DNA of 64,000 nucleotides from the NCBI RefSeq assembly GCF_019139535.1, contig NZ_CP077073.1, positions 3,624,501-3,688,500 of the forward strand. The letters run 5' to 3'. Positions 1 through 64,000 of this stretch are shown here, in pieces. A model generated the notes under the pieces. The model was not told the DNA's origin and searched no databases. It was given only the letters and a program-made list of their open reading frames with translations. A program made the translations under genes and the position numbers. Each line of letters opens with the position of its first letter. Positions within the stretch are counted from its first letter, which is position 1. The stretch is from Pseudomonas muyukensis. GTDB lineage: Bacteria > Pseudomonadota > Gammaproteobacteria > Pseudomonadales > Pseudomonadaceae.

Positions 1-1
1 C

Positions 2-1444
2 CAGTTCCGCCTGCCGGGGCTTGAGGTCGAGCCGCAGTTCATCCGTGAATACCCGCTGGCCGAGCATTTTGCCCACTCGGTGGGGTACGTGGGGCGCATC
101 AACGAGAAAGAGGCCAAGACCCTCGACAGCACCGAGTACCGAGGCACCCAGTCGATCGGCAAGACCGGCATCGAACGGTTCTACGAACAACAACTGCATG
201 GCCAGGTGGGCTACGAAGAGGTCGAGACCAATGCCCAGGGCCGGGTGATGCGCGTGCTGCGCCACCACGACCCGGTGCCGGGCAAGGACATCGTGCTGAG
301 CCTCGACGCCCACTTGCAACAGGCCGCCGAAAAGGCCTTGGGCGAGCGCCGGGGCGCGGTGGTGGTGCTCGACCCGGCCAACGGCGATGTGCTGGCGATG
401 GTCAGCAACCCCAGCTTCGACCCCAACCTGTTCGTCAAGGGCATCAGCTACAAGCAGTACGCGGCGCTGCGCGATTCGATCGACCGGCCGTTGTTCAACC
501 GCGTGCTGCGCGGGCTGTACGCGCCGGGCTCGACGGTCAAGCCGGAGGTGGCCATCGCCGGCCTCGACAGCGGCGTGATCACCCCCGCCAGCCGGGTGTT
601 CGACCCTGGCTACTACGAACTGCCCAACTATGACCACAAGTACCGTAACTGGAACCGCAGCGGCGATGGCTGGGTGGACATGTACAGCGCGATCATGCGC
701 TCCAACGACACCTACTTCTACGACCTGGCGCACAAGCTGGGCATCGACCGCCTGCACGACTACATGGCGCAGTTCGGCCTGGGCCAGAGAGTGTCGCTGG
801 ACATGTTCGAGGAGGCTCCCGGGCTGATGCCATCGCAGGCCTGGAAGCGCGCCACCCGGCGCCAGGCCTGGTTCCCCGGTGAAACACTGATTCTTGGCAT
901 CGGCCAGGGCTACATGCAGGTCACCCCGCTGCAATTGGCCCAGGCCACCAGCCTGCTGGCCAGCAAGGGCGCCTGGCATCGCCCGCACCTGGCCATGACG
1001 GTGGGCGGCGACAAGCCGCTCGACCCCAACCCGATGGCGGATATCGTGCTGCACGACAAACGCGCGTGGGACCAGGTCAGCCTGGGCATGCAGATGGTCA
1101 TGCACGATCCGCGCGGTATTGCCCGTGCCTCGGCGGCAGGTGCCCAGTACCGGATCGCCGGCAAGAGCGGCACGGCGCAGGTGGTGGCGATCAAGCAGGG
1201 TGAACGTTACAACCGTGACAAGACCTTGGAGCGACACCGTGACAACGCGTTGTTCGTCGGTTTCGCCCCGGCCGAGCATCCGGCGCTGGTGGTGGCGGTG
1301 ATGATCGAGAACGGCGAGGCTGGCGGCCGGGTGGCGGGGCCTGTGGTACGGGAGGTGATGGATGCCTACCTGCTGGATCAGCAGGGGCACCTGAAGGCCC
1401 GGTTTGCCAGTGGCGCAGAGGGGGTGCCGGGGGGGCATGGGTAG
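2..1444 (+). CDS. mrdA: Penicillin-binding protein 2 (peptidoglycan D,D-transpeptidase), 5' end outside window
   Basis: Class B PBP that cross-links peptidoglycan in the periplasm for lateral wall growth and rod shape. The open frame runs in from the left edge, so the membrane anchor and the start are missing; about 480 residues are visible. The three transpeptidase motifs are present: SxxK as STVK (bases 530-541, context APGSTVKPE), SxN as SND (bases 701-709, context MRSNDTYFYD) and KSGT near base 1163 (context IAGKSGTAQVV). The HVGYVGRINEKE-like stretch before the catalytic domain is typical of PBP2 rather than PBP3. The rodA, rlpA and dac genes usually next to mrdA are not on the right side, where unrelated genes follow, so this may be a second PBP2 paralogue; the left side is not visible. 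Family assignment is firm, the paralogue question is inference. Confidence 0.93.
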   Translation, partial: QFRLPGLEVEPQFIREYPLAEHFAHSVGYVGRINEKEAKTLDSTEYRGTQSIGKTGIERFYEQQLHGQVGYEEVETNAQGRVMRVLRHHDPVPGKDIVLSLDAHLQQAAEKALGERRGAVVVLDPANGDVLAMVSNPSFDPNLFVKGISYKQYAALRDSIDRPLFNRVLRGLYAPGSTVKPEVAIAGLDSGVITPASRVFDPGYYELPNYDHKYRNWNRSGDGWVDMYSAIMRSNDTYFYDLAHKLGIDRLHDYMAQFGLGQRVSLDMFEEAPGLMPSQAWKRATRRQAWFPGETLILGIGQGYMQVTPLQLAQATSLLASKGAWHRPHLAMTVGGDKPLDPNPMADIVLHDKRAWDQVSLGMQMVMHDPRGIARASAAGAQYRIAGKSGTAQVVAIKQGERYNRDKTLERHRDNALFVGFAPAEHPALVVAVMIENGEAGGRVAGPVVREVMDAYLLDQQGHLKARFASGAEGVPGGHG

Positions 1445-1477
1445 CGTGTCGAACAGCCCAGGCCACCCCGAAAACGC

Positions 1478-2266
1478 TCAACCCCAGCGCCGCAAAAAAC
1501 CCACCACCGCCGCCAGCACCCAATCCGCCTGCTCCCGGTGCGGCACATGCCCGCCCCCAGGCAGCACCTGCACCTGCGCCGCCCCTGCCGCCAGCTCGGC
1601 AAGCCGCTGCGGATGCGCCAGGCTGCCGAACTCATCCAGATCGCCATGCAGGCTCAACAACGGGCAGCGCAGTTCGGCCAGCGCCTGGTCGAGGTTCCAG
1701 TCGGCGAAGTCCGCTGCGAGCCAGTTGTCGATCCAGGCCCGCAGCACCCACTCGGCCTTGTCGCCGTGGTAACGCTGCAAGCGCTGCAACTGCCCAGGCT
1801 CGGCGAACTGCTGCTCGGCGGCGCGAATCCCGGCCAGGGTGCGTGGCTCGACGAAGGCCTGGGCCGACTCGCTGATCACCCCCTGGCAGCGCTCGCCATG
1901 GGCAGCGGCGCAGGCAATGGCCATGCCGCCTCCGACACTGTGGCCGAACACGATGAACGGGCCGATCGCCCGCTGCGCCAACAACGCGGCGAACCCCTCG
2001 CCGGCTTCGGCTTCGACGAAGCCTGGGCGCAGGTTGCCGGGATGGGCATCCGAGCGGCCAAAACCAAGGCGGTCATAGGCGATGACCGGGTGCCCGCTGG
2101 CCAGGGCCAGTTGCTCGGGGAAATCCCGCCACAGCGCCACGCAACCTAGCGAATCATGCATCAGGATGATGGGCACCGCGTGGGCCGTGGCTGGGGTCCA
2201 GGCCTGGGCGTAGAGGCGCCCTTGCGGGGTTTCGAGCCAGTGGGTTTGCACGGCGACAGCGGTCAT
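1478..2266 (-). CDS. Alpha/beta-fold hydrolase
   Basis: 262-aa alpha/beta hydrolase, probably cytoplasmic, substrate unknown. The nucleophile elbow is GHSVGG (FGHSVGGGMA), the oxyanion region is LMHDSLG, a late acid lies in HGDLDEFG and the catalytic His is in GGGHVPHRE near the C-terminus, so the Ser-Asp-His triad looks complete. I chose the ATG at 2266 (MTAVAVQTHWLE) because an AGGAG sits just upstream on the minus strand; the open frame extends 53 codons further with a non-homologous, arginine/proline-rich translation. It is convergent with the PBP2 gene and 140 bp downstream of the VOC gene on the same strand, so the two may be co-transcribed. Specificity (esterase, lactonase, haloperoxidase-like) cannot be set from sequence. 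Confidence 0.85.
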   Translation of the reverse strand: MTAVAVQTHWLETPQGRLYAQAWTPATAHAVPIILMHDSLGCVALWRDFPEQLALASGHPVIAYDRLGFGRSDAHPGNLRPGFVEAEAGEGFAALLAQRAIGPFIVFGHSVGGGMAIACAAAHGERCQGVISESAQAFVEPRTLAGIRAAEQQFAEPGQLQRLQRYHGDKAEWVLRAWIDNWLAADFADWNLDQALAELRCPLLSLHGDLDEFGSLAHPQRLAELAAGAAQVQVLPGGGHVPHREQADWVLAAVVGFLRRWG

Positions 2267-2408
2267 GCGGGCTCCTGCGTCGGGTTCCGGTCGAGGCAGG
2301 CATGGTAACGCTTGCAGGCGGCGCTGGGCCATGGCCAGCGTGCGCCCCGTAACCAATGGGTTTGCGGCGCGGTGCCAGCGCGGCGGTCCTGCGCCTGCCC
2401 TAGCCCCT

Positions 2409-2822
2409 TCAGGCCCCGGCAGCACCCTTCAGCTCGAGCCGATTGCCATCAGGGTCGAAGCAATACAGCGATAGCCCCTCGCCGTCGGCGCCATAGCGCG
2501 GCTGCGCGGCCTGCACCTCAACCCCGGCGTCCTGCAACATCCGGCGCAGCGCCAGCTCATCGAACGGCGCGATGCGCAGGCAGAAATGATCGAGATTATG
2601 CCCCGTGGCGCCAGGCGCCGGCCCGCCTTGCTGGCCCAGCGGCCCCTCGACCGCCACCAGGTCGATCAGGCTGTTGCCGGCCGCCAGGTGGACCATCCCC
2701 AGCGTTTCCCGGCGCCTGCGCACCGGGCAGCCCAGCAGGTCGTGGTAGAACCTCAAGCTGCGCTCCAGGTCGGCAACCCGCAGGACGATATGGTCGATAT
2801 GCAGAATCTCGAAAGCAGGCAT
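2409..2822 (-). CDS. VOC family (glyoxalase/dioxygenase-fold) protein
   Basis: 137-aa vicinal oxygen chelate protein with two beta-alpha-beta-beta-beta modules. The N-terminal module has the metal-ligand His in IDHIVLRVADLERSLRFYHDLLG-type sequence (residues about 8-25), and the second has HNLDHFCLRI and the final acid in DPDGNRLEL. That pattern fits a metal-dependent lyase or a fosfomycin/glyoxalase-like enzyme, but the substrate is not identifiable. The ATG at 2822 has AGGGAG upstream; the longer open frame (to 2915) reads through the adjacent MITE and was rejected. Confidence 0.85.
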   Translation of the reverse strand: MPAFEILHIDHIVLRVADLERSLRFYHDLLGCPVRRRRETLGMVHLAAGNSLIDLVAVEGPLGQQGGPAPGATGHNLDHFCLRIAPFDELALRRMLQDAGVEVQAAQPRYGADGEGLSLYCFDPDGNRLELKGAAGA

Positions 2823-2848
2823 GGTCGCGCTCCCTGAGCAGATGCTGC

Positions 2849-2994
2849 CTAGGCTCTGTACGAAAAGCCTTGATACTCGTTCATGCTGCGTTGAAAACCG
2901 CCTCGCAATGCTCATGTACGCCAGTACACTGCGCTTGCTCGGCTGTTTTCGCCTTGCCTGACCTTCGTCTCAAGACTTTTCATACAGAGCCTAG
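2849..2994. mobile_element. 146-bp MITE-like element, copy 1
   Basis: A short element bounded by CTAG on both sides, with imperfect terminal inverted repeats of about 25 bp (GCTCTGTACGAAAAGCCTTG versus GCTCTGTATGAAAAGTCTTG read inward). It encodes nothing convincing. A second copy of identical length lies at 11902-12047 in opposite orientation; aligned by eye, the two differ at a single base. If CTAG is the target duplication, the element proper is 138 bp (2853-2990). A 4-bp CTAG target is what is known for the IS5 group of the IS5 family, so a parent of that type is an inference. No transposase for it is in the window. Confidence 0.82.
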
Positions 2995-3008
2995 ACCATA
3001 GCAGCCCG

Positions 3009-5513
3009 CTACTGCCCGCGCAGATCCTCGAAGAACGCCTGGCGCCCCTGCACCTGGCTCGAGGCGCGCGGTAGCGCCGCGGCCTCGGCGCTGGGCTTCT
3101 CGACATGCCAGTAGCAATGCTTCACCGCCCGGGTCACCGCCACATAGGCCAGGCGCTGCACCTCTTCCTTCTGCGCCGTGTCGAAGGCCTGGGCATCGCC
3201 GGGCTTGCCCAGGCCGGCCAGGCGATAGGCCTGGTTCTTGTAAGGCGAGCTGGTCAGGTACTGGCAGTCGCCGAGCATGAACACGGCGTCGGCCTGCAGG
3301 CCCTTGGCGCTGTGATAGGTCAGCTGGCGCAGCCGGCGCTGGCTGGCAGGCAAGCTAGAATCAGCTTTAACAACATCAATTAAATACTTTTCAATCAATG
3401 ATTTATCACTTGTTTTTCGAAACAACATCATCACTGATTCGCCCTGCTGGTAATGCTCGATCAGGGTCTGGGCCAGCGCCGCCTCGTCGCGCTCGAACAC
3501 CTTCACCGGCGATAACGGCAACTCGGCCGCCAGGCCGCTGGCGCGGGCCTTCTTGCCACTGATGGCCGCAGCGCCTTTGACCAGGTGCTCGGCGGCATCG
3601 ATGATGTGCTGCTGGCTGCGGTAGTTTTCCACCAGCATCACCCGGGTGTTGGCCGGCGACGGGAACGCCTTGGTGAACGCCATGAAGTACTGCGGTGAAC
3701 TGCCCCGCCAGCCGTAGATCGACTGCCAGTCGTCGCCCACGCACATCAACGAAGCATGCTGGGCCACCCGACCGTTGTGCATCGCCGGGCCGCGCCGGCG
3801 GATCTCGGCAAGGCAGGCGCGCAGCCAGCTGACGATCTGCGGCGAGACGTCCTGGAACTCGTCGATCATCAGGTGCGCCAACGGGCGCAGCAAGGGGTCG
3901 GGCAACAGCGCGAGGTTTTCCGGGTTGTTCTCGCCGAACAGGGCGAACATGCGGTTGTAGGTCATCACCGGCGGCGACTGGGCCAGCAGGTGCGCCTCGA
4001 AGGCTTTCCAGTACAGGGCCAGGGCCTCGAAGAAAGCCGCGTCGCTGTCACCGGGCGGGAAGCTCATGGCCGCCACTGCGCTGTTGACGTCCAGGCCGAG
4101 GTTCTCGATAAAGCCCGCGGCGCTGACGAACGCGTCGAGCAGCGGCGCCGCGGCCAGCTCGCCCTTGACCTTGTACTCAAAGCCGGGGCCGGCAACGGCA
4201 TCCCCCGCCAGGGACGCGGCCAAACGCTTGGCTGCCGAGTAGTTATCAAGCCATATCAATGGCTTATCGCAGAAAGCTTGAAACAAGGTGCGCTTTACCG
4301 CCCATTCCGCACGCACCGCAAGCTTGGCGCCGGGGCGCTGGTACTGGGCACTCTCGCTGGGGTCGAAGCCCAGCACCACCCAGGCGTCCAACCCCTCCAG
4401 GCGCCCATGCACATGGAAGCGGCTGCCACGGATCTGCACGGTCTCGCGGCACGGCTCGATGCCCTTGATCGGCCAGGCGCCGGCAGCGAACCACAGGTCC
4501 TCGAGCACATCGCACAGCTCCTCGTCACGCTGCGCCGCCAGCTGGGTGACCTGCGCGCGCTTCTGCACATCCGGGTGCTCCGGGTCCAGGGGCTTGAGCA
4601 GCAGTGCCTGCTGGCGCAGGCTGCCGACCAGCTCGGCGAAGCGTGGGCTATCGGCCAGCAGGTCGCGGTAGCACAGGTTGAGTTGCTGGCGCTGGGCGTC
4701 GTTCAGGCGCAGGTCGAAAGGGTTGCTCTCGGCGTTGGCTTCGGCCCCGGCGGGCATCTCGTTGCCCAGGGTCTCGAAGGCACGCACCTGGGCAAAGCCC
4801 GGCAGGCTGCGCACCAGCGGCAGGATGCGCGAGTGGAAAGTGCGCACCAGCTCGCGGCCCTGGGCCGGCGACAGGGCCACCTGCCACAGGCCGAACACCT
4901 GCAGCAGGCGCTGGATGAAGTCCTTGCGCGACTCGCGGGTGAAGGTCACCACGGTCAGGGCGTCGAGCTCGAAGCCCAGGTAGTGGCGCAGCAGCAGGAT
5001 ACGCAGCACCAGCGAAGTCGACTTGCCAGCGCCGGCCCCGGCCACCACGCAAGTGGAAGGCGTGTCGCTGAAAATCAGCTTCCATTGCGCGGCGCTCGGT
5101 TGCGCGTCGGCCGGCAGGCGCTGGGCCACGTCGGCCTTGAAGCGCTTTTTCAACTCAGCGGTCAGCGGCAGGCGCCAGTCATCGAACAGCTTGTCGTCCT
5201 CGCCCGGCACCGCAGCCTGTTCCGGACGGGTGTCGCGAATGATCAGCACCTGGCGCCCGGCCTCGTAGCCCTCCACCCGGCCACGCTCGTACCCTTCGCG
5301 TAGCCCATCGGCATGGCCACTGCGCTGGCCGCTGGCGTGCCCAAGGAACCACGAGTCACGGTGCTGCGCCTGCAGGCGGCTCAAGCCGCGGCCCAGCAGG
5401 CGCGCGGCGAGGCGGCGCAGCCAGGGCAACTGGGCGGGCGGGGTCAGGTCGGCCGGGGCCTGGGGATGGGCGTGGGGCACGGTCACTCCGTTGAAGATCG
5501 AAACAGCGGGCAT
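3009..5513 (-). CDS. UvrD/Rep-like superfamily 1 DNA helicase
   Basis: 834-aa SF1 helicase. Walker A is GAGAGKST at about residues 159-166, Walker B is IDEFQDVS near 545, motif III is GDDWQSIYGWRGS near 595, and the C-terminal motifs include ENYRSQ, TYHSAKGLQAD and VAVTRAVKHCYW. The first about 130 residues are not helicase-like and contain a Gly/Arg-rich stretch (GLREGYERGRVEGYEAGR), as in uncharacterised Pseudomonas helicases close to HelD/helicase IV-type proteins. ATG at 5513 follows GGATGAGG. Role is ATP-driven 3'-5' DNA unwinding, probably in repair; the exact pathway is unknown. Two AT-rich patches with unusual codons (about 3351-3440 and 4235-4275) stand out from the GC-rich gene. Confidence 0.88.
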   Translation of the reverse strand: MPAVSIFNGVTVPHAHPQAPADLTPPAQLPWLRRLAARLLGRGLSRLQAQHRDSWFLGHASGQRSGHADGLREGYERGRVEGYEAGRQVLIIRDTRPEQAAVPGEDDKLFDDWRLPLTAELKKRFKADVAQRLPADAQPSAAQWKLIFSDTPSTCVVAGAGAGKSTSLVLRILLLRHYLGFELDALTVVTFTRESRKDFIQRLLQVFGLWQVALSPAQGRELVRTFHSRILPLVRSLPGFAQVRAFETLGNEMPAGAEANAESNPFDLRLNDAQRQQLNLCYRDLLADSPRFAELVGSLRQQALLLKPLDPEHPDVQKRAQVTQLAAQRDEELCDVLEDLWFAAGAWPIKGIEPCRETVQIRGSRFHVHGRLEGLDAWVVLGFDPSESAQYQRPGAKLAVRAEWAVKRTLFQAFCDKPLIWLDNYSAAKRLAASLAGDAVAGPGFEYKVKGELAAAPLLDAFVSAAGFIENLGLDVNSAVAAMSFPPGDSDAAFFEALALYWKAFEAHLLAQSPPVMTYNRMFALFGENNPENLALLPDPLLRPLAHLMIDEFQDVSPQIVSWLRACLAEIRRRGPAMHNGRVAQHASLMCVGDDWQSIYGWRGSSPQYFMAFTKAFPSPANTRVMLVENYRSQQHIIDAAEHLVKGAAAISGKKARASGLAAELPLSPVKVFERDEAALAQTLIEHYQQGESVMMLFRKTSDKSLIEKYLIDVVKADSSLPASQRRLRQLTYHSAKGLQADAVFMLGDCQYLTSSPYKNQAYRLAGLGKPGDAQAFDTAQKEEVQRLAYVAVTRAVKHCYWHVEKPSAEAAALPRASSQVQGRQAFFEDLRGQ

Positions 5514-5700
5514 GTTCGCCTCATCCGTCGCAAAGCGCCAGCGAATGCTTATGGATCATGGGATTAGGCGATGAATCGCAGGTAGCCTCGAAGCCTAAAC
5601 CATCCATTAAACTGATCAAATTAAGTCGATATTTACGCTTTTTTTCGATCTTTTAAACACCGATCATGGCCCCATTCCACCGATTCAGAGGAGCACCATC
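5514..5700. promoter_or_regulatory. Divergent intergenic region, helicase and pirin promoters
   Basis: 187-bp gap between two divergently oriented genes. It is much more AT-rich than its surroundings (5595-5660, with TTAAACTGATCAAATTAAG and a T7 tract), as expected for promoters and regulator sites. A Shine-Dalgarno AGAGGAG lies 7-12 bp before the pirin ATG. No specific operator could be assigned. Confidence 0.45.
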
Positions 5701-6399
5701 ATGCTGCAACTGCGACCCTTCGAACGGCTGGGCCATGCCAACCACGGCTGGCTCGACGCCCACCACCACTTCTCGTTCGCCGAATACCACGATCCGGCGC
5801 GCATGCACTGGGGCAACCTGCGGGTCTGGAACGATGACCTGATCGCTGCCGGTGCCGGCTTCCCGCCGCACCCGCACCGCGACATGGAAATCATCACCTA
5901 CGTCCGCGAAGGCGCCATCACCCACCAGGACAGCCTGGGCAACAAAGGCCGCACCGAGGCCGGGGATGTGCAGGTAATGAGTGCCGGTAGCGGCATCGTG
6001 CACAGCGAGTACAACCTGGAGCAGGTCGATACGCGGATCTTCCAGATCTGGATCATCCCCGAGAACCTCGGCGATGCGCCGTCCTGGGGTACCCGGCCCT
6101 TCCCCAAGGGGGAGCGTGGTGAAGGTTTCGTGACCCTGGCCAGCGGCCGCGCGGGGGACGAAGGCAACCTGCGCATCCGTACCGATGCCCGCCTGGTGGC
6201 AGCTACCCTGAAGGCTGGGGAAAGCGCCGAATATGCCTTCGACCCAGGGCGCCGCGGCTACCTGGTGCCGGCCAAGGGCCGGGTCGAGATCAACGGCTTG
6301 CAGGCCAAGGCCCGCGATGGCGTGGCGATCGAGCAGGAAAGCGTGCTGCGAGTGACCGCGCTGGAAGACAGCGAGATCGTCCTGGTCGATGTCGCCTGA
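5701..6399 (+). CDS. Pirin family protein (YhhW-like, bicupin)
   Basis: 232-aa pirin-like bicupin. The metal-binding N-terminal cupin carries HPHRDME (about residues 60-66), the later His in SGIVHSEYN and a Glu in the usual spacing; the sequence FAEYHDPARMHWGNLRVWNDD is characteristic of E. coli YhhW-type quercetin 2,3-dioxygenases. Members bind Fe or other divalent metals and some cleave quercetin in vitro; the physiological substrate is generally unknown. A good RBS (AGAGGAG) precedes the ATG. A second, longer pirin of the other subfamily lies at 37995-38882. Confidence 0.92.
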   Translation: MLQLRPFERLGHANHGWLDAHHHFSFAEYHDPARMHWGNLRVWNDDLIAAGAGFPPHPHRDMEIITYVREGAITHQDSLGNKGRTEAGDVQVMSAGSGIVHSEYNLEQVDTRIFQIWIIPENLGDAPSWGTRPFPKGERGEGFVTLASGRAGDEGNLRIRTDARLVAATLKAGESAEYAFDPGRRGYLVPAKGRVEINGLQAKARDGVAIEQESVLRVTALEDSEIVLVDVA

Positions 6400-6788
6400 G
6401 TGCAGGCCCCAGCTTGCTGGCGAACCAGCCGAGGCGGTGGATGGCACCGGCTGCGCCGGTGTTCGCCGGCAAGCCGGCTCCTACGCCGCCCGCGACCTGC
6501 CCGCCCGTAGCCAGCCTTGCTGGCGAACCAGGCGCCACGGTGGATGGCACCGGCTCTGCCGGTGTTCGCCGGCAAGCCGGCTCCTACACCGCCCGCGACC
6601 TGCCCGCCCGTAGGAGCCAGCTTGCTGGCGAACCAGCCGAGGCGGTGGATGGCACCGGCTCTGCCGGTGTTCGCCGGCAAGCCGGCTCCTACGCCGCCCG
6701 CGACCTGCCCGCCCGTAGGAGCCAGCCTTGCTGGCGAACCAGGCGCCACGGTGGATGGCACCGGCTCTGCCGGTGTTCGCCGGCAAGC
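6400..6788. repeat. Tandem REP/BIME array A, left part (4 units)
   Basis: Nearly perfect tandem repetition with a period of about 106 bp. Each unit holds two oppositely oriented REP palindromes: one around GCCGGCAAGCCGGC followed by TCCTAC, and one around AGCCTTGCTGGCGAACCA. The TTGCTGGCGAACCA landmark occurs near 6413, 6510, 6620 and 6725. The array starts directly after the pirin stop codon and is split by an IS3-family element at 6789. The palindromes can form stem-loops and may act as transcript stabilisers or terminators for the upstream gene, as known for REP elements. ORFs predicted across it are repeat artefacts. Confidence 0.92.
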
Positions 6789-6845
6789 TGTTGTGGCTCA
6801 ATGTTTTTGGACCATGATGTAGGAGCATCAACCTAAGGACGCATC

Positions 6846-7142
6846 ATGGGTTTTCGTAACGTTCCTGCTGAAGAAAAGGCCGAAGCTGTTCGCTTGGTCG
6901 TGGAAATGAACTACTCCGTGCCCAAGGCATGTGAGCAGATGGGAGTGGGGCCCACAGCCCTGCGACGCTGGGTTCGAGCATGGCGCAAGGAGCATGAAGG
7001 AGCCACGCAAACGACTCGGCCTCAAGACCAGGAACTCATTGATTCACTGAAGGCCAGACTAGAGCTGCTGGAGGCCGAGAACGACGTTCTAAAAAAGCAG
7101 TTGCCCTCTCATCTGAGGGCACTGTTCTGCCGAAGAAAGTGA
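6846..7142 (+). CDS. IS3-family transposase OrfA (copy 1)
   Basis: 98-aa OrfA. The N-terminal half is a helix-turn-helix for terminal repeat recognition (SVPKACEQMGVGPTALRRWV), followed by a leucine zipper-like coiled coil (LIDSLKARLELLEAENDVLKK) as in other IS3 OrfA proteins. An A6G slippery heptamer-like site at 7091-7097 lies in the zipper codons; a -1 shift there would normally fuse OrfA to OrfB. In this copy the shifted frame runs into the broken orfB, so only OrfA is expected, and it could act as an inhibitor of the intact copy (inference). Confidence 0.9.
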   Translation: MGFRNVPAEEKAEAVRLVVEMNYSVPKACEQMGVGPTALRRWVRAWRKEHEGATQTTRPQDQELIDSLKARLELLEAENDVLKKQLPSHLRALFCRRK

Positions 7143-7970
7143 TCGCACGGCTCAAGGGTCGACTGTCCACGCGTCATTTGTGTCGACTTCTGAGCGTGCC
7201 ACGTAGCAGTCACTACGCGAGCCGTAAGCCTCGGCTGATCAAGCCCATTGCGCGACGCTTGAAAAGGAAATACGCCAATTGCACAGGACATTTCGCGGTG
7301 CTTTGGGTAGTCGAGGTTTTTCAAGGAACTGCGAAAAAAAGGGTTCGCGGTCGGGCGCTATCGCATGCGTAGCTTGATGAAGAGGCTGGATCTGCACTGG
7401 AAACGCCCGCGCTACGCGCATTATCGGCGAGCCACGAAACCAGCCCCTACAGCTGCCAATCTCCTGGATCGCCGCTTCAACCCCGTGCATCCCAACGTGC
7501 GGTGGGCGGGAGATATCACCTACATACGGGCAGGTGGACGCTGGCTGTACATGGCAGTGGTGATGGACCTGTTTTCCCGCCGGATCGTGGGTTGGGCCTG
7601 TTCGAAAACAGCTGATACCGATCTCTCGCTCCGGGCCTTGCGGTTAGCTGTTGCCCTGCGCAAACCGGGTTCTGGATTGATGTTTCATTCTGACCAGGGG
7701 TGTCAGTACACCTCTGATCGTTTTGTAGGGTATTTGGCTGAAAAGAGTATCGTGCAGAGCATGAGCCGACGAGCCAATTGCTGGGATAACGCCGTTGTAG
7801 AACGCTACTTCAGGACGTTGAAGCAGGACTGGGTACCGGAGGATGGTTATACAAATCACAGAGAGGCGGAGAAAGATGTGATGGAGTTTATTGCTCACTA
7901 CAACCATCACCGCTGTCACTACGCTTCGAACGATCTGCCACCAGCTACTTTTGAGGAGCTGGCGGCCTAA
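7139..7970 (+). pseudogene. IS3-family transposase orfB, frameshifted
   Basis: Homologous to the intact orfB at 29273-30106 but with two single-base deletions: one G lost at 7260/7261 (CGCTTGAAAAGG versus CGCTTGGAAAAGG) and one C lost at about 7321 (GGTTTTTCAAGG versus GGTTTTTCCAAGG). The net shift is two bases, so the N-terminal part ends at 7372 and the catalytic rve/DDE part (GDITYIRAGG, FHSDQGCQY, NAVVERYFRTLK) is left in a separate frame from 7365. The DDE residues themselves are preserved. Confidence 0.93.
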
Positions 7971-8010
7971 AAGCTCCTACGTCGTGGTCCAAAAAAACTG
8001 GACCACTACA

Positions 8011-8578
8011 AGCCGGCTCCTACGCCGCCCGCGACCTGCCCGCCCGTAGGAGTCAGCCTTGCTGGCGAACCAGGCGCCACGGTGGATGGCACCGGCTCTG
8101 CCGGTGTTCGCCGGCAAGCCGGCTCCTACGCCGCCCGCGACCTGCCCGCCCGTAGGAGCCAGCCTTGCTGGCGAACCAGGCGCCACGGTGGATGGCACCG
8201 GCTCTGCCGGTGTTCGCCGGCAAGCCGGCTCCTACGCCGCCCGCGACCTGCCCGCCCGTAGGAGTCAGCCTTGCTGGCGAACCAGGCGCCACGGTGGATG
8301 GCACCGGCTCTGCCGGTGTTCGCCGGCAAGCCGGCTCCTACGCCACCCGCGACCTGCCGCCCGTAGGAGCCAGCTTGCTGGCGAACCAGGCGCCACGGTG
8401 GATGGCACCGGCTCTGCCGGTGTTCGCCGGCAAGCCGGCTCCTACGCCACCCGCGACCTGCCCGCCCGTAGGAGCCAGCCTTGCTGGCGAACCAGGCGCC
8501 ACGGTGGATGGCACCGGCTGCGCCGGTGTTCGCCGGCAAGCCGGCTCCCACGGCGGTTACGGCCGGTAGCACACCCGC
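8011..8578. repeat. Tandem REP/BIME array A, right part (5 units)
   Basis: Continuation of the array interrupted by the IS, same unit of about 106 bp. TTGCTGGCGAACCA landmarks fall near 8058, 8164, 8270, 8374 and 8480; the unit spacing of 106 bp is nearly constant, with one unit 2 bp shorter (CTGCCGCCCG instead of CTGCCCGCCCG near 8355). It ends in a final palindrome at about 8526-8550 just before the stop codon of the minus-strand lipoprotein gene, so it occupies a convergent intergenic position. Confidence 0.92.
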
Positions 8579-9313
8579 TCACTGCACCGGCAGGAAGTTC
8601 ATCAGCAACAGGCTCTGCGCATAATTAAGGCCAATACGCCGGTAACGCTCATCGAGCATCTGCGCCAGCAGGTCGAGGCGCGCGACCACCTTGCCGAACT
8701 CCACGGCAAAGCTCAGGTTGCTGCCCTGCTCGGAAATCTCGTTGGAGAACAGCAACAACACCCCGTTGGCATCCTGGCGCTGGCTGAGCATCCAGGTGGC
8801 CTTCTCGATATTGCGCGCCGCGTTGTTGATGAACAGCGGGTCGATGGCGTCGGTCATGTAGAACTCGGTACGCCCGCCGTGGGCGGTGACCAGCATGCTG
8901 CCGATGGCATAGATGAACGCACCGACCCGGTCACCGCGAAACTCCGGGCTCAGGGCATAGCTCAGGGCCGCCAGGTCGCGGCGCTCGCCCAGCTGCGGCA
9001 ACGGCTGGCGCTGCTCGATGGCAATGCGGATCTGCCGCGCGGCGGTGGTGGCATCGAGGTAGCCAGACTGCTTCCACTGGCTGGGGTTGCGCAGGTACAG
9101 CTTGTTCATCAGCAGATACAGGCTCTGCAGGTTGTCGCGCATGGCCAGCGTCGCCATGCGGTCGACACTGGTCTGGAACAGCTCGTCGGGCTTGCCGTTG
9201 CGCAGCTGGGTGAACAGGTCGCTGCCCTGTTGCTGACTGCAGCCGCACAAGGTCACCAGGGCGCCCGTCAACAGCAGGCAGGGGGGAATCAGGGCAAGTC
9301 GTCGTACAGCCAT
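8579..9313 (-). CDS. Putative outer-membrane lipoprotein, uncharacterised
   Basis: 244-aa protein. The ATG at 9313 gives a classical signal sequence (MAVRRLALIPPCLLLTGALV) ending in LCGC, with Cys25 as the likely lipidated residue; the residue after it is Ser, which does not match the Asp inner-membrane retention signal, so outer membrane is likely. The longer open frame to 9412 would bury the signal peptide. The mature part is helical and rich in Leu, Arg and Gln (for example RQIRIAIEQRQPLPQLGERRDLAAL) without a domain I recognise. Downstream it faces the REP array; upstream, 95 bp away, lies hisN on the same strand. Confidence 0.75.
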   Translation of the reverse strand: MAVRRLALIPPCLLLTGALVTLCGCSQQQGSDLFTQLRNGKPDELFQTSVDRMATLAMRDNLQSLYLLMNKLYLRNPSQWKQSGYLDATTAARQIRIAIEQRQPLPQLGERRDLAALSYALSPEFRGDRVGAFIYAIGSMLVTAHGGRTEFYMTDAIDPLFINNAARNIEKATWMLSQRQDANGVLLLFSNEISEQGSNLSFAVEFGKVVARLDLLAQMLDERYRRIGLNYAQSLLLMNFLPVQ

Positions 9314-9408
9314 CGGCACCGCTAGCAAGGGTCGGCCGCCACGGGAATCGCGGCGGCCTGGCCATGCATAGAACGCACAAATGCGAAAAAGTGCGATGCC
9401 GGCGCCCG

Positions 9409-10200
9409 TCACATGGCGTGACGCAGCATCGCCACCACCTGCGCATGCAGCGCCGGGTCACCGCACGCCACCACGCAACCGCCGTTCTGCGCGCTGCTGC
9501 CATCCCAGGCCGTGATCACCCCGCCCGCCCCTTCGATGATCGGCATCAGTGCCTGCACATCGTAGGGTTGCAGGCTGGCTTCGACGATCACGTCGACGAA
9601 CCCCGAGGCCAGCATGCAGTAGGCATAGCAGTCGCCACCGTAGCGCATCAGCCGGGCCTGGCCGGCCACCTGTTCGAAGGCCGCCTTGCGCGCCGGGGTG
9701 TCGAACATGTCCGGGGTGGTGCACATCAGTGTGGCAGTGGCCAGCTCAGCGCAGGCCCGGGTCTTCAGTGGCGTGCCGCTGCGCCAGGCGCCGTCGGGCG
9801 TACCGATGAAGCGCTCGCCGGTGAACGGTTGGTTCATCACGCCGATGACCGGGCGCTCGCCGTCGTTGAGGGCGATCAGCGTGCCCCACAATGGCAGGCC
9901 GGTGATGAAGGCACGGGTGCCGTCGATGGGGTCGAGTACCCAATGCAGCGGGCTGCTGCCCGCTAGCGTCCCTTGCTCCTCGCCCAGGATGCCGTGCTGC
10001 GGGTAGCGTGCCTGGATTAGCGTGCGCATGGCGTCCTCGGCGGCCTTGTCAGCCACGGTGACCGGGTCGTACAGGCGCCCGCCCTTGTCCTCGACCTCAA
10101 GGCTTGCGCGAAAGTACGGCTGGATCGCGTGGGCAGCGGCATCGGCCAGCTGTTCGGCGAAGGCGCGCAATTCGCCAATCTGTGCTGCGCTCAGGGACAT
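9409..10200 (-). CDS. hisN: Histidinol-phosphatase, inositol monophosphatase family
   Basis: 263-aa member of the Mg-dependent Li-sensitive phosphatase family. Metal ligands are visible: GEE at residues 73-75, DPIDGT at 90-95 and the C-terminal PYDVQAL, where the usual WDxAA aspartate is kept. Length and motifs match the HisN subgroup, which removes phosphate from L-histidinol phosphate in the penultimate steps of histidine synthesis; other subgroups hydrolyse inositol-1-phosphate or PAP (CysQ). The HisN reading is preferred because of the YDVQALMPIIEGAGG motif, but substrate is inferred. ATG at 10200 begins MSLSAAQIGEL. Confidence 0.82.
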   Translation of the reverse strand: MSLSAAQIGELRAFAEQLADAAAHAIQPYFRASLEVEDKGGRLYDPVTVADKAAEDAMRTLIQARYPQHGILGEEQGTLAGSSPLHWVLDPIDGTRAFITGLPLWGTLIALNDGERPVIGVMNQPFTGERFIGTPDGAWRSGTPLKTRACAELATATLMCTTPDMFDTPARKAAFEQVAGQARLMRYGGDCYAYCMLASGFVDVIVEASLQPYDVQALMPIIEGAGGVITAWDGSSAQNGGCVVACGDPALHAQVVAMLRHAM

Positions 10201-10414
10201 GGGTCGGGCCTCGTTGGAGAAAGGGCTGGCATCATACCCGACTCAATGGTCGACTGTGACGAACGCGCAGCATTGATATTGTTATGCCATTATTCCAGCT
10301 TCATTTAACCGTCACTCAATCGTTGTACTAGGATAGCAAGCAGCGCCAACGGCCCCGCCGCCAGCCAAGGATGCTGGCTACAGGCGTGCATGGCCTTTCG
10401 TACCACCGCACCTC

Positions 10415-11074
10415 ATGGATGACACGATGAATTCGCACCTGCTGTTTCCGCAGATCGGCAAAGTCATTGCCAGCACCGGCAGCCGCCACTTCCCCCGGCA
10501 CCTGCACGACTTGATCCACACCCACCTGACCATCGACGCCACCCATATCCGCCAATTGCGGGTGGCGCCTGCCTGTTCCGCCCATGCCGACGCCACCCTG
10601 CTCAGCGAGACGGTGTTCACCGCCGGCGAGCCGAGCGACGCCTTCGATGACCCGGCACGCCTGCACCTGGCGCGGCGCAAGGATGGCTACCACTACGAAA
10701 TCACCGTGCTGCGCGCCGACCCGCGTTACGGCTTCTCCGCCATCGAGCGCAGCCGGCTGGAGGATATCTCGCCGTTGTTGTTGCCCATGCTGGAAAAACA
10801 CATCAGCGCCTTGCAGCCGCCCGCGCCGCAACCCAGCGAACCCGAGAGCCTCGAGCAACGCTTCGTCGAGCGCCTGCGCCAGACCGGCATCCCCCTGTCG
10901 GAGCGCGAAATGCAGGTGTGCCGAGGGCTGCTGGCCGGGCATACGGCACCGCAGCAGGCCGAACGCCTGCAGTTGAAGGTCAATACCGTGGAGAGCTACC
11001 TGCGCCGCGCGGCGATCAAACTGGGGATCGGCGGGCGCCATTCGTTGATGCGCTGGATGTACGGCGAAGGCTGA
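10415..11074 (+). CDS. LuxR-type helix-turn-helix transcriptional regulator
   Basis: 219-aa regulator with a C-terminal LuxR/GerE HTH (about residues 155-215): LSEREMQVCRGLLAGHTAPQ followed by LKVNTVESYLRRAAIKLGI. The N-terminal 150 residues lack an autoinducer-binding or receiver-domain pattern I recognise, so the input signal is unknown. Start is either the ATG at 10415 or the ATG at 10427; neither has a strong RBS. The 214-bp region upstream (10201-10414) is divergent with hisN and contains an AT-rich tract at 10275-10320. Downstream REP-like fragments follow at 11085-11120. Confidence 0.85.
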   Translation: MDDTMNSHLLFPQIGKVIASTGSRHFPRHLHDLIHTHLTIDATHIRQLRVAPACSAHADATLLSETVFTAGEPSDAFDDPARLHLARRKDGYHYEITVLRADPRYGFSAIERSRLEDISPLLLPMLEKHISALQPPAPQPSEPESLEQRFVERLRQTGIPLSEREMQVCRGLLAGHTAPQQAERLQLKVNTVESYLRRAAIKLGIGGRHSLMRWMYGEG

Positions 11075-11082
11075 AGCTGGCG

Positions 11083-11121
11083 CGCAGGAGCCAGCCTTGC
11101 CAGCGGCTGCGCCGGCTCCTG
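11083..11121. repeat. Single degenerate REP element
   Basis: Sequence GCAGGAGCCAGCCTTGCCAG followed by CGGCTGCGCCGGCTCCTGCG carries both halves of the REP palindrome seen in arrays A and B, in a compact degenerate form between the LuxR-type gene and the convergent PhnB-like gene. Confidence 0.6.
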
Positions 11122-11228
11122 CGGCCCGACCAGCGCCCCGATCAAGGCCAGGTCCAATTGGCACACCACGGGTGCACCTTGGCCAGGTGATGGAGCACGC
11201 AATGGCATGCGAACCCGCGCTCAGGCGC

Positions 11229-11708
11229 TCAGCCCTTGATCGCCCTCTCGATGGCGGCGATGTCGATCTTGCCCATGTTCATCATCGCTTCCCAGGCGCG
11301 TTTGGCCGCGGCCCGATCGCTGCCGGCCACGGCCTGGGTGAGGAGGCGCGGGCTGATCTGCCACGACAGCCCCCACTTGTCCTTGCACCAGCCGCAGACG
11401 CTGGCTTGGCCGCCGTTGTCGACGATGGCGCTCCAGTAGCGGTCGGTTTCCTCCTGGGAGTCGGTCGCTACCTGGAACGAAAACGCCTCGCTGTGGCGAA
11501 AAGTGTCGCCACCGTTGAGGCCGAGGCAGGGTATGCCCATCACGGTGAACTCGACGGTGATCACGTCGCCTTCCTTGCCGCTGGGGTAATCCCCCGGGGC
11601 CTTGTGCAGCGCAGTCACCCGGCTGTCGGGGAAGGTGTTGGCGTAGAAGGTGGCGGCGGCTTCGGCGTCGTTGTCGTACCACAGGCAGATCAGGTTCTTG
11701 GGGGTCAT
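11229..11708 (-). CDS. PhnB-like VOC superfamily protein
   Basis: 159-aa protein of the PhnB/3-demethylubiquinone methyltransferase-like VOC branch. Visible pattern: LICLWYDNDAEAAATFYANTFPDS at the N-terminus, FTVMGIPCLGLNGGDTFRHSEAFSF in the middle, and the VCGWCKDKWGLSWQISP segment typical of this group. Members are small dimeric proteins, mostly of unknown function, despite frequent naming after the methyltransferase. ATG at 11708 is preceded by GGAAG on the minus strand. Confidence 0.88.
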   Translation of the reverse strand: MTPKNLICLWYDNDAEAAATFYANTFPDSRVTALHKAPGDYPSGKEGDVITVEFTVMGIPCLGLNGGDTFRHSEAFSFQVATDSQEETDRYWSAIVDNGGQASVCGWCKDKWGLSWQISPRLLTQAVAGSDRAAAKRAWEAMMNMGKIDIAAIERAIKG

Positions 11709-11901
11709 GGCGGTGCTTCCGAGATTTCAGGGCGGTGCCCCGAGTCTAGCCCCGGTGGCCGGCGGGGCGGCGCGCCTGCGATCGGTGGCGGGGCGCCGCC
11801 GAGCTCGAGCGCCGCACGGGCGCCAGGCAACAGCCATTGGCGCACGCGCTGTATGCCGCGTTTGCCGCTCATCTGTATCTGCCACAGCAGCGCAGACGCG
11901 C

Positions 11902-12047
11902 CTAGGCTCTGTATGAAAAGTCTTGAGACGAAGGTCAGGCAAGGCGAAAACAGCCGAGCAAGCGCAGTGTACTGGCGTACATGAGCATGGCGAGGCGGTT
12001 TTCAACGCAGCATGAACGAGTATCAAGGCTTTTCGTACAGAGCCTAG
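11902..12047. mobile_element. 146-bp MITE-like element, copy 2 (inverted relative to copy 1)
   Basis: Same element as at 2849-2994, in the opposite orientation, bounded by CTAG (11902-11905 and 12044-12047). One base difference is visible (CCTCGCCATG here versus CCTCGCAATG in copy 1, on the same strand). The near identity implies recent movement. The two copies form an inverted pair around 8.9 kb containing the UvrD-like gene, REP array A and the genes up to the PhnB-like gene. Confidence 0.82.
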
Positions 12048-12179
12048 TGGGGTGTTGCGCAAAAAACGTCCCTGAGCGGCGGTGTTTTTTGCACTTGAGC
12101 ACACCCATCACGCGCGACCCAGGGGGCGTATTTGCAAAACGCCACACCAGGACCGAAGCCTCCATCATGAGAACCTCAG
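12048..12179. other. Intergenic region with hairpin
   Basis: Between the MITE and the GNAT gene. A 9-bp inverted repeat GCAAAAAAC / GTTTTTTGC (12059-12092) with a 16-base loop could be a terminator-like structure or the remnant of an IS end. No coding sequence seen. Confidence 0.35.
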
Positions 12180-12680
12180 ATGCACGACATGCCTTCGCAC
12201 ATCGATGTTCGCGGCCTGACACCCCGCCGCCTGCAGCCCCACGATGAATCGATGATCTGCCGCCAACGCCAAGCCATGTTTCACGAAGCCGGTGGCGACC
12301 CTGCGCAACTGCGCAGCATGACCGAACATTTTGCCCCCTGGCTGCGACCGCGCCTGGCCGATGGCCGTTATTACGGTTTCGCCTTGCTCGATGGCCAGGC
12401 CGTCGTGGCAGCCATCGGCCTGATGGACATCGACTGGCCACCGCACCCGGCACACCCCACCCAGGATCGACGCGGCTATGTGCTGAATGTCTACGTCGAG
12501 CCCAGCCATCGCCGTCGAGGCCTGGCCACGGCGCTGATGCGCCTGGCCGAAGCCGAGTTCGGCCGGCGCGGGCTGGGGTTCGCCGTGCTGCATGCCACCG
12601 ACGTCGGCCGGCCGGTGTACGCGGCGCTGGGCTGGGCGGCCACCGCGGAAATGGCCAAGGCCTTGCACCCGGCGCCCTGA
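12180..12680 (+). CDS. GNAT family N-acetyltransferase
   Basis: 166-aa GCN5-related acetyltransferase. The acetyl-CoA binding motif A is visible as YVEPSHRRRGLATALMRLAEAEF (about residues 104-126; R/Q-x-x-G-x-G/A form RRRGLA), followed by a YAALGW motif B-like end. Substrate is unknown; family members acetylate amines of antibiotics, peptides or small metabolites. Start may also be the ATG at 12189 (MPSHID); neither has a strong RBS. Confidence 0.85.
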   Translation: MHDMPSHIDVRGLTPRRLQPHDESMICRQRQAMFHEAGGDPAQLRSMTEHFAPWLRPRLADGRYYGFALLDGQAVVAAIGLMDIDWPPHPAHPTQDRRGYVLNVYVEPSHRRRGLATALMRLAEAEFGRRGLGFAVLHATDVGRPVYAALGWAATAEMAKALHPAP

Positions 12681-12765
12681 TAGTTTTGCCAGTTGCGCGG
12701 TTTGACGGCGGATGCGACAACCTTCAAGGTCACAGCACTGCCTGACCCTTGCAAGGAGCCAAACG

Positions 12766-13611
12766 ATGCATTTCGACCTGATCCAGACCCTGAGCCTGGC
12801 CGGCAAACCCGACGTTGCCAACGACGACCGCATCGGCTGCGCCGATCGCCACGCCTGGGTGATCGACGGCGCCACCGACCTTGGCCAACCCGGCCTGCTC
12901 GGGGCTCGTGGCGGCGCGGCCTGGCTTTCGGGCACCGCGCAGCGGGCCTTTGCTGGGGCATCAGGCAGCTTGGAGAACATCTGCACCGGCGTGTTCGAGC
13001 AGATCGCCCAGGCCTACCAGCACGATCGCCAACGCGAACCCGTGGCCCTCTGGGAATTGCCGCGCGCGGCTTTCGCCGCCGTGGCACTGGAGGGCAACCA
13101 ACTGGTCTGCGCGCACCTGGCCGATTGCGTGGTCCTGCATCGCAGCGCCGAGGGTGTGCGCTTCCTGACTCCCGATCCCGACCACAAGGCCGAACGTGCC
13201 GAAGCCGCCGCCCTGGGCCCTGGCACCGGCGCCCACGGCGTGCGCACCGAGGCCGTGGAGCTCGACCGCCGCGCCTCCCGCGAGCGCGCCCGGGCGGTGC
13301 TGGGGGTCGATGCGGCGCAGTCCGTGCAAGACACGCGGTACGAGCGCGTTCCAGCAGCACCTGGGGACGATGTGGTGTTGATGAGCGACGGCTTCGCCGC
13401 GCTGTTCGACACCTATCAGGTCTGTGACCCCGCCGCTTTCATCAGACGCTTGCACAGCCACGGGCTTGCCGATCTGGGCCATACCCTGCGCACGATCGAG
13501 CACCTGGATGATGTCTGCCTGCGCTATCCACGCTTCAAGATGAGCGACGACGCCTCGGCGATCTGGCTGCGCATCGCCGGGCCACTGCCGGCGAACCAGG
13601 CCCCGCGCTAG
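12766..13611 (+). CDS. PP2C-like Ser/Thr protein phosphatase family protein
   Basis: 281-aa protein related to metal-dependent PP2C phosphatases. Metal-binding aspartates appear in VIDGATDLG (about residue 32) and VLMSDGFAALFD (about 205), and the early NDDRIG resembles the first PP2C motif. The substrate is unknown, and no partner kinase is adjacent. The ATG at 12766 is chosen because AAGGAG lies 9 bp upstream; the open frame extends 18 codons further upstream without homology-like sequence. Confidence 0.78.
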   Translation: MHFDLIQTLSLAGKPDVANDDRIGCADRHAWVIDGATDLGQPGLLGARGGAAWLSGTAQRAFAGASGSLENICTGVFEQIAQAYQHDRQREPVALWELPRAAFAAVALEGNQLVCAHLADCVVLHRSAEGVRFLTPDPDHKAERAEAAALGPGTGAHGVRTEAVELDRRASRERARAVLGVDAAQSVQDTRYERVPAAPGDDVVLMSDGFAALFDTYQVCDPAAFIRRLHSHGLADLGHTLRTIEHLDDVCLRYPRFKMSDDASAIWLRIAGPLPANQAPR

Positions 13612-13777
13612 CCGCCGCGCCGGCATCGGCGGGCATGCCCGCGCCCAGGTTCCGCGTCTGTGTGTACCTGCCCAGCCAGCAAGGCTGGGTGATCGCCTGC
13701 GAGGAAACTCTCGGCGCACTGCGCCGGTCACAGCCTTTGAGCATGCAACAAGGACCGCAACCCAAAGGAGACTGGAC

Positions 13778-14824
13778 ATGCCCTACCCTCATCGCAAAAC
13801 CCTGCTCCCGCTGGCCCTGGCCAGCGCCCTGCTGGCCGGCGCGCCATTGGCCTACGCCGACGACATCCTGCTGGTCGGCAACAAGGCCGATGCCAGCGTC
13901 TCGGCCCTGGACACCCGCAACGGCCAGGAACTGCTCCGCCTGCCGGTCGGCAGCGGCCCCCACGAAGTGGTGGTCAGCGGCAACGGCCTGCTGGCGGCGG
14001 TCGGCAACTACGGCGCGCAAGGCACCGCCAACAACAGCCTGAGCGTGATCGACTGGCCCAGCCGCACGGTGGTGCGCACCATCGACCTGGGCCAGGACTC
14101 GCGCCCCCACGGCATCCGTTTCCTGCCCGACAGCCAGCGGGTGGTGGTCACCACCGAGGACAGCGAGCGCCTGCTGATCGTCGATCTTGCCCAGGGCAAG
14201 GTGCTCGACCGGATCGAGGTCGGCGGCGGCAAGCCACACATGGTCGCGCTGTCACCCGGTGCCGACCGCGCCTATGTCACCCATGTCGAGGGCGGCAGCC
14301 TGTCGGTGGTCGACCTGCTGCACAAGAAGAAGATCGCCGAGATCCCCACCGGCCAGGGCAGCGAAGGCGTGGCGGTGACGCCCACCGGCACCCAGGTGTG
14401 GGTCAGCAACCGCGCCGGCGATGATGTGGCGATCGTCGACACCCAGCGCCTGGAAGTCACCGACCGCATTCGCACCGGGGTGTTTCCGATCCGCATCGCC
14501 ATGACCCCGGACGGCAAGTACGCCCTGGTCACCTGCGCCAAGTCGGCGGAGCTGGCGGTGATCGATGTGGTCGCCAAGAAAGAGATCAAGCGCATCGGCC
14601 TGGCTCGCGCAGGCGCCGAATACCGGCGTACGCAATTGGGCGAGGAAGCGCTGCCGATCGGCGCGGTGGTGTCGCCGGACGGCAAGCGGGTCTACGTGGC
14701 GATCAGCGGCGGCGACGAAGTGGCGGTGATCGATACCGCCAACTGGAGCGAAAAGGCCCGTTGGAAAGCCGGCCCCGAGCCCGATGCCCTGGCGATCGTT
14801 ATCCAGCCGAAGGAAAAGAGCTGA
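13778..14824 (+). CDS. YncE-like periplasmic beta-propeller protein
   Basis: 348-aa protein with a Sec signal peptide (PLALASALLAGAPLAYA, cleavage after AYA around residue 27). The rest is about seven repeats of roughly 42 residues with the pattern SVIDxxxxxVxxTIxLG...SPDGxxxYV, for example SVIDWPSRTVVRTIDLG, AIVDTQRLEVTDRIRTG and AVIDTANWSEKARWKAG, which make a seven-bladed YVTN/YncE propeller. Such proteins bind ligands or partner proteins in the periplasm; function unknown here. RBS AAAGGAG is 8 bp before the ATG. Convergent with the OprD gene. Confidence 0.9.
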   Translation: MPYPHRKTLLPLALASALLAGAPLAYADDILLVGNKADASVSALDTRNGQELLRLPVGSGPHEVVVSGNGLLAAVGNYGAQGTANNSLSVIDWPSRTVVRTIDLGQDSRPHGIRFLPDSQRVVVTTEDSERLLIVDLAQGKVLDRIEVGGGKPHMVALSPGADRAYVTHVEGGSLSVVDLLHKKKIAEIPTGQGSEGVAVTPTGTQVWVSNRAGDDVAIVDTQRLEVTDRIRTGVFPIRIAMTPDGKYALVTCAKSAELAVIDVVAKKEIKRIGLARAGAEYRRTQLGEEALPIGAVVSPDGKRVYVAISGGDEVAVIDTANWSEKARWKAGPEPDALAIVIQPKEKS

Positions 14825-14832
14825 CGGCCAGC

Positions 14833-14859
14833 AAAAAAAGGCGCCTCGTACGAGGCGCC
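14833..14859 (-). terminator. Rho-independent terminator of the OprD-family gene
   Basis: Perfect 20-base palindrome GGCGCCTCGTACGAGGCGCC at 14840-14859. On the minus strand it is followed by seven T residues (A7 at 14833-14839 on the plus strand), so it terminates the leftward porin transcript; on the plus strand there is no T tract. Confidence 0.85.
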
Positions 14860-14917
14860 AAACCATTCACCTGCAACCAAAGGAGCTCACGGGCTTCTCA
14901 AGGTGAATCCGGGTCTA

Positions 14918-16261
14918 TCAGAGAATCGACAACGGGTACTCGACGATCAGCCGCACCTCGTCCAGGTCCGACTCGAAGGCCGTGGCACGGGTGGTGGCCT
15001 GACGCACCCGCAGCGACAGGTCCTTGGCCGCGCCGGTCTGCACCACGTACTTGACCTCGATATCGCGCTCCCAGCGTTGCTGCCCGGTGAGCGGGGCGCC
15101 GTTGCCGTCGCGGCGCATGTAGTAGGCGTTGGCGTTGCTGTAGTCGGCATCGCTGCCACGCCCGTAGCGGGTCATCAACGACAGGCCCGGCACGCCGTAG
15201 GCGGCCAGGTTCAGGTCGTAGCGCAGCATCCACGAACGCTCCTTGGGCGAGTTGAAGTCGCTGTACTGGATGGAGTTGTCGAGGAAGATCGAGTCGGACT
15301 GGCGCAGGTAGTCGAAGTCGTCGTCGCCGTTGTTGCGCTGATGGCTCAGGGCCAAGGTGTGCGCGCCATAGCGCACGCCCAGCCTGGCACTCCAGATGTC
15401 GTTGTCGAACTGCCCCAGGCGCTGGCGCCCCTCGTCCTTGGCGTTGTAGAAGTTGAAACCGCCCAGCAGCGCCAGTTCGTCGCCCAGCGGCCAGGTGATG
15501 CTGGTGCCGGCGTAGTACTGGTTCCACACATCCTTCAGGCGGCTGCCGAACAGGCTGACACTGACATGCTCATTGAGCGCGTAGTCGCCACCGCCGTAGG
15601 CGATCCATGGCGCGTCCACCGGGCCGCCGTAGAAGGTCACGAAATTGTCGCGCAAGTCGCTGGACATCGGCTGGCTCATCGCGTGCAGGCGCCCGGCCTG
15701 CAGGGTCAGGCCCCGCAGGCTGGTGTTTTCCACGGTCAAGCCGCGAAAACTCTCGGGCAACAGGCGCGAGTCGCCGGCAGCCACCACCGGGTTGAGCGGG
15801 AACACGTCGCCCACCCGCACTAGCGTGTCGAACAGGCGCACCTTGGCCGCGCCACCGAGCTTGGTGTATTCGTCGCGGGCCCGGCCATCGCGGTCCACCG
15901 GCAGCACGTCGAACGAACTGCGCCCGCCGTTGCGCCCGCCCCCGCTGTCGAGTTTCAGGCCCAGCATGGCGAAGGCATCCACGCCAACGCCCACGGTGCC
16001 CTGGGTGAAGCCCGATTCGAAACGGCTGATCAGCGCATGGGCCCAGGCTTCGGAATAACCGTTGTCGCCAGCCTTGCCACTGTTGTAGGTCGGCGCCGGG
16101 CCGTCGCGGTGGTCGCGGTTGAAGTAGAAATTGCGGTTGAGCAGGCTCAGGCGGCTGCCTTCGATGAAGCCTTCGGCCTGCGCCGGATCGGCCCAGGCAC
16201 CAGGCCCGAAGCCGGCCAGGGCCACCAGGGTGGCCAGGGAAAGGATGGATTTGTCGGTCAT
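14918..16261 (-). CDS. OprD-family outer-membrane porin
   Basis: 447-aa Occ/OprD-type 18-stranded porin. It has a signal peptide (LSLATLVALAGFGPGAWA), the family start AEGFIEGSRLSLLNRNFYFNRD, central LPVDRDGRARDEYTKLGGAAKVR and LPESFRGLTVENTSLRGLTLQAGRL, and ends in a beta strand with terminal hydrophobic residue (VRLIVEYPLSIL). These porins take up small carboxylates or basic amino acids through a basic ladder; the substrate here is not deducible. Monocistronic: its own terminator lies downstream, and the ProX-like gene is divergent. Confidence 0.93.
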   Translation of the reverse strand: MTDKSILSLATLVALAGFGPGAWADPAQAEGFIEGSRLSLLNRNFYFNRDHRDGPAPTYNSGKAGDNGYSEAWAHALISRFESGFTQGTVGVGVDAFAMLGLKLDSGGGRNGGRSSFDVLPVDRDGRARDEYTKLGGAAKVRLFDTLVRVGDVFPLNPVVAAGDSRLLPESFRGLTVENTSLRGLTLQAGRLHAMSQPMSSDLRDNFVTFYGGPVDAPWIAYGGGDYALNEHVSVSLFGSRLKDVWNQYYAGTSITWPLGDELALLGGFNFYNAKDEGRQRLGQFDNDIWSARLGVRYGAHTLALSHQRNNGDDDFDYLRQSDSIFLDNSIQYSDFNSPKERSWMLRYDLNLAAYGVPGLSLMTRYGRGSDADYSNANAYYMRRDGNGAPLTGQQRWERDIEVKYVVQTGAAKDLSLRVRQATTRATAFESDLDEVRLIVEYPLSIL

Positions 16262-16542
16262 CCGGTGCGCCTCGTAGTGTGGCTGTTCTTGTTGTCGGGC
16301 CTTGGCGCGGTGTGCCAGATGCCGGCATCCCCAGCCCCTGGGCCGAGGCTGATGCTCGCCGCTGGCGGATAACGGGAAGGTGAAGGCGAGATTACAATCG
16401 CGTCATTTGCGCGCCGGCCTGGCGCCTGCCGGCGAACACCGACGCGACCGGCGCCAGGGGATCAAGCCCCCGGCCCCGGCGCCAAGGCCTCGTCGTCTAC
16501 ACTTGTGCCGGCACACAAGGACCGGTACCCGACGAGGCCCAC

Positions 16543-17559
16543 ATGAAGAAAGTCCCCACCCTGCTGGCCGGCCTGCTGCTGGCCTTCGGCATGGCCAGCA
16601 CCGACTCCGCCGCCGCCGCCGAGCCGAACGCCACCCTGCATTTCGGTGCCATCACCTGGGAAAGCGGCGCGCTGACCACCGAGATCCTGCGCCTGATCGT
16701 CGAGCACGGCTACGGCTTCAGCACCGACACCCTGCCCGGCAGCACGGTCAGCATGGAGGTGGCCCTGGCGCGCAACGACCTGCAGGTGATCGCCGAGGAA
16801 TGGGCCGGGCGCAGCCCGGCCTGGGTCAAGGCCGAACAGGCCGGCCAGGTATTCGCCCTGGGCGACACGGTAAAAAACGCCGAGGAAGGCTGGTGGGTAC
16901 CGGCCTACGTGATCAAGGGTGATCCTGCACGCAACCTGAAACCCCTGGCCCCGGACCTGCGTAGCGTCGATGACCTCAAGCGCTACCCCGAGGTGTTCAA
17001 GGACCCCGAAGCCCCCGGCAAGGGCCGTTTCCTCAACAGCCCCAGCGGCTGGACCTCCGAGACCGTCAACAGCCAGAAGCTCAAGGCCTATGGCCTGGAC
17101 GGGCTGTACAACAACTTTCGCAGTGGCTCCGGCGCCGCCCTCGACGCCGAGATCACCTCGGCCATCCGTCGCGGCCAACCGGTGCTGTTCTATTACTGGA
17201 GCCCAACGCCGCTGATGGGCCGCTACCAGCTGGTTCGGCTTGAAGAGCCGCCGTTCGACGCCGCCGCCTGGGCCACCCTGAGCGATGCCGCCAACCCCCA
17301 GCCCCAGGGCAGCCGCTCACTGCCGGCCAAACTGTCCATCGGCGTGTCGAAGGCGTTTCGCGATAACTACCCGCAACTGGTTGCCGTGTTCGAGAAGGTC
17401 GACCTGCCCATCGCCACCCTGAACAAGGCCCTGGCCCACATGAACGAAACTCGGCAAAAACCCCGTGAAGCGGCTATCGCCTTCCTGCGCGACAACCCGC
17501 AGGTCTGGAAGGCCTGGCTGCCGGCCGAAAACGCGGCCAAGGTCGAGGCCGGCCTGTGA
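16543..17559 (+). CDS. ABC transporter substrate-binding protein, glycine betaine/choline type (ProX/OpuAC)
   Basis: 338-aa periplasmic binding protein with signal peptide (LLAGLLLAFGMASTDSAAAAE). Fold pattern matches OpuAC: WESGALTTEILRLIVEHGYG at the start, and aromatic residues EEGWWVPAY, SPSGWTS and VLFYYWSP that can form a cation-pi box for a quaternary amine. The typical C-terminal AIAFLRDNPQVWKAWLP is present. The stop codon overlaps the GTG start of the permease gene (GTGA), so they are translationally coupled. Ligand could be glycine betaine, choline, carnitine or another compatible solute. Confidence 0.88.
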   Translation: MKKVPTLLAGLLLAFGMASTDSAAAAEPNATLHFGAITWESGALTTEILRLIVEHGYGFSTDTLPGSTVSMEVALARNDLQVIAEEWAGRSPAWVKAEQAGQVFALGDTVKNAEEGWWVPAYVIKGDPARNLKPLAPDLRSVDDLKRYPEVFKDPEAPGKGRFLNSPSGWTSETVNSQKLKAYGLDGLYNNFRSGSGAALDAEITSAIRRGQPVLFYYWSPTPLMGRYQLVRLEEPPFDAAAWATLSDAANPQPQGSRSLPAKLSIGVSKAFRDNYPQLVAVFEKVDLPIATLNKALAHMNETRQKPREAAIAFLRDNPQVWKAWLPAENAAKVEAGL

Positions 17560-18404
17560 GCGGTAGCTTTCCCGAAGCCTTGCAGTTCTCGTTCGCGCCG
17601 GTGGTCAACCGCCTGGTCGATTGGCTGGTGCTGCATTACGGCGATCACCTGCGCAGCCTCTCCGATCAGTTGCTGCAGCTACTGGTGGGGCTGGAGAACC
17701 TGCTGCGCGCCCTGCCCTGGTGGTTGCTGTTGCTGCTGGTCGGCCTGCTCGCCTGGCACGCCAGCCGCAGCCTGGCCAGGGCCCTGGGGCTGACCGCGCT
17801 GCTGACGTTGATCGGCGTGCTGGGGCTGTGGGACAAGCTGTTGCAGACCCTGGCCCTGGTACTGGTGAGCACCGGCCTGTGCGTGCTGCTCGGCGTACCG
17901 TTGGGCATTGTCCTGGCCACCCGCCCGTTGGCCCGGCGCCTGCTGCTGCCGGTGCTCGACGTGATGCAGACGCTGCCGGCCTTCGTCTACCTGATCCCGG
18001 TGCTGATGCTGTTCGGCCTGGGCAAGGTGCCGGCGGTATTCGCCACCCTGATCTACGCCCTGCCGCCCCTGGTGCGCCTGACCCAGCTGGGCCTGGCACA
18101 GATCGACCCGTCACTGCTGCAGGCCGCCCATGGCCTGGGCGCCGGGCGCTGGCAGCGGCTGCGGCGCATCGCCCTGCCCCTGGCGCTGCCGAGCATCATG
18201 GCCGGGCTCAACCAGTCGGTGATGATGGCCCTGTCGATGGTGGTGGTGGCCTCGATGATCGGCGCCCGCGGGCTGGGTGAAGACGTGCTGGCCGGGATCC
18301 AGACCCTCAATGTCGGCCAGGGCGTCGAGGCGGGCCTGGCGATCGTCGCCCTGGCCATGGTCATCGACCGCATCAGCCAGGCCTACGGGCAGCCCAGGCG
18401 CTGA
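17556..18404 (+). CDS. ABC transporter permease (ProW/OpuAB type)
   Basis: 282-aa inner-membrane permease with about six or seven membrane segments and the BPD_transp_1 coupling motif (LGAGRWQRLRRIALPLALPSIMAGLNQ, EAA loop around residues 190-215). It begins with GTG at 17556, overlapping the TGA of the binding protein by four bases. It would form the channel for the ProX-like protein. No ProV-like ATPase is in this operon or anywhere in the window, so the energy-coupling subunit must be shared or encoded elsewhere. A LysR gene starts 53 bp downstream on the same strand. Confidence 0.9.
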   Translation: MSGSFPEALQFSFAPVVNRLVDWLVLHYGDHLRSLSDQLLQLLVGLENLLRALPWWLLLLLVGLLAWHASRSLARALGLTALLTLIGVLGLWDKLLQTLALVLVSTGLCVLLGVPLGIVLATRPLARRLLLPVLDVMQTLPAFVYLIPVLMLFGLGKVPAVFATLIYALPPLVRLTQLGLAQIDPSLLQAAHGLGAGRWQRLRRIALPLALPSIMAGLNQSVMMALSMVVVASMIGARGLGEDVLAGIQTLNVGQGVEAGLAIVALAMVIDRISQAYGQPRR

Positions 18405-18457
18405 GCCAGGTATTCGCGTATCGTGTCCGCCATGCCAGCCACCGGAGCCTGCCTCGC

Positions 18458-19321
18458 GTGTCCCTCAAAGCCCTGCGCACCCTGGTCACCATCGCCCGCC
18501 ACGGCACCTTCGCCCGTGCCGCCGACCTGCTGAGCCTGACCCCGTCGGCCGTGAGCCTGCATATCAAGACCCTCGAGGACGAACTGCAGGTGGCCTTGTT
18601 CGACCGCAGCCGTCGGCAAGTGGTGCTCACCGAGGCCGGCCAGTTGGCCGTGGCTCGCGCCGAGGGGATTCTTGCCGCCTACGACGAACTGGCCGACACC
18701 CTGGCCAGCGGCCCGGCCCTGCGCGGCCGGCTGCGCATCGGTGCCATCCACACAGTGCTGGCCCGGCGCCTGCCGCGGGCGCTGGTGTGGATCAAGGCGC
18801 ACCACCCGCAACTGCATGTCAGCGTGGTCTCCGGCATGTCGGCGGAGCTGGCGCGGCGGGTCGAGGATGGCGAGCTGGACGCGGCCATCACCACCGAGCC
18901 GGTCAGCCCCTATCCGCAGAGCCTGCACTACGTGCCCTTGTTCGAAGACCGCTTCTGGGCCATCGCCAGCGCCGAGCTGGCTGGGCAGAGCCTGCCCGCG
19001 TTGCTCGCCAGCCAGCCGTTCCTGCGCTTCGACAAGCGTGCCTGGGCCGGTCGGCAGATCGAGCAGGAGCTGCGCCGCCAGCGCCTGCAAGTCAGCGAGC
19101 AAATGGAACTGGACAGCCAGGAAGCGCTGGCGCGCATGGCCGCCATGGGCCTGGGGGTGGCGATCATCCCCATGAGCGACGACGACCTGGCCCGCCTGCC
19201 GGCAGCCAGCGTGCTGCCCTTCGGCGAGCCTCAACTGACCCGGCGCATGGTGCTGCTCGAACACGAGAAGAGCCAGCGCAGGCATTTGAGCGCGGTGCTG
19301 AAAACGGCGCTGGAGGCCTAG
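18458..19321 (+). CDS. LysR-family transcriptional regulator
   Basis: 287-aa LTTR with the N-terminal winged HTH (SLKALRTLVTIARHGTFARAADLLSLTPSAVSLHIKTLEDEL pattern, residues 2-43) and a periplasmic-binding-like effector domain. The start is GTG at 18458. Situated 53 bp after the ABC permease on the same strand, it probably regulates that transporter or the AEC transporter following it; that is inference from context. Confidence 0.9.
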   Translation: MSLKALRTLVTIARHGTFARAADLLSLTPSAVSLHIKTLEDELQVALFDRSRRQVVLTEAGQLAVARAEGILAAYDELADTLASGPALRGRLRIGAIHTVLARRLPRALVWIKAHHPQLHVSVVSGMSAELARRVEDGELDAAITTEPVSPYPQSLHYVPLFEDRFWAIASAELAGQSLPALLASQPFLRFDKRAWAGRQIEQELRRQRLQVSEQMELDSQEALARMAAMGLGVAIIPMSDDDLARLPAASVLPFGEPQLTRRMVLLEHEKSQRRHLSAVLKTALEA

Positions 19322-19494
19322 CGGCTGTTTCGCCAGCACGCGCTGCCTGCAGGAGCCGGCTTGGCGGCGAAAGGGGCGCAACGCGGCCCCAGCAACAATG
19401 CAGTTTTTCTCAACAGTCGCTGCAGAAAACACCGTTTTTTCTGTGCACTGCCCTCCGCTACCCTGTGCCGGTACCCGTTCACGGACTGCCCGCC
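19322..19494. repeat. Single REP-like element in intergenic gap
   Basis: Around 19348-19390, GCAGGAGCCGGCTTGGCGGCG followed by GGGGCGCAACGCGGCCCC, the usual putida REP form with a second stem. The rest of the gap holds an AT-rich tract (19398-19445) that may contain the AEC gene promoter. Confidence 0.5.
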
Positions 19495-20412
19495 ATGCTC
19501 CACCTGCTGCTGACCACCCTGGTCCCGATCATCCTGCTCATCGCCCTGGGCACCTGGCTGCAGGTCCGCGGCTTTGTCGCCGAGAACTTCTGGCCTGGCG
19601 CCGAGCGCCTGAGCTACTACGTGCTGTTGCCCTCGCTGTTCCTGCATGGCCTGGCCAGCGCCAACCTCGACGGCGTGCCGGTGCTGGGCATGGTCGGCGT
19701 GCTGATGCTCTCGACCCTGCTCGGCGCCCTGTTGCTGCTGCTCTACCAGGGCGCGGCAAGCCATGACGGCGCCGATTTCACCTCGGTGTTCCAGGGCGGC
19801 GTGCGCTTCAACAACTATATCGGCGCCACCCTTGCCGCCGGCCTCTACGGCAGCGCCGGGATCGCCCTGGCGGCGGTGGCCAACGCCGCCATCGTGCCCC
19901 TGGTGAACCTGCTCTGCGTGCTGGTGTTCGCCCGTTTCAGCGCCCGCCACAGCTCGCCGGCCACGGTGCTCAGGGCAATCTTCGCCAATCCACTGATCGT
20001 CGGTTGCGCCGGCGGCCTGCTGCTGCGGGTGAGCGGCCTGGGGCTGCCAGCGGGGCTGGAGCCGACGGTCAAGGCCCTGGGCCAGGCCGCCTTGCCGCTG
20101 GGCTTGCTGTGTGTCGGCGCAGCCCTGGGTGGCGCGCGCCTGGGGCAACAGGTCAAGCCACTGCTGGCGGCCTCGCTGTTCAAGTTCCTGGTCATGCCGC
20201 TGACCACCTGGGGCCTGTGCCGCCTGCTCGGCCTGGGCGGCCAGGCGGCGGTGGTGGCGGTGCTGTTCCAGGCGCTGCCCACCGCCTCGTCTTCCTATGT
20301 GATGGCCCGCCAGATGGGCGGCAACGCGCCGCTGATGGCGACCATCATCGCTTTGCAGACCGTGCTTGGCGCCGCGACCCTGCCGTTGGTGCTGAGCCTG
20401 GCGCTGGGTTGA
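19495..20412 (+). CDS. AEC family (auxin efflux carrier-like) transporter
   Basis: 305-aa membrane protein with about ten hydrophobic helices in two five-helix repeats, including GGVRFNNYIGATLAAGLYGSAGIAL in the first half and ALPTASSSYVMARQMGGN in the second; both are signatures of bacterial AEC permeases that export or import carboxylates such as malate. Start is the ATG at 19495 (MLHLLLTTLVPIILL). The frame stays open far upstream, but that translation lies over the LysR gene in another frame and is a shadow. Confidence 0.9.
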   Translation: MLHLLLTTLVPIILLIALGTWLQVRGFVAENFWPGAERLSYYVLLPSLFLHGLASANLDGVPVLGMVGVLMLSTLLGALLLLLYQGAASHDGADFTSVFQGGVRFNNYIGATLAAGLYGSAGIALAAVANAAIVPLVNLLCVLVFARFSARHSSPATVLRAIFANPLIVGCAGGLLLRVSGLGLPAGLEPTVKALGQAALPLGLLCVGAALGGARLGQQVKPLLAASLFKFLVMPLTTWGLCRLLGLGGQAAVVAVLFQALPTASSSYVMARQMGGNAPLMATIIALQTVLGAATLPLVLSLALG

Positions 20413-20459
20413 CGCCGTTTGGCTAGACTCAGCTCAGCCCTCCCCAAGGAAGCGCGACC

Positions 20460-21068
20460 ATGCCCCCTGCCTGGATACTGTTCGGCCTGTCACTGCTCGC
20501 CAGCCCCCTGCTCCATGCCGCCGACAGCCCCAAGGCAGCGATCGCCGAAGACAAGGCGCAAGCACTCGAAGAAAAGGTGGTCGAAGACGCGCCGCCGCCA
20601 AAGCCGCAGGAAACCCTGAAACCCAGCGAGGTACAGGCCGTCGACCCGGCCGGCCAGGCACCGATGGACGACAGCATCACCTGCCTGGCCCGCACTATTT
20701 ACTGGGAAGCCAAGGGCGCCGATGACCGGGACATGCGCGCGGTGGCCAGCGTGGTGCTCAACCGCCTGGGGCACGACGGCTTCCCCAACAGCATCTGCGC
20801 GGTGGTCAAGCAAGGCGTGGAAAGCAAGAGCTGCCAGTTTTCCTGGTGGTGCGACGGGCGCCCCGACCAGGTGGAGGAAGCCGAGCGCTATGCCGTGGCC
20901 AAGGAAATCGCGCGCAAGGCGCTCAACCAGCAACTCAAGGATCCTACCGGCGGCGCGCTGTACTTCCATGACCGCAACGTCAAGCCCGACTGGGCCAAGG
21001 CCTACCGCAAGAGCGCCGAAACCCGGCACTTCCTGTTCTACCGGCCGAACCCGGCGTTGGCCCATTGA
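20460..21068 (+). CDS. SleB-like cell wall hydrolase (Hydrolase_2 domain)
   Basis: 202-aa secreted protein. A signal peptide (ILFGLSLLASPLLHA) is followed by an acidic/proline linker (residues about 20-70, with PPPKPQETLKP) and a Hydrolase_2 domain: ARTIYWEAKGADDRDMRAVASVVLNR with the catalytic Glu in YWEAKG, CQFSWWCDG and ALYFHDRNVKPDW. SleB-type enzymes are lytic transglycosylases that cut peptidoglycan. RBS AAGGAAG precedes the ATG. Likely periplasmic wall remodelling in this non-sporulating host. Confidence 0.9.
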   Translation: MPPAWILFGLSLLASPLLHAADSPKAAIAEDKAQALEEKVVEDAPPPKPQETLKPSEVQAVDPAGQAPMDDSITCLARTIYWEAKGADDRDMRAVASVVLNRLGHDGFPNSICAVVKQGVESKSCQFSWWCDGRPDQVEEAERYAVAKEIARKALNQQLKDPTGGALYFHDRNVKPDWAKAYRKSAETRHFLFYRPNPALAH

Positions 21069-21236
21069 GCCATGGCAAATCGCACTTTCCCGATTACCCA
21101 CGGTCTACTCCCTCTTTTGCCGCTCGCAATCGATTGCCGGGCGTTTTCACGCATCGCACAACGCCGGGCCAAACGCCGCGCGCTTGTGTAGGATGAGCAG
21201 CGCAGACCCGACGCTGCCAGTTACAGGGAGATCCAC

Positions 21237-22094
21237 ATGCGCGTCCCATCCGTTGCCTGCCTCTTCGGCCTGACGCTGGGCCTGCTCGCCAGCAGCGGCG
21301 CCCAGGCCTTCACCGGCGAAGAAGCGCAACTGATCGATACGATCAACCGTTACCGCAGCCAGGCCCAGCGCTGCGCTGGCGAAGCCTCGCTGGAACTGCC
21401 GCCGCTCAACAGCGACACGCGCCTGGCGCTGTCGCCGGAAGGCACCCGCGACCTGCAGCAGGCCATGACCCGCGCCGCCTACCCCATGGTCAACGTGCAA
21501 GCCATCAGCCTGTCTGGCCCGCGCGACGCCAAGGCGGCGATGAAGGCCGTCGAGGAAAGCTTCTGCCAGGTGGTGCTCGACCCGCAGTTCGTCGATATCG
21601 GCGTCAGCCAGGAAGGCCGCGACTGGCGCATCGTCCTGGCCCGGCCACTGCTCAGCGGTCGTCTGGGCGACTGGCAGGCCGAAGGCCAGAAGCTGCTGCA
21701 GGAAGTCAACGCCGCGCGCAACCTGCCGCGCCAGTGCGGCGGCCAGCCCTACCCGGCCGCCCCGGCCCTGACCTGGAGCACGACCCTGGCCGGGGTCGCC
21801 GCCACCCACACGCGCAACATGGCCAACCAGAACTTCTTCGACCATATCGACCGCGACGGCCGCACCCCAGGCGACCGCGCGGAGCTGGCCGGCTACCTGT
21901 ACCGGCAGATCGGCGAGAACATCGCCGCCGGGCGCGACACCGCGCGCAAGGTGGTCGATGGCTGGCTGGCCAGCCCTGGGCATTGCGCCACCCTGATGAA
22001 CCCGGACTTCCGTGAACTGGGCGCGGCCTATGCCGTGGACCCGAAGAGCGATGCCGGCATCTACTGGACGGGGTTGTTCGGTACGCCGCAGTAG
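21237..22094 (+). CDS. CAP-domain (SCP/PR1-like) secreted protein
   Basis: 285-aa protein with signal peptide (VACLFGLTLGLLASSGAQA). The C-terminal CAP domain (about residues 150-285) shows LTWSTTLAGVAATHTRNMANQNFFDHIDRDG, then GENIAAG and WLASPGHCATLMNPDFRELGAAY, with the conserved His and Glu residues of the CAP cavity. The N-terminal 120 residues resemble a degenerate extra module starting QLIDTINRYRSQAQRC. The molecular role of bacterial CAP proteins is not settled. RBS: CAGGGAG before the ATG. Confidence 0.9.
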   Translation: MRVPSVACLFGLTLGLLASSGAQAFTGEEAQLIDTINRYRSQAQRCAGEASLELPPLNSDTRLALSPEGTRDLQQAMTRAAYPMVNVQAISLSGPRDAKAAMKAVEESFCQVVLDPQFVDIGVSQEGRDWRIVLARPLLSGRLGDWQAEGQKLLQEVNAARNLPRQCGGQPYPAAPALTWSTTLAGVAATHTRNMANQNFFDHIDRDGRTPGDRAELAGYLYRQIGENIAAGRDTARKVVDGWLASPGHCATLMNPDFRELGAAYAVDPKSDAGIYWTGLFGTPQ

Positions 22095-22164
22095 GGCACG
22101 AAAGATCCGCCTGCCATGCACACCCCCTGTGGCAGCATGGCCATGGAGGCGCACCGCCGCGATC

Positions 22165-23127
22165 TCACGACCTGCGCAACGCCTGCGCCGTGCAGCCAAA
22201 GCGCCGCCGCACCCACTTGCCCAGGTAACTGGCGTCGCCCATGCCCACTTCATCGGCGATCTGCGCCAGGCTGTGGCTGGAGTTGAGCAGCCGCCAGCGC
22301 GCCTGCTGCAAGCGCATCTCCAGCCACCAGGCCTTGGCACTCATGCCATGACTGGCCTGGAACTGGCGGTCGAGCTGGCGCCGACTGATACCCAGCTCGG
22401 CGGCCAAGGCCTCGATGGTCACTGGCGCCGCCAGGTGATGGCGCATCAGCGCGCTTGCCCGTTGCACCGCGCGCGCCTGCTCCGGCCCTGCCTCCAGCGA
22501 ACGCAGGGCATGGCGGCTGTCGCGGCTCTCGTCCACCAGCATGTCGGCCAGGCCCTTGAGCGCCCGGGCCCGGCCACTGGACTGGGCGATCAGGGCCACC
22601 GCCAGGTCGATGGCGGCGGTGCCGCCGGCACAACTGATGCGCGCGCCATCGAAGCAGTACAACTGCTCGGTCAGCACCTGTAGCTGCGGGAACGACGCGC
22701 GAAACTCGGCCTCGTGGCGCCAGTGCAGCACCACCTTGTGGCCCTCCAGCAAACCGCAGGCGGCCAGCAGGAACGCCGCGTTGTCGATGCTCACCAGCTT
22801 CACCCCCGCCTTCACCGCCTGGCGCAGCAAAGGTTTGTAGCGCGGGGCCAGCGCCGCGGTGGCCGCGGCATTGCGCCCACCGAACAGCACCAGGTAATCG
22901 AAGTCGCTCCAGTCCAGCTGTTGCGCGGTCAGCTCCACCTGCACCACCGCGCCACTGCTCGATTCCACCGGGGTGGCATCGAGCCCGAGGATGCGCCAAC
23001 TGCAGTAGCGCTGGCGGCTGTAGTCCTCGTCATCGGCCGAAAACCGCAATTTGTCGAGAAAACCGCCAAAGGGCAGCAGCGCGAACGCCGGCAAGGGCAG
23101 GATCAGCAAGCGTAGGTCGGGTGTCAT
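22165..23127 (-). CDS. GlxA-family AraC-type regulator with DJ-1/PfpI domain
   Basis: 320-aa regulator: N-terminal DJ-1/PfpI-like amidase-fold domain (residues about 1-190, with LVLFGGRNAAATA and CAGGTAAIDLAVALI) and a C-terminal AraC double HTH (about 215-315: APVTIEALAAELGISRRQLDRQF and SLAQIADEVGMGDASYLGKWV). Relatives such as CdhR, GbdR and ArgR sense choline-derived compounds or amino acids. The ATG at 23127 was chosen; the longer frame to 23220 adds 31 unlikely residues. Divergent from a LysE/RhtB exporter 99 bp away, the likely target. Confidence 0.9.
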   Translation of the reverse strand: MTPDLRLLILPLPAFALLPFGGFLDKLRFSADDEDYSRQRYCSWRILGLDATPVESSSGAVVQVELTAQQLDWSDFDYLVLFGGRNAAATAALAPRYKPLLRQAVKAGVKLVSIDNAAFLLAACGLLEGHKVVLHWRHEAEFRASFPQLQVLTEQLYCFDGARISCAGGTAAIDLAVALIAQSSGRARALKGLADMLVDESRDSRHALRSLEAGPEQARAVQRASALMRHHLAAPVTIEALAAELGISRRQLDRQFQASHGMSAKAWWLEMRLQQARWRLLNSSHSLAQIADEVGMGDASYLGKWVRRRFGCTAQALRRS

Positions 23128-23226
23128 CGGGCGTCCAGATAGAACCGTTGAATGTCCAGATAATACCCGCCCATTGCAACACTGTGCCCTACACTGGCGC
23201 CCTGAATTGGTTAAAGGCACCTAGGC

Positions 23227-23838
23227 ATGGCACTCGACACCTGGCTCATCTACCTGCTGGCCAGCATTGGCCTGTCGCTGACCCCCGGCCCCAACAGCCT
23301 GCTGGCCCTGACCCACGGCGCGCTATACGGTGCCCGGCGAACGCTGTTCACCATTGTTGGCGGGGTGTTCGGTTTCAGCGCCCTGATCGCCCTGACCATG
23401 TTCGGCCTGAGCGCCCTGCTGCAAGCCTCGGCCTCGCTGCTGGGCGTGCTCAAGTGGCTGGGCGGGGCCTATCTGCTGTGGCTGGGCATCCAGTTGTGGC
23501 GCAGCCCGGCGCTGCACCTGGAGCAGCCCCAGGGCAGCGCCCGGTTGAGCAATGCCGGGCTGTTCCGCCAGGGCTGCCTGTCGGCCATGGCCAACCCCAA
23601 GGTGCTGTTGTTCTACGGCGCCTTCCTGCCTCAGTTCATCGACCCGCAGCGTGGCTTGCTGCTGCAGTTCGTGGTGATGGCGGCGACCTTCGCCAGCGTC
23701 GAGTGCCTGGTCGAATACCTGCTGGCGCGCCTGGCGTTTCGTATTCGCCCGTGGCTGGCCAAGGGTGGCCGGGGCTTCAACCGTTGTTGCGGGGGATTGT
23801 TCGCGGTAATCGGCGTGGCCTTGCCACTGGGGCGTTAG
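23227..23838 (+). CDS. LysE/RhtB-family amino-acid exporter
   Basis: 203-aa inner-membrane protein with about six helices. The LysE signature is at the start (LTPGPNSLLALTHGALYGAR, residues 18-38), followed by LKWLGGAYLLWLGIQLWR and ANPKVLLFYGAFLPQFIDP. It probably exports an amino acid or related compound. The divergent GlxA-type regulator (22165-23127) is the likely controller. Convergent with the MFS gene. Confidence 0.92.
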   Translation: MALDTWLIYLLASIGLSLTPGPNSLLALTHGALYGARRTLFTIVGGVFGFSALIALTMFGLSALLQASASLLGVLKWLGGAYLLWLGIQLWRSPALHLEQPQGSARLSNAGLFRQGCLSAMANPKVLLFYGAFLPQFIDPQRGLLLQFVVMAATFASVECLVEYLLARLAFRIRPWLAKGGRGFNRCCGGLFAVIGVALPLGR

Positions 23839-23876
23839 CCGGACGTGACCGGCCCGCTCGCGCAAGGCCCTGTCGC

Positions 23877-25082
23877 TCAACGGCCTCGCCCATCCGCGAC
23901 CAGCAGGAACACCGCCAGCGCCACCGCCGGCAACCCCGCCCCCAGCAGCGCCACGCCGCCCCAGCCGAACTGCGCGTATACCCCGCTGGCCAGCGCCGAG
24001 CCCACGGCCCCGCCGAGGAAGATGCTGGTCATGTACAGCGCATTGAGCCGCCCGCGGCTGGCCGGGTCCAGCGCATAGACCTCGCGCTGGCCGATCACCA
24101 TGTTCATCTGCACCGTGAAATCCAGCAGCACCCCGGTCAGCCCCAGGCCAATCACGCTCATGCCCGGCGCGCTGACACCAATCACCAGCGCCAGCGGCGC
24201 CAAGCCCATCGCCAGCAGCGACGCCCGCCGCCCATGCCCGGCATCGGCCAGGCGCCCGGCCAGCGGCGCCGCCACCGCGCCCACCGCCCCGACCAGGGCG
24301 AACAGGGCAATCTGGCTCTGGCTCAGGCCATGTTCCTGCGCCAGCGCCAAGGGCACGGCGGTCCAGTACAGGCTGAAGGCGGCGAACATCAGCGCCTGGT
24401 ACAACGCCCGCTGGCGCAGCAGCGGATAGCGGCGCAGCAGCACCAGCAGCGAGCGCATCAGCCCGGCGTAGCTGGCCTTGTGCTCAGGCACCCGGCGCGG
24501 CAGGGTCAGCGCCAGCAGCAGGATGATCGCCAGCATCACCCCGGCGGCGCCGATGAACACCACGCGCCAGCCGAAGTGATCGGCCACCAGGCTCGACAGC
24601 GGACGCGCCAGCAGGATACCCAGCAGCAAACCGCCCATGATGTTGCCCACCACCCGCCCGCGCTGCTGCTCGGGGGCCAGGTGCGCCGCCAGGGGAATCA
24701 GCATCTGCACCGACACCGAGCTGAAACCGATCAACCCGGCATAGGCCAGGAACGCAGCCCCCTGGCCGTGGCCACGGGTGCCGGCCAACAAGAGACTGAG
24801 CGTGGCCAGTAGCGCGGTGGCGACCATCAGCCGGCGGTTTTCCAGCAAGTCGGCCAACGGCACCAGCAGCAACAGGCCCAGGGCATAGCCCAGCTGGGTC
24901 AGGGACACGATCAGGCTGGCACGCTCGCCGGACAGGCCCAGGTCCGGGGCGATCAGCCCGACGATGGGTTGCGCGTAGTAGATATTGGCGACGATGGCGC
25001 CGCAGCAGAACGCCAGCAGGATCACCAGGGCCCGGCTCAGACCGGGGACCGAGGGCTGGGCGACAGCCAGGGAAGGATGCAT
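23877..25082 (-). CDS. MFS transporter (DHA-type drug/metabolite efflux)
   Basis: 401-aa major facilitator with 12 predicted helices. The N-terminal IVANIYYAQPIVGLIAPDLGLS and LVPLADLLENRRLM (motif A-like) and LMSxxILxGGAVGSALASGVYAQFGW near the C-terminus match the YnfM/Bcr-like MFS group seen next to LysR regulators in Pseudomonas. ATG at 25082 (MHPSLAVAQPS). The LysR gene lies 106 bp upstream on the same strand. Confidence 0.9.
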   Translation of the reverse strand: MHPSLAVAQPSVPGLSRALVILLAFCCGAIVANIYYAQPIVGLIAPDLGLSGERASLIVSLTQLGYALGLLLLVPLADLLENRRLMVATALLATLSLLLAGTRGHGQGAAFLAYAGLIGFSSVSVQMLIPLAAHLAPEQQRGRVVGNIMGGLLLGILLARPLSSLVADHFGWRVVFIGAAGVMLAIILLLALTLPRRVPEHKASYAGLMRSLLVLLRRYPLLRQRALYQALMFAAFSLYWTAVPLALAQEHGLSQSQIALFALVGAVGAVAAPLAGRLADAGHGRRASLLAMGLAPLALVIGVSAPGMSVIGLGLTGVLLDFTVQMNMVIGQREVYALDPASRGRLNALYMTSIFLGGAVGSALASGVYAQFGWGGVALLGAGLPAVALAVFLLVADGRGR

Positions 25083-25188
25083 GGGGCAATGCCTCGCAAA
25101 CGACGGAAAGTGCGCGCATAGTGCCGTGCCCGCCCCCGGGCGAGAATCCACCGCCTGCGCAACGGGCTTTTGCGCAGCGCGCAACGGT

Positions 25189-26088
25189 TCAGCCTGCCAG
25201 CAGTGCCTCGCAGAACGCCACGAACGCCATCACTCGCCGCGAACCGCGGTGGTTGGGCAGGTACAAGGCATTGATCCCGGTGCTGGCGATGCCGGGGCTG
25301 ACCTCCCAGTCGGCGAACAGGCGGTGCAGGCGCCCGGCCTCGACATCGCCGCGCACCAGCCAGTCGGCCAGCAGCGCGACGCCACTGCCGGCAATGGCGG
25401 CCTCGCGCAACAGGTCGGCGTTGGCGCTGCGCAGGGGCCCGGCGACATTCAGCTCCAGGGTCTGCTGCCCCTGGCGCAGCCGCCAGGGCCGGGCAGCCTG
25501 GCCGTAGCGAAAGCGCAGGCAGGCGCAATCGGCCAGTTGTTGCGGCTGCTGCAAGGGCGCCCGCGCCGCCAGGTAAGCCGGGCTGGCCACCAGCCAACGC
25601 TGGAAATGCCCCAAGCGGCGGCACACCAGTTCGTCGCTGGGGGCAGGCTCGCCGAGGCGGATGGTCAGGTCGTAGCGACCCTCGAGCAGGTCGTCGAAGC
25701 GATCGCTCAGGTCGATGTCCAGCTCCAGCCCCGGGTGGCGCGCCAGAAACGCGCCCAGGTGCGGGGCGATCACCCGCCGCCCGAACTCCACCGGCAGGCA
25801 CAGGCGCAGCACCCCCACCGGCGCCTCGCCACGGTCGGCGACGCTGGCATCGGCATCGGCCAGGGCCTCGACGATATCCCGCGCACGCTGGTAGTAACCG
25901 GCACCGGCTTCGGTCAGGCTCACCTGGCGGGTCGAGCGATTGAACAGGCTGGCGCCCAGGTCCTGCTCCAGGGCGTCGACCAACCGCGACACCGACGAGG
26001 TCGCCACGCCGAGCTTGCGCGCGGCGGCGGAAAACCCCCGGGCCTCGACAGTGGCCATGAACGCCTTGATCGCCAGCAGCTTGTCCAT
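25189..26088 (-). CDS. LysR-family transcriptional regulator
   Basis: 299-aa LTTR of the DsdC/AaeR-like group. The HTH is MDKLLAIKAFMATVEARGFS then AAARKLGVATSSVSRLVDALEQ (residues 1-42), followed by the effector domain. It is 106 bp upstream of the MFS gene on the same strand and 72 bp divergent from a small cupin gene, both plausible targets. Confidence 0.92.
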   Translation of the reverse strand: MDKLLAIKAFMATVEARGFSAAARKLGVATSSVSRLVDALEQDLGASLFNRSTRQVSLTEAGAGYYQRARDIVEALADADASVADRGEAPVGVLRLCLPVEFGRRVIAPHLGAFLARHPGLELDIDLSDRFDDLLEGRYDLTIRLGEPAPSDELVCRRLGHFQRWLVASPAYLAARAPLQQPQQLADCACLRFRYGQAARPWRLRQGQQTLELNVAGPLRSANADLLREAAIAGSGVALLADWLVRGDVEAGRLHRLFADWEVSPGIASTGINALYLPNHRGSRRVMAFVAFCEALLAG

Positions 26089-26160
26089 TGCACTTTCCCT
26101 GGGGCAAAGCCGGGAACCTTCCTACAATCTTGCCGTGCAATCAACTCCATGGAGGTCTTC

Positions 26161-26490
26161 ATGCCTGGCAACCTGTTCACCGCCCTGCCGCCCCTGGACG
26201 CCCAGGCCGAGGAGCAATTGAGCACCCTGCTCGAACGCCCGGGCGTGCGCATCGAGCGCATCGTTTCCACTGGCCAGGCCAGCCCGCCCGGCTTCTGGTA
26301 CGACCAGGACGAAGGCGAATGGGTGGTGCTGCTCAGCGGCAGCGCCGGGCTGCAGTTGGCGCATGAAAACCTGCCTCGCGTGCTGCGCGCTGGCGATCAC
26401 CTGGACATCCCCGCCCACTGCCGCCACCGGGTGGCCTGGACCGAACCCGGCGTGGCGACGGTGTGGCTGGCGGTGTTCTATCGCGCCTGA
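26161..26490 (+). CDS. Small cupin-domain protein
   Basis: 109-aa single cupin. The barrel motifs appear as GFWYDQDEGEWVVLLSGSAGLQL and LRAGDHLDIPAHCRHRVAWTEP; the first motif has Asp/Glu in place of the usual two His, while the second keeps HCRHR, so metal binding is uncertain. ATG at 26161; an in-frame ATG 12 bases earlier (26149) is an alternative. The 3' end overlaps the convergent MATE gene by 13 bases. Confidence 0.85.
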   Translation: MPGNLFTALPPLDAQAEEQLSTLLERPGVRIERIVSTGQASPPGFWYDQDEGEWVVLLSGSAGLQLAHENLPRVLRAGDHLDIPAHCRHRVAWTEPGVATVWLAVFYRA

Positions 26491-27848
26491 AGCGCAGCAC
26501 CGCGCGGCGCCGGCCGCTGCAGCTGGTAGAAGCGCCAGGGCAGCAGCAGCGCCGCCACCGTCAGGCCGCTGGCAAAGCCGACCCACACCCCTACCGCGCC
26601 CAGCGCCGAATGGAACGCCAGCCAGTAGCTCAGCGGCAGCGCCAGCAACCAGTAGCTGACCATCGTCACCCCCACCGGCCAGCGGTAATCCTGCAAGCCG
26701 CGCAGGGCCCCCAGCGCGGTGGACTGCAAGCCGTCGGCCACTTGCATGGCGGCGACCACCACGAACATCGGCACGGCGATGGCGATCACCTGCGGGTCGT
26801 CGCTCATGGCCTCGGCGATGCGCCGGCCAAACAGCGCCAGCAGCACCGTGGCCACCAGCATCCAGGCCGTGACGCTGATGAAGGTGGCGCTGCCGATGGC
26901 GCGGATGCGCGTGGTCTGGCCACGGCCCTGGGCCTGGCTGATGCGGATGCTCACCGCCGCCGCCATGCCCAGCGGCAGCATGTACAGCAGCGCGCCGATC
27001 GACTGCACCACCTGATTGGCCGCCAGGGCCGCGTTGCCCAGCCAGCCGAGCATCCAGGCGGCGATCACCACCGCGCCGGCCTCGGCCAGGTAGCCCAGGC
27101 CCAATGGCCAGCCCTCGCCGAGCAAGGTCTTCCAGCCCAGGTGCGGCCCCTGGGGCGCCAGGCGGTAGCGTGCCAGCGAGGGCGCCAGGCACCAGTAGGC
27201 CAGGGCCAAGGCGACCGCCAACGACTCGGCGATCACCCCGGCGATCCCCGCCCCGACCAGGCCCAGGGCCGGCAGGCCGAAATGACCATGGATCAGGCCA
27301 TAGCTCAGCGGGATATTGAACAGCACCGCGCTCATCACCAGCAGCACAGCCACCCACGGCCGGCCGATGGCCTCCAGCACGTCCTTGAACACCACCGCCA
27401 GGCAATAGGGGATCAGGAACAGCGCCATGGCCTGCCAGTACGGCGTCAACAGCGCCACATCAGGCAGCGGCACGCCCAGCCATTGCAGCAGCGGCAAGCT
27501 GGCGAGCATCACCAGGCAGCCGAGGCTGCCGACCAGCAGGCCGTAGCCAAGCCCGCTACGCAAGGTGCGCGCCACATCAGCCGGGTCATCGGCGCCATGG
27601 GCATGGCCGACGCGCACACTCAGGGTCGCGAGCATGCCGTACAAGCCTGCGTGGAAAATCAGCCCGGCGCTGCTGGTCAGGGCGACACAGGCCAGTACCA
27701 CGGTGCCCAGCGATGCCAGCAGCACGGTGTCGGTCAGGCTGATCAGCTCGGCGGCCGACAAGCCCAGCACCAGGGGCAAGGCCAGGCGCAGCAGGCCGGG
27801 CAGTTCGCCCAGCCAGGCCACCGGGGTCGATGAAACACGGGCAGTCAC
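26478..27848 (-). CDS. MATE family efflux transporter (NorM-like)
   Basis: 456-aa inner-membrane antiporter with 12 helices, including LPLVLGLSAAELISLTDTVLLASLG at the start and the repeated AANQVVQSIGALLYMLPLGMAAAVSIRISQAQG of the second half. MATE proteins export cationic drugs by Na+ or H+ antiport. The start is placed at GTG 27848 (VTARVSS) because GGAGG lies eight bases before it; an open frame runs 20 codons further into the operator region. Expression is probably repressed by the divergent TetR regulator through the two operators at 27863-27919. Confidence 0.9.
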   Translation of the reverse strand: MTARVSSTPVAWLGELPGLLRLALPLVLGLSAAELISLTDTVLLASLGTVVLACVALTSSAGLIFHAGLYGMLATLSVRVGHAHGADDPADVARTLRSGLGYGLLVGSLGCLVMLASLPLLQWLGVPLPDVALLTPYWQAMALFLIPYCLAVVFKDVLEAIGRPWVAVLLVMSAVLFNIPLSYGLIHGHFGLPALGLVGAGIAGVIAESLAVALALAYWCLAPSLARYRLAPQGPHLGWKTLLGEGWPLGLGYLAEAGAVVIAAWMLGWLGNAALAANQVVQSIGALLYMLPLGMAAAVSIRISQAQGRGQTTRIRAIGSATFISVTAWMLVATVLLALFGRRIAEAMSDDPQVIAIAVPMFVVVAAMQVADGLQSTALGALRGLQDYRWPVGVTMVSYWLLALPLSYWLAFHSALGAVGVWVGFASGLTVAALLLPWRFYQLQRPAPRGAALQAR

Positions 27849-27862
27849 CGTCACAACCTCCA

Positions 27863-27919
27863 ATTGACATACGCTGCGTATGCTAATGCCATTTATTGAC
27901 ATACGCAACGTATGCTAAT
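27863..27919. promoter_or_regulatory. Double TetR operator between MATE and TetR genes
   Basis: Two direct copies of a 25-bp sequence at 27863-27887 and 27895-27919, each containing a palindromic core: CATACGCTGCGTATG in the first and CATACGCAACGTATG in the second, both flanked by ATTGA and CTAAT. The copies are 32 bp apart, about three helical turns, as expected for two repressor dimers on one DNA face. They occupy the divergent promoter region. Confidence 0.82.
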
Positions 27920-27951
27920 TTGCGCTGCATCGCTTTCGCCTTGGAGTTCCC

Positions 27952-28545
27952 ATGCCCGCCCCTCGCCGCAGCCGCGCCGCCATGAGCGCCGACACCACCG
28001 AACGGCTGATTGCCGCCGCCCGCCGCCAGTTCGCCGAAAAGGGCTTCGCTGCCGTGGTCATGGACGACCTGTGCGCCGAGGTCGGCCTGACGCGTGGCGC
28101 CCTGCACCACCATTTCGGCGGCAAGGCCGGGCTGTTCAGCGCCGTAGTCCAGCACCTGCTGGACGCGATCAACCAGGCCCTGGATGCCCGCTACGACAGC
28201 CATACCGACCCGTGGGAGGGCTACATCGACACCTGCCTGCACTACTACGACCTGCTGCACGACCCGGCCTTGCGGCGGATCCTGCTGCAGGACGCCCCGG
28301 CCGTGCTCGGCCCGCGGTTGCGCGAGCTGGAGGAAGCCAGCTACATCGGGCCGATGGTCCAGGGCCTGGTGGAGTTGCAGCAGGCCGGGCGGTTGCGGGC
28401 GTTCGATGCCGTGGCCATGGCCCATTTGATCAACGGCGCGATGGGCGACAGCGGGATGTGGGTGGTTGCCCAGGACGATCCGCAACAGGCCGCCGAGCGG
28501 GTGAAAGCAGCGCTGCGCTGTTTGCTGGAAGGCTTGCAACTGTAG
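27952..28545 (+). CDS. TetR-family transcriptional regulator
   Basis: 197-aa repressor. HTH at residues about 15-60: ERLIAAARRQFAEKGFAAVV then MDDLCAEVGLTRGALHHHFGGKAGLF. The C-terminal ligand domain is variable as usual; the ending PxxAAERVKAALRCLLEGL is common in Pseudomonas homologues. Divergent from the MATE pump with a shared double operator, so likely a drug-responsive local repressor. Confidence 0.92.
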   Translation: MPAPRRSRAAMSADTTERLIAAARRQFAEKGFAAVVMDDLCAEVGLTRGALHHHFGGKAGLFSAVVQHLLDAINQALDARYDSHTDPWEGYIDTCLHYYDLLHDPALRRILLQDAPAVLGPRLRELEEASYIGPMVQGLVELQQAGRLRAFDAVAMAHLINGAMGDSGMWVVAQDDPQQAAERVKAALRCLLEGLQL

Positions 28546-28922
28546 GAGCGTGCTTGGCGAGGCAGGCGCCGCAGTGGCTGGCACCGGCTGCGCCGGTGTT
28601 CGCCGGCAAGGCCGGCTCCTACGCCGTCTGCGGCCTGCCCGCCCGTAGCCAGCTTGCTGGCGAAGCAGGCGCCGCGGTGGATGGCACCGGCTATGCCGGT
28701 GTTCGCCGGCAAGCCGGCTCCTACGCCGTCTGCGGCCTGCCCGCCCGTAGGAGCTTGCTGGCGAGGCAGGCGCCGCGGTGGATGGCACCGGCTGCGCCGG
28801 TGTTCGCCGGCAAGGCCGGCTCCTACGCCGTCTGCGGCCTGCCCGCCCGTAGGAGCCAGCCTTGCTGGCGAAGCAGGCGCTGCGGTGGCTGGCACCGGCT
28901 GCGCCGGTGTTCGCCGGCAAGC
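28546..28922. repeat. Tandem REP/BIME array B, left part
   Basis: Same palindrome family as array A with a slightly different linker (GCCGTCTGCGGCCTGCCCGC). TTGCTGGCGAAGCAG-type landmarks fall near 28554 (degenerate), 28652, 28752 and 28860. It starts right after the TetR stop and is split by IS copy 2 at 28923. Confidence 0.9.
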
Positions 28923-28979
28923 TGTTGTGGCTCAATGTTTTTGGACCATGATGTAGGAGCATCAACCTAAGGACGCATC

Positions 28980-29276
28980 ATGGGTTTTCGTAACGTTCCT
29001 GCTGAAGAAAAGGCCGAAGCTGTTCGCTTGGTCGTGGAAATGAACTACTCCGTGCCCAAGGCATGTGAGCAGATGGGAATAGGGCCTACAGCCCTGCGAC
29101 GCTGGGTTCGAGCATGGCGCAAGGAGCATGAAGGAGCCACGCAAACGACTCGGCCTCAAGACCAGGAACTCATTGATTCACTGAAGGCCAGACTAGAGCT
29201 GCTGGAGGCCGAGAACGACGTTCTAAAAAAGCAGTTGCCCTCTCATCTGAGGGCACTGTTCTGCCGAAGAAAGTGA
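28980..29276 (+). CDS. IS3-family transposase OrfA (copy 2)
   Basis: 98 aa, one residue different from copy 1 (CEQMGIGPT versus CEQMGVGPT). HTH plus leucine zipper. The A6G slippery site at 29225-29231 (CTAAAAAAGC) is placed so that a -1 shift fuses the zipper to orfB (...NDVLKKAVALSSEG...), the standard way IS3 elements make the OrfAB transposase. Confidence 0.92.
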   Translation: MGFRNVPAEEKAEAVRLVVEMNYSVPKACEQMGIGPTALRRWVRAWRKEHEGATQTTRPQDQELIDSLKARLELLEAENDVLKKQLPSHLRALFCRRK

Positions 29277-30106
29277 TCGCACGGCTCAAGGGTCGACTGT
29301 CCACGCGTCATTTGTGTCGACTTCTGAGCGTGCCACGTAGCAGTCACTACGCGAGCCGTAAGCCTCGGCTGATCAAGCCCATTGAGCGACGCTTGGAAAA
29401 GGAAATACGCCAATTGCACAGGACATTTCGCGGTGCTTTGGGTAGTCGAGGTTTTTCCAAGGAACTGCGAAAAAAAGGGTTCGCGGTCGGGCGCTATCGC
29501 ATGCGTAGCTTGATGAAGAGGCTGGATCTGCACTGGAAACGCCCGCGCTACGCGCATTATCGGCGAGCCACGAAACCAGCCCCTACAGCTGCCAATCTCC
29601 TGGATCGCCGCTTCAACCCCGTGCATCCCAACGTGCGGTGGGCGGGAGATATCACCTACATACGGGCAGGTGGACGCTGGCTGTACATGGCAGTGGTGAT
29701 GGACCTGTTTTCCCGCCGGATCGTGGGTTGGGCCTGTTCGAAAACAGCTGATACCGATCTCTCGCTCCGGGCCTTGCGGTTAGCTGTTGCCCTGCGCAAA
29801 CCGGGTTCTGGATTGATGTTTCATTCTGACCAGGGGTGTCAGTACACCTCTGATCGTTTTGTAGGGTATTTGGCTGAAAAGAGTATCGTGCAGAGCATGA
29901 GCCGACGAGCCAATTGCTGGGATAACGCCGTTGTAGAACGCTACTTCAGGACGTTGAAGCAGGACTGGGTACCGGAGGATGGTTATACAAATCACAGAGA
30001 GGCGGAGAAAGATGTGATGGAGTTTATTGCTCACTACAACCATCACCGCTGTCACTACGCTTCGAACGATCTGCCACCAGCTACTTTTGAGGAGCTGGCG
30101 GCCTAA
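29273..30106 (+). CDS. IS3-family transposase OrfB, rve integrase domain (copy 2)
   Basis: 277 aa from a GTG that overlaps the orfA stop; in the cell it is more likely made as an OrfAB fusion by -1 frameshifting, since the frame is open back to the slippery site. The HTH_21 region comes first (LCRLLSVPRSSHYASR), then the DDE catalytic core: first Asp in WAGDITYIRAGGRW, second in FHSDQGCQYTS, Glu in NCWDNAVVERYFRTLK. All three catalytic residues are present. It could also act in trans on the defective copy 1. Confidence 0.93.
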   Translation: MIARLKGRLSTRHLCRLLSVPRSSHYASRKPRLIKPIERRLEKEIRQLHRTFRGALGSRGFSKELRKKGFAVGRYRMRSLMKRLDLHWKRPRYAHYRRATKPAPTAANLLDRRFNPVHPNVRWAGDITYIRAGGRWLYMAVVMDLFSRRIVGWACSKTADTDLSLRALRLAVALRKPGSGLMFHSDQGCQYTSDRFVGYLAEKSIVQSMSRRANCWDNAVVERYFRTLKQDWVPEDGYTNHREAEKDVMEFIAHYNHHRCHYASNDLPPATFEELAA

Positions 30107-30146
30107 AAGCTCCTACGTCGTGGTCCAAAAAAACTGGACCACTACA

Positions 30147-30275
30147 AGCCGGCTCCTACGCCGTCTGCGGCCTGCCCGCCCGTAGCCAGCTTGCTGGCGA
30201 ACCAAGCAACGCGGTGGATGGCACCGGCTGCGTCCTGCCAGCCTTGCTCGCGAAGCAGACGACACGGGGGCGGAT
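30147..30275. repeat. REP array B, right part
   Basis: Rest of the interrupted palindrome followed by one full TTGCTGGCGAACCA unit near 30187 and a degenerate one near 30241 (CTTGCTCGCGAAGCAG). The array ends about 80 bp before the glucose dehydrogenase start. Confidence 0.8.
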
Positions 30276-30294
30276 GGAACCCCTAAAAATGTAC

Positions 30295-30317
30295 TAACTT
30301 GTTAATTAGCTTGCTAA
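30295..30317. promoter_or_regulatory. Tandem operator-like palindromes upstream of gcd
   Basis: Two adjacent perfect palindromes: TAACTTGTTA (30295-30304) and TTAGCTTGCTAA (30306-30317), centres 12 bp apart, in an AT-rich stretch about 45-65 bp before the gcd ATG. Position and symmetry suggest a regulator site overlapping the promoter; the regulator is unknown. Confidence 0.5.
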
Positions 30318-30358
30318 GGGCTTACACTGCCGCGCATTCCACCTGCGAGATCCCTGGC

Positions 30359-32764
30359 ATGAAACACACCCCCCGCGCCCCTGGCGCCTCCACATTCATC
30401 CTGGTCGGCCTTGGCGTGGTCATCGCCCTGCTCGGCCTGCTCCTGGCTGCTGGCGGTGTCACGCTGGCCGGCCTGGGCGGCTCCTGGTACTTCCTGGTCG
30501 GCGGCCTGGCCATGACCATCGCCGGCATCCTCATCGCCCGGCGCAAGCCGGCTGGGGCCTGGCTGTACGCCCTGTTCCTGCTCGGCACCCTGGCCTGGGC
30601 GCTGGCCGACACGGGCCTGGTGTTCTGGCCGCTGTTCTCGCGCCTGTTCATGTTCACCGCGATCGGCCTGGTGGTCGCGCTGGCCTACCCACAGCTGGTG
30701 CGGCGCCAGGCGCGCGCTGCCTATGGCCTGGCCGGCGTGCTGGCCGTGGGGCTGGCCATCGCCGCCGGCAACATGTTCGTCGCCCACCCCAGCGTCGCCG
30801 CCAACGGCAAGGGCCCGGGCCTGACCCCGGTAGCGCCGGGCAAGGCGCAGCAGAACTGGGCCCACTACGGCAACAGCGAAGGTGGCAGCCGCTTCGCCGC
30901 ACTGGACCAGATCAACCGTGGCAACGTCGACAAGCTCCAGGTGGCCTGGACCTACCACACCGGTGACGTGGCCATCAGCGACGGCAACGGCGCCGAGGAC
31001 CAGCTCACCCCCTTGCAGGTCGGCGACAAGGTGTTCATCTGCACCCCGCACAACAACCTGATCGCCCTGGACGCCGACAGCGGCCGCGAGCTCTGGAAAA
31101 ATCCGATCAACGCCCAGTCCAAGGTCTGGCAGCGCTGCCGCGGCATGGCCTACTTCGACGCCAGTGCCCCCCTGGCGCAACCGACCCAGCCGGGCAGCTC
31201 GCCAGTCACCGTGGCCCACGTGGCGCCCAGCGCCAACTGCCAGCGACGCCTGCTGACCAACACCATCGACGGCCGCCTGATCGCCGTCGACGCCGACACC
31301 GGCGCGTTCTGCCAGGGCTTCGGCCACAACGGCCAGGTCGACCTCAAGGCTGGCCTGGGCAATGTGCCGGACTCTTACTATCAATTGTCGTCCGCGCCGC
31401 TGATGGCCGGCACCACCGTGGTGGTCGGCGGGCGCGTCGCCGACAACGTCCAGACCGACATGCCCGGTGGCGTGATCCGTGGCTTCGACGTGATCAGTGG
31501 GGCCATGCGCTGGGCCTTCGACCCGGGCAACCCGCAACAGCGCAACGCCCCGCAGGGCGACGCCACCTACGTGCGCAGCACGCCGAACAGCTGGGCGCCG
31601 ATGTCCTACGACCCGGCGATGAACACCCTGTTCCTGCCGATGGGCTCCTCGTCCACCGACATCTACGGTGTCGAACGCAACGCCCTGGACCACACCTACG
31701 GCGCCTCGGTGCTGGCCCTGGACGCCACCACCGGCAACCAGCAATGGGTGTACCAGACCGTGCACAACGACCTCTGGGACTTCGACCTGCCGATGCAGCC
31801 GAGCCTGATCGACTTCACCGGCGATGACGGCAAGACCGTGCCAGCCGTGGTGATCGGCACCAAGGCCGGGCAGCTCTACGTGCTCGACCGTGCCACCGGC
31901 AAGCCGCTGACCCAAGTCGACGAAGTGCCGGTCAAGCCGAGCAACATCCCCCATGAACCCTATTCCCCGACCCAGCCGAAATCGGTGGGCATGCCGCAAA
32001 TTGGCGCGCAGACCCTGACCGAGGCGGACATGTGGGGCGCGACCCCTTACGACCAGCTGCTGTGCCGCATCGATTTCAAGAAGATGCGCTACGACGGCCT
32101 GTATACCGCGCCCGGCACCGACCTGTCGCTGAGCTTCCCTGGCTCGCTGGGCGGCATGAACTGGGGCAGCCTGTCCACCGACCCGGTGCACGGTTTCATC
32201 TTCGTCAACGACATGCGCCTGGGCCTGTGGATCCAGATGGTGCCGTCGCAGAACCAGGGCGACGCCGCCTCCGGTGGCGAGGCGCTGAATACCGGCATGG
32301 GCGCCGTGCCGCTCAAGGGCACGCCGTACGCGGTGAACAAGAACCGCTTCCTGTCGGTGGCCGGCATCCCCTGCCAGGCGCCGCCCTACGGCACCCTGAC
32401 CGCCATCGACATGCACACCCGGCAGATTGCCTGGCAGGTGCCGGTGGGCACCGTCGAGGACACCGGCCCGCTCGGCATCCGCATGCACCTGCCGATCAAG
32501 ATCGGCCTGCCGACCCTCGGCGGCACCCTGTCGACCCAGGGCGGCCTGGTGTTCATCGCCGGTACCCAGGACTTCTACCTGCGCGCCTACGACAGCGGCA
32601 ACGGCAATGAGATCTGGAAGGCCCGCCTGCCGGTGGGCAGCCAGGGCGGGCCGATGACCTACGTGTCGCCGAAAACCGGCAAGCAGTACGTGGTGATCAG
32701 CGCCGGCGGCGCGCGTCAGTCGAGCGACCGTGGCGATTATGTGATGGCCTACGCCCTGCCGTAA
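30359..32764 (+). CDS. gcd: Membrane-bound PQQ-dependent glucose dehydrogenase
   Basis: 801-aa quinoprotein that oxidises D-glucose to gluconolactone in the periplasm and passes electrons to ubiquinone. The N-terminal part (about residues 1-150) has five membrane helices (for example FILVGLGVVIALLGLLLAAGG), the rest an eight-bladed PQQ propeller: NWAHYGNSEGGSRFAALDQI opens the domain, and the GHNGQVDL, GTTVVVGGRV, WDFDLPMQPSLIDF and PGSLGGMNWGS segments line the cofactor site. Length matches E. coli and P. putida Gcd (about 800 aa). ATG at 30359 chosen; a longer frame to 30299 is unlikely. The OprB porin follows 107 bp later on the same strand, as in other P. putida strains. PQQ synthesis genes are not in the window. 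Confidence 0.94.
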   Translation: MKHTPRAPGASTFILVGLGVVIALLGLLLAAGGVTLAGLGGSWYFLVGGLAMTIAGILIARRKPAGAWLYALFLLGTLAWALADTGLVFWPLFSRLFMFTAIGLVVALAYPQLVRRQARAAYGLAGVLAVGLAIAAGNMFVAHPSVAANGKGPGLTPVAPGKAQQNWAHYGNSEGGSRFAALDQINRGNVDKLQVAWTYHTGDVAISDGNGAEDQLTPLQVGDKVFICTPHNNLIALDADSGRELWKNPINAQSKVWQRCRGMAYFDASAPLAQPTQPGSSPVTVAHVAPSANCQRRLLTNTIDGRLIAVDADTGAFCQGFGHNGQVDLKAGLGNVPDSYYQLSSAPLMAGTTVVVGGRVADNVQTDMPGGVIRGFDVISGAMRWAFDPGNPQQRNAPQGDATYVRSTPNSWAPMSYDPAMNTLFLPMGSSSTDIYGVERNALDHTYGASVLALDATTGNQQWVYQTVHNDLWDFDLPMQPSLIDFTGDDGKTVPAVVIGTKAGQLYVLDRATGKPLTQVDEVPVKPSNIPHEPYSPTQPKSVGMPQIGAQTLTEADMWGATPYDQLLCRIDFKKMRYDGLYTAPGTDLSLSFPGSLGGMNWGSLSTDPVHGFIFVNDMRLGLWIQMVPSQNQGDAASGGEALNTGMGAVPLKGTPYAVNKNRFLSVAGIPCQAPPYGTLTAIDMHTRQIAWQVPVGTVEDTGPLGIRMHLPIKIGLPTLGGTLSTQGGLVFIAGTQDFYLRAYDSGNGNEIWKARLPVGSQGGPMTYVSPKTGKQYVVISAGGARQSSDRGDYVMAYALP

Positions 32765-32871
32765 GCATCGCGCTCCCGCACGCGCCAGGCGCGCTCCCGC
32801 AGGCCTTGCACGAGGCCCAACAGGAGCGCGCCTGGCGCGCCATGGCCTTCAGCAGTTCCGAGAATTTTGCA

Positions 32872-34122
32872 ATGCGCTTCGTACCCCGCATCACCCCCGC
32901 CCTGCTCCTGACCCTGAGCAGCACCACCGCCCTGGCCGACGCCACTACCCTCACCGGCGACTGGGGCGGCCTGCGCCAGCGCCTGCAAGCCGACGGCATC
33001 ACCTTCACCGGCGACTACAGCGGCGAGACCGCCTACAACGCCCACGGCGGCCTGCACCGCTCAGCCCGCTATGCGCAGAACATCAAGCTCGGCGTGCAGT
33101 TCGACCTGGCGAAGCTGTACGGCCTGGACGATGCCGGCCAAGTCCAGTTGAGCGTCAACGACCGCCGCGGCAACAGCGCCTCCGAAGACCTGGTCGGCAA
33201 CCGTCTGCCGATCCAGGAAAACTACGGCGGCCTGTATACCCGCCTGACCGAGCTCAGCTACGCGCGCAACCTCACCCCGGCGCTGAACCTCAAGCTCGGC
33301 TACATGGCCATGGGCAACGACCTCGGTGGCCTGGACAGCGGCATCCTGTGCAACTTCATGAACGCCGGGTTCTGCGGCCATCCGCTGAACATGTCCGGCG
33401 GCAGCGGCTGGAGCAACTACCCCAACGCCCACCTCGGCGCCCGCCTCAAGTACGACCTGGCGCCGGCCTGGCAGCTACGGCTGGCGGCGTTCAACGTCGA
33501 CCCCGCGAGCAACGGCAATGCCAGCCGCGCCTGGCACCTGGGGCCCAAGCACACCACCGGCACCGTGCTGCCGCTGGAGCTGGTGTACAAGCGCCAGGGC
33601 GCGCTGCCGGGCGAATTCAAGCTCGGCTACTACTACGACAGTTCCAACGTGCAGCGCATCGGCAGCGACAAGCACGTCGCCGGCCGCGGCGGCCACTACC
33701 TGCTGGTCGACCAGGCGCTGTGGCACGACCCGGCATCGCCTGGGCGCAGCCTGCATGCCTTTGGCCAGTACTCGGCATCGAGCCAGGCCGCCTCGCCCTT
33801 CACCCGCTGGTACGGCGCCGGCGTGGTGCTGTACCAGCCGTTCGCGGCTCGCCCGCGCGATACCCTGGCGTTCGGCTACGGGCGCGCGGTACCCAACCCG
33901 CGCAGCCGCGATGTGCTGCAAGCGGCGGCGCTCGAGGCCGGGCAAGGCTTGCCCAGCCTGGACAGCGCCGAGCAATTGCTCGAGCTCAGCTATGGCTACC
34001 AGGCCACGTCCTGGCTGAACCTGCGTCCGGACGTGCAGTACATTGTCGAGCCTGGGGCGTTTAGCGCGCAGGACATCGACAATGCCTTGGTGTTCGGCTT
34101 GCAGGTCAAGGCGACGTTCTGA
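32872..34122 (+). CDS. oprB: OprB-family carbohydrate-selective porin
   Basis: 416-aa outer-membrane porin with signal peptide (PALLLTLSSTTALA). The family start TTLTGDWGGLRQRLQADGIT and conserved GYYYDSSN, GHYLLVDQALW and LNLRPDVQYIVEPG segments are present, and it ends in Phe (LQVKATF) as outer-membrane beta-barrels do. It admits glucose and other sugars to the periplasm, where the upstream Gcd acts; the two genes form a functional unit. ATG at 32872 gives the signal peptide directly; the frame opens at 32806. Confidence 0.93.
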   Translation: MRFVPRITPALLLTLSSTTALADATTLTGDWGGLRQRLQADGITFTGDYSGETAYNAHGGLHRSARYAQNIKLGVQFDLAKLYGLDDAGQVQLSVNDRRGNSASEDLVGNRLPIQENYGGLYTRLTELSYARNLTPALNLKLGYMAMGNDLGGLDSGILCNFMNAGFCGHPLNMSGGSGWSNYPNAHLGARLKYDLAPAWQLRLAAFNVDPASNGNASRAWHLGPKHTTGTVLPLELVYKRQGALPGEFKLGYYYDSSNVQRIGSDKHVAGRGGHYLLVDQALWHDPASPGRSLHAFGQYSASSQAASPFTRWYGAGVVLYQPFAARPRDTLAFGYGRAVPNPRSRDVLQAAALEAGQGLPSLDSAEQLLELSYGYQATSWLNLRPDVQYIVEPGAFSAQDIDNALVFGLQVKATF

Positions 34123-34134
34123 CGCCCCGCGAGT

Positions 34135-35295
34135 TCAAGCCTGCCTGAGGTACTCGGCCAAGCGCCGCAGCATCGCGTCACAGCCCTGCAACTGCTCGAC
34201 ACTGACGAACTCATCTGGCTTGTGCCCTTGCGCCATGCTGCCCGGGCCGCAGACCACGGTGGGGATGCCGGCCTGGTCGAACAGGCCGCCTTCGGTGCCA
34301 AAGGCCACGGTGGCGAAGTCATCCGAGCCACTGAGCAACGCCACCAGCCGCGCCGCCTCGCTGTCGGGCGCGGTCGCCAGGCCCGGGTAGGCGCTCAACG
34401 GCTGCAGGCGAATGGCACTGGCGGCGTTGACTGCCCGCATGCGCGGCAACAGTTCGGCTTCGGCGTAGGTGTGCAGCCGGTCGGCCACGACCTGGGCTTC
34501 GAAGCCGGGCAAGGCACGTACCTCGAAGTCGAACGCGCATTCTTCAGGCACGATGTTCAGCGCCCTGCCACCCTGGATGACGCCGGTCTGGACCGTGGAA
34601 AACGGCGGGTCGAAGCGCGCGTCGTGGTGCTCGGGGCGCGCCAGCTCGTCAGCGATCTCACCCAGCTTGCCGATCAGCCGCCCGGCGTACTCGATGGCAT
34701 TCACGCCATAGGGCGCATAGGCCGAGTGACAAGCCGCGCCCTGCACCTGGCAGCGCATCGCCAGTTTGCCTTTGTGGCCGAGCACCGGCTTGAGTTCGGT
34801 GGGCTCGCCGATCAGGCACAGGCGCGGCTTGTGCGGCCGCTGCGCCAGGGCGGCCAGCATCGAGCGCACCCCCAGGCACCCCACTTCCTCGTCATAGGAA
34901 AACGCCAGGTGCACCGGCATCGCCAGCGGTTGCGCCAGAAAAGCCGGCACCGCGGCCAGCACCGCGGCGATGAAGCCTTTCATGTCGGCGGTGCCACGGC
35001 CATACAGGCGGCCGTCGCATTCGCTGAGCTGGAACGGCGCGACGCTCCAGGCCTGGCCGTCCACCGGCACCACGTCGGTGTGCCCGGACAGCACCACGCC
35101 GCCACGCTCGCTCGGGCCGATGGTGGCGAACAGGTTGGCCTTGGTGCCCTCCTCGTTGAGGAACAGCTCGCTGGCAACGCCCAGCCCGGCCAGGTAATCG
35201 CGAATGAAGGCGATCAGCTCCAGGTTGGAGTCGCGGCTGACCGTGGCGAACCCGACCAAGCGCGCCAGCAACGCCCTGCTGCATGGCTCATTCAT
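34135..35295 (-). CDS. argE: M20 family deacetylase, acetylornithine deacetylase-like
   Basis: 386-aa di-zinc hydrolase. Metal and catalytic residues: SGHTDVVPVDG (His, Asp), GRGTADMKGF (bridging Asp), SYDEEVGCLG (general base Glu and Glu ligand), and GPGSMAQGHKPDEFV (C-terminal His). The dimerisation domain sits between. The family removes N-acyl groups; ArgE acts on N-acetylornithine. Pseudomonas normally uses ArgJ for arginine synthesis, and this gene overlaps a DUF1028 gene by eight bases and faces a monooxygenase/RidA operon, so an N-acyl amino acid from a catabolic route is a plausible alternative substrate. Confidence 0.87.
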   Translation of the reverse strand: MNEPCSRALLARLVGFATVSRDSNLELIAFIRDYLAGLGVASELFLNEEGTKANLFATIGPSERGGVVLSGHTDVVPVDGQAWSVAPFQLSECDGRLYGRGTADMKGFIAAVLAAVPAFLAQPLAMPVHLAFSYDEEVGCLGVRSMLAALAQRPHKPRLCLIGEPTELKPVLGHKGKLAMRCQVQGAACHSAYAPYGVNAIEYAGRLIGKLGEIADELARPEHHDARFDPPFSTVQTGVIQGGRALNIVPEECAFDFEVRALPGFEAQVVADRLHTYAEAELLPRMRAVNAASAIRLQPLSAYPGLATAPDSEAARLVALLSGSDDFATVAFGTEGGLFDQAGIPTVVCGPGSMAQGHKPDEFVSVEQLQGCDAMLRRLAEYLRQA

Positions 35296-35965
35296 CGCCC
35301 GCTACCCCGTAGCTCGGCGCTGCGGTCGGGTCCAGGGCGCGGGTCACATAGTCCTGCATCTGCGGCCGGTAGGCCTGCCACAGGCGGTCCAGCTCGGCGA
35401 TCGGATCGTGCTCGATCCAGTCCACGCGCAGATCCACCAAGGGCCAGGTCAGCTCACCGGCGATCTTCAGCGCCGCCGAGTGCACCGGCCCTGCTTCGCC
35501 ACCGGCGGCCATGGCCGCGTGCATCGCCGCCAGCAGGCGCTCGGCCAGGTGGCCGCTAGCCTGTTCGAACGCGCCCAGCATGGCCTCGATCACCGCCGGC
35601 GAGGACAACAGGTTGCCCGCCGCCACACAGTGTTCGCCAGCCACGGCGTTGTGCACGCCCAAGGCCCGCTTGCCGGTGAACAGCGCCACCTGGCCCTGGC
35701 TGTCGATCACCGTGACCTGGCGGTATTCGCTCCAGCCGTTGGCGCTGAGTACCCGGTCCAGGGCGGCGGCAGGCGGCAGCTGGCCGTGTTCCAGGGCGTC
35801 GAGGATCTGTGGGCCGAGGGCCGGCAGGGTGATGTTCTGGGTGGCCACCGCGCCGACCCCGGCCCGCACCCAGGGGCAGCGGGCACCGACGGCGATGCTC
35901 GATGAACTGATGGCGATGCCCAGTTGGCCGGTTTCCTGGCAGCGGCCGATGATGGAGAAGGTCAT
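35288..35965 (-). CDS. DUF1028 family protein (Ntn-hydrolase-like)
   Basis: 225-aa DUF1028 protein: MTFSIIGRCQETGQLGIAISSSSIAVGARCPWV at the start, then GAVATQNITLP and GNLLSSPAVIEAMLGAFE. Family members have an Ntn-hydrolase-like fold; no reaction is established to my knowledge. First gene of the leftward operon, with its 3' end overlapping the deacetylase start by eight bases (GATGAATGA), so the two products are probably made together. RBS AGGAG before the ATG. Confidence 0.9.
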   Translation of the reverse strand: MTFSIIGRCQETGQLGIAISSSSIAVGARCPWVRAGVGAVATQNITLPALGPQILDALEHGQLPPAAALDRVLSANGWSEYRQVTVIDSQGQVALFTGKRALGVHNAVAGEHCVAAGNLLSSPAVIEAMLGAFEQASGHLAERLLAAMHAAMAAGGEAGPVHSAALKIAGELTWPLVDLRVDWIEHDPIAELDRLWQAYRPQMQDYVTRALDPTAAPSYGVAGDE

Positions 35966-36213
35966 GGGTGCAGCTCCTGTTGGGGTTTACCGGCATTCTC
36001 AGCGGCCCCCGGCAGCGGCGAAACCAACATTTTCCTCGGCACTGGGCAGGAAAAAACTAAGGCACCTGCACATGCCCCCGGTGTAGGCGCGGCCTTCGCC
36101 AATTTATCGACAAGCCCCAGCTAAATACTATTTTCGCGATTGCCGGCCCATCCCTAGTCTGGCTCCAGGCAACACCGACCTGAACAAGAACGCCGCTGAA
36201 GAAGGGCTGGGAC

Positions 36214-37530
36214 ATGACATTGAACAATCTTGAAATCGACACCCTCGTGGTCGGCGCCGGCCAGGCCGGCGTGGCCATGAGCGAACACCTGAGCAAGCTC
36301 GGCGTGCCGCACCTGGTGCTGGAGCGCAAGCGCATCGCCGAAGCCTGGCGCAGCGGGCGCTGGGATTCGCTGGTGGCCAACGGCCCAGCCTGGCACGACC
36401 GCTTCCCCGGGCTGGCATTCGACCTCGACCCCGACGCCTTCGCCGGCAAGGAGCAGGTCGCGGACTACTTCGAGCAGTACGTGCGCAAGTACAACCTGCC
36501 GGTGCGCACCGGGGTCGAGGTCAAGCGCGTGCTGCGCAACAGCGACCGCCCGGGCTTCACCATCGACACCAACCAGGGCGTGATCCATGCCAACCGCGTG
36601 GTGGCCGCCACCGGCCCGTTCCAGCGCCCGGTGATCCCGGCCATCGCCCCGCAGGATCCACGCCTGCACCAGCTTCACTCCGCCGCCTACTACAACCCTG
36701 AACAGTTGCCCGAAGGCGCGGTGCTGGTGGTCGGCGCCGGCTCCTCCGGCGTGCAGATCGCCGAGGAGCTGCTGCGCGCCGGACGCCAGGTGTACCTGTC
36801 GGTGGGCGCCCATGACCGACCACCGCGCAGCTACCGCAACCGCGACTTCTGCTGGTGGCTGGGGGTGCTCGGCGAATGGGACGCCGAGATCGCCAAGCCC
36901 GGTCGCGAGCACGTGACCATCGCCGTGTCCGGCGCCCGCGGCGGGCACACCGTGGACTTTCGCGCCCTCGCCCACCAGGGCATGACCCTGGTCGGCCTGA
37001 CCCAGTCGTTCGACGGCGGCGTGGCGCGCTTCCAGGACAACCTGGCCAAGAATATCCAGCGTGGCGACGAGAACTACCTGGCCCTGCTGGACGCGGCCGA
37101 CGCCTATGTCGCGCGCAACGGCCTGGACCTGCCCGAGGAGCCCGAGGCGCGCAAACGCCTGCCCGACCCGGCTTGCCTCACCCAGCCCCTGCGCGAACTC
37201 GACCTGGCCCAGGCCAAGGTCGGCACCATCATCTGGGCCACCGGTTATGGCGTCGACTTCAGCTGGCTGCAGGTCGACACCTTCGACGCCAACGGCAAGC
37301 CGCAGCACCAGCGCGGGGTATCCAAGGAGCCAGGCGTGTACTTCCTCGGCCTGCCCTGGTTGTCGCGCCGTGGCTCGTCGTTCATCTGGGGGGTGTGGCA
37401 CGACGCCAAGCATGTCGCCGGGCATATCGCCACCCAACGCACCTACCTGGCCTACCGCGACCGCGAACAGCGTGCCGGCGCCGAACAGCCTTCCTCGATC
37501 AGCAACGTCAGCACCTTCGGAGCCCACTGA
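36214..37530 (+). CDS. Flavin-containing monooxygenase (FMO-like)
   Basis: 438-aa FAD/NADPH enzyme. The FAD-binding Rossmann motif is GAGQAG at residues 15-20, the NADPH motif GAGSSG near 173-178, and the late ATGYG motif (TIIWATGYGVDF) near 341. It would oxygenate N- or S-containing or carbonyl substrates; the CzcO-like subgroup is closest in pattern (QAGVAMSEHLSKLGVPHLVLERKRIAEAWR). Its stop overlaps the start of the RidA gene by one base (TGATG). Divergent from the DUF1028/deacetylase operon by about 250 bp, which suggests one regulated catabolic unit. Confidence 0.88.
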   Translation: MTLNNLEIDTLVVGAGQAGVAMSEHLSKLGVPHLVLERKRIAEAWRSGRWDSLVANGPAWHDRFPGLAFDLDPDAFAGKEQVADYFEQYVRKYNLPVRTGVEVKRVLRNSDRPGFTIDTNQGVIHANRVVAATGPFQRPVIPAIAPQDPRLHQLHSAAYYNPEQLPEGAVLVVGAGSSGVQIAEELLRAGRQVYLSVGAHDRPPRSYRNRDFCWWLGVLGEWDAEIAKPGREHVTIAVSGARGGHTVDFRALAHQGMTLVGLTQSFDGGVARFQDNLAKNIQRGDENYLALLDAADAYVARNGLDLPEEPEARKRLPDPACLTQPLRELDLAQAKVGTIIWATGYGVDFSWLQVDTFDANGKPQHQRGVSKEPGVYFLGLPWLSRRGSSFIWGVWHDAKHVAGHIATQRTYLAYRDREQRAGAEQPSSISNVSTFGAH

Positions 37531-37946
37531 TGCCTACCCATACCCGCATCCGCATGTTCAACACCAAGGCCACCTACCCCAACCAGACCCTGGACAACGA
37601 CCTGTGCCAGGCCGTCAGGGCCGGCAACACCATCTACGTGCGTGGCCAGGTCGGCACCGATTTCGAGGGGCGCCTGGTGGGCTTGGGCGACCCGCGGGCC
37701 CAGGCCGAGCAGGCGATGAAGAACGTCAAGCAGTTGCTCGAAGAGGCAGGCTCGGACCTGTCGCATATCGTCAAGACCACCACCTACATCACCGATCCGC
37801 GCTTTCGCGAGCCGGTGTACAAGGAGGTCGGCAAGTGGTTGAAGGGGGTGTTCCCGATTTCCACCGGGCTGGTGGTGGCAGGCCTGGCCCAGGCCGAATG
37901 GCTGATGGAGATCGATGTGATCGCGGTGCTGCCGGAGCAGCTGTAA
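37530..37946 (+). CDS. RidA family (YjgF/Rid) protein
   Basis: 138-aa Rid-superfamily protein. Visible pattern: GNTIYVRGQVGTDFEGRLVGLGDPRAQAEQAMKNVKQLLEEAGS, then VKTTTYITDPRFREPVYKE and the C-terminal AEWLMEIDVIAV. RidA itself hydrolyses reactive enamine/imine intermediates; subfamilies Rid4-7 sit in catabolic clusters. The ARG105-equivalent position of true RidA is not obvious, so this is probably one of the Rid4-7 groups. Coupled to the monooxygenase, it may hydrolyse the imine that enzyme produces. Confidence 0.87.
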   Translation: MPTHTRIRMFNTKATYPNQTLDNDLCQAVRAGNTIYVRGQVGTDFEGRLVGLGDPRAQAEQAMKNVKQLLEEAGSDLSHIVKTTTYITDPRFREPVYKEVGKWLKGVFPISTGLVVAGLAQAEWLMEIDVIAVLPEQL

Positions 37947-37949
37947 CCT

Positions 37950-37980
37950 AAAAAAACAATCGCCGGCTTGCCGGCGATTG
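37950..37980 (-). terminator. Rho-independent terminator of the second pirin gene
   Basis: Hairpin with 11-bp arms CAATCGCCGGC and GCCGGCGATTG (37957-37980, loop TT). On the minus strand it is followed by seven T residues (A7 at 37950-37956), so it ends the leftward pirin transcript; it also lies just after the RidA stop and may work for both. Confidence 0.82.
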
Positions 37981-37994
37981 GGCTCTACCTGTGG

Positions 37995-38882
37995 TCAGTG
38001 CCGGGCGCCATGCTCGGCGCCGCCCATCTGGCCGAAGCGTCCGGCCTGGAAGTCGTCGAACGACTCGGCAATTTCCGCCTGGCTGTTCATCACGAACGGG
38101 CCGTAGCCGACGATCGGCTCGTCGATCGGCTCGCCGCTGAGCAGCAGCACGCTGACATCCTCCAGCGCCTCGATGCGCAGGTCCTCGCCGTCACGCTCCA
38201 ACAGCACCAGGCTGGCCGGGCCGGCTTCGCGCTGGTCATTGACCCGCAGGTTGCCGCGCAATACCACCAACGCGGCAGTGCGGCCGGCGGCAACGGGCAG
38301 TTGCAGCGAGGCACCGGCCTTCAGGCGCAGGTCCCACACGTCCATGTCGGTGAAGGTCCGGGCCGGGCCCTGGTGATCCAGGTAGCGCCCGGCGATCACC
38401 CGCAGGCTGCCCGCCCCGCCTTCCAGGTTCACCAGCGCTATGTCTTTGGCCAGCAGGGTCTGGTAGCCGGCGGCGGCGCGTTTGTCCTTGGCTGGCAGGT
38501 TGACCCACAGCTGGACCATTTCCAGCGTGCCGCCACGCTTGGCGAAGGCCGGCGAATGGAACTCCTCGTGGAGGATGCCGCCGGCGGCGGTCATCCATTG
38601 CACGTCGCCCGGGCCGATCAGCCCGCCGGCGCCGGTGGAGTCGCGGTGTTCCAGCTCGCCCTGGTAGACGATGGTCACGGTCTCGAAGCCACGGTGCGGG
38701 TGCTGGCCGACGCCACGACGGGCGCTGGTGGGCGTGAAATCGTGAGGACCGGCATAGTCCAGCAGCAGGAACGGGCTGATATGGCGGGCCAGGTTGTCGT
38801 AGGTGAACAGGCTGCGTACCGGGAAACCGTCACCCACCCAATGGGCGTGGGGGCTGCGGTAAATACCTTGGATCTTTTTCAT
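37995..38882 (-). CDS. Pirin family protein
   Basis: 295-aa bicupin of the long pirin subfamily. Metal site: HPHRGFETVTIV (about residue 57 onward) and the later HEEFHSPAF; the dimer-like second cupin ends GPFVMNSQAEIAESFDDFQAGRFG. Some pirins act as quercetin dioxygenases or as redox-sensitive partners; Pseudomonas ones are often controlled by a LysR protein. The ATG at 38882 has GGAGG upstream; the frame open to 39032 runs through promoter DNA. Second pirin of the window, only distantly similar to the one at 5701. Confidence 0.92.
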   Translation of the reverse strand: MKKIQGIYRSPHAHWVGDGFPVRSLFTYDNLARHISPFLLLDYAGPHDFTPTSARRGVGQHPHRGFETVTIVYQGELEHRDSTGAGGLIGPGDVQWMTAAGGILHEEFHSPAFAKRGGTLEMVQLWVNLPAKDKRAAAGYQTLLAKDIALVNLEGGAGSLRVIAGRYLDHQGPARTFTDMDVWDLRLKAGASLQLPVAAGRTAALVVLRGNLRVNDQREAGPASLVLLERDGEDLRIEALEDVSVLLLSGEPIDEPIVGYGPFVMNSQAEIAESFDDFQAGRFGQMGGAEHGARH

Positions 38883-38961
38883 GAGAAGCCTCCTCTCGTG
38901 GATGGTTATCACCTTACCGGTGAGGCTAATCATGCGGTAGATAGCTAAAATGGCATGGATC

Positions 38962-38977
38962 GTTCCAAAAATGGAAC
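38962..38977. promoter_or_regulatory. Operator-like inverted repeat upstream of pirin
   Basis: Perfect inverted repeat GTTCCA-AAAA-TGGAAC about 80 bp upstream of the pirin start in an AT-rich promoter region. Probably a regulator binding site; regulator unknown. Confidence 0.45.
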
Positions 38978-39004
38978 AATCTACTCGGCAGCGACTTGCG
39001 CTGA

Positions 39005-39235
39005 ACATCGGCGTCGCCTGGTTCGCCAGCAAGCTGGCTCCTACGCAGAGAGCAGCCTACTGTGCCCCGTAGCCAGCCTTGCTGGCGAACCAGGCGACGC
39101 GGTGGATGGCACCGGCTGCGCCGGTGTTCGCCGGCAAGGCCGGCTCCTACGCCGTCTGCAACCTGCCCGCCCGTAGGCGCCAGCCTCGCCGGCGAACCAG
39201 GCGACGCGGTGCATGGGTTCGCCACTACCAGCCGA
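39005..39235. repeat. REP cluster C
   Basis: Three or four degenerate copies of the REP palindrome: CCTGGTTCGCCAGCAAGCTG (39016 on), AGCCTTGCTGGCGAACCAGG (39072 on), GTGTTCGCCGGCAAGGCCGG (39123 on) and a Cys-variant CCTCGCCGGCGAACCAGG (39184 on). It lies between the pirin and pgm, and carries no IS insertion. Confidence 0.8.
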
Positions 39236-39284
39236 CGCCTGCGCAGAGCAGCCTGCAGGCCGATAAACCGCTGGCAGAGGCCGG

Positions 39285-40922
<1,638 letters not shown>

Positions 40923-41003
40923 GCAAGAACCTCGAGATTCAACGGATGTTGGGGTTGGAACGCGCAGTGTACTGGGAGTTTCAGCGCCAGGCGATGGGCA
41001 TGT

Positions 41004-43259
41004 TCAGGCGCAGTGCCACCAGCTGGGGAACATCTGTCGCACCCGCGGCTCGGCGAAACGCTCGTCGATCAGCAGCAGCACGCCACGGTCCTGCTCGCCA
41101 CGGATGACCCGGCCCGCCGCCTGGATCACCTTGCGCACCCCGGGGTACAGGTAGGCGTAGTCGAAGCCCGCGCCAAACTGCCGGCCCAGGCGCTGCTTGA
41201 ACTGCTCGTTGACCGGGTTGACCTGGGGCAGCCCCAGGGTGGCGACAAAGGCGCCGATCAGGCGCGTGCCCGGCAGGTCCACGCCTTCGCCGAACGCACC
41301 GCCGAGCACGGCGAAACCAACGCCCTGCCCGCCCTCGACGAAACGCGCCAGAAACGCCTCGCGACTGCTTTCGTCCATGCCCGGTGCCTGGCGCCACTGG
41401 GGAATGCCGGGGTGGGTCGCGGCCAGCAACCCGGCCACCTGTTCCAGGTATTCGAAACTGCTGAAGAACGCCAGGTAGTTGCCCGGCTGGCGACGGTACT
41501 GGGCGGCGATCAACGCGACGATCGGCGCCAGCGAGGCCTGGCGCTGCTGGTATCGGGTCGACACCTCGCTGACGATGCGTACCTGGAGCTGCTCGCCGCG
41601 AAACGGCGCGGCGACTTCCAGCCAGGCCGTGTCGGCCGGCATGCCCAGCAGGTCGCGGTAATAGTGCTGCGGATTGAGGGTGGCGGAGAACAAGGTGACA
41701 CTGCGCGCCGCGCTCATCCGCGGCCCCAGCAGCCGCGCCGGCACCACGTTGCGCAGGCACAACGTGGCCAGGCGCCGGCCACGCGGCCCGCTACGCTGGG
41801 TGATGTCGAACAGGAAGTGCGGGTCGAACAGTTCGGCGACCCGGCTGAACTGCAACGCCTGGTAGAAGAACTCCAGCACAGCGGGCTCGACGTCGCTCGG
41901 GGCCTGGTTCATGCGCTCCTGGATCAGCCCGATGCACTGTTGCAACGCCCCCAGGAAGGCTTCGGGCAATTGCTCGGCCGCCTGGTACGGCGCCATCTGC
42001 GCCTTGTACAACGCGTTCCACTGCCGATTCAGGCGGTCAAGGGCGCTGCCCAACCCGGCCGGCTTGCTCTGGCGCAGGGCCAGCAACCGGCCCTGGTCGA
42101 GGCTGGCGCTGTACATCTGTCGACCGCGCTCCACCAGGTTGTGCGCTTCGTCCACCAGCACCGCGGTGCGCCACTGGTTGACCTGGGCCAGGCCGAACAA
42201 CAAGGCGTGGGCGTCGAAATAGTAGTTGTAGTCGGCCACCAGCACGTCGACCCAGCGCGCCATCTCCTGGCCCAGGTAATACGGGCAGACCTGATGCGCC
42301 AGGGCCACCTCGCGCAGTGTCGCACGGTCGAGCAACGGCACTTGCGCCGCCGCCGCGCGGGCGGCCGGCAAGCGGTCGTAGAACCCCCGCGCCAACGGGC
42401 ATGACTCGCCATGGCAGGCCTTGTCCGGAAATTCGCAGGCCTTGTCGCGCGCGATCAGTTCGAGGCTACGCAGCGCCGGTTGCGCGCAGGCCTGGGTGAT
42501 TTGCCGCAAGGCATCCAGCGCCAGGGCGCGGCCGGGCGTCTTGGCGGTCAGGAAGTACAGCTTGTCCAGTTGCTGCGGTACCACCGCCTTGAGCAGCGGG
42601 AACAGCGTGCCGAGGGTCTTGCCGATACCGGTGCTGGCCTGGGCCATCAGGCAGCGGCCGGTGCTCACGGCCTTGTACAGCGTCTCGGCCAGCTGCCGCT
42701 GGCCCTGGCGGAACGCAGGATAGGGAAAACGCAGCGCCTGCAGCCCCAGGTCGCGCTCGGCCAGGCGCTGGGCCTGCGCTTGCGCCCAGGCCAGAAAGCA
42801 CTGGCACTGGCTTTCGAAGAACTGGCGCAGTTCGTCGGCGCCATGGCGCTCGCTGACAAGGGTCTGGCGATCGTTGTCCACCTCCAGGTACACCAGGGCC
42901 AGCTCGATGTCCGCCAGTTGCCGCGCCTGGCACAGCAGCCAGCCGTAGACCTTGGCCTGGGCCCAGTGCAACTGGCGATGGTTGGCCGGCTGGCGAGCCA
43001 GGTCGCCACGGTGGGTCTTGATCTCTTCCAGGCGGTTGCGCGCCGGGTCGTAGCCATCGGCTCGGCCACGGACGCGCAGGCCCTGGTACTCGCCCTCGAG
43101 CGTCACCTCGGCTTCATACCCGGCCCCGCGCCGGGCCACTACCCGGCGATGACCGGCCATGCCTTCCTCGGCAGTAGGCGACGGGGTGAACCGCAGGTCC
43201 AGGTCGCCAGCCTTGGCGCTGAACTCGCACAGGGCCCGCACGGCAACGGTGTAGCTCAT
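41004..43259 (-). CDS. ATP-dependent DNA helicase, XPD/DinG-like Fe-S type with N-terminal PD-(D/E)XK domain
   Basis: 751-aa SF2 helicase. An N-terminal Cas4/RecB-like nuclease module is visible: GRADGYD then LEEIKTH (Asp, Glu-x-Lys, about residues 65-82) and QLHWAQAKVYGWLL. The helicase part has Walker A ASTGIGKT (about 209-216), four cysteines for a 4Fe-4S cluster (KACEF, KACHGESCPL, VCPYYLG), DEAH as VDEAHN near 368, and the C-terminal QAAGRVIRGEQDRG motif VI. I chose the ATG at 43259 because it overlaps the FAN1 stop (ATGA), giving translational coupling; the frame opens nine codons earlier. Works with FAN1 in DNA repair by inference. Confidence 0.9.
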   Translation of the reverse strand: MSYTVAVRALCEFSAKAGDLDLRFTPSPTAEEGMAGHRRVVARRGAGYEAEVTLEGEYQGLRVRGRADGYDPARNRLEEIKTHRGDLARQPANHRQLHWAQAKVYGWLLCQARQLADIELALVYLEVDNDRQTLVSERHGADELRQFFESQCQCFLAWAQAQAQRLAERDLGLQALRFPYPAFRQGQRQLAETLYKAVSTGRCLMAQASTGIGKTLGTLFPLLKAVVPQQLDKLYFLTAKTPGRALALDALRQITQACAQPALRSLELIARDKACEFPDKACHGESCPLARGFYDRLPAARAAAAQVPLLDRATLREVALAHQVCPYYLGQEMARWVDVLVADYNYYFDAHALLFGLAQVNQWRTAVLVDEAHNLVERGRQMYSASLDQGRLLALRQSKPAGLGSALDRLNRQWNALYKAQMAPYQAAEQLPEAFLGALQQCIGLIQERMNQAPSDVEPAVLEFFYQALQFSRVAELFDPHFLFDITQRSGPRGRRLATLCLRNVVPARLLGPRMSAARSVTLFSATLNPQHYYRDLLGMPADTAWLEVAAPFRGEQLQVRIVSEVSTRYQQRQASLAPIVALIAAQYRRQPGNYLAFFSSFEYLEQVAGLLAATHPGIPQWRQAPGMDESSREAFLARFVEGGQGVGFAVLGGAFGEGVDLPGTRLIGAFVATLGLPQVNPVNEQFKQRLGRQFGAGFDYAYLYPGVRKVIQAAGRVIRGEQDRGVLLLIDERFAEPRVRQMFPSWWHCA

Positions 43260-44905
43260 GCCGGCGGCGCCCAGCGGACATGGCACACCGCAACCGGCAG
43301 GCCGTGTTCATGGCAGAACTCGAGCCAGCGCAGCTGGTTGTCCTGCAGGCGGTCCCCCGGGCCCTTGACCTCGACCATGCGGTAGCGCCCCTCCTGCGGC
43401 CAGAACTGGATCAGGTCGGGCATGCCGGCGCGGTTGGCGCGGATATCCTGCAACAGGCGCACGAAGCAGGCCTTCAGGTGCGCTGCCGGCACATGGGCCA
43501 GGGCCTGCTCGAGCAACGCCGCATCGAGCATCTGCCAGAACACGAACGGCGACTGCAGGCCCTGCTTGGCCACGTAGCAGTCGCGAATGGCCGCGCGGTA
43601 GCTGCCATCGTCCAGGCGGCCCAGGCAGCGCTCGAACAAGGCCGCCCGGCGCTGCTGGAAATCGGCGTCATGCAGGTCCTGGGGGCCGGCCTGGAAGGGG
43701 TGGAAAAACGCCCCCGGCACCGGGGCGAAGATCGCCTCCCAGCACAGCAGGCCGAACAGGCTGTTGAACAGCGTGTTCTCGACATAGTGGGCGACTGCGC
43801 CGGCCTGTTGCAGGTGCACCCGCACGGCTTCCTCCACGCCCAGCTCGGCGAGTTCCGCCGGCAACACCAGTTCGATCGGCGCGACCGCGGCCTGGCGCCG
43901 GCGCGGCTGCGGCGGCCCGCCCAGCTTGCGCTGCAGGCGCGGCAGCAGGCGCGCCAAGGCCTGTTGTTCCAGGGCATTGGCCGGTACCGAAGCCATGCGC
44001 GTGGCCAACGCGTGGGCTTGTGGCCACTGCTCGCGGCGCTCGTGCACCCGCACCTGGCGGATGCGCGCCTCGGGGTGGGCGCAATCGGCGTAGACCTGCA
44101 GGGCCAGGTCCCAATCGCCCAGGCGTTCGCACTGCTGGCCGAGGCTGAACAACAGGCGCGCCCGCCGCCGGGCCAGCCAAGGGTTGCCACTGTCGAACCC
44201 AGGCAACGCCGCCAGCACCTCGGCCGGCGCCACGCCCTGCTGCAGTTGCTCGGCGCATTGGTGCAGGGCCATGGCCAGGTCGACTTCCGCGCGCTGGCGC
44301 AGGGCCCGGGAATCGTCGCTGAACGGCACCTGTTCGTAACGGAATACGCCCAGGTCGCTGAGCACGAAGTCCGACCAGTCCTGGTAGAGGTTACCGAAGA
44401 ACAGCAGGCGCATACGGTCGCACAAGGGTTGCAGGCGCCAATGCAGCAGGTCTGGCGCAAAGCCTGGGAACCATTCGGCCAGGGGCCTGGCGGGCAGCTC
44501 CAGCGCCTGCAATTGCGCCAGCAGCTCGGCCTTGCCCGCCCGAGGCCGCGCCAACTGCCCGGCAAAGCACAGTGCCAACTCATCCTTGCGCAGCAGCGGC
44601 CACAACTGCTCGAGCGTCATCGGCGTGTCGGCCTCGACCCAGCCCAACGCCAGCAAGGGCGCCAGCGCGGCCTGGGTGTCGCCGATTTCGCTGTAGTCGA
44701 GCTTGTCGCTGCGAAACCACTGGCCTTTGCGCATGACCATGCGCACCAGCAGGGCCTGGGCGGCGGTCGGCAAGCCGGCGAAAGCCTGGATGAAGGCGAA
44801 CTCGTCGTGGTTCAGCAGGTCGGCGTAACGCTGCTCGACCCAGCTCAGGACCTGGCGAAAGTTGTACAGGTAGTACAAGGGGTCGTCGACGGAATGGGCG
44901 ATCAC
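43256..44905 (-). CDS. FAN1-like structure-specific nuclease (VRR-NUC domain)
   Basis: 549-aa homologue of FAN1, a 5'-flap/structure-specific nuclease able to unhook interstrand crosslinks; Pseudomonas FAN1 is a characterised member. The N-terminal SAP/HTH-like part starts DPLYYLYNFRQVLSWVEQRYADLL, the middle is a TPR-like helical region, and the VRR-NUC catalytic core is at the C-terminus: GMPDLIQFW, then MVEVKGPGDRLQDNQLRWLEF (PD...ExK plus Q). All catalytic residues are visible. The stop codon overlaps the helicase start by four bases. Confidence 0.93.
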   Translation of the reverse strand: MIAHSVDDPLYYLYNFRQVLSWVEQRYADLLNHDEFAFIQAFAGLPTAAQALLVRMVMRKGQWFRSDKLDYSEIGDTQAALAPLLALGWVEADTPMTLEQLWPLLRKDELALCFAGQLARPRAGKAELLAQLQALELPARPLAEWFPGFAPDLLHWRLQPLCDRMRLLFFGNLYQDWSDFVLSDLGVFRYEQVPFSDDSRALRQRAEVDLAMALHQCAEQLQQGVAPAEVLAALPGFDSGNPWLARRRARLLFSLGQQCERLGDWDLALQVYADCAHPEARIRQVRVHERREQWPQAHALATRMASVPANALEQQALARLLPRLQRKLGGPPQPRRRQAAVAPIELVLPAELAELGVEEAVRVHLQQAGAVAHYVENTLFNSLFGLLCWEAIFAPVPGAFFHPFQAGPQDLHDADFQQRRAALFERCLGRLDDGSYRAAIRDCYVAKQGLQSPFVFWQMLDAALLEQALAHVPAAHLKACFVRLLQDIRANRAGMPDLIQFWPQEGRYRMVEVKGPGDRLQDNQLRWLEFCHEHGLPVAVCHVRWAPPA

Positions 44906-45358
44906 GGGGCTGGCAGCGGGGTTGGGAATGAATGCTGGTTATACATACAGGCTTGCGCTGATACAAGTGCCGCCGGGCAATCGGTCCGATGGGCGGTATT
45001 TACGGTTTGTAGGTTGCGGGTGGGCCTGCAGGTGTCGGTCGCAATTGTTGCGGCGCCTATCAGATCGAGCGCCGCCCGCGCGGCGCATCGCGGATGAATC
45101 CGCTCCTATGTATGGACTCGCCTACATTGTCTACCTGCTTTTTCGAACAAGGTTACCCGGTTGCATCTATGTATCAGGCCTATTCGAGGAAGCTTGGTGC
45201 TTCTGGCCAACATCGGGTGAGCTCGCAGCATGCCCATTACATTCAGGCCTCTTGGGCCGGTAGGAGCGTAGGCATTGATCCGCGACGGTCTTACCTAGGG
45301 TCGATGTTCACTAGCAGGGGCTGGGGCGCTCGGCACCCCGGTGGCGTAACGCTGTAAG
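44906..45358. other. Noncoding region with REP element and IS110 flank
   Basis: The left part has a GC-rich REP palindrome around 45056-45108 (GCGCCGCCCGCGCGGCGC then GATGAATCCGCTCCTA). From about 45100 to 45260 the sequence is less GC-rich without clear coding; a second REP-like half (TAGGAGCGTAGGCATTGATCCGCG) is at about 45261-45284. The right part is probably the downstream end of the IS110 element. No gene seen. Confidence 0.5.
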
Positions 45359-46462
45359 TCAGCGGCTCATGGCGGGCTCCTGACGATCATCCGGTTGACG
45401 TTGGTAAACCTGCTCTCCTTGTAGCAGCACCCAAATGATGCGCAGATTTCGATTAGCCAGTCTGATCGCCGCCTCCTTGCGACCAAGCCGAGTTAACCAT
45501 CGCAAGAGGCGGCGATCGTCTGGCTGATCGGAATCAGGCTTCAAATGGCTAAGAACCGCGTGCGCACCCTGGATCATCATGCTGCGTAAGTAGCCGTCAC
45601 CTCGCTTGCTCATCTTGCCCAGCCTGACCTTCTTTCCACTGCTGTGCTGGTCGGGCACCAGGCCAAAGTAAGCGGCAAACTGTCGAGCATTGGGGAACCG
45701 CGAAGGTTCAGGCTGCTTGGCCAGCATCGCTGTGGCGATGATCGGGCCGACACCGCGTATCGTCATCAGGCGGCATGCGACCTTGTCGGCCCCCGCCGCT
45801 GTTTCGAGCCGTCCTGTCAGGACGGCGATACGCTCGCCCAGATAGCGCCATTCGGCGAGCAGTTCATCGAGCAATTCACGCAGCAGATCTGGTAATGGTT
45901 GGGTCGCATCTTCAAGAATCCGCGACACACCTTGGCTGACGGCAAAATCGCCTTGCGCCAGGGCGACGCCCTGTTCCAGTAACAGGCCGCGGATCTGGTT
46001 GCCTAGCGCGGTGTGGCGCCTGACATAGCCTCTGCGAGCGCGGTGTAAAGCTTGAATCGCCAAAGCGGCAGTGCTCTTGATCGGCACCGCAGCAATGCTG
46101 GTATCCCGGCCTGCGCGCAAGATGGCATGGGCGTCGTTACGATCATTCTTGGCACCACTGCGGTGCTCCGCCACTCGCTGCGCGGGCAGGATGCGGACTG
46201 GGGTGCCCTGCGCCTGGAGCAAACGCCCCCATGCTTGAGCGCCGGGGCCACTTTCCATCAGGACCGTCACGGTGGGTGGCAGCTTGGTCAGGAACGCGTG
46301 AAAGGCTTCACGGGATTTGATTCGATCTTCGTAGATGACGCGCCCGGAGCCGTCATCTCCGGCCACCTGAAAGACTTGCTTGGCCAAGTCGACTGACAGG
46401 TGTTGGCAAAGCGTTACATCGGTGGAAGACAGGGAATTGCGCTTCGTCCTATGCTTGCTCAT
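45359..46462 (-). CDS. IS110-family transposase (DEDD recombinase)
   Basis: 367-aa transposase. The N-terminal RuvC-like DEDD domain shows SVDLAKQVFQVAGDD (first Asp, residue 25), VLMESGPGAQAWG (Glu) and KNDRNDAHAI (two Asp). The C-terminal Tnp domain has MTIRGVGPIIATAML and FGLVPDQHSSGKK with the nucleophilic Ser. The ending REAAIRLANRNLRIIWVLL matches IS110/IS1111 relatives. The gene appears intact. These enzymes are guided by a bridge RNA encoded in a noncoding end of the element. Confidence 0.93.
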   Translation of the reverse strand: MSKHRTKRNSLSSTDVTLCQHLSVDLAKQVFQVAGDDGSGRVIYEDRIKSREAFHAFLTKLPPTVTVLMESGPGAQAWGRLLQAQGTPVRILPAQRVAEHRSGAKNDRNDAHAILRAGRDTSIAAVPIKSTAALAIQALHRARRGYVRRHTALGNQIRGLLLEQGVALAQGDFAVSQGVSRILEDATQPLPDLLRELLDELLAEWRYLGERIAVLTGRLETAAGADKVACRLMTIRGVGPIIATAMLAKQPEPSRFPNARQFAAYFGLVPDQHSSGKKVRLGKMSKRGDGYLRSMMIQGAHAVLSHLKPDSDQPDDRRLLRWLTRLGRKEAAIRLANRNLRIIWVLLQGEQVYQRQPDDRQEPAMSR

Positions 46463-46775
46463 GGTCTCGCCCTCGCTGCCGTTGGCTTCTTAGAACGCCA
46501 CCGTGGCACTGTGATGCCTCGGCGGGGGCGAGTCCATCCGATTACATCTGTTGCAACGTGGCCATGCCTGATAGGCCATGGTTGTTAGCCTGGTGCGCTC
46601 GACGCGATTTCTGCGTGGGCATTGCTCGCCTCGCCTGTCTCGCGCCCTGCGCCAAGGCTGGCGACTGTGGCCTGACAGGTTTGGGGACGTTGCAACCAAT
46701 GCAGGCCGCGATGCGCCCATGACCATCAGGCGCGTCCTGCTTGCCGAACCGGCCATGCCCCGCTAAAGACACTCA
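46463..46775 (-). ncRNA. Probable IS110 noncoding end (possible bridge-RNA region)
   Basis: About 300 bp upstream of the transposase with no coding pattern but several self-complementary segments, for example GCCATGCCTGATAGGCCATGG (46560-46580). In IS110-group elements the 5' noncoding end encodes the bridge RNA that selects target and donor; in the IS1111 group it is on the other side. The right boundary near 46770 is a guess, since IS110 elements lack usual inverted repeats. Confidence 0.4.
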
Positions 46776-46872
46776 TACGAATTGCCATGGCCATGCAAAT
46801 GCGCTTTTCAGGCACTGCAAAACCTGTAAACTCCGCCCTCGAGTTCGCCTGACCACTGCCCGAGCCTTACCC

Positions 46873-47262
46873 ATGACGCTGGCCCGCCACACACGCTCGC
46901 AAGTCGCCTGGGTGCTGTATTTCAGCATCCTGTTCGGCGCGTTGCTGTGCGCCATGGGCCATGGCCAGATGGCCGGCTTGCGCCTCGCCGGGCTGGATGA
47001 CGCCGCCTGGTGCGCGGCCGACAGCAGCGGCGTGTTCAAGGGCGACCAGGACCTCAGCGACCCGGTGCTGCCGGCCAGCGGCGACTGCGTGATCGCCAGC
47101 CTGTTCAACGCCACGCTGCTGGCCGTGTTCTTCGGCCTGCTGGCCTTGCTCAGCCTCGAGCCGAGCCAGCCCTTACCCAGACAACCCGCGCCACGCCTGC
47201 CCAAGCAGCGCTGGCCACTGGTCAATCCCCGCGCCTCTCCCGCCGCGCTTCTCGCGTTCTGA
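46873..47262 (+). CDS. DUF2946 family protein
   Basis: 129-aa small protein with an N-terminal membrane helix (VAWVLYFSILFGALLCAMGHGQM), a short periplasmic part with two Cys (AAWCAADSS, SGDCVIAS) and a second helix (LFNATLLAVFFGLLALLSL). DUF2946 proteins are often next to copper or TonB-receptor genes in Pseudomonas, as here, where the receptor follows 71 bp later. Function unknown; metal handling is suggested by context. Start ATG at 46873 with the preceding frame to 46741 rejected. Confidence 0.8.
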   Translation: MTLARHTRSQVAWVLYFSILFGALLCAMGHGQMAGLRLAGLDDAAWCAADSSGVFKGDQDLSDPVLPASGDCVIASLFNATLLAVFFGLLALLSLEPSQPLPRQPAPRLPKQRWPLVNPRASPAALLAF

Positions 47263-47333
47263 CATCGCCACGCCCGAGTGCCGCCTGATCGGCAGCGGGC
47301 GTGCGCTCATCGATTTCAGCCAGGAAGCCTTGC

Positions 47334-49487
47334 ATGTTTCGCATGACCACTTTGGCGCTGCTCGTTGGCAGCGCAACCTGCGCCTGGGCGCAAAACGACA
47401 CCTTGACCCTGCCCGCCAGCAACGTCACCGCCTCCGCCGACCAGAACCAGGAGGCTACCCGTCTCGACCTCGACCGGCCCATCGAAAGCGGCTCGCGCCT
47501 GAACCTCAGCGCCCGCGAGAACCCTGCCTCGGTCAGCGTCGCCGACCGCCAGACCATGGCGCGCATCGGCGCGCGCAACTTCCAGGACGCCGCCAACGCC
47601 TTGCCCGGGGTCAACGCCTCGGCGCCACCCGGCTGGGGCGGCTATGTCGCGTACCGCGGCTTCAATGGCGCCCAGATCAGCCAGCTGTTCAACGGCATCA
47701 ACCTGCAGTCCGGCGCCGCCGGGCGCCCGGTCGGGGCGTGGATCTACGACCGCGTCGAACTGCTCGGCGGCCCGTCGTCGTTCCTCAACGGCAGTGGCGC
47801 GGTCGGCGGCAGCCTGAACATGATCACCAAGCTGGCCAACCGCGACGAGGACACCTTCGACGGCCGTGTCAGCTATGCTCGCTACGACACGATGGAAACC
47901 TCGGTCGGCTTCAACAAGGCGCTCAACAGCGGCGACGGCCCCCGCCACTACGCGCGACTGGACTACAGCCGCACCCACACCAATGGCTATATCGACCGCC
48001 AGGAGAACGGCGCCGGCAACCTGGCCTTTTCGCTGCTCAGCGACATCAACGACCAGCTCTCGCACACCCTGGCCATCGAGTACCTCGAAGAGCAAGAGGA
48101 CAGCCCGTACTGGGGCGCGCCGGTGCTGCAACCGGCGGTCGGCACCCTGCACATCGACAAGCACAATCGCTTCGACAACTACAACGTCGAGGACGGCCGC
48201 TACGAGCAGCGCACCCGCTGGCTGCGCTCGATCACCGACTATCGCATCGACGACAGCAACCAGTTGCGCAACACCTTCTACCACTACAACGGCCAGCGCG
48301 ATTACCGCAACCTCGAGGTGTACCGCTACAACGCCGGCAACACCGGCATCGCCCGCTCCGGCGGCTACCGCCAGCGCCACGACCAGGAGCTCAACGGCAA
48401 CCGCGTCGAGCTGACCCACCAGGGCCAACTGTTCGGCCTGGCCAGCGACTGGGCGTTCGGCGTCGACTACAACCGCAACCAGCAGACCCTCTACCCGCTG
48501 TCCAAAGGCGCCTTCGACCGCATCGACCCGAACGGCTTCCAGCCCGGCCACCTCCTCGACATCCCCGGCATGGACGCGCCGCGCGTCAAAGGCCGCAGCA
48601 GCACCACCGACACCACGGCGGGCTTCGTCGAGAACCGCACGCGCCTGACCGACCAGCTGTCGCTGGTTTCGGCGCTGCGCTACGACCATATCGACTTCGA
48701 GGTGGTCGACCACGTTAACCGGGCCAAGCTGGAGCGGCGCTGGGACGCTTTCACCGGCCGCCTGGGCCTGGTCTACGACCTGACCTCCAACATCAGCCTG
48801 TATACCCAATACAGCACCTCGGCCGAGCCACCGGGAGGCTCGCTGACCGGCGCCTCGCTCAGCCAGGTCGGCGATTTCGACCTGAGCAGCGGCCGCCAGG
48901 TGGAAGTGGGCAGCAAGTTCGACTTCCTCGACGGACGCGGCTCTGCCACGGCGGCGGCGTATCGCATCGTGCGCAAGAACATCTCGGTGCCCTCCTCGAC
49001 CGTACCCAACACCACCGAGCAGGCAGGCCAGCAAACCTCTACCGGCATCGAGCTGGCGGCCTCGTTCAAGGTCACGCCCAAGCTGCTGGCGGCGGGCAAC
49101 TTCAGCTGGGTCGACGCCGAGTACGACGAATTCAACGAGACCATCGGCGCCGTGGTGCACTCGCGCAAGGGCAAGCACCCGGTGAACATCCCCGACCGCG
49201 TCGCCAACCTGTGGCTGACCTACGACCTGGCGCCGGGCTGGCAGGTCGGCGCCGACGCGCGTTATGTGTCGTCGGTGTACGCCAACACCGCCAACACCGC
49301 CTGGGTGCCGTCGTATACCGTCTACGGGCTGTCGATGACCCACGACCTGGACCAGCACGTGCAGCTCAGCGCACGGCTGCGCAACCTCACCGACGAGGTC
49401 TACGCCCGCTTCATCCACCAGACCAACACCCAGTATTACCTGGGTGAGCCGCGCAGCCTGGAAGTCGCTGTGCAGTGGCGCTACTGA
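47334..49487 (+). CDS. TonB-dependent outer-membrane receptor (siderophore receptor type)
   Basis: 717-aa receptor: signal peptide (TTLALLVGSATCAWA), TonB-box region near NVTASADQNQ, plug domain with NPASVSVADRQTMARIGARNFQDAANALPGV, GGYVAYRGFNGAQIS and the VELLGGPSSFLNGSGAVGGSLN motif, and a 22-strand barrel ending in ...EVAVQWRY with terminal aromatic. Similar receptors import ferric siderophores or copper-type chelates; with DUF2946 upstream and a PepSY remnant downstream the ligand is a metal complex by inference. RBS AGGAAG. The stop overlaps the remnant's ATG (TGATG). Confidence 0.93.
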   Translation: MFRMTTLALLVGSATCAWAQNDTLTLPASNVTASADQNQEATRLDLDRPIESGSRLNLSARENPASVSVADRQTMARIGARNFQDAANALPGVNASAPPGWGGYVAYRGFNGAQISQLFNGINLQSGAAGRPVGAWIYDRVELLGGPSSFLNGSGAVGGSLNMITKLANRDEDTFDGRVSYARYDTMETSVGFNKALNSGDGPRHYARLDYSRTHTNGYIDRQENGAGNLAFSLLSDINDQLSHTLAIEYLEEQEDSPYWGAPVLQPAVGTLHIDKHNRFDNYNVEDGRYEQRTRWLRSITDYRIDDSNQLRNTFYHYNGQRDYRNLEVYRYNAGNTGIARSGGYRQRHDQELNGNRVELTHQGQLFGLASDWAFGVDYNRNQQTLYPLSKGAFDRIDPNGFQPGHLLDIPGMDAPRVKGRSSTTDTTAGFVENRTRLTDQLSLVSALRYDHIDFEVVDHVNRAKLERRWDAFTGRLGLVYDLTSNISLYTQYSTSAEPPGGSLTGASLSQVGDFDLSSGRQVEVGSKFDFLDGRGSATAAAYRIVRKNISVPSSTVPNTTEQAGQQTSTGIELAASFKVTPKLLAAGNFSWVDAEYDEFNETIGAVVHSRKGKHPVNIPDRVANLWLTYDLAPGWQVGADARYVSSVYANTANTAWVPSYTVYGLSMTHDLDQHVQLSARLRNLTDEVYARFIHQTNTQYYLGEPRSLEVAVQWRY

Positions 49488-49645
49488 TGGGCCTCAAGCG
49501 CCAGTTGTAGCTGTGGGCCCGCAGCGCCAACGGCGCCAGCCGCCTGCTCGAAGACGGCGCCTGCCTGGACCCGGCCAGCGGCATGCTGGTGGCCAGCCAC
49601 GACCGCGGGCAACGCACCGGGCGCTGGTGGTTCAACCTGCAGTAG
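49487..49645 (+). pseudogene. Remnant of a PepSY-domain membrane protein gene
   Basis: Overlapping the receptor stop, a frame begins MGLKRQL and then has TAG (49508-49510) where PepSY proteins next to TonB receptors read MGLKRQLYLWHR. The same frame continues after the stop with LW, then a jump to ASRLLEDGACLDPASGMLVA and GRWWFNLQ, resembling an internal PepSY segment (LDPxSGxxL), ending at 49643-49645. So the gene is reduced to about 53 codons by a large internal deletion plus a nonsense mutation. Identification is by eye and moderately sure. Confidence 0.6.
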
Positions 49646-49697
49646 CGGTGGGCTGGCGGCGTTTGCGCAGGGGGGTGAGAAAGCCATGGGTTTGCGC

Positions 49698-50129
49698 CTA
49701 CGGCTTTTCCACCTTCACTGACGCGCTGCCGTCGACCCGAGCCCGATCGCTGGCTGGCGTGTACCAAGGCGCTGCCGATTCGGTGTGAAGGTGATTCTGT
49801 TTGTTTGCCAGGAAGGGCGTATCCAGCGTGCCCAGCGCTATCGAAACCCAGTCGGCAAACTCGCCTTGGGCGCTTGACCAGAACAAGTTCGAGCCGCACG
49901 CCACGCAGAACTCGCGCGCCACCTTCGGTGAAGAGGCATAGGTCTTGATACTGCTGGCGCCGCGAAGTAATCGCAGCTGGTTGCGTGGAACGCTGCCATA
50001 GGAGGCAAATGCAGCTCCGTGGCCTTTGCGGCACTGGCTGCAATGGCAATGAGTCACGGCCTTTGGCCGGGTGAGCAACTCGAAGCCGACTGCTGCGCAC
50101 AAGCAGCTTCCTTGGTAGACCTGTGTCAT
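49698..50129 (-). CDS. GFA family (CENP-V/glutathione-dependent formaldehyde-activating-like) protein
   Basis: 143-aa zinc protein. Cysteine ligands follow the GFA pattern: GSCLCAAVGFEL, then THCHCSQCRKGHGAAF and FCVACGSNLFW. The frame opens to 50339, but the ATG at 50129 (MTQVYQGSCLC) fits the family start. GFA proteins have diverse or unknown roles; only a few act as S-hydroxymethylglutathione synthase. The 3' neighbour is the receptor/PepSY remnant on the other strand. Confidence 0.9.
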   Translation of the reverse strand: MTQVYQGSCLCAAVGFELLTRPKAVTHCHCSQCRKGHGAAFASYGSVPRNQLRLLRGASSIKTYASSPKVAREFCVACGSNLFWSSAQGEFADWVSIALGTLDTPFLANKQNHLHTESAAPWYTPASDRARVDGSASVKVEKP

Positions 50130-50208
50130 TGGCGGGTCCGTACAGGTGAAAAACGCCAGCGTACCGGCCCCGGCGGAATCGGTCGACTGGCCGTCAACCG
50201 CTCTCCAT

Positions 50209-50892
50209 TCACGGGCACCTTTGCGGTCGATGGCTGACGCTGGCCGTGGCTGGCTCACTGCGCAGTGCGGTCCAGGCCAAAGCAGCGACCCAGGCGACGG
50301 ACACGCCGTAATTGAGCCGCTGGTACAGGCCAAACCCATGACCGTTACTAAACGCCTTGGCCATCATTGCAACCGTCGCGAGGGCAAGGATTACACAGAG
50401 CGCCGAGAACCATTTGAAGCCAATTGATGACAGCAGTCTCTTGCTCAAAAAGAACCACAGACCGCTAGCCATCGTCAGCGAAAGAAACATCACCATTCCC
50501 GCAAGGTTATGTATCTGCTGAGCAGTTGAAGGCTGCGCAGGCACGCATCCCGCATCACAGGAGAAAACACCAGTAGCGAAACTAGCCAAGCCATGGAGCA
50601 CTATAAGCGCGGCGCTGACCAGGGCCAAACGCGAACCTGCGTAGCGTCGCGCTAAACCCAGGGCGAAAAGCCCGAACAATACCCCCAAGGGAAAATTGTT
50701 CACCCATGCCGAATAGTTGTGGGTGGGAGCCCCAACCGCGCCTAACTGGCTCAATGCCTGCTCGAAGTGGCTATAACCGGGGTAGCCAAACGAGGTAAGC
50801 GACACGCCAGCGAAGAGCCAGAATGGAATGAGTAGCCCCAAGCCCAACAATTTCCGGTTAGTGGCGTCCACGGCACAGCTCTGCTTGGTCAT
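50209..50892 (-). CDS. DUF998 family membrane protein
   Basis: 227-aa protein with six or so helices: LLGLGLLIPFWLFAGVSLTS, FPLGVLFGLFALGLARRY, LVSAALIVLHGLASFATGVFSCDAGC, MVMFLSLTMASGLWFFLSK and more. The DUF998 signature FSCDAGCVPAQPSTAQQIHNLAGM is clear. Function unknown. Start at ATG 50892, or GTG at 50916 which would add eight residues. It lies 79 bp upstream of the GFA gene on the same strand. Confidence 0.88.
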   Translation of the reverse strand: MTKQSCAVDATNRKLLGLGLLIPFWLFAGVSLTSFGYPGYSHFEQALSQLGAVGAPTHNYSAWVNNFPLGVLFGLFALGLARRYAGSRLALVSAALIVLHGLASFATGVFSCDAGCVPAQPSTAQQIHNLAGMVMFLSLTMASGLWFFLSKRLLSSIGFKWFSALCVILALATVAMMAKAFSNGHGFGLYQRLNYGVSVAWVAALAWTALRSEPATASVSHRPQRCP

Positions 50893-51044
50893 GACAGTGA
50901 TCGATCCGTCGCTCACGAAATAGCGTCATTTTAGAGAGACCACCGGCCAATGCACCATCGATTTTCTTGCAAGGCAGCGTGCGCATGCGTCACCTGTCGC
51001 CGCCTCGGTCCATAGATGACACCGATGTCCCAACGCCTGCCTAG

Positions 51045-51210
51045 AACTCCGTGCTGATTGCCTCGAAACAACCACACGCCGTCAGAGCTTTGCCAAAGCA
51101 GCCCAGGAACTTTCGCTCAGCGAAGGTGCAATCCGTCGGCAGCCCCAAGTCGGAGGAGTTTCTCGGGATATGGCTGTTCAACCGTGTCGGCTATCGCAGC
51201 ACACCCAATG
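51045..51210 (+). pseudogene. Remnant of a LysR-family (GcvA-like) regulator gene
   Basis: A 5' fragment of a LysR gene. One frame reads LETTTRRQSFAKAAQELSLS then EGAIRRQ (the LysR HTH), and after a +1 frameshift near 51150 another reads KSEEFLGIWLFNRVGYR, matching the usual HTH end LEExLGxxLFxRxxR. No effector domain follows; the region passes into the convergent MATE gene at 51248. Clear by eye, and indicates deletion at this locus. Confidence 0.65.
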
Positions 51211-51247
51211 TGATTCACATTGACCACTGCAGGTGAATTTTTCAGGT

Positions 51248-52681
51248 TCAAACGGCATCTTCGCAAGCTGGCTCTGGATCGATGTGAAGTCGGTTTTCAG
51301 CCTCTCGGATGGCTTTGGCGATTCGCCAGAAATAAATGGCTCCGATCAAAAATTCGAAGACCGAACCGATAACCCAGCATGTGATCAGCGACGACGGAAC
51401 ATTGCGATTACTCATTGCGACGTAGTAGATCAAGGGAATGCTTATAGCCCACATCAAGACCAAGCGAACGACCAGCGTAAATCTGGCCATGCCAATACTT
51501 TCCAACACCGCAGCCCCTGTCATGGAGAATATAAACGCGGCGGAGAATGTCCACAAAACCCGTTGTGTATCGATGGCGAGGGCGACGGTCTGCGGGTTGT
51601 GCCCCAAGTCGCCGAAAGCCTTGAGCAAGACCTGGGGTAAAGTGACCTGAATGCTGGAAATCAGCAGTACGTAGCACAGCTCGATGATCACCGTTACCCG
51701 CAGAATCATTGCCAAATCAGTGTATCGCCGCTCGCCGGCTGCCGTGGCGCATAGAATGCTACAACCAATGCCTAGGCCGATGATCGGGATAATACCCAAG
51801 TAATTAATGGTCAGATTGACGTTGTTTGCCGCTAGCGCACTAGCGCCCAGCACCGCGACTATCCATATGAACGCAGTATTGCCGAGTTGATCCATCCCGG
51901 CGCATACGCCACTGGGAGCACCCCTACGCAGCCGGAAAGACAACCGATGCAGGAGCTGCTTGCCACGGCCAGTAAAGATATTCATTAACGCAAGCCAGAC
52001 CTCTCGAGGCAGCATTACTGCGTAACACGTCAGCATGGCGAGCGTGCCAATCAATGTGCCGATAGCGGCTCCGCCCATCCCCATTTCGGGCAGCCCGAAC
52101 CTCCCAAAGACCAAGCCAACGGTGAAAATTGAATCGACTACTTGACCAACTATTCCAATGATGAGCGTTTCACGGGTCCGACCTACTCCGTTGAAAAACG
52201 AGGACAGTGCTGTATCGACCGTCATTACTGAGCCGAAAATCGCCGCCCAGAACATGTATTGCGATTCGAGGCTGACGATCTGCGGTGGGCGAGAACTGAG
52301 ATGGGGAATCATCGCGATCAGCGGAGCGGCGACAAGCAACAAGGCTGCGCAGGCTATACCCAGGAGTAGCCCCAGCGCGCCTTCATTCGCAGCCTCATCA
52401 AGCCCCGATCGCCCGTTCGCCTGTGCAATAAAGGAACGTGACACCCCCACGGTGCTACAGAAGAAGGCGATAATCGCCAAGCTCGTGAATACAGCCGGAC
52501 CGGACGCGGCCAGCGTATCTTGTGAGTAGTGTGCGAGGCAGAGCCGGTCGACCAGCATCATCAATAAATTGCCGACCATCGTCCCCATCAACGGAAACGA
52601 GATGACGACGACTCTTTTCGCCACCCTCGCGTCAAACCAGGCGCCAGATATCTCGTACCTCACGGTGCTAGCTTCCGTCAA
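51248..52681 (-). CDS. MATE family efflux transporter
   Basis: 477-aa antiporter with 12 helices: VVVISFPLMGTMVGNLLMMLVDRLCLAHYSQDTLAASG at the start and ASALAANNVNLTINYLGIIPIIGLGIGCSI in the second half. It is only distantly like the other MATE pump (26478). It starts with TTG at 52681, overlapping the stop of the kinase gene (TTGA), so the pair is translationally coupled. Codon use is more AT-rich than the neighbours, suggesting acquisition. Substrate unknown. Confidence 0.87.
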   Translation of the reverse strand: MTEASTVRYEISGAWFDARVAKRVVVISFPLMGTMVGNLLMMLVDRLCLAHYSQDTLAASGPAVFTSLAIIAFFCSTVGVSRSFIAQANGRSGLDEAANEGALGLLLGIACAALLLVAAPLIAMIPHLSSRPPQIVSLESQYMFWAAIFGSVMTVDTALSSFFNGVGRTRETLIIGIVGQVVDSIFTVGLVFGRFGLPEMGMGGAAIGTLIGTLAMLTCYAVMLPREVWLALMNIFTGRGKQLLHRLSFRLRRGAPSGVCAGMDQLGNTAFIWIVAVLGASALAANNVNLTINYLGIIPIIGLGIGCSILCATAAGERRYTDLAMILRVTVIIELCYVLLISSIQVTLPQVLLKAFGDLGHNPQTVALAIDTQRVLWTFSAAFIFSMTGAAVLESIGMARFTLVVRLVLMWAISIPLIYYVAMSNRNVPSSLITCWVIGSVFEFLIGAIYFWRIAKAIREAENRLHIDPEPACEDAV

Positions 52682-53163
52682 AGCCGATGCACTTCGATTT
52701 GAAGCCCCTCACCTTCATCCGGCGCGCGAAAGTAGCTAGTTATCAGGTCAAACTCCGCGTCAGTCGCCGCAAACTCATGCTCGGCTCCCGTGTTGCGAAG
52801 ATGTAACCTACCTCGACAGGTATCATCGTCCACTTCTAAGTAATGGACACAATGAGCAACCTTGGCTGCGTCAGCCAAGTGGCGCAGCCATTGTCGATCT
52901 TGTGGTGTATTTGCAGGGAAATCCAAAACGACAGTCACGCCAGCCCGTAGCACATCGATGACGAGCGGGCCCAGTACGTCTCGAATCTGCTGTGCCAGAC
53001 GCACATAATCGGTTATGGACTTGATCTGATCTGGATAAAGCCGGGACAGCCAGTGATCCTCACTCAACAGAATCGCTGATCGTTCAGTTGCCAAGCTTTT
53101 GGCCAACGTTGACTTGCCCGAGGCAATCTTGCCTGCCATGAGGTGCAGCACGGGTTTGGGCAT
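52678..53163 (-). CDS. P-loop kinase/ATPase (AAA_33 type)
   Basis: 161-aa P-loop protein. Walker A is AGKIASGKST (residues about 8-17), a lid-like segment includes VVLDFPANTPQDRQWLRHLA, and the arginine-containing CRGRLHLRNTG follows. It resembles the predicted kinases of the zeta-toxin/chloramphenicol phosphotransferase neighbourhood, without a clear substrate. ATG at 53163 has AAGGAG upstream; the frame opens to 53217. Its coupling to a MATE exporter suggests a modify-and-export pair (inference). Confidence 0.82.
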   Translation of the reverse strand: MPKPVLHLMAGKIASGKSTLAKSLATERSAILLSEDHWLSRLYPDQIKSITDYVRLAQQIRDVLGPLVIDVLRAGVTVVLDFPANTPQDRQWLRHLADAAKVAHCVHYLEVDDDTCRGRLHLRNTGAEHEFAATDAEFDLITSYFRAPDEGEGLQIEVHRL

Positions 53164-53280
53164 AGGGACGTCTCCTTGTCGAACCCCGATGATGCTTATA
53201 GAAAAGCGCCGAAGCAATCATGCACACTGCAAGGCGCATTACTCTGAGTGGCAATGATCTTGCTGGGTGATGATTCGCGC

Positions 53281-54687
53281 TCATACCGCAGACCGTTGCC
53301 CCCGCCCCTGGCAGCAGGCCAAGTCGGCTACCCGCCGCAGCCACAGGTCGCGTTGCGCCAACAACCGGTACAAACGCCGTGCCTCGGGCCGCACAGTACC
53401 TGCATAGACCGCCCGCAGTTGCACAAGCGTCAACCCGCTGGTCTCGGTCAGCCACTGGCTGACCGGCCCAGGGCATGACCTGCCCTGTAGTGCCCTGTGC
53501 AGATAGGGCAAGGCGACTCGCATGTTGGGATGGCAGCTCGACACGAAGGCCTCAAGGTTGCGCCCATGCGCGTCGAACGGCTTGAACAACAAGCACTGCA
53601 GCTGTTTCTCGCCCACGCCATAGGCGTCACCCAGGCGCTCCTGGGCCTCGCGGCGCAACACCGGCCCCTGCGGCCAGGCCACTGCGTGCTCGCCCAGGCC
53701 AGTGAAATACGCCTGGGCCCCCTCGCGATAGCTGCGTTGTTCGACGGCCTGGGCCCTCAGGCCATGCAGGTGCGCCAGCGGCAGCGGATCGAACAGCCCC
53801 GCCGGCCCCTGGGGCTGGCAGGTGTCGGTCAATTGCCGGCCAAGCATGCGCTCAAGCGGCGCGGCTTGCTCCGGGTGCGGCAGTAACGCCTCGACCGAAA
53901 CCACCCGTACCACCCGCCCCCCCTCTGCCGGGGGTTGAGCTGAAGGGGGGCACAGCGGGTCGGACAAGGCATCACCCAGTTGCCTCATGCCCTCGGCCCA
54001 ACTGACGACACTGTCGGTGCCTGCGCTTTGCGTCACGTGCTCGGTATGGCGCAGGCAGCGCCGCCCCCATGCCATCAGGTGATGCAGGCGCATCGGCGCG
54101 ATGGCGCTGACCAGCAGGTTGGCGCCGTCTTCGTCGCCAAGCGCCTGCGCCAGGCTGGCCGCCAGTTCCACGTAGCCCCTGGCGCCGAGCAGCGCAGCGG
54201 GCAGAGCACCGGTGAGGTGGCCGAACAGCAGCCAGGCCTGGCCCGCTTCGCGGGTCTGGCTGGGCGAACAAGCCGACCGCGCGCCGAACGGCCCCAGTTG
54301 GCCGCCGTCGGCGCGCAGCAGCTCGACCCGAGGGTCGTCCTGGAGGAACAGTGCACTGAAGCAACGCTCGTGAAGGGCCAAGGCCTCGCCGTCCAGGCCC
54401 GGCAACCTGGCCACCAGCACCTGCAAGCGGAAGGTGCCGGCATGGCGCAGGGCAATGATCAACTGGGCGGCCCGCAGGCAGGCCAGCAGGTGCGTGCTGC
54501 GCGAGTCCAGGCCCTGCAGTACCAGCACCCGGAAAGCGCCGATGTTGTCCGCGCCGCCACCCATCACCAACATCCGCTGTACCAGCAACTGCACCGAGGC
54601 GCGCTGCGCCTGGTTCATGTGATCGAGCAGGCGCTGCAGTACCTGCTGGTAGATATAGTGCATGGCCTGATCGTGGGTTGTGCTCAT
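53281..54687 (-). CDS. Uncharacterised 468-aa protein
   Basis: I do not recognise a family. Starts MSTTHDQAMHYIYQQVLQRL with GGAG upstream; the sequence is helical, Leu/Arg/Ala-rich, and has a basic C-terminus (LYRLLAQRDLWLRRVADLAC). There is no signal peptide and no clear membrane helix. A middle segment (GRLVRPARPA-like region excluded) contains a GGGADNIGAFRVLVLQG turn early on. Monocistronic, between the kinase/MATE pair and the mexS terminator. GC-rich codon use matches the core genome, so it is likely a native gene. Confidence 0.72.
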   Translation of the reverse strand: MSTTHDQAMHYIYQQVLQRLLDHMNQAQRASVQLLVQRMLVMGGGADNIGAFRVLVLQGLDSRSTHLLACLRAAQLIIALRHAGTFRLQVLVARLPGLDGEALALHERCFSALFLQDDPRVELLRADGGQLGPFGARSACSPSQTREAGQAWLLFGHLTGALPAALLGARGYVELAASLAQALGDEDGANLLVSAIAPMRLHHLMAWGRRCLRHTEHVTQSAGTDSVVSWAEGMRQLGDALSDPLCPPSAQPPAEGGRVVRVVSVEALLPHPEQAAPLERMLGRQLTDTCQPQGPAGLFDPLPLAHLHGLRAQAVEQRSYREGAQAYFTGLGEHAVAWPQGPVLRREAQERLGDAYGVGEKQLQCLLFKPFDAHGRNLEAFVSSCHPNMRVALPYLHRALQGRSCPGPVSQWLTETSGLTLVQLRAVYAGTVRPEARRLYRLLAQRDLWLRRVADLACCQGRGQRSAV

Positions 54688-54880
54688 GCGTTCGCTCCAT
54701 CTTCCTGACGGCTTCTAGGTGAAGCCCGGATTCTGGCAGTGAATACCGGACCACAGTTGAAGGACGCTTCCTATAACCCTGTAAGACAATTATCGGAATG
54801 CCGTGTCAGGGCTTGCAGCCGTCAGCTTTGCGCCTGTCGACCGTCAGGCAGATGCCCCCTACTCTAAGCCTGCGCCCATG

Positions 54881-54906
54881 AAAAAGCCCGGGGCGATACC
54901 CGGGCT
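54881..54906 (-). terminator. Rho-independent terminator of mexS
   Basis: Stem AGCCCGGG / CCCGGGCT (54885-54892 and 54899-54906) with a six-base loop. On the minus strand the stem is followed by TTTTT, so it terminates the leftward mexS transcript. Confidence 0.8.
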
Positions 54907-54929
54907 TCGCTATCAGGCCAGCGCGCGCA

Positions 54930-55952
54930 TCACTGCACGCCCATGTCCAGCACCACGCGCCCGCCACAGGGGCACTCATCCATGTAGCGATGCGCCTCGA
55001 CCACCTGGTCGAATGGGTAGACCTTGATGATCTGCGGCGTCAGCAGCTGATCGGCGGTGAACTGGTTGATATCGCGCAGCGCCCGTTGCAACGCCACCTG
55101 GTCCTGGGCGATACCCAGCTCCGGCTTGCCGGTGAAGTTGCCGATGCAGTGCACATGGAACTGAATGTTCTTCTGGAACGCCGCGCAGGCCGGGAACGGC
55201 GTCTGGTTGCCGCCCTGCAGCCCGTACAGCACCAGGCTGCCGCGGGGCGCCAGGGCATCGCCTAGCAGCGACATCTGCGGCCCGCCCATGCCATCGAGCA
55301 CCATGTCCACGCCACGGCCATCGGTGTACTTGCCCACCTGCATCAGCAGGTCCTGCTCCTCGCTGACGATCACCTTGTCGGCGCCCAGGCCCAGCAGGTA
55401 CTCGCGTTGCTCCGGCTCCTTGGTCACGGCGAACACCTTGAGCCCCAGGGCCTTGCCCAGTTGCACGAAGGCCGGGCCCGCGCAATGACTGGCGTCGGTG
55501 ATCAGAGCGGTCTGTCCGGCCTTGGCCCGGGCCAGGTCGACATAGGCGAAATAGGCGATCAGCAGCGGCGTGTAATGCACGCTGGCCTCGATCGGGGTCA
55601 GCACGTCGGGGTAACGGGTGATGGCGCTGCGCGGCAGGACGATGACATCGCCGTATACCGGGTGATCGTTGGGGCTGGTGGCCGGGAAGCTGGCGACCCG
55701 GTCGCCCAGGGCTATGTCGTCCACGCCATCGCCGAGCGCCGTGACCACACCGGCCATCTCATGGCCGATGCCCGCCGGCAGGCGCGCCTGGGAGGGGGCC
55801 AGGTTCTGCCGCCAGAGCACGTCATACCAGCTGACGCCAATCGCCTCGACGCGCACCTGCACCTCGCCGGCCGCCGGGGATGGCGCGGCCTGCTCCTCGC
55901 AACGGAGCACATCGGCCTGGCCGAACTTGTGGAAACGGATCATGCGGGACAT
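54930..55952 (-). CDS. mexS: MexS-like zinc-independent MDR oxidoreductase
   Basis: 340-aa medium-chain dehydrogenase/reductase of the quinone-oxidoreductase branch. GroES-like domain with GIGHEMAGVVTALGDGV, Rossmann part with ALITDASHCAGPAFVQLGKALGLKVFAVTK and LGADKVI. The sequence from MSRMIRFHKFGQADVLRCEE through WYDVLWRQN closely follows P. aeruginosa MexS, whose loss raises electrophile stress and activates MexT. Divergent from the mexT homologue with 207 bp between, the same arrangement as in P. aeruginosa. RBS GAGG upstream of ATG 55952. Confidence 0.88.
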   Translation of the reverse strand: MSRMIRFHKFGQADVLRCEEQAAPSPAAGEVQVRVEAIGVSWYDVLWRQNLAPSQARLPAGIGHEMAGVVTALGDGVDDIALGDRVASFPATSPNDHPVYGDVIVLPRSAITRYPDVLTPIEASVHYTPLLIAYFAYVDLARAKAGQTALITDASHCAGPAFVQLGKALGLKVFAVTKEPEQREYLLGLGADKVIVSEEQDLLMQVGKYTDGRGVDMVLDGMGGPQMSLLGDALAPRGSLVLYGLQGGNQTPFPACAAFQKNIQFHVHCIGNFTGKPELGIAQDQVALQRALRDINQFTADQLLTPQIIKVYPFDQVVEAHRYMDECPCGGRVVLDMGVQ

Positions 55953-56159
55953 CGCATACCTCGCCTGTGTGAATCTCGTATTACCACGGACTTTATCCGG
56001 GCTTTGGCGGATCGACCATCAGTGGCTGTTAATAGTCGACATGCCTGTCATTGATTGGGCCCCTGACTTTTATGTGCATTGGCCCCCGGAAATCGGTGCA
56101 GGGTAACAGCCTTTGGCCTTAAGATTCACCCCTGCCCCACTTCTGGCGAGCCGCATCGA
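55953..56159. promoter_or_regulatory. mexS-mexT divergent regulatory region
   Basis: 207 bp between the two starts. It contains GATCGACCATCAGTGGCTGT and the AT-rich TTAATAGTCGACATG (56013-56042), candidates for a MexT-type LysR site, though I could not match the published MexT consensus exactly. Confidence 0.45.
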
Positions 56160-57074
56160 ATGAATCGTAACGACTTGCGTCGCGTAGACCTCAACCTGCT
56201 CATCGTGTTCGAGACGCTGATGCACGAACGCAGCGTGACCCGCGCCGCCGAGAAACTGTTCCTTGGCCAGCCGGCGATCAGCGCCGCGCTGTCGCGCCTG
56301 CGCAACCTGTTCGACGACCCGCTGTTCGTGCGCACCGGCCGCAGCATGGAGCCCTCGGCCCGGGCCCACGAGATCTTCGCCCTGCTGTCGCCGGCGCTGG
56401 ACTCGATCTCCACCGCGGTCAGCCGCGCCGCCGAGTTCGACCCGGCCACCAGCAACGCGGTGTTCCGCATCGGTTTGTCCGACGACGCCGAGTTCGCCCT
56501 GTTGCCGCAGTTGCTCAAGCGCGTGCGTGCCGAGGCGCCCGGTATTGTCCTGGTGGTGCGCCGGGTCAACTACCTGTTGATGCCGACCCTGCTCGCCTCG
56601 GGCGAGATCTCGGTGGGCGTGAGCTACACCAGCGAACTGCCGGCCAACGCCAAGCGCAAGGTATTGCGGCGCAGCAAGCCCAAGCTGCTGCGCGCCGACA
56701 GCATGCCGGGCAGCATCAGCCTGGACGATTTCTGCGCCCGACCACATGCGTTGGTGTCGTTCGCTGGCGACCTGTCCGGGTTCATCGACGAAGCCCTCGA
56801 CGAAATCGGTCGCAAGCGCCATGTGGTGCTGGCGGTGCCGCAGTTCAACGGGCTGGGGAGCTTGCTGGCGGGGACCGATATCGTCGCCACGGTGCCGGAC
56901 TACACCGCCGATGCGCTGACCGCCGCGGGAGGCTTGCGCGCCGAGGACCTGCCGCTGGAGGTGCGGACGTTCGAATTGCACATGGCGTGGCGTGGGGCGC
57001 AGGACAATGACCCGGCGGAACGCTGGTTGAGGTCGCGGATACAGATGTTCTTTGGCGACCCTGAGAGTCTCTAG
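56160..57074 (+). CDS. mexT: MexT-like LysR-family regulator
   Basis: 304-aa LTTR very close in sequence to P. aeruginosa MexT, including MNRNDLRRVDLNLLIVFETL, HERSVTRAAEKLFLGQPAIS (HTH), DPLFVRTGRSMEPSARAHEI, the SDDAEFALLPQLLKR stretch and the C-terminal ERWLRSRIQMFFGDPESL. In P. aeruginosa it activates mexS and the mexEF-oprN efflux operon under redox or electrophile stress. No mexEF-oprN follows here: 670 bp of apparently noncoding DNA and an island-like region come next. Start ATG at 56160; the frame opens at 56079. Confidence 0.9.
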   Translation: MNRNDLRRVDLNLLIVFETLMHERSVTRAAEKLFLGQPAISAALSRLRNLFDDPLFVRTGRSMEPSARAHEIFALLSPALDSISTAVSRAAEFDPATSNAVFRIGLSDDAEFALLPQLLKRVRAEAPGIVLVVRRVNYLLMPTLLASGEISVGVSYTSELPANAKRKVLRRSKPKLLRADSMPGSISLDDFCARPHALVSFAGDLSGFIDEALDEIGRKRHVVLAVPQFNGLGSLLAGTDIVATVPDYTADALTAAGGLRAEDLPLEVRTFELHMAWRGAQDNDPAERWLRSRIQMFFGDPESL

Positions 57075-57742
57075 GCGTCGTCGGGCAGGCTGTTCATCTG
57101 ATCACTTCTGTCTTTTCATAGACCGTGAAGCTCTATTCACTTCCAGTGGATTGCTACATTAGGGGCACATCTGAGGGTATGCTTTGGATGATTTGAAAAT
57201 GATACCCCCAGTCTAAGGTCCAACTGTAAGGGGCCGGCGACCACACCTTCCCGACTCCGCCGCCGAAAGCCATGGTGTTCACTTAATACGAGGGCACCAT
57301 CGCCCTTAATGCTGGAGTTCGGAAGGTGACTTTGCCGAACGAATGCGCCACATCCTCCATCAGCTCCTTCGCTATCCCGTTCAGGTAATAGCTGCCCACA
57401 CCAAGGTCACCTTCCTGCCCTGTAACTGCCTACTACATCCAAGCCCTTTACCGTTTCGCGAGAGCGGCGGAGATGGGTTTGTCGACTTTTTACCCTAGTT
57501 TATCCTGTGGCGCAGCTTGAAGCGTTGGACCGACTTGGCTCGTTAGTGCTTGTAGTTAATTCACACTTTCGCCCTTCAGCCTGCATTTTTCACCCCGTCC
57601 GGCGGGCAGGCCAGCGATAACTCGCATGCACCGCCTAGCAACATAAGGGTTCAGGCTAGTGCCAAGAAGGATCTTTGCTGGTCACTACGTTCGGGTGCAG
57701 CGAAGCAGCCGCGCTCGCCTTGATAGGGGCTCGGCAAGACTG
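57075..57742. other. Long noncoding region at island edge
   Basis: 668 bp without a convincing gene, with GC lower than to the left. A short open stretch on the minus strand (57283-57429, 48 codons, containing YYLNGIAKELMEDVAHSFGK) reads protein-like but has upstream stops and no RBS, so it may be a gene fragment. Otherwise nothing identified. Likely junction debris between the chromosome and an integrated island; I saw no tRNA end or attachment duplication. Confidence 0.5.
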
Positions 57743-58618
57743 TCAGTTGGGACTTTTATAGCCTGGGGCAAGCTTGGCGCTTTTAACACCATAAAGAGCT
57801 AGAGGGTCGCTCAACCAGAGTCGATATGCCTCGTCTGCAATGCTGTGATCAGTCGAGCAGTCTACGTGGTACTGCTGCAGTACATACCCAGCCATTGCTG
57901 CACGCACACGCAGCTTGAGTACACCATCAGGCATGTCGTAGTCCCGCATCATGATCTGAGAGCAATTTTTATCCGGGTGTGGAACCAGGGGTAGATCCAA
58001 CATCCGATTCCACTGGTCGTCATTTCTTAGATTTTCGTTCTCCAGAGGCTTCTGCCCCTGCTGAATCTGAGCAGCACCGATTCTGGCTAGAACAAAGTCC
58101 ACAAAATCTTTGCGCTTTCTATCGTAAGCCCGAACATGCCAGCGCAGGCCATCACAGCTAATGGCGAAGGGCACAATTTCACGCTCAGATTCACCCGATG
58201 CCGACGTGTAGCTGATTCTCACTACCTGATTCAGGCTAATCGCGCGCGCGATCGGCGCCAGGATCTCCACCTTAGGCTGGCTGAGCAGCGAAACGGACTC
58301 GTTGAGAATGAGCGGCTTCTCACCATCCAGGCTGTATCCGTATCCCTGCGTTAGAGCAGTGAGTACTCGCTCAGGCGGATGCTCTACCAGCGGAGAGAAT
58401 GTATCTCGAATTACATAAAGCTTGCTGACGGTGTCGAGCTCAGTGTTGGTCGGAGCTATCTCACGATACTGAGCAAAATCTCGAGTAGCAGCCGCAGCGC
58501 CCAAACCGAATCGATCCATCAGGTCATTACGCGAGACCACACCCGTGAAATACAGGCGAAAATCGATATAAACCAGGCGCTCCCGCTGGGCCTGGCTGTA
58601 GTCGCTCAAGTTACTCAT
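57743..58618 (-). CDS. WYL-domain transcriptional regulator (CapW/BrxR-like)
   Basis: 291-aa regulator. An N-terminal winged HTH (QRERLVYIDFRLYFTGVVSR then NDLMDRFGLGAAAATRDFAQY, residues about 8-52), a central WYL domain with VVRISYTSASGESEREIVPFAISCDGLRWHVRAYDRKR, and a C-terminal WCX-type extension (LKLRVRAAMAGYVLQQY). This arrangement is that of CapW/BrxR repressors, which control CBASS, BREX and other defence loci and sit at one end of them. I chose ATG 58618 (MSNLSDYS) because GGAG lies just upstream. A perfect 20-bp palindrome is located 45 bp upstream of the start. Divergent from the small-gene cluster, its likely target. Confidence 0.87.
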   Translation of the reverse strand: MSNLSDYSQAQRERLVYIDFRLYFTGVVSRNDLMDRFGLGAAAATRDFAQYREIAPTNTELDTVSKLYVIRDTFSPLVEHPPERVLTALTQGYGYSLDGEKPLILNESVSLLSQPKVEILAPIARAISLNQVVRISYTSASGESEREIVPFAISCDGLRWHVRAYDRKRKDFVDFVLARIGAAQIQQGQKPLENENLRNDDQWNRMLDLPLVPHPDKNCSQIMMRDYDMPDGVLKLRVRAAMAGYVLQQYHVDCSTDHSIADEAYRLWLSDPLALYGVKSAKLAPGYKSPN

Positions 58619-58662
58619 GTCCACTCCGTCTTGCCTTTTCACCGTCTTACCTGTCTTGCAGT

Positions 58663-58682
58663 CCGACCAGGAACCTGGTCGG
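58663..58682. promoter_or_regulatory. Perfect 20-bp palindrome, probable WYL operator
   Basis: CCGACCAGGAACCTGGTCGG, two 9-bp arms around AA, lying 45 bp upstream of the WYL gene start. Size and position fit a binding site for a homodimeric CapW/BrxR-type repressor acting on itself and on the divergent genes. Confidence 0.62.
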
Positions 58683-58832
58683 TCGTTTCATAAGGATGCA
58701 TCGTAGCACACGATCGCTTGACCTAATCAAATTGATGATGATAGGCTTTGCTCATGGTTTCGATAGGCCATTATCTATACCACCTGACCTAAATTGGAAA
58801 GGGTTCGGATGGAGGCAAATCAGCCAGAAACG

Positions 58833-58970
58833 AAAAAGCCGATCAAGTTCGCACCTTGACCGGCCTTAGGGAAAAGATATCTGAACTGGTTCCAGATATC
58901 TCTCGCGCTTTGTTCAGAAAGCTCTGCGATGGTAGCCCTTGTGGGTTGCTGACGCAAGGGTAGCGAGTTC
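58833..58970 (-). ncRNA. Structured intergenic segment with minus-strand terminator
   Basis: Three inverted repeats in a row: GCCGATCAAG / CTTGACCGGC (58838-58864), followed on the minus strand by TTTTT and so a good leftward terminator; AGATATCTG / CAGATATCT (58875-58901); and CCCTTG / CAAGGG (about 58936-58960). There is no leftward protein gene upstream of the terminator, so it may end a small RNA transcribed from near 59000, or the hairpins may be in the 5' leader of the rightward operon. Confidence 0.4.
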
Positions 58971-59002
58971 TGTGTTCGAGCCGCCTCAGTAGGAGACATC
59001 CA

Positions 59003-59149
59003 ATGTCCCAGCTTGAGATGTTCGACAAGCCCGAAGGCGAAGGCGAGGTCATCTATCGCATGACCATACGCACCCGCAACGGCAAGGTGATACGCCGCGC
59101 GAACGGTCAGCCGTTCCGTATCGTGCTTCGCCCTAAAGCGGCCGATTAA
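59003..59149 (+). CDS. 48-aa hypothetical protein
   Basis: Small gene with a good RBS (AGGAGACATCCA before ATG). The protein runs MSQLEMFDKPEGEGEVIYRM and then TIRTRNGKVIRRANGQPFRI before VLRPKAAD; a predicted two-strand beta structure with a basic second half (RTRNGKVIRRANG). No family recognised. First gene of the rightward set facing the WYL regulator, 64 bp before the beta-flower gene. Codon use and stop context look genuine, but at this length it remains a prediction. Confidence 0.6.
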   Translation: MSQLEMFDKPEGEGEVIYRMTIRTRNGKVIRRANGQPFRIVLRPKAAD

Positions 59150-59213
59150 TTGGTCACTTAACAGAGCTCAGGGCACATTGGTGCCCTACCCTCCTCTCGG
59201 ATGGAGAATTTTC

Positions 59214-59570
59214 ATGCCCTTGAATTTCTATGATCGAGCCGGTACCCCTATAGCGTATACCGATGATGGTGAGCATATCTTCACAATCAGCGGTCGCCCT
59301 GTAGCCTACCTAAACGACGGTTCCGTCTATTCCTACCAGGGACGACACCTAGGCCTCATGGCTGAAGGAGTGATACGCGATAACAGTGGCCATGTCGCCC
59401 TTTTTACCGAAGGTGCAAGACTTGGCGTTACGAGGCCAATGCTTCGACTGATGCCGCTGAAGGGACTGAAGCAGTTAAAGCCTCTCAAGCAATTACGACA
59501 ACTCAGGCCACTGAAGCCGTTAAATCGTATGACTTGGTCTCAGCTATCCGGCCAGAAATTTTTCTTTTAG
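59214..59570 (+). CDS. 4-fold beta-flower domain protein with basic Leu-rich tail
   Basis: 118 aa. Residues about 1-70 repeat a short beta-hairpin unit: FYDRAGTPIAYTDDGEHIF, TISGRPVAYLNDGSVYSYQG, RHLGLMAEGVIRDNSGHVAL, a pattern of the 4-fold beta-flower (Bflower) domain found in small bacterial proteins. Residues about 88-112 are a strongly basic leucine-rich segment repeating LK-x-L (PLKGLKQLKPLKQLRQLRP), and the end is GQKFFF. The tail could be an amphipathic or nucleic-acid/membrane-binding helix. Function unknown. ATG at 59214 (MPLNFYD); the frame opens at 59178. Confidence 0.75.
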   Translation: MPLNFYDRAGTPIAYTDDGEHIFTISGRPVAYLNDGSVYSYQGRHLGLMAEGVIRDNSGHVALFTEGARLGVTRPMLRLMPLKGLKQLKPLKQLRQLRPLKPLNRMTWSQLSGQKFFF

Positions 59571-59591
59571 ATCTCCACACGGTTGCCCCTT

Positions 59592-59609
59592 CACACACGG
59601 ACGTGTGTG
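59592..59609. promoter_or_regulatory. Perfect hairpin between beta-flower and DUF6338 genes
   Basis: CACACACG-GA-CGTGTGTG, 22 bases after the beta-flower stop. It has no T tract on either strand, so it is not a standard terminator; it may be an RNA-processing or regulator site. Confidence 0.4.
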
Positions 59610-59661
59610 CGGAGTAATCATTCAAGATCCTTCGTTGCTCATCACGAGAGAACCCGGGATT

Positions 59662-59675
59662 TCACCTGCAGGTGA
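59662..59675. promoter_or_regulatory. Perfect 14-bp palindrome upstream of DUF6338-like gene
   Basis: TCACCTGCAGGTGA, 17 bases before the ATG and just upstream of its GGAGG. It can act as a DNA operator or, in RNA, fold next to the ribosome binding site. Confidence 0.4.
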
Positions 59676-59692
59676 GATTTCGGAGGTGCAAG

Positions 59693-60307
59693 ATGGAAGA
59701 CCTAGCTACAAAAATCGTTCCGTTGGTTCAGACTCTTATCCCAGGCTTCCTCACCGCCATGATTTTCTACTGGCTGGCAGATGTGAAAAAGCCTGGCCAG
59801 TTCGAACGCACAGTTCAGGCACTGATCGGTACCGGCCTGATAACCATGATGATCGCAGGCATAAAGGGAGGCCTGGGTTTGGTTGGTGAGCATTACTTCA
59901 CAATGGGTGAGTGGAGCCCCCAGGTAGAGGGTGTCTGGGGTATCGGCCTGGCTGTAGTATTGGGCCTGCTCCTGGCATTCGCATCGAACCACGACTACCT
60001 ATACAGATTCGCCCGATGGCTGACCCTCACCTCGCGATCCTCATATCCAGAATGGATTTATGCGTTTCGCAAGCGGGAAGGTATGAGCGTTGTGTTGACT
60101 CTGCTCGATGGTCGTCGGCTTTTCGGGTATCCCGCGGTTTGGCCAACCGATCCTAAGGACGGGCATTTTCTTATCACTTACCCGTGTTGGATGGACGAGA
60201 ACAACCAGTGGATAGAGACGCCTGGAATTGAGAGCTATCTCATCGCCAACTGTGATGTCTACCTGATCGAATTCTTAGAAGAGGTAACCGAAAATGAGCA
60301 ACGATAA
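59693..60307 (+). CDS. DUF6338-like membrane protein
   Basis: 204 aa. Three membrane helices: IVPLVQTLIPGFLTAMIFYW (about 6-26), TVQALIGTGLITMMIAGIKG (about 37-60) and GIGLAVVLGLLLAFAS (about 80-97), followed by a cytoplasmic beta-rich domain of about 85 residues (SVVLTLLDGRRLFGYPAVWP, HFLITYPCWMDENNQW, ESYLIANCDVYLIEFLEEV) that reads like a small SH3/Sm-like barrel. Similar membrane proteins (DUF6338) are scattered in islands and of unknown role. GGAGG eight bases before ATG 59693. The 3' end overlaps the first proline-rich mini-gene by 14 bases. Confidence 0.78.
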   Translation: MEDLATKIVPLVQTLIPGFLTAMIFYWLADVKKPGQFERTVQALIGTGLITMMIAGIKGGLGLVGEHYFTMGEWSPQVEGVWGIGLAVVLGLLLAFASNHDYLYRFARWLTLTSRSSYPEWIYAFRKREGMSVVLTLLDGRRLFGYPAVWPTDPKDGHFLITYPCWMDENNQWIETPGIESYLIANCDVYLIEFLEEVTENEQR

Positions 60308-60434
60308 CCGACCTAGGCAGCATGTGCTTGAACAGCGGCTTGCCAACGATGGCATGAACGTCAGTCCCCCGGCACCAACAAATATTCGCCCTAAAGTACC
60401 ACCACCAGCTCCGCCGAAAGCCCCGAAGAAATAA
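60294..60434 (+). CDS. 46-aa proline-rich mini-protein 1
   Basis: ATG inside the end of the DUF6338-like gene (14-base overlap, different frame), stop TAA at 60432-60434. N-terminal half is polar (MSNDNRPRQHVLEQRLANDG), C-terminal tail is proline/lysine-rich: VPPPAPPKAPKK with a PPP run. No signal peptide. It is followed nine bases later by the next mini-gene. No known family. Confidence 0.62.
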   Translation: MSNDNRPRQHVLEQRLANDGMNVSPPAPTNIRPKVPPPAPPKAPKK

Positions 60435-60443
60435 GAGGTTAAA

Positions 60444-60569
60444 ATGTACGAAGAAAGAGGGATATCACCCAAACCACACCGGCCAACTCCTGGACAGTCA
60501 AGTCCATCTAAGCCCTTTGCTCAACGTCCAGCTACACCTCCCAAAGCACCACCACCCAACAAACGGTGA
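60444..60569 (+). CDS. 41-aa proline-rich mini-protein 2
   Basis: AGAGG seven bases before the ATG. MYEERGISPKPHRPTPGQSS with tail ATPPKAPPPNKR, again ending in a PPP run and basic residues. 17% proline or more and predicted disordered. Spaced nine bases after mini-gene 1 and five bases before mini-gene 3, so an operon arrangement. Confidence 0.58.
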   Translation: MYEERGISPKPHRPTPGQSSPSKPFAQRPATPPKAPPPNKR

Positions 60570-60574
60570 TCAGC

Positions 60575-60691
60575 ATGACCAATCAAACTGGCGGTAAGAT
60601 TCACGTTAACGACGGTATAAGCAAGCAAACAACAAGTCAGCGCCCGGCAGCTCCACCAGTTGCACCTCCGCCAGCGCCTCCAAAGCGATAA
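60575..60691 (+). CDS. 38-aa proline-rich mini-protein 3
   Basis: MTNQTGGKIHVNDGISKQTT with tail PVAPPPAPPKR. Third in a row with the same type of ending (PPPxPPK/R), while the N-terminal halves of the three differ. RBS is weak (GGTGA overlapping the previous stop), which fits translational coupling. No known family. Confidence 0.55.
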   Translation: MTNQTGGKIHVNDGISKQTTSQRPAAPPVAPPPAPPKR

Positions 60692-61036
60692 GTTGAGAAC
60701 GTTTTTGAAATTGACAGCATGTGGCCAAGGATTGGCAAGCTCTCATGGCACTGTTATCAATTATGGGAATCAAACGGGCCCGGCTATGTGGCGCCTCCTT
60801 CTGAACTCATAAGTCTCTTCTCCTTGCGCACGAAGCTAGCTTGAAAAAGCTGGACATGAAGTAAATCCTTTTCTTCGTCGTCGCTGCTGTCGAACGCAGC
60901 GAAACTCTGCTGGCTGCGGATTAGGTTCGCCATGGTGGTCAACGGGGTTATCGGGGTTTGAGATTCGTCGAGGGCCACGCACCTTCTACAGCGCTCGTTC
61001 TTTCTTGGGCGCGCATTGGAAAATATCGATTAGCGA
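60692..61036. other. Region without clear gene
   Basis: About 345 bp after the mini-genes. An open frame on the minus strand (60784-60978, 64 aa: SFAAFDSSDDEEKDLLHVQL) has no RBS or recognisable homology and may be a fragment. No terminator of standard form was seen after the mini-gene cluster. Confidence 0.35.
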
Positions 61037-61165
61037 TCACTCGAGTAAAGCCGCCTCGTCTTCGGCGCGCATGGCCATGGGCTCGGTGGCCAGCCAGATG
61101 GCATCGATGTGGGTCGCTTTTGGCAGTTTCCCTTCGTACGCGAATGGCAGCTTTCGGTTACTCTA
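61037..61165 (-). pseudogene. Remnant of an IS66-family TnpB gene
   Basis: The minus strand reads LPKATHIDAIWLATEPMAMR then AEDEAALLE and a stop at 61037-61039. This matches the N-terminal part of IS66-family TnpB accessory proteins (xxIDAIWLATEPMDMRAGxxTAL). Only about 40 codons remain, with no start and a premature end. It marks an old insertion between the mini-gene cluster and the helicase-nuclease genes. Confidence 0.6.
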
Positions 61166-61238
61166 GTCGACCAGGAGCAGGGGAACATTATGCAATAGGA
61201 CACCTGCATTCGATTGCCGTCAAGGAAGCCAGCGCAGC

Positions 61239-63857
61239 ATGCACATCACTTTTGGCCTTTTCCTGGACGCCCGTCAGGGTCCGTCCCCAACGAACTTCTT
61301 CAATAACCCGATAGTAGGCCGTCTCGGTTTCCTGTCCCTGCTGGAGACCTACCTTGGTCTAAGCGCGCCAGAAGCCTCAACGGCCAGACGCGTGACCATT
61401 TACTCCGGCCTGCTGCGGGCTCATGACAACGACTCGCGCTTCTACAGCGACTCCCTGAAGGTCGACAGCATTGGCACTGCCGCGCGCCTCCTGGCTTGGC
61501 GTGACGAGTGGCGGCTTGGCGGCTGGGACGGCAGCGCGAATCCGGAGCATCCACCGCGAATCCAAGAACTTGCGGCCGTCGAAAAGACCGCTCTCGAAGC
61601 ACTGCCGCCCGGAGAGGCCGAGCGCTTGCATCTGGTGATACAAGCTCTGAGTGCCTCCGGCCCCTGCCCCATCAGGTCAGTTCACCTGGTTGACCCGCCT
61701 GAGGACTTCCCGCGCCTCTGGCAGCAGGTGTTGGAGCGCCTGCCCGAGGTCGAAGTTCGCCTTCCTGAACCACAGGGAGCAAGCCAGCTCCGCGCGGTGC
61801 AGGAGCACGCCCTGACCGTGCTGAACGGAGGCTCTGCGGGAAATTCGGCTGTGCCGACCGACGGGAGCATCTTGCTGGTACACACCCTCGCAATCACTAC
61901 CGCCGAACATTGGCTAGGCACGCAGCACGTGCACACGCCCGGAGACCGACTGATCCTGGCCGAGGATGCAGGAGACTCACTGGACGTATCACTGTCTGTT
62001 TCTGGTAGCGTCAACTGCGGGTTCGAACGTCCTAGTCAGCTGCGCCCGGCCCTTCAGGCACTAGCCCTTGCCTTGGAGCTGTGTTGGGACCCAGTGGACA
62101 TGAACCGCCTTTTGGACTTCCTGACTCATCCGGTCGGCCCATTCAGTCGCGCTGCGAGAAGCAGACTCGCACGCGCTGTCGCCAACCAACCCGGGATAGG
62201 TGGCGAAGCCTGGACGACAGCCAAGAACAAGATCGCCGCAGATGACGATGCCCAGGAAGTGGCAGATGAAATCACCTTCTGGCTGGAATCAGAGCGCTGG
62301 GCACGCACAGATGGAGTGCCGGTAGATGCACTGATCGCTCGCGTCGATCGGATGCAGGAGGCTATGCGGCGTCGCCTCTTGGGTGAGCCTGCTGACGCGG
62401 CAAGCTTTATGGCGGCGCATAGCCAATGTGCGGCTGTTCATGACGCATTGACCGAGCTGGCTCGGCAAGGTGTGGCCAAGCTACTGCCTCGACAAGTCGA
62501 ACAGTTGGTCGCCCACGCCACACCCGCCGGAGCAACCAATCCCGCTGCGGTTTCCCATATTGGTTGCATGCGCTCGAGCAGCACGGCAGCCGCCTGCATC
62601 GAAGCAGCTGATGAAGTGATCTGGTGGATGCCGTCGACGCCTGCCCTGCCCTCGCCTCTGCCTTGGTCTCCTGCCGAGGTGAATGCTCTAACTCAATTAG
62701 GTGTGCAGTTGCGAGACCCGGCGCGTGAGCTTGTATCGTTAGCACTGAGGTGGCTGCGGCCACTACTTGCCGCGAGAAAAAGATTCATCATCGTCTGCCC
62801 TCCTCCTGGTTCAGAAGTGCATCCGATTCGTCAGCTTCTTAAGAAGCTCGTACCGGATATCGAGTCCGCGTCGCTTGACTTGGACACCGCACTCAATTCC
62901 ACGCTACTAGGGGTAACCGCCGAGGTGCTTGCACCTCAGGCGCTGCCCGCTACTCCACGACACATCCAACTGCCTCATCCCGTGCAGCTCGGCGACGCCC
63001 TACAGTCGTTCACTACGCTGAACGAGCTTTTCAATGATGCAGCCCTATTCGTTTTGAAACGAGTGGCGAAGCTGGATCCCACCTCAGTCCTAGAGGTTGA
63101 TGAGGGCAACCGCCTGCTGGGCATCCTCGCTCATCGGGTGCTCGAGAAACTCTTCGCGCACGACAAAGCCTTGAGTTGGTCAAACGCCGAAGCCGTTGAC
63201 TGGTTCCGCGCCGTAGCCGACTCACTCTTACTGACTGAAGGCGCTGTACTGCTCATGCAGGGTGCGGGGGTAACACAGCAGCACTTCCGGCAGGTATGCG
63301 AACGAGCCATCGGAAGTCTCCTCGATCACCTCAGGCTCGCAGGTGCCATTCAGGTTCAGACTGAGGTGGAGTTCAGAGGAACCTTGGGAGCAGTCCCGCT
63401 GATCGGCAAAATTGACCTCTTGGTCACACTTGGTGACAAGCGAACTGTCGCCGTGGACATAAAGTGGAGGGGCGATACCTACTACGCCGGGCTGCTTCGC
63501 TCTGGCGAGCACCTACAGTTGGCGCTCTACTCCAGCCTCATTGAGCAAACAAGCGGTATCGCACCCGCCGCGCTTGGCTATTTCATCCTGGAAAGTGGCG
63601 GGCTGTACATCACCGCTGCCGACATCTTCCCAAAAGCGCAAGTCAGAAGACCGCCGGACGGCGTAACCGCCTCCAATCTACTGGACCGCGCCCGCGCTAC
63701 CTGGAAGTGGCGCAAGCAGCAGCTGGACGCCGGGACCATCGAAGTCGTTCCGGAAGATCCGAACGACGAGTACCAGGGCCCTGAGGGAACCTTTCCGGTC
63801 AACGGTCCAAGCAAATGGGACCGAGACCATCTTATCTTGCTGGGAGGCTGGAAGTGA
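61239..63857 (+). CDS. AddB/RexB-like PD-(D/E)XK nuclease
   Basis: 872 aa. The C-terminal domain (about residues 620-800) has the RecB-family nuclease pattern: LLGILAHRVLEKLF (His), LIGKIDLLVTLGDKRTVAVDIKW (Asp, Asp-x-Lys) and HLQLALYSSL (Gln/Tyr motif). The preceding 600 residues have no intact Walker A and look like the inactive helicase-like part of AddB. The stop overlaps the start of the helicase gene by one base (TGATG), and such AddAB-type pairs act as helicase-nucleases. The Fe-S cysteines of AddB are not evident. RBS AAGGAAG lies 10-16 bases before the ATG. A defence role is suggested by the neighbourhood and is inference. Confidence 0.82.
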   Translation: MHITFGLFLDARQGPSPTNFFNNPIVGRLGFLSLLETYLGLSAPEASTARRVTIYSGLLRAHDNDSRFYSDSLKVDSIGTAARLLAWRDEWRLGGWDGSANPEHPPRIQELAAVEKTALEALPPGEAERLHLVIQALSASGPCPIRSVHLVDPPEDFPRLWQQVLERLPEVEVRLPEPQGASQLRAVQEHALTVLNGGSAGNSAVPTDGSILLVHTLAITTAEHWLGTQHVHTPGDRLILAEDAGDSLDVSLSVSGSVNCGFERPSQLRPALQALALALELCWDPVDMNRLLDFLTHPVGPFSRAARSRLARAVANQPGIGGEAWTTAKNKIAADDDAQEVADEITFWLESERWARTDGVPVDALIARVDRMQEAMRRRLLGEPADAASFMAAHSQCAAVHDALTELARQGVAKLLPRQVEQLVAHATPAGATNPAAVSHIGCMRSSSTAAACIEAADEVIWWMPSTPALPSPLPWSPAEVNALTQLGVQLRDPARELVSLALRWLRPLLAARKRFIIVCPPPGSEVHPIRQLLKKLVPDIESASLDLDTALNSTLLGVTAEVLAPQALPATPRHIQLPHPVQLGDALQSFTTLNELFNDAALFVLKRVAKLDPTSVLEVDEGNRLLGILAHRVLEKLFAHDKALSWSNAEAVDWFRAVADSLLLTEGAVLLMQGAGVTQQHFRQVCERAIGSLLDHLRLAGAIQVQTEVEFRGTLGAVPLIGKIDLLVTLGDKRTVAVDIKWRGDTYYAGLLRSGEHLQLALYSSLIEQTSGIAPAALGYFILESGGLYITAADIFPKAQVRRPPDGVTASNLLDRARATWKWRKQQLDAGTIEVVPEDPNDEYQGPEGTFPVNGPSKWDRDHLILLGGWK

Positions 63858-64000
63858 TGAACAACATCGAATTCATCAGCGCAGGCGCCGGCAGTGGCAA
63901 GACCTACAAGCTGACCGAAACTCTCGCACAAGCCCTCGAATCTGGCACGGCACGGCCTCACGCCATCTTGGCCACGACCTTCACGGTGAAGGCCGCTACC
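63857..64000 (+). CDS. UvrD/RecB (AddA)-like helicase, 3' end outside window
   Basis: First 48 codons of an SF1 helicase: MNNIEFISAGAGSGKTYKLT with Walker A at residues 9-16 and ILATTFTVKAAT matching motif Ia (TFTxKAAxEL) of RecB/AddA. It overlaps the AddB-like gene by one base, so the two proteins very probably form a complex. The rest of the gene, including any nuclease domain, lies beyond the window. Confidence 0.85.
   Translation, partial: MNNIEFISAGAGSGKTYKLTETLAQALESGTARPHAILATTFTVKAAT

Follow-up and report, generated by a model that had tools for sequence, protein, structure and literature searches.

It was asked whether the compact row of small genes beside a WYL-domain regulator, at the left boundary of an island of low GC content in a Pseudomonas genome, constitutes a single system, and what its products might do. 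The window (the whole stretch of DNA analysed, 64,000 nucleotides, corresponding to positions 3624501-3688500 of the source contig) shows a drop in GC content near 57 kb, from 0.66 to about 0.53, and no tRNA was found at the island edge in 36 kb. Inspection of the sequence and its open reading frames confirmed that all frames of the original prediction are present, with the overlap and the 5-9 base gaps that it had described. A WYL-domain regulator, of a type known from defence loci, does stand before the cluster as had been claimed; it is encoded divergently on the minus strand (57743-58642; PF13280, E = 6.7e-13). The plus strand carries a 48-aa protein (59003-59149), an accessory 4-fold beta flower (Bflower) protein (59214-59570; PF21784, E = 1e-33), a DUF6338 protein of 204 aa (59693-60307; PF19865, E = 6e-15, 55.8 bits against a Pfam gathering score of 26.5) and three mini-proteins, each ending in a proline tail. 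Mini-protein 1 (46 aa, 60294-60434) has the motif G-M-N-V-S-P-P, and its frame overlaps the end of the DUF6338 gene and is preceded by an AGAGG-type ribosome site recognised by eye; mini-protein 2 (41 aa, 60444-60569) follows after a 9-base gap and has the head MYEERGISP; mini-protein 3 (38 aa from its ATG, 60575-60691) follows after a further 5-base gap and contains G-I-S-K-x-T-T-S-Q-R-P. Scans for promoters and terminators gave matches not above those in shuffled sequences. The core module of the locus is the DUF6338 gene together with the three mini-genes (60294-60691).

In the window's clade, which comprises the window and its six closest relatives (L002-L007), all seven DUF6338 loci contain the three types of mini-protein in the same order, with four minis in L004. 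Pooled over these seven sequences (21 pairs), pN/pS was 0.39, 0.31 and 0.27 for minis 1, 2 and 3, respectively, and 0.20 for DUF6338, ratios that are rough because synonymous sites are near saturation. A loose test for a proline tail (at least 5 prolines among the 22 C-terminal residues of an open reading frame located at most 1 kb downstream) was positive at 98/110 DUF6338 loci, compared with 24/106 antisense, 24/97 further-downstream and 11/102 upstream control regions. The comparison with control regions and the pN/pS values rule out that the minis are chance open frames. All three are genes under purifying selection, and the earlier claim that the mini-frames are real genes thus stands, given ratios of 0.27-0.39 that are not near 1 and the pairing with DUF6338 described below. 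The further claim that the N-terminal halves of the minis differ was borne out in part, and failed in that a motif of the G-x-N-P type is common to these halves across the family.

DUF6338 was encoded in 44 of 298 Pseudomonas genomes. A family-wide sample of 198 genomes included 8 with the gene, and a search of 398 genomes from the phylum gave PF19865 matches in 26, 20 of them above the cut-off. It was also present in 64 predicted viral contigs and on one of 72,556 plasmids (from the planctomycete Paludisphaera), and no match was obtained in 50,697 phage records, nor did a search of phage records at the DNA level give any. A proline-tailed small frame was located downstream at 45/46 Pseudomonas loci and 58/65 viral or plasmid loci. 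Among 111 near-related loci, which are related rather than independent and include several near-copies, 103 had a mini directly after DUF6338, defined as a start at -88 to +54 bases relative to the DUF6338 stop. At six others the mini lay beyond an interrupted DUF6338 frame (L049, L076, L092, L141) or overlapped it (L093, L094), and of the remaining two, L008 is truncated and L124 reaches the contig edge two bases past the stop. Five of the 103 direct minis have the G-x-N-P element and lack the proline-rich end. The number of minis per locus varied from one to seven, with seven in a row in L125. The pairing extends to distant PF19865 loci in other Pseudomonadota, where 17 of 18 had a small proline-containing frame directly downstream with a GYQP-like (nine rows), EGYVxKGG (two) or PPP signature; no convincing mini was seen at distant locus L152. 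When the motif class was mapped onto a phylogeny built from 113 DUF6338 proteins, which has many long branches, 4 changes were needed where the minimum possible is 3, compared with a mean of 12.8 changes for shuffled labels (0 of 200 shuffles was as low as 4); the PPP class label is loose (at least 5 prolines) and thereby includes L152. This shows that the motif class of the minis follows the DUF6338 tree, as a concordance and not as an exact history. Together, it is nearly certain that DUF6338 and the minis form a real, widespread two-component module.

The genes upstream have another history. Among the 46 Pseudomonas DUF6338 loci, the WYL, 48-aa and Bflower genes were found in only three (the window, L002 and L003), with L007 not judgeable given that just 441 bases are available upstream. 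Of the 298 Pseudomonas genomes, 28 carried relatives of the WYL regulator at E up to 1e-40, and in four of these (L172-L175) an 82-83% identical regulator is accompanied by the 48-aa gene (81-85% identical) and then by a TIR-type protein, with Pfam TIR_2 detected in L172, L174 and L175 and L173 assigned by similar sequence. The stretch between the WYL and 48-aa genes is conserved across both types of cargo, TIR and Bflower-DUF6338. It includes a leader (58815-59002, plus strand) that may be a structured RNA: in 7 loci the mean column identity was 87% across about 200 columns, the predicted fold is branched, with 51 pairs of which 2 have changes on both sides, the single-sequence folding z was -1.6, and no Rfam match was obtained at E up to 1. 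A coding frame in the leader was rejected by eye, as the seven copies differ by single-base indels that disrupt it. Beside the WYL start, probably the ATG at 58618, a 20-base inverted repeat CCGACCAGG-AA-CCTGGTCGG (58663-58682, no strand assigned) was read from the sequence as a candidate operator, and its full palindrome was not retained in six aligned relatives. The regulator itself matched the PADLOC WYL family (E = 5.1e-23) and no HTH family from Pfam at E up to 1, and for the 48-aa protein searches of Pfam, PADLOC and NCBIfam gave nothing above chance. Because the leader and the 48-aa gene are kept before both TIR and DUF6338 cargo, the regulator, leader and 48-aa gene are, as judged from sequence comparison, a separate cassette with exchangeable cargo that is outside the core. 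The proposal of one five- or six-gene system was therefore abandoned, given the 3/46 DUF6338 loci with WYL, 48-aa and Bflower genes and the four genomes with TIR cargo. The expected co-occurrence of WYL and DUF6338 is not general either, and of the expected synteny the association of minis with DUF6338 was found, whereas that of Bflower with DUF6338 was limited to the three WYL-bearing loci.

For DUF6338 an AlphaFold2 model (pLDDT 82.6) predicted membrane helices at residues 2-28, 36-67 and 76-99 and a C-terminal Sm-like barrel at about residues 120-195, with the N-terminal helix and five-strand bent barrel that define the Sm/LSm fold. Searches with Foldseek and VIA gave Sm matches from two models, which are not independent since the second alignment contains window-type sequences; the best Foldseek E for the second model was 1.6e-3. 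All of the best 50 structure-search matches were Sm-type chains, the closest folds being archaeal and eukaryotic Sm proteins, and by sequence no relative with a solved structure was found at E ≤1. The mean loop charges (-1.7, +0.8, -0.5, +3.8) predict an inner-membrane orientation with the N-terminus out and the C-terminus in. MscS likewise has three membrane helices, an N-out/C-in orientation and an Sm-like cytosolic domain, and was absent among the structure matches listed for the DUF6338 models. Given the closest folds, DUF6338 could be a membrane-tethered RNA-handling Sm protein with the minis as disordered cofactors. We regard this as unlikely, since the RNA-contact positions of Sm proteins appear not to be retained when the alignment is inspected by eye (the loop has the sequence PTDP, and R-G is missing from the last strand) and a common fold does not show a common function.

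Binding of the minis to DUF6338 is considered likely. No match above chance was found for the minis in Pfam, PADLOC or NCBIfam (one Pfam match, E = 0.39, for mini 3), neither DUF6338 nor the minis matched any PADLOC family at E up to 1, and no natural DUF6338-mini fusion was seen among the 16 longest proteins inspected. A homologue search with 27 minis returned 14 proteins at E ≤1e-3 of 7977 scored, which says little because the minis are of low complexity and mostly unannotated. Their proline-rich, basic ends are compatible with proline-rich antimicrobial peptides for which DUF6338 would be the exporter or immunity protein, and an antimicrobial role is raised as a possibility by the authors who described small proteins next to a DUF6338 gene in P. 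stutzeri (PMC10433244). This seems very unlikely to us: no export signal was seen in the minis by eye, the conserved motif (GxNP, GYQP or EGYV) tracks DUF6338, unlike what would be found in a variable toxin, and PPP, present in 93/106 first minis of the PPP class, occurs in only 2/9 minis of the GYQP type. The same P. stutzeri study bears on a toxin-antitoxin-like arrangement, in which DUF6338 would be a membrane-damaging toxin and the minis abundant, short-lived antitoxins. In P. stutzeri ATCC 14405, three proline-rich proteins of <50 aa, whose genes are predicted to share an operon with a DUF6338 gene, were detected by mass spectrometry with 44-114 spectra each and the DUF6338 protein was undetected (PMC10433244); membrane fractions were not part of that analysis, however, so the imbalance in spectra may be technical. 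The obligate pairing, the multiplied mini-genes and the settings in mobile elements would fit such an arrangement as well, but a toxin gene in first position and several antitoxins per toxin would be unusual, and toxicity of DUF6338 is not known. We therefore consider this reading doubtful.

The preferred reading, in which the minis are partners of DUF6338 in a protective module, draws on the genomic neighbourhoods, for which scans took in 96/108 and 83/92 listed proteins. At E up to 1e-20 and within 6 kb of DUF6338, each of the six closest relatives had a PADLOC match, a tally that has no random-locus baseline and in which PADLOC includes generic enzymes: a GajB-like helicase and a SIR2-bearing PDC-S65 in L002, PDC-S15 in L003, a complete cyclase-HORMA-TRIP13-NucC set (CBASS) in L004, ThsA macro (Thoeris), HerA and SIR2 in L005, SIR2/STALD and IetA in L006 and SIR2/STALD in L007. 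In L005, TniB and TniQ genes are located immediately upstream of DUF6338. On the 3' side of the locus in the window are a pair of PD-(D/E)XK nuclease and UvrD helicase genes, an Avs1b-like gene, a PrlF-type antitoxin gene and an Mks-TOPRIM set. Comparison of the viral-contig neighbours with PHROGs (96 of the 108 proteins) gave, as the commonest named families, minor tail/tail proteins (three families with 4 members each), a Q-like antiterminator (4) and DNA methyltransferases. In an annotated prophage of E. coli strain 44, DUF6338 is flanked by an MT-A70 methyltransferase and DUF1367, at a locus that a distant DNA search found in 2 of 5426 genomes, both of them records of strain 44; there the annotation includes the DUF6338 gene but leaves out the mini (L212:12605-12742). 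Elsewhere in Pseudomonas, many DUF6338 copies share a single recurrent chromosomal position next to LysR, transporter and dehydrogenase genes, a metabolic setting that fits a housekeeping role as well. The association with defence thus holds for the window's clade and for prophages, not for all DUF6338 loci. This recurring site and the topology and Sm-like middle domain of MscS favour a housekeeping membrane complex, e.g. a minimal MscS-like channel with its regulators, that is only incidentally carried on mobile elements; the patchy occurrence in Pseudomonas and in the family sample and the prophage and island settings speak against it and make it improbable. We still infer, rather than observe, the defence or signalling function originally proposed, which is now better supported by the neighbourhoods, and for the window's clade we lean slightly towards a protective role.

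The explanation that we favour, with a probability of roughly one half, is that of a membrane protein with an Sm-like barrel that is bound and controlled by the minis and carried as mobile protective cargo. DUF6338 would be an inner-membrane protein with three helices and a cytosolic Sm-like barrel that probably assembles into a ring, as Sm folds do. The minis would be its short, disordered cytosolic partners: their conserved G-x-N-P (or GYQP) element and their proline tail may attach to the barrel, and in this way the minis might hold, gate or aim the membrane part. As mobile cargo of prophages and defence islands, the module would most probably protect the host against phages or rival elements, either as a membrane effector or by superinfection exclusion, and in the window it appears to have been inserted as cargo into a WYL/48-aa cassette, which in other genomes drives a TIR-type protein. 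A more specific variant, to which we give very little credence, holds that DUF6338 is a pore kept shut by minis whose PPP runs are hard to translate and require elongation factor P, so that the pair would sense the integrity of translation: if a phage disturbed translation, or if the minis were lost, the ring would open and the infected cell would die, with the threshold set by the number of mini copies. The frequency of PPP among first minis of the PPP class and the arrays of up to seven are in line with this, but it cannot cover the whole family given the scarcity of PPP in GYQP-type minis.

What emerges looks like a hitherto unrecognised two-part system. DUF6338, a Pfam family of unassigned function, gains a predicted fold and a testable partner, a near-constant one that annotation has missed, as in the E. 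coli prophage. The system is also a host-protection candidate of unusual architecture, i.e. a membrane-anchored Sm barrel with an array of disordered, proline-tailed peptides, and the WYL cassette with either TIR or DUF6338 cargo offers a handle on the swapping of defence genes under one switch.

Compared with known Sm/LSm proteins (SmAP1, 1loj; AF-Sm1, 1i5l; spliceosomal Sm), the DUF6338 barrel is instead fused to three membrane helices, and their RNA-contact residues are not recognisable in it by eye. The resemblance to MscS in topology and Sm-like domain does not extend to the alpha-beta C-terminal domain, which DUF6338 lacks. That no system with this gene set has been described, as originally stated, agrees with the open-licence literature, in which none was found, DUF6338 appeared only in PMC10433244 and 'beta flower protein' appeared in no report. 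The P. stutzeri operon of that study, like the locus in the window, has genes for three small proline-rich proteins beside a DUF6338 gene, and judged from this arrangement the proteins would belong to the same family as the minis. In PMC10433244 these proteins are stated not to be conserved beyond P. stutzeri and are suggested to be de novo genes, whereas the pairing described here spans Pseudomonas, E. coli, a planctomycete plasmid and predicted viral contigs; if they are of the same family, the published claim of non-conservation fails, and three 'species-specific' genes would become conserved members of a large family. For the regulatory cassette, the nearest parallel is with the BrxR/CapW-type WYL regulators, which are likewise divergent from cargo of the defence type and about half of which, for the BrxR type, are located near known defence systems (PMC9122601). 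The cassette in the window differs from these in its 48-aa gene, its conserved leader and the exchange of its cargo between TIR and Bflower-DUF6338.

The WYL regulator gene (57743-58642, minus strand) and the 48-aa gene (59003-59149, plus strand) were also found together in four other genomes (loci L172, L173, L174 and L175), where they precede a gene for a TIR-type protein. The switch formed by these two genes is thus identical in kind to that of the window, whereas the cargo is different. In L175 a reverse transcriptase gene was also present, on the far side of the WYL gene. Between the WYL and 48-aa genes lies a conserved leader (58815-59002), which had a mean column identity of 87% in an alignment of 7 loci and was kept in the TIR-type as well as the DUF6338-type loci. 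An Rfam search of the leader gave no match; it is possibly a structured RNA.

The small proline-tailed proteins of two distant DUF6338 loci (L159 and L162) have EGYVxKGG in common, in place of the GxNP or GYQP motif. The archaeon Haloferax volcanii, included as a control genome, gave a PF19865 match above the cut-off of that family. In L194, a Bflower gene is adjoined by a UvrD-like helicase gene (identified by eye) and DUF6338 is absent.

Approximately 18 kb of the low-GC island is enclosed by a direct repeat of about 388 bases (57077-57447 and L039:5437-5823, 84% identity). A 2031-aa protein encoded on the minus strand (L038:17448-20000 and L039:1-3543) has an Avs1b-type match (E = 2.6e-13). 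The island also contains an AddAB-like pair (61239-63857 and L038:13815-17030), in which the gene for a PD-(D/E)XK nuclease precedes that for a UvrD-type helicase bearing a nuclease domain of its own. A DUF6119 gene followed by DUF3584, MksE-like and TOPRIM-bearing genes (L039:5929-14281) is a Mks/Wadjet-like set.
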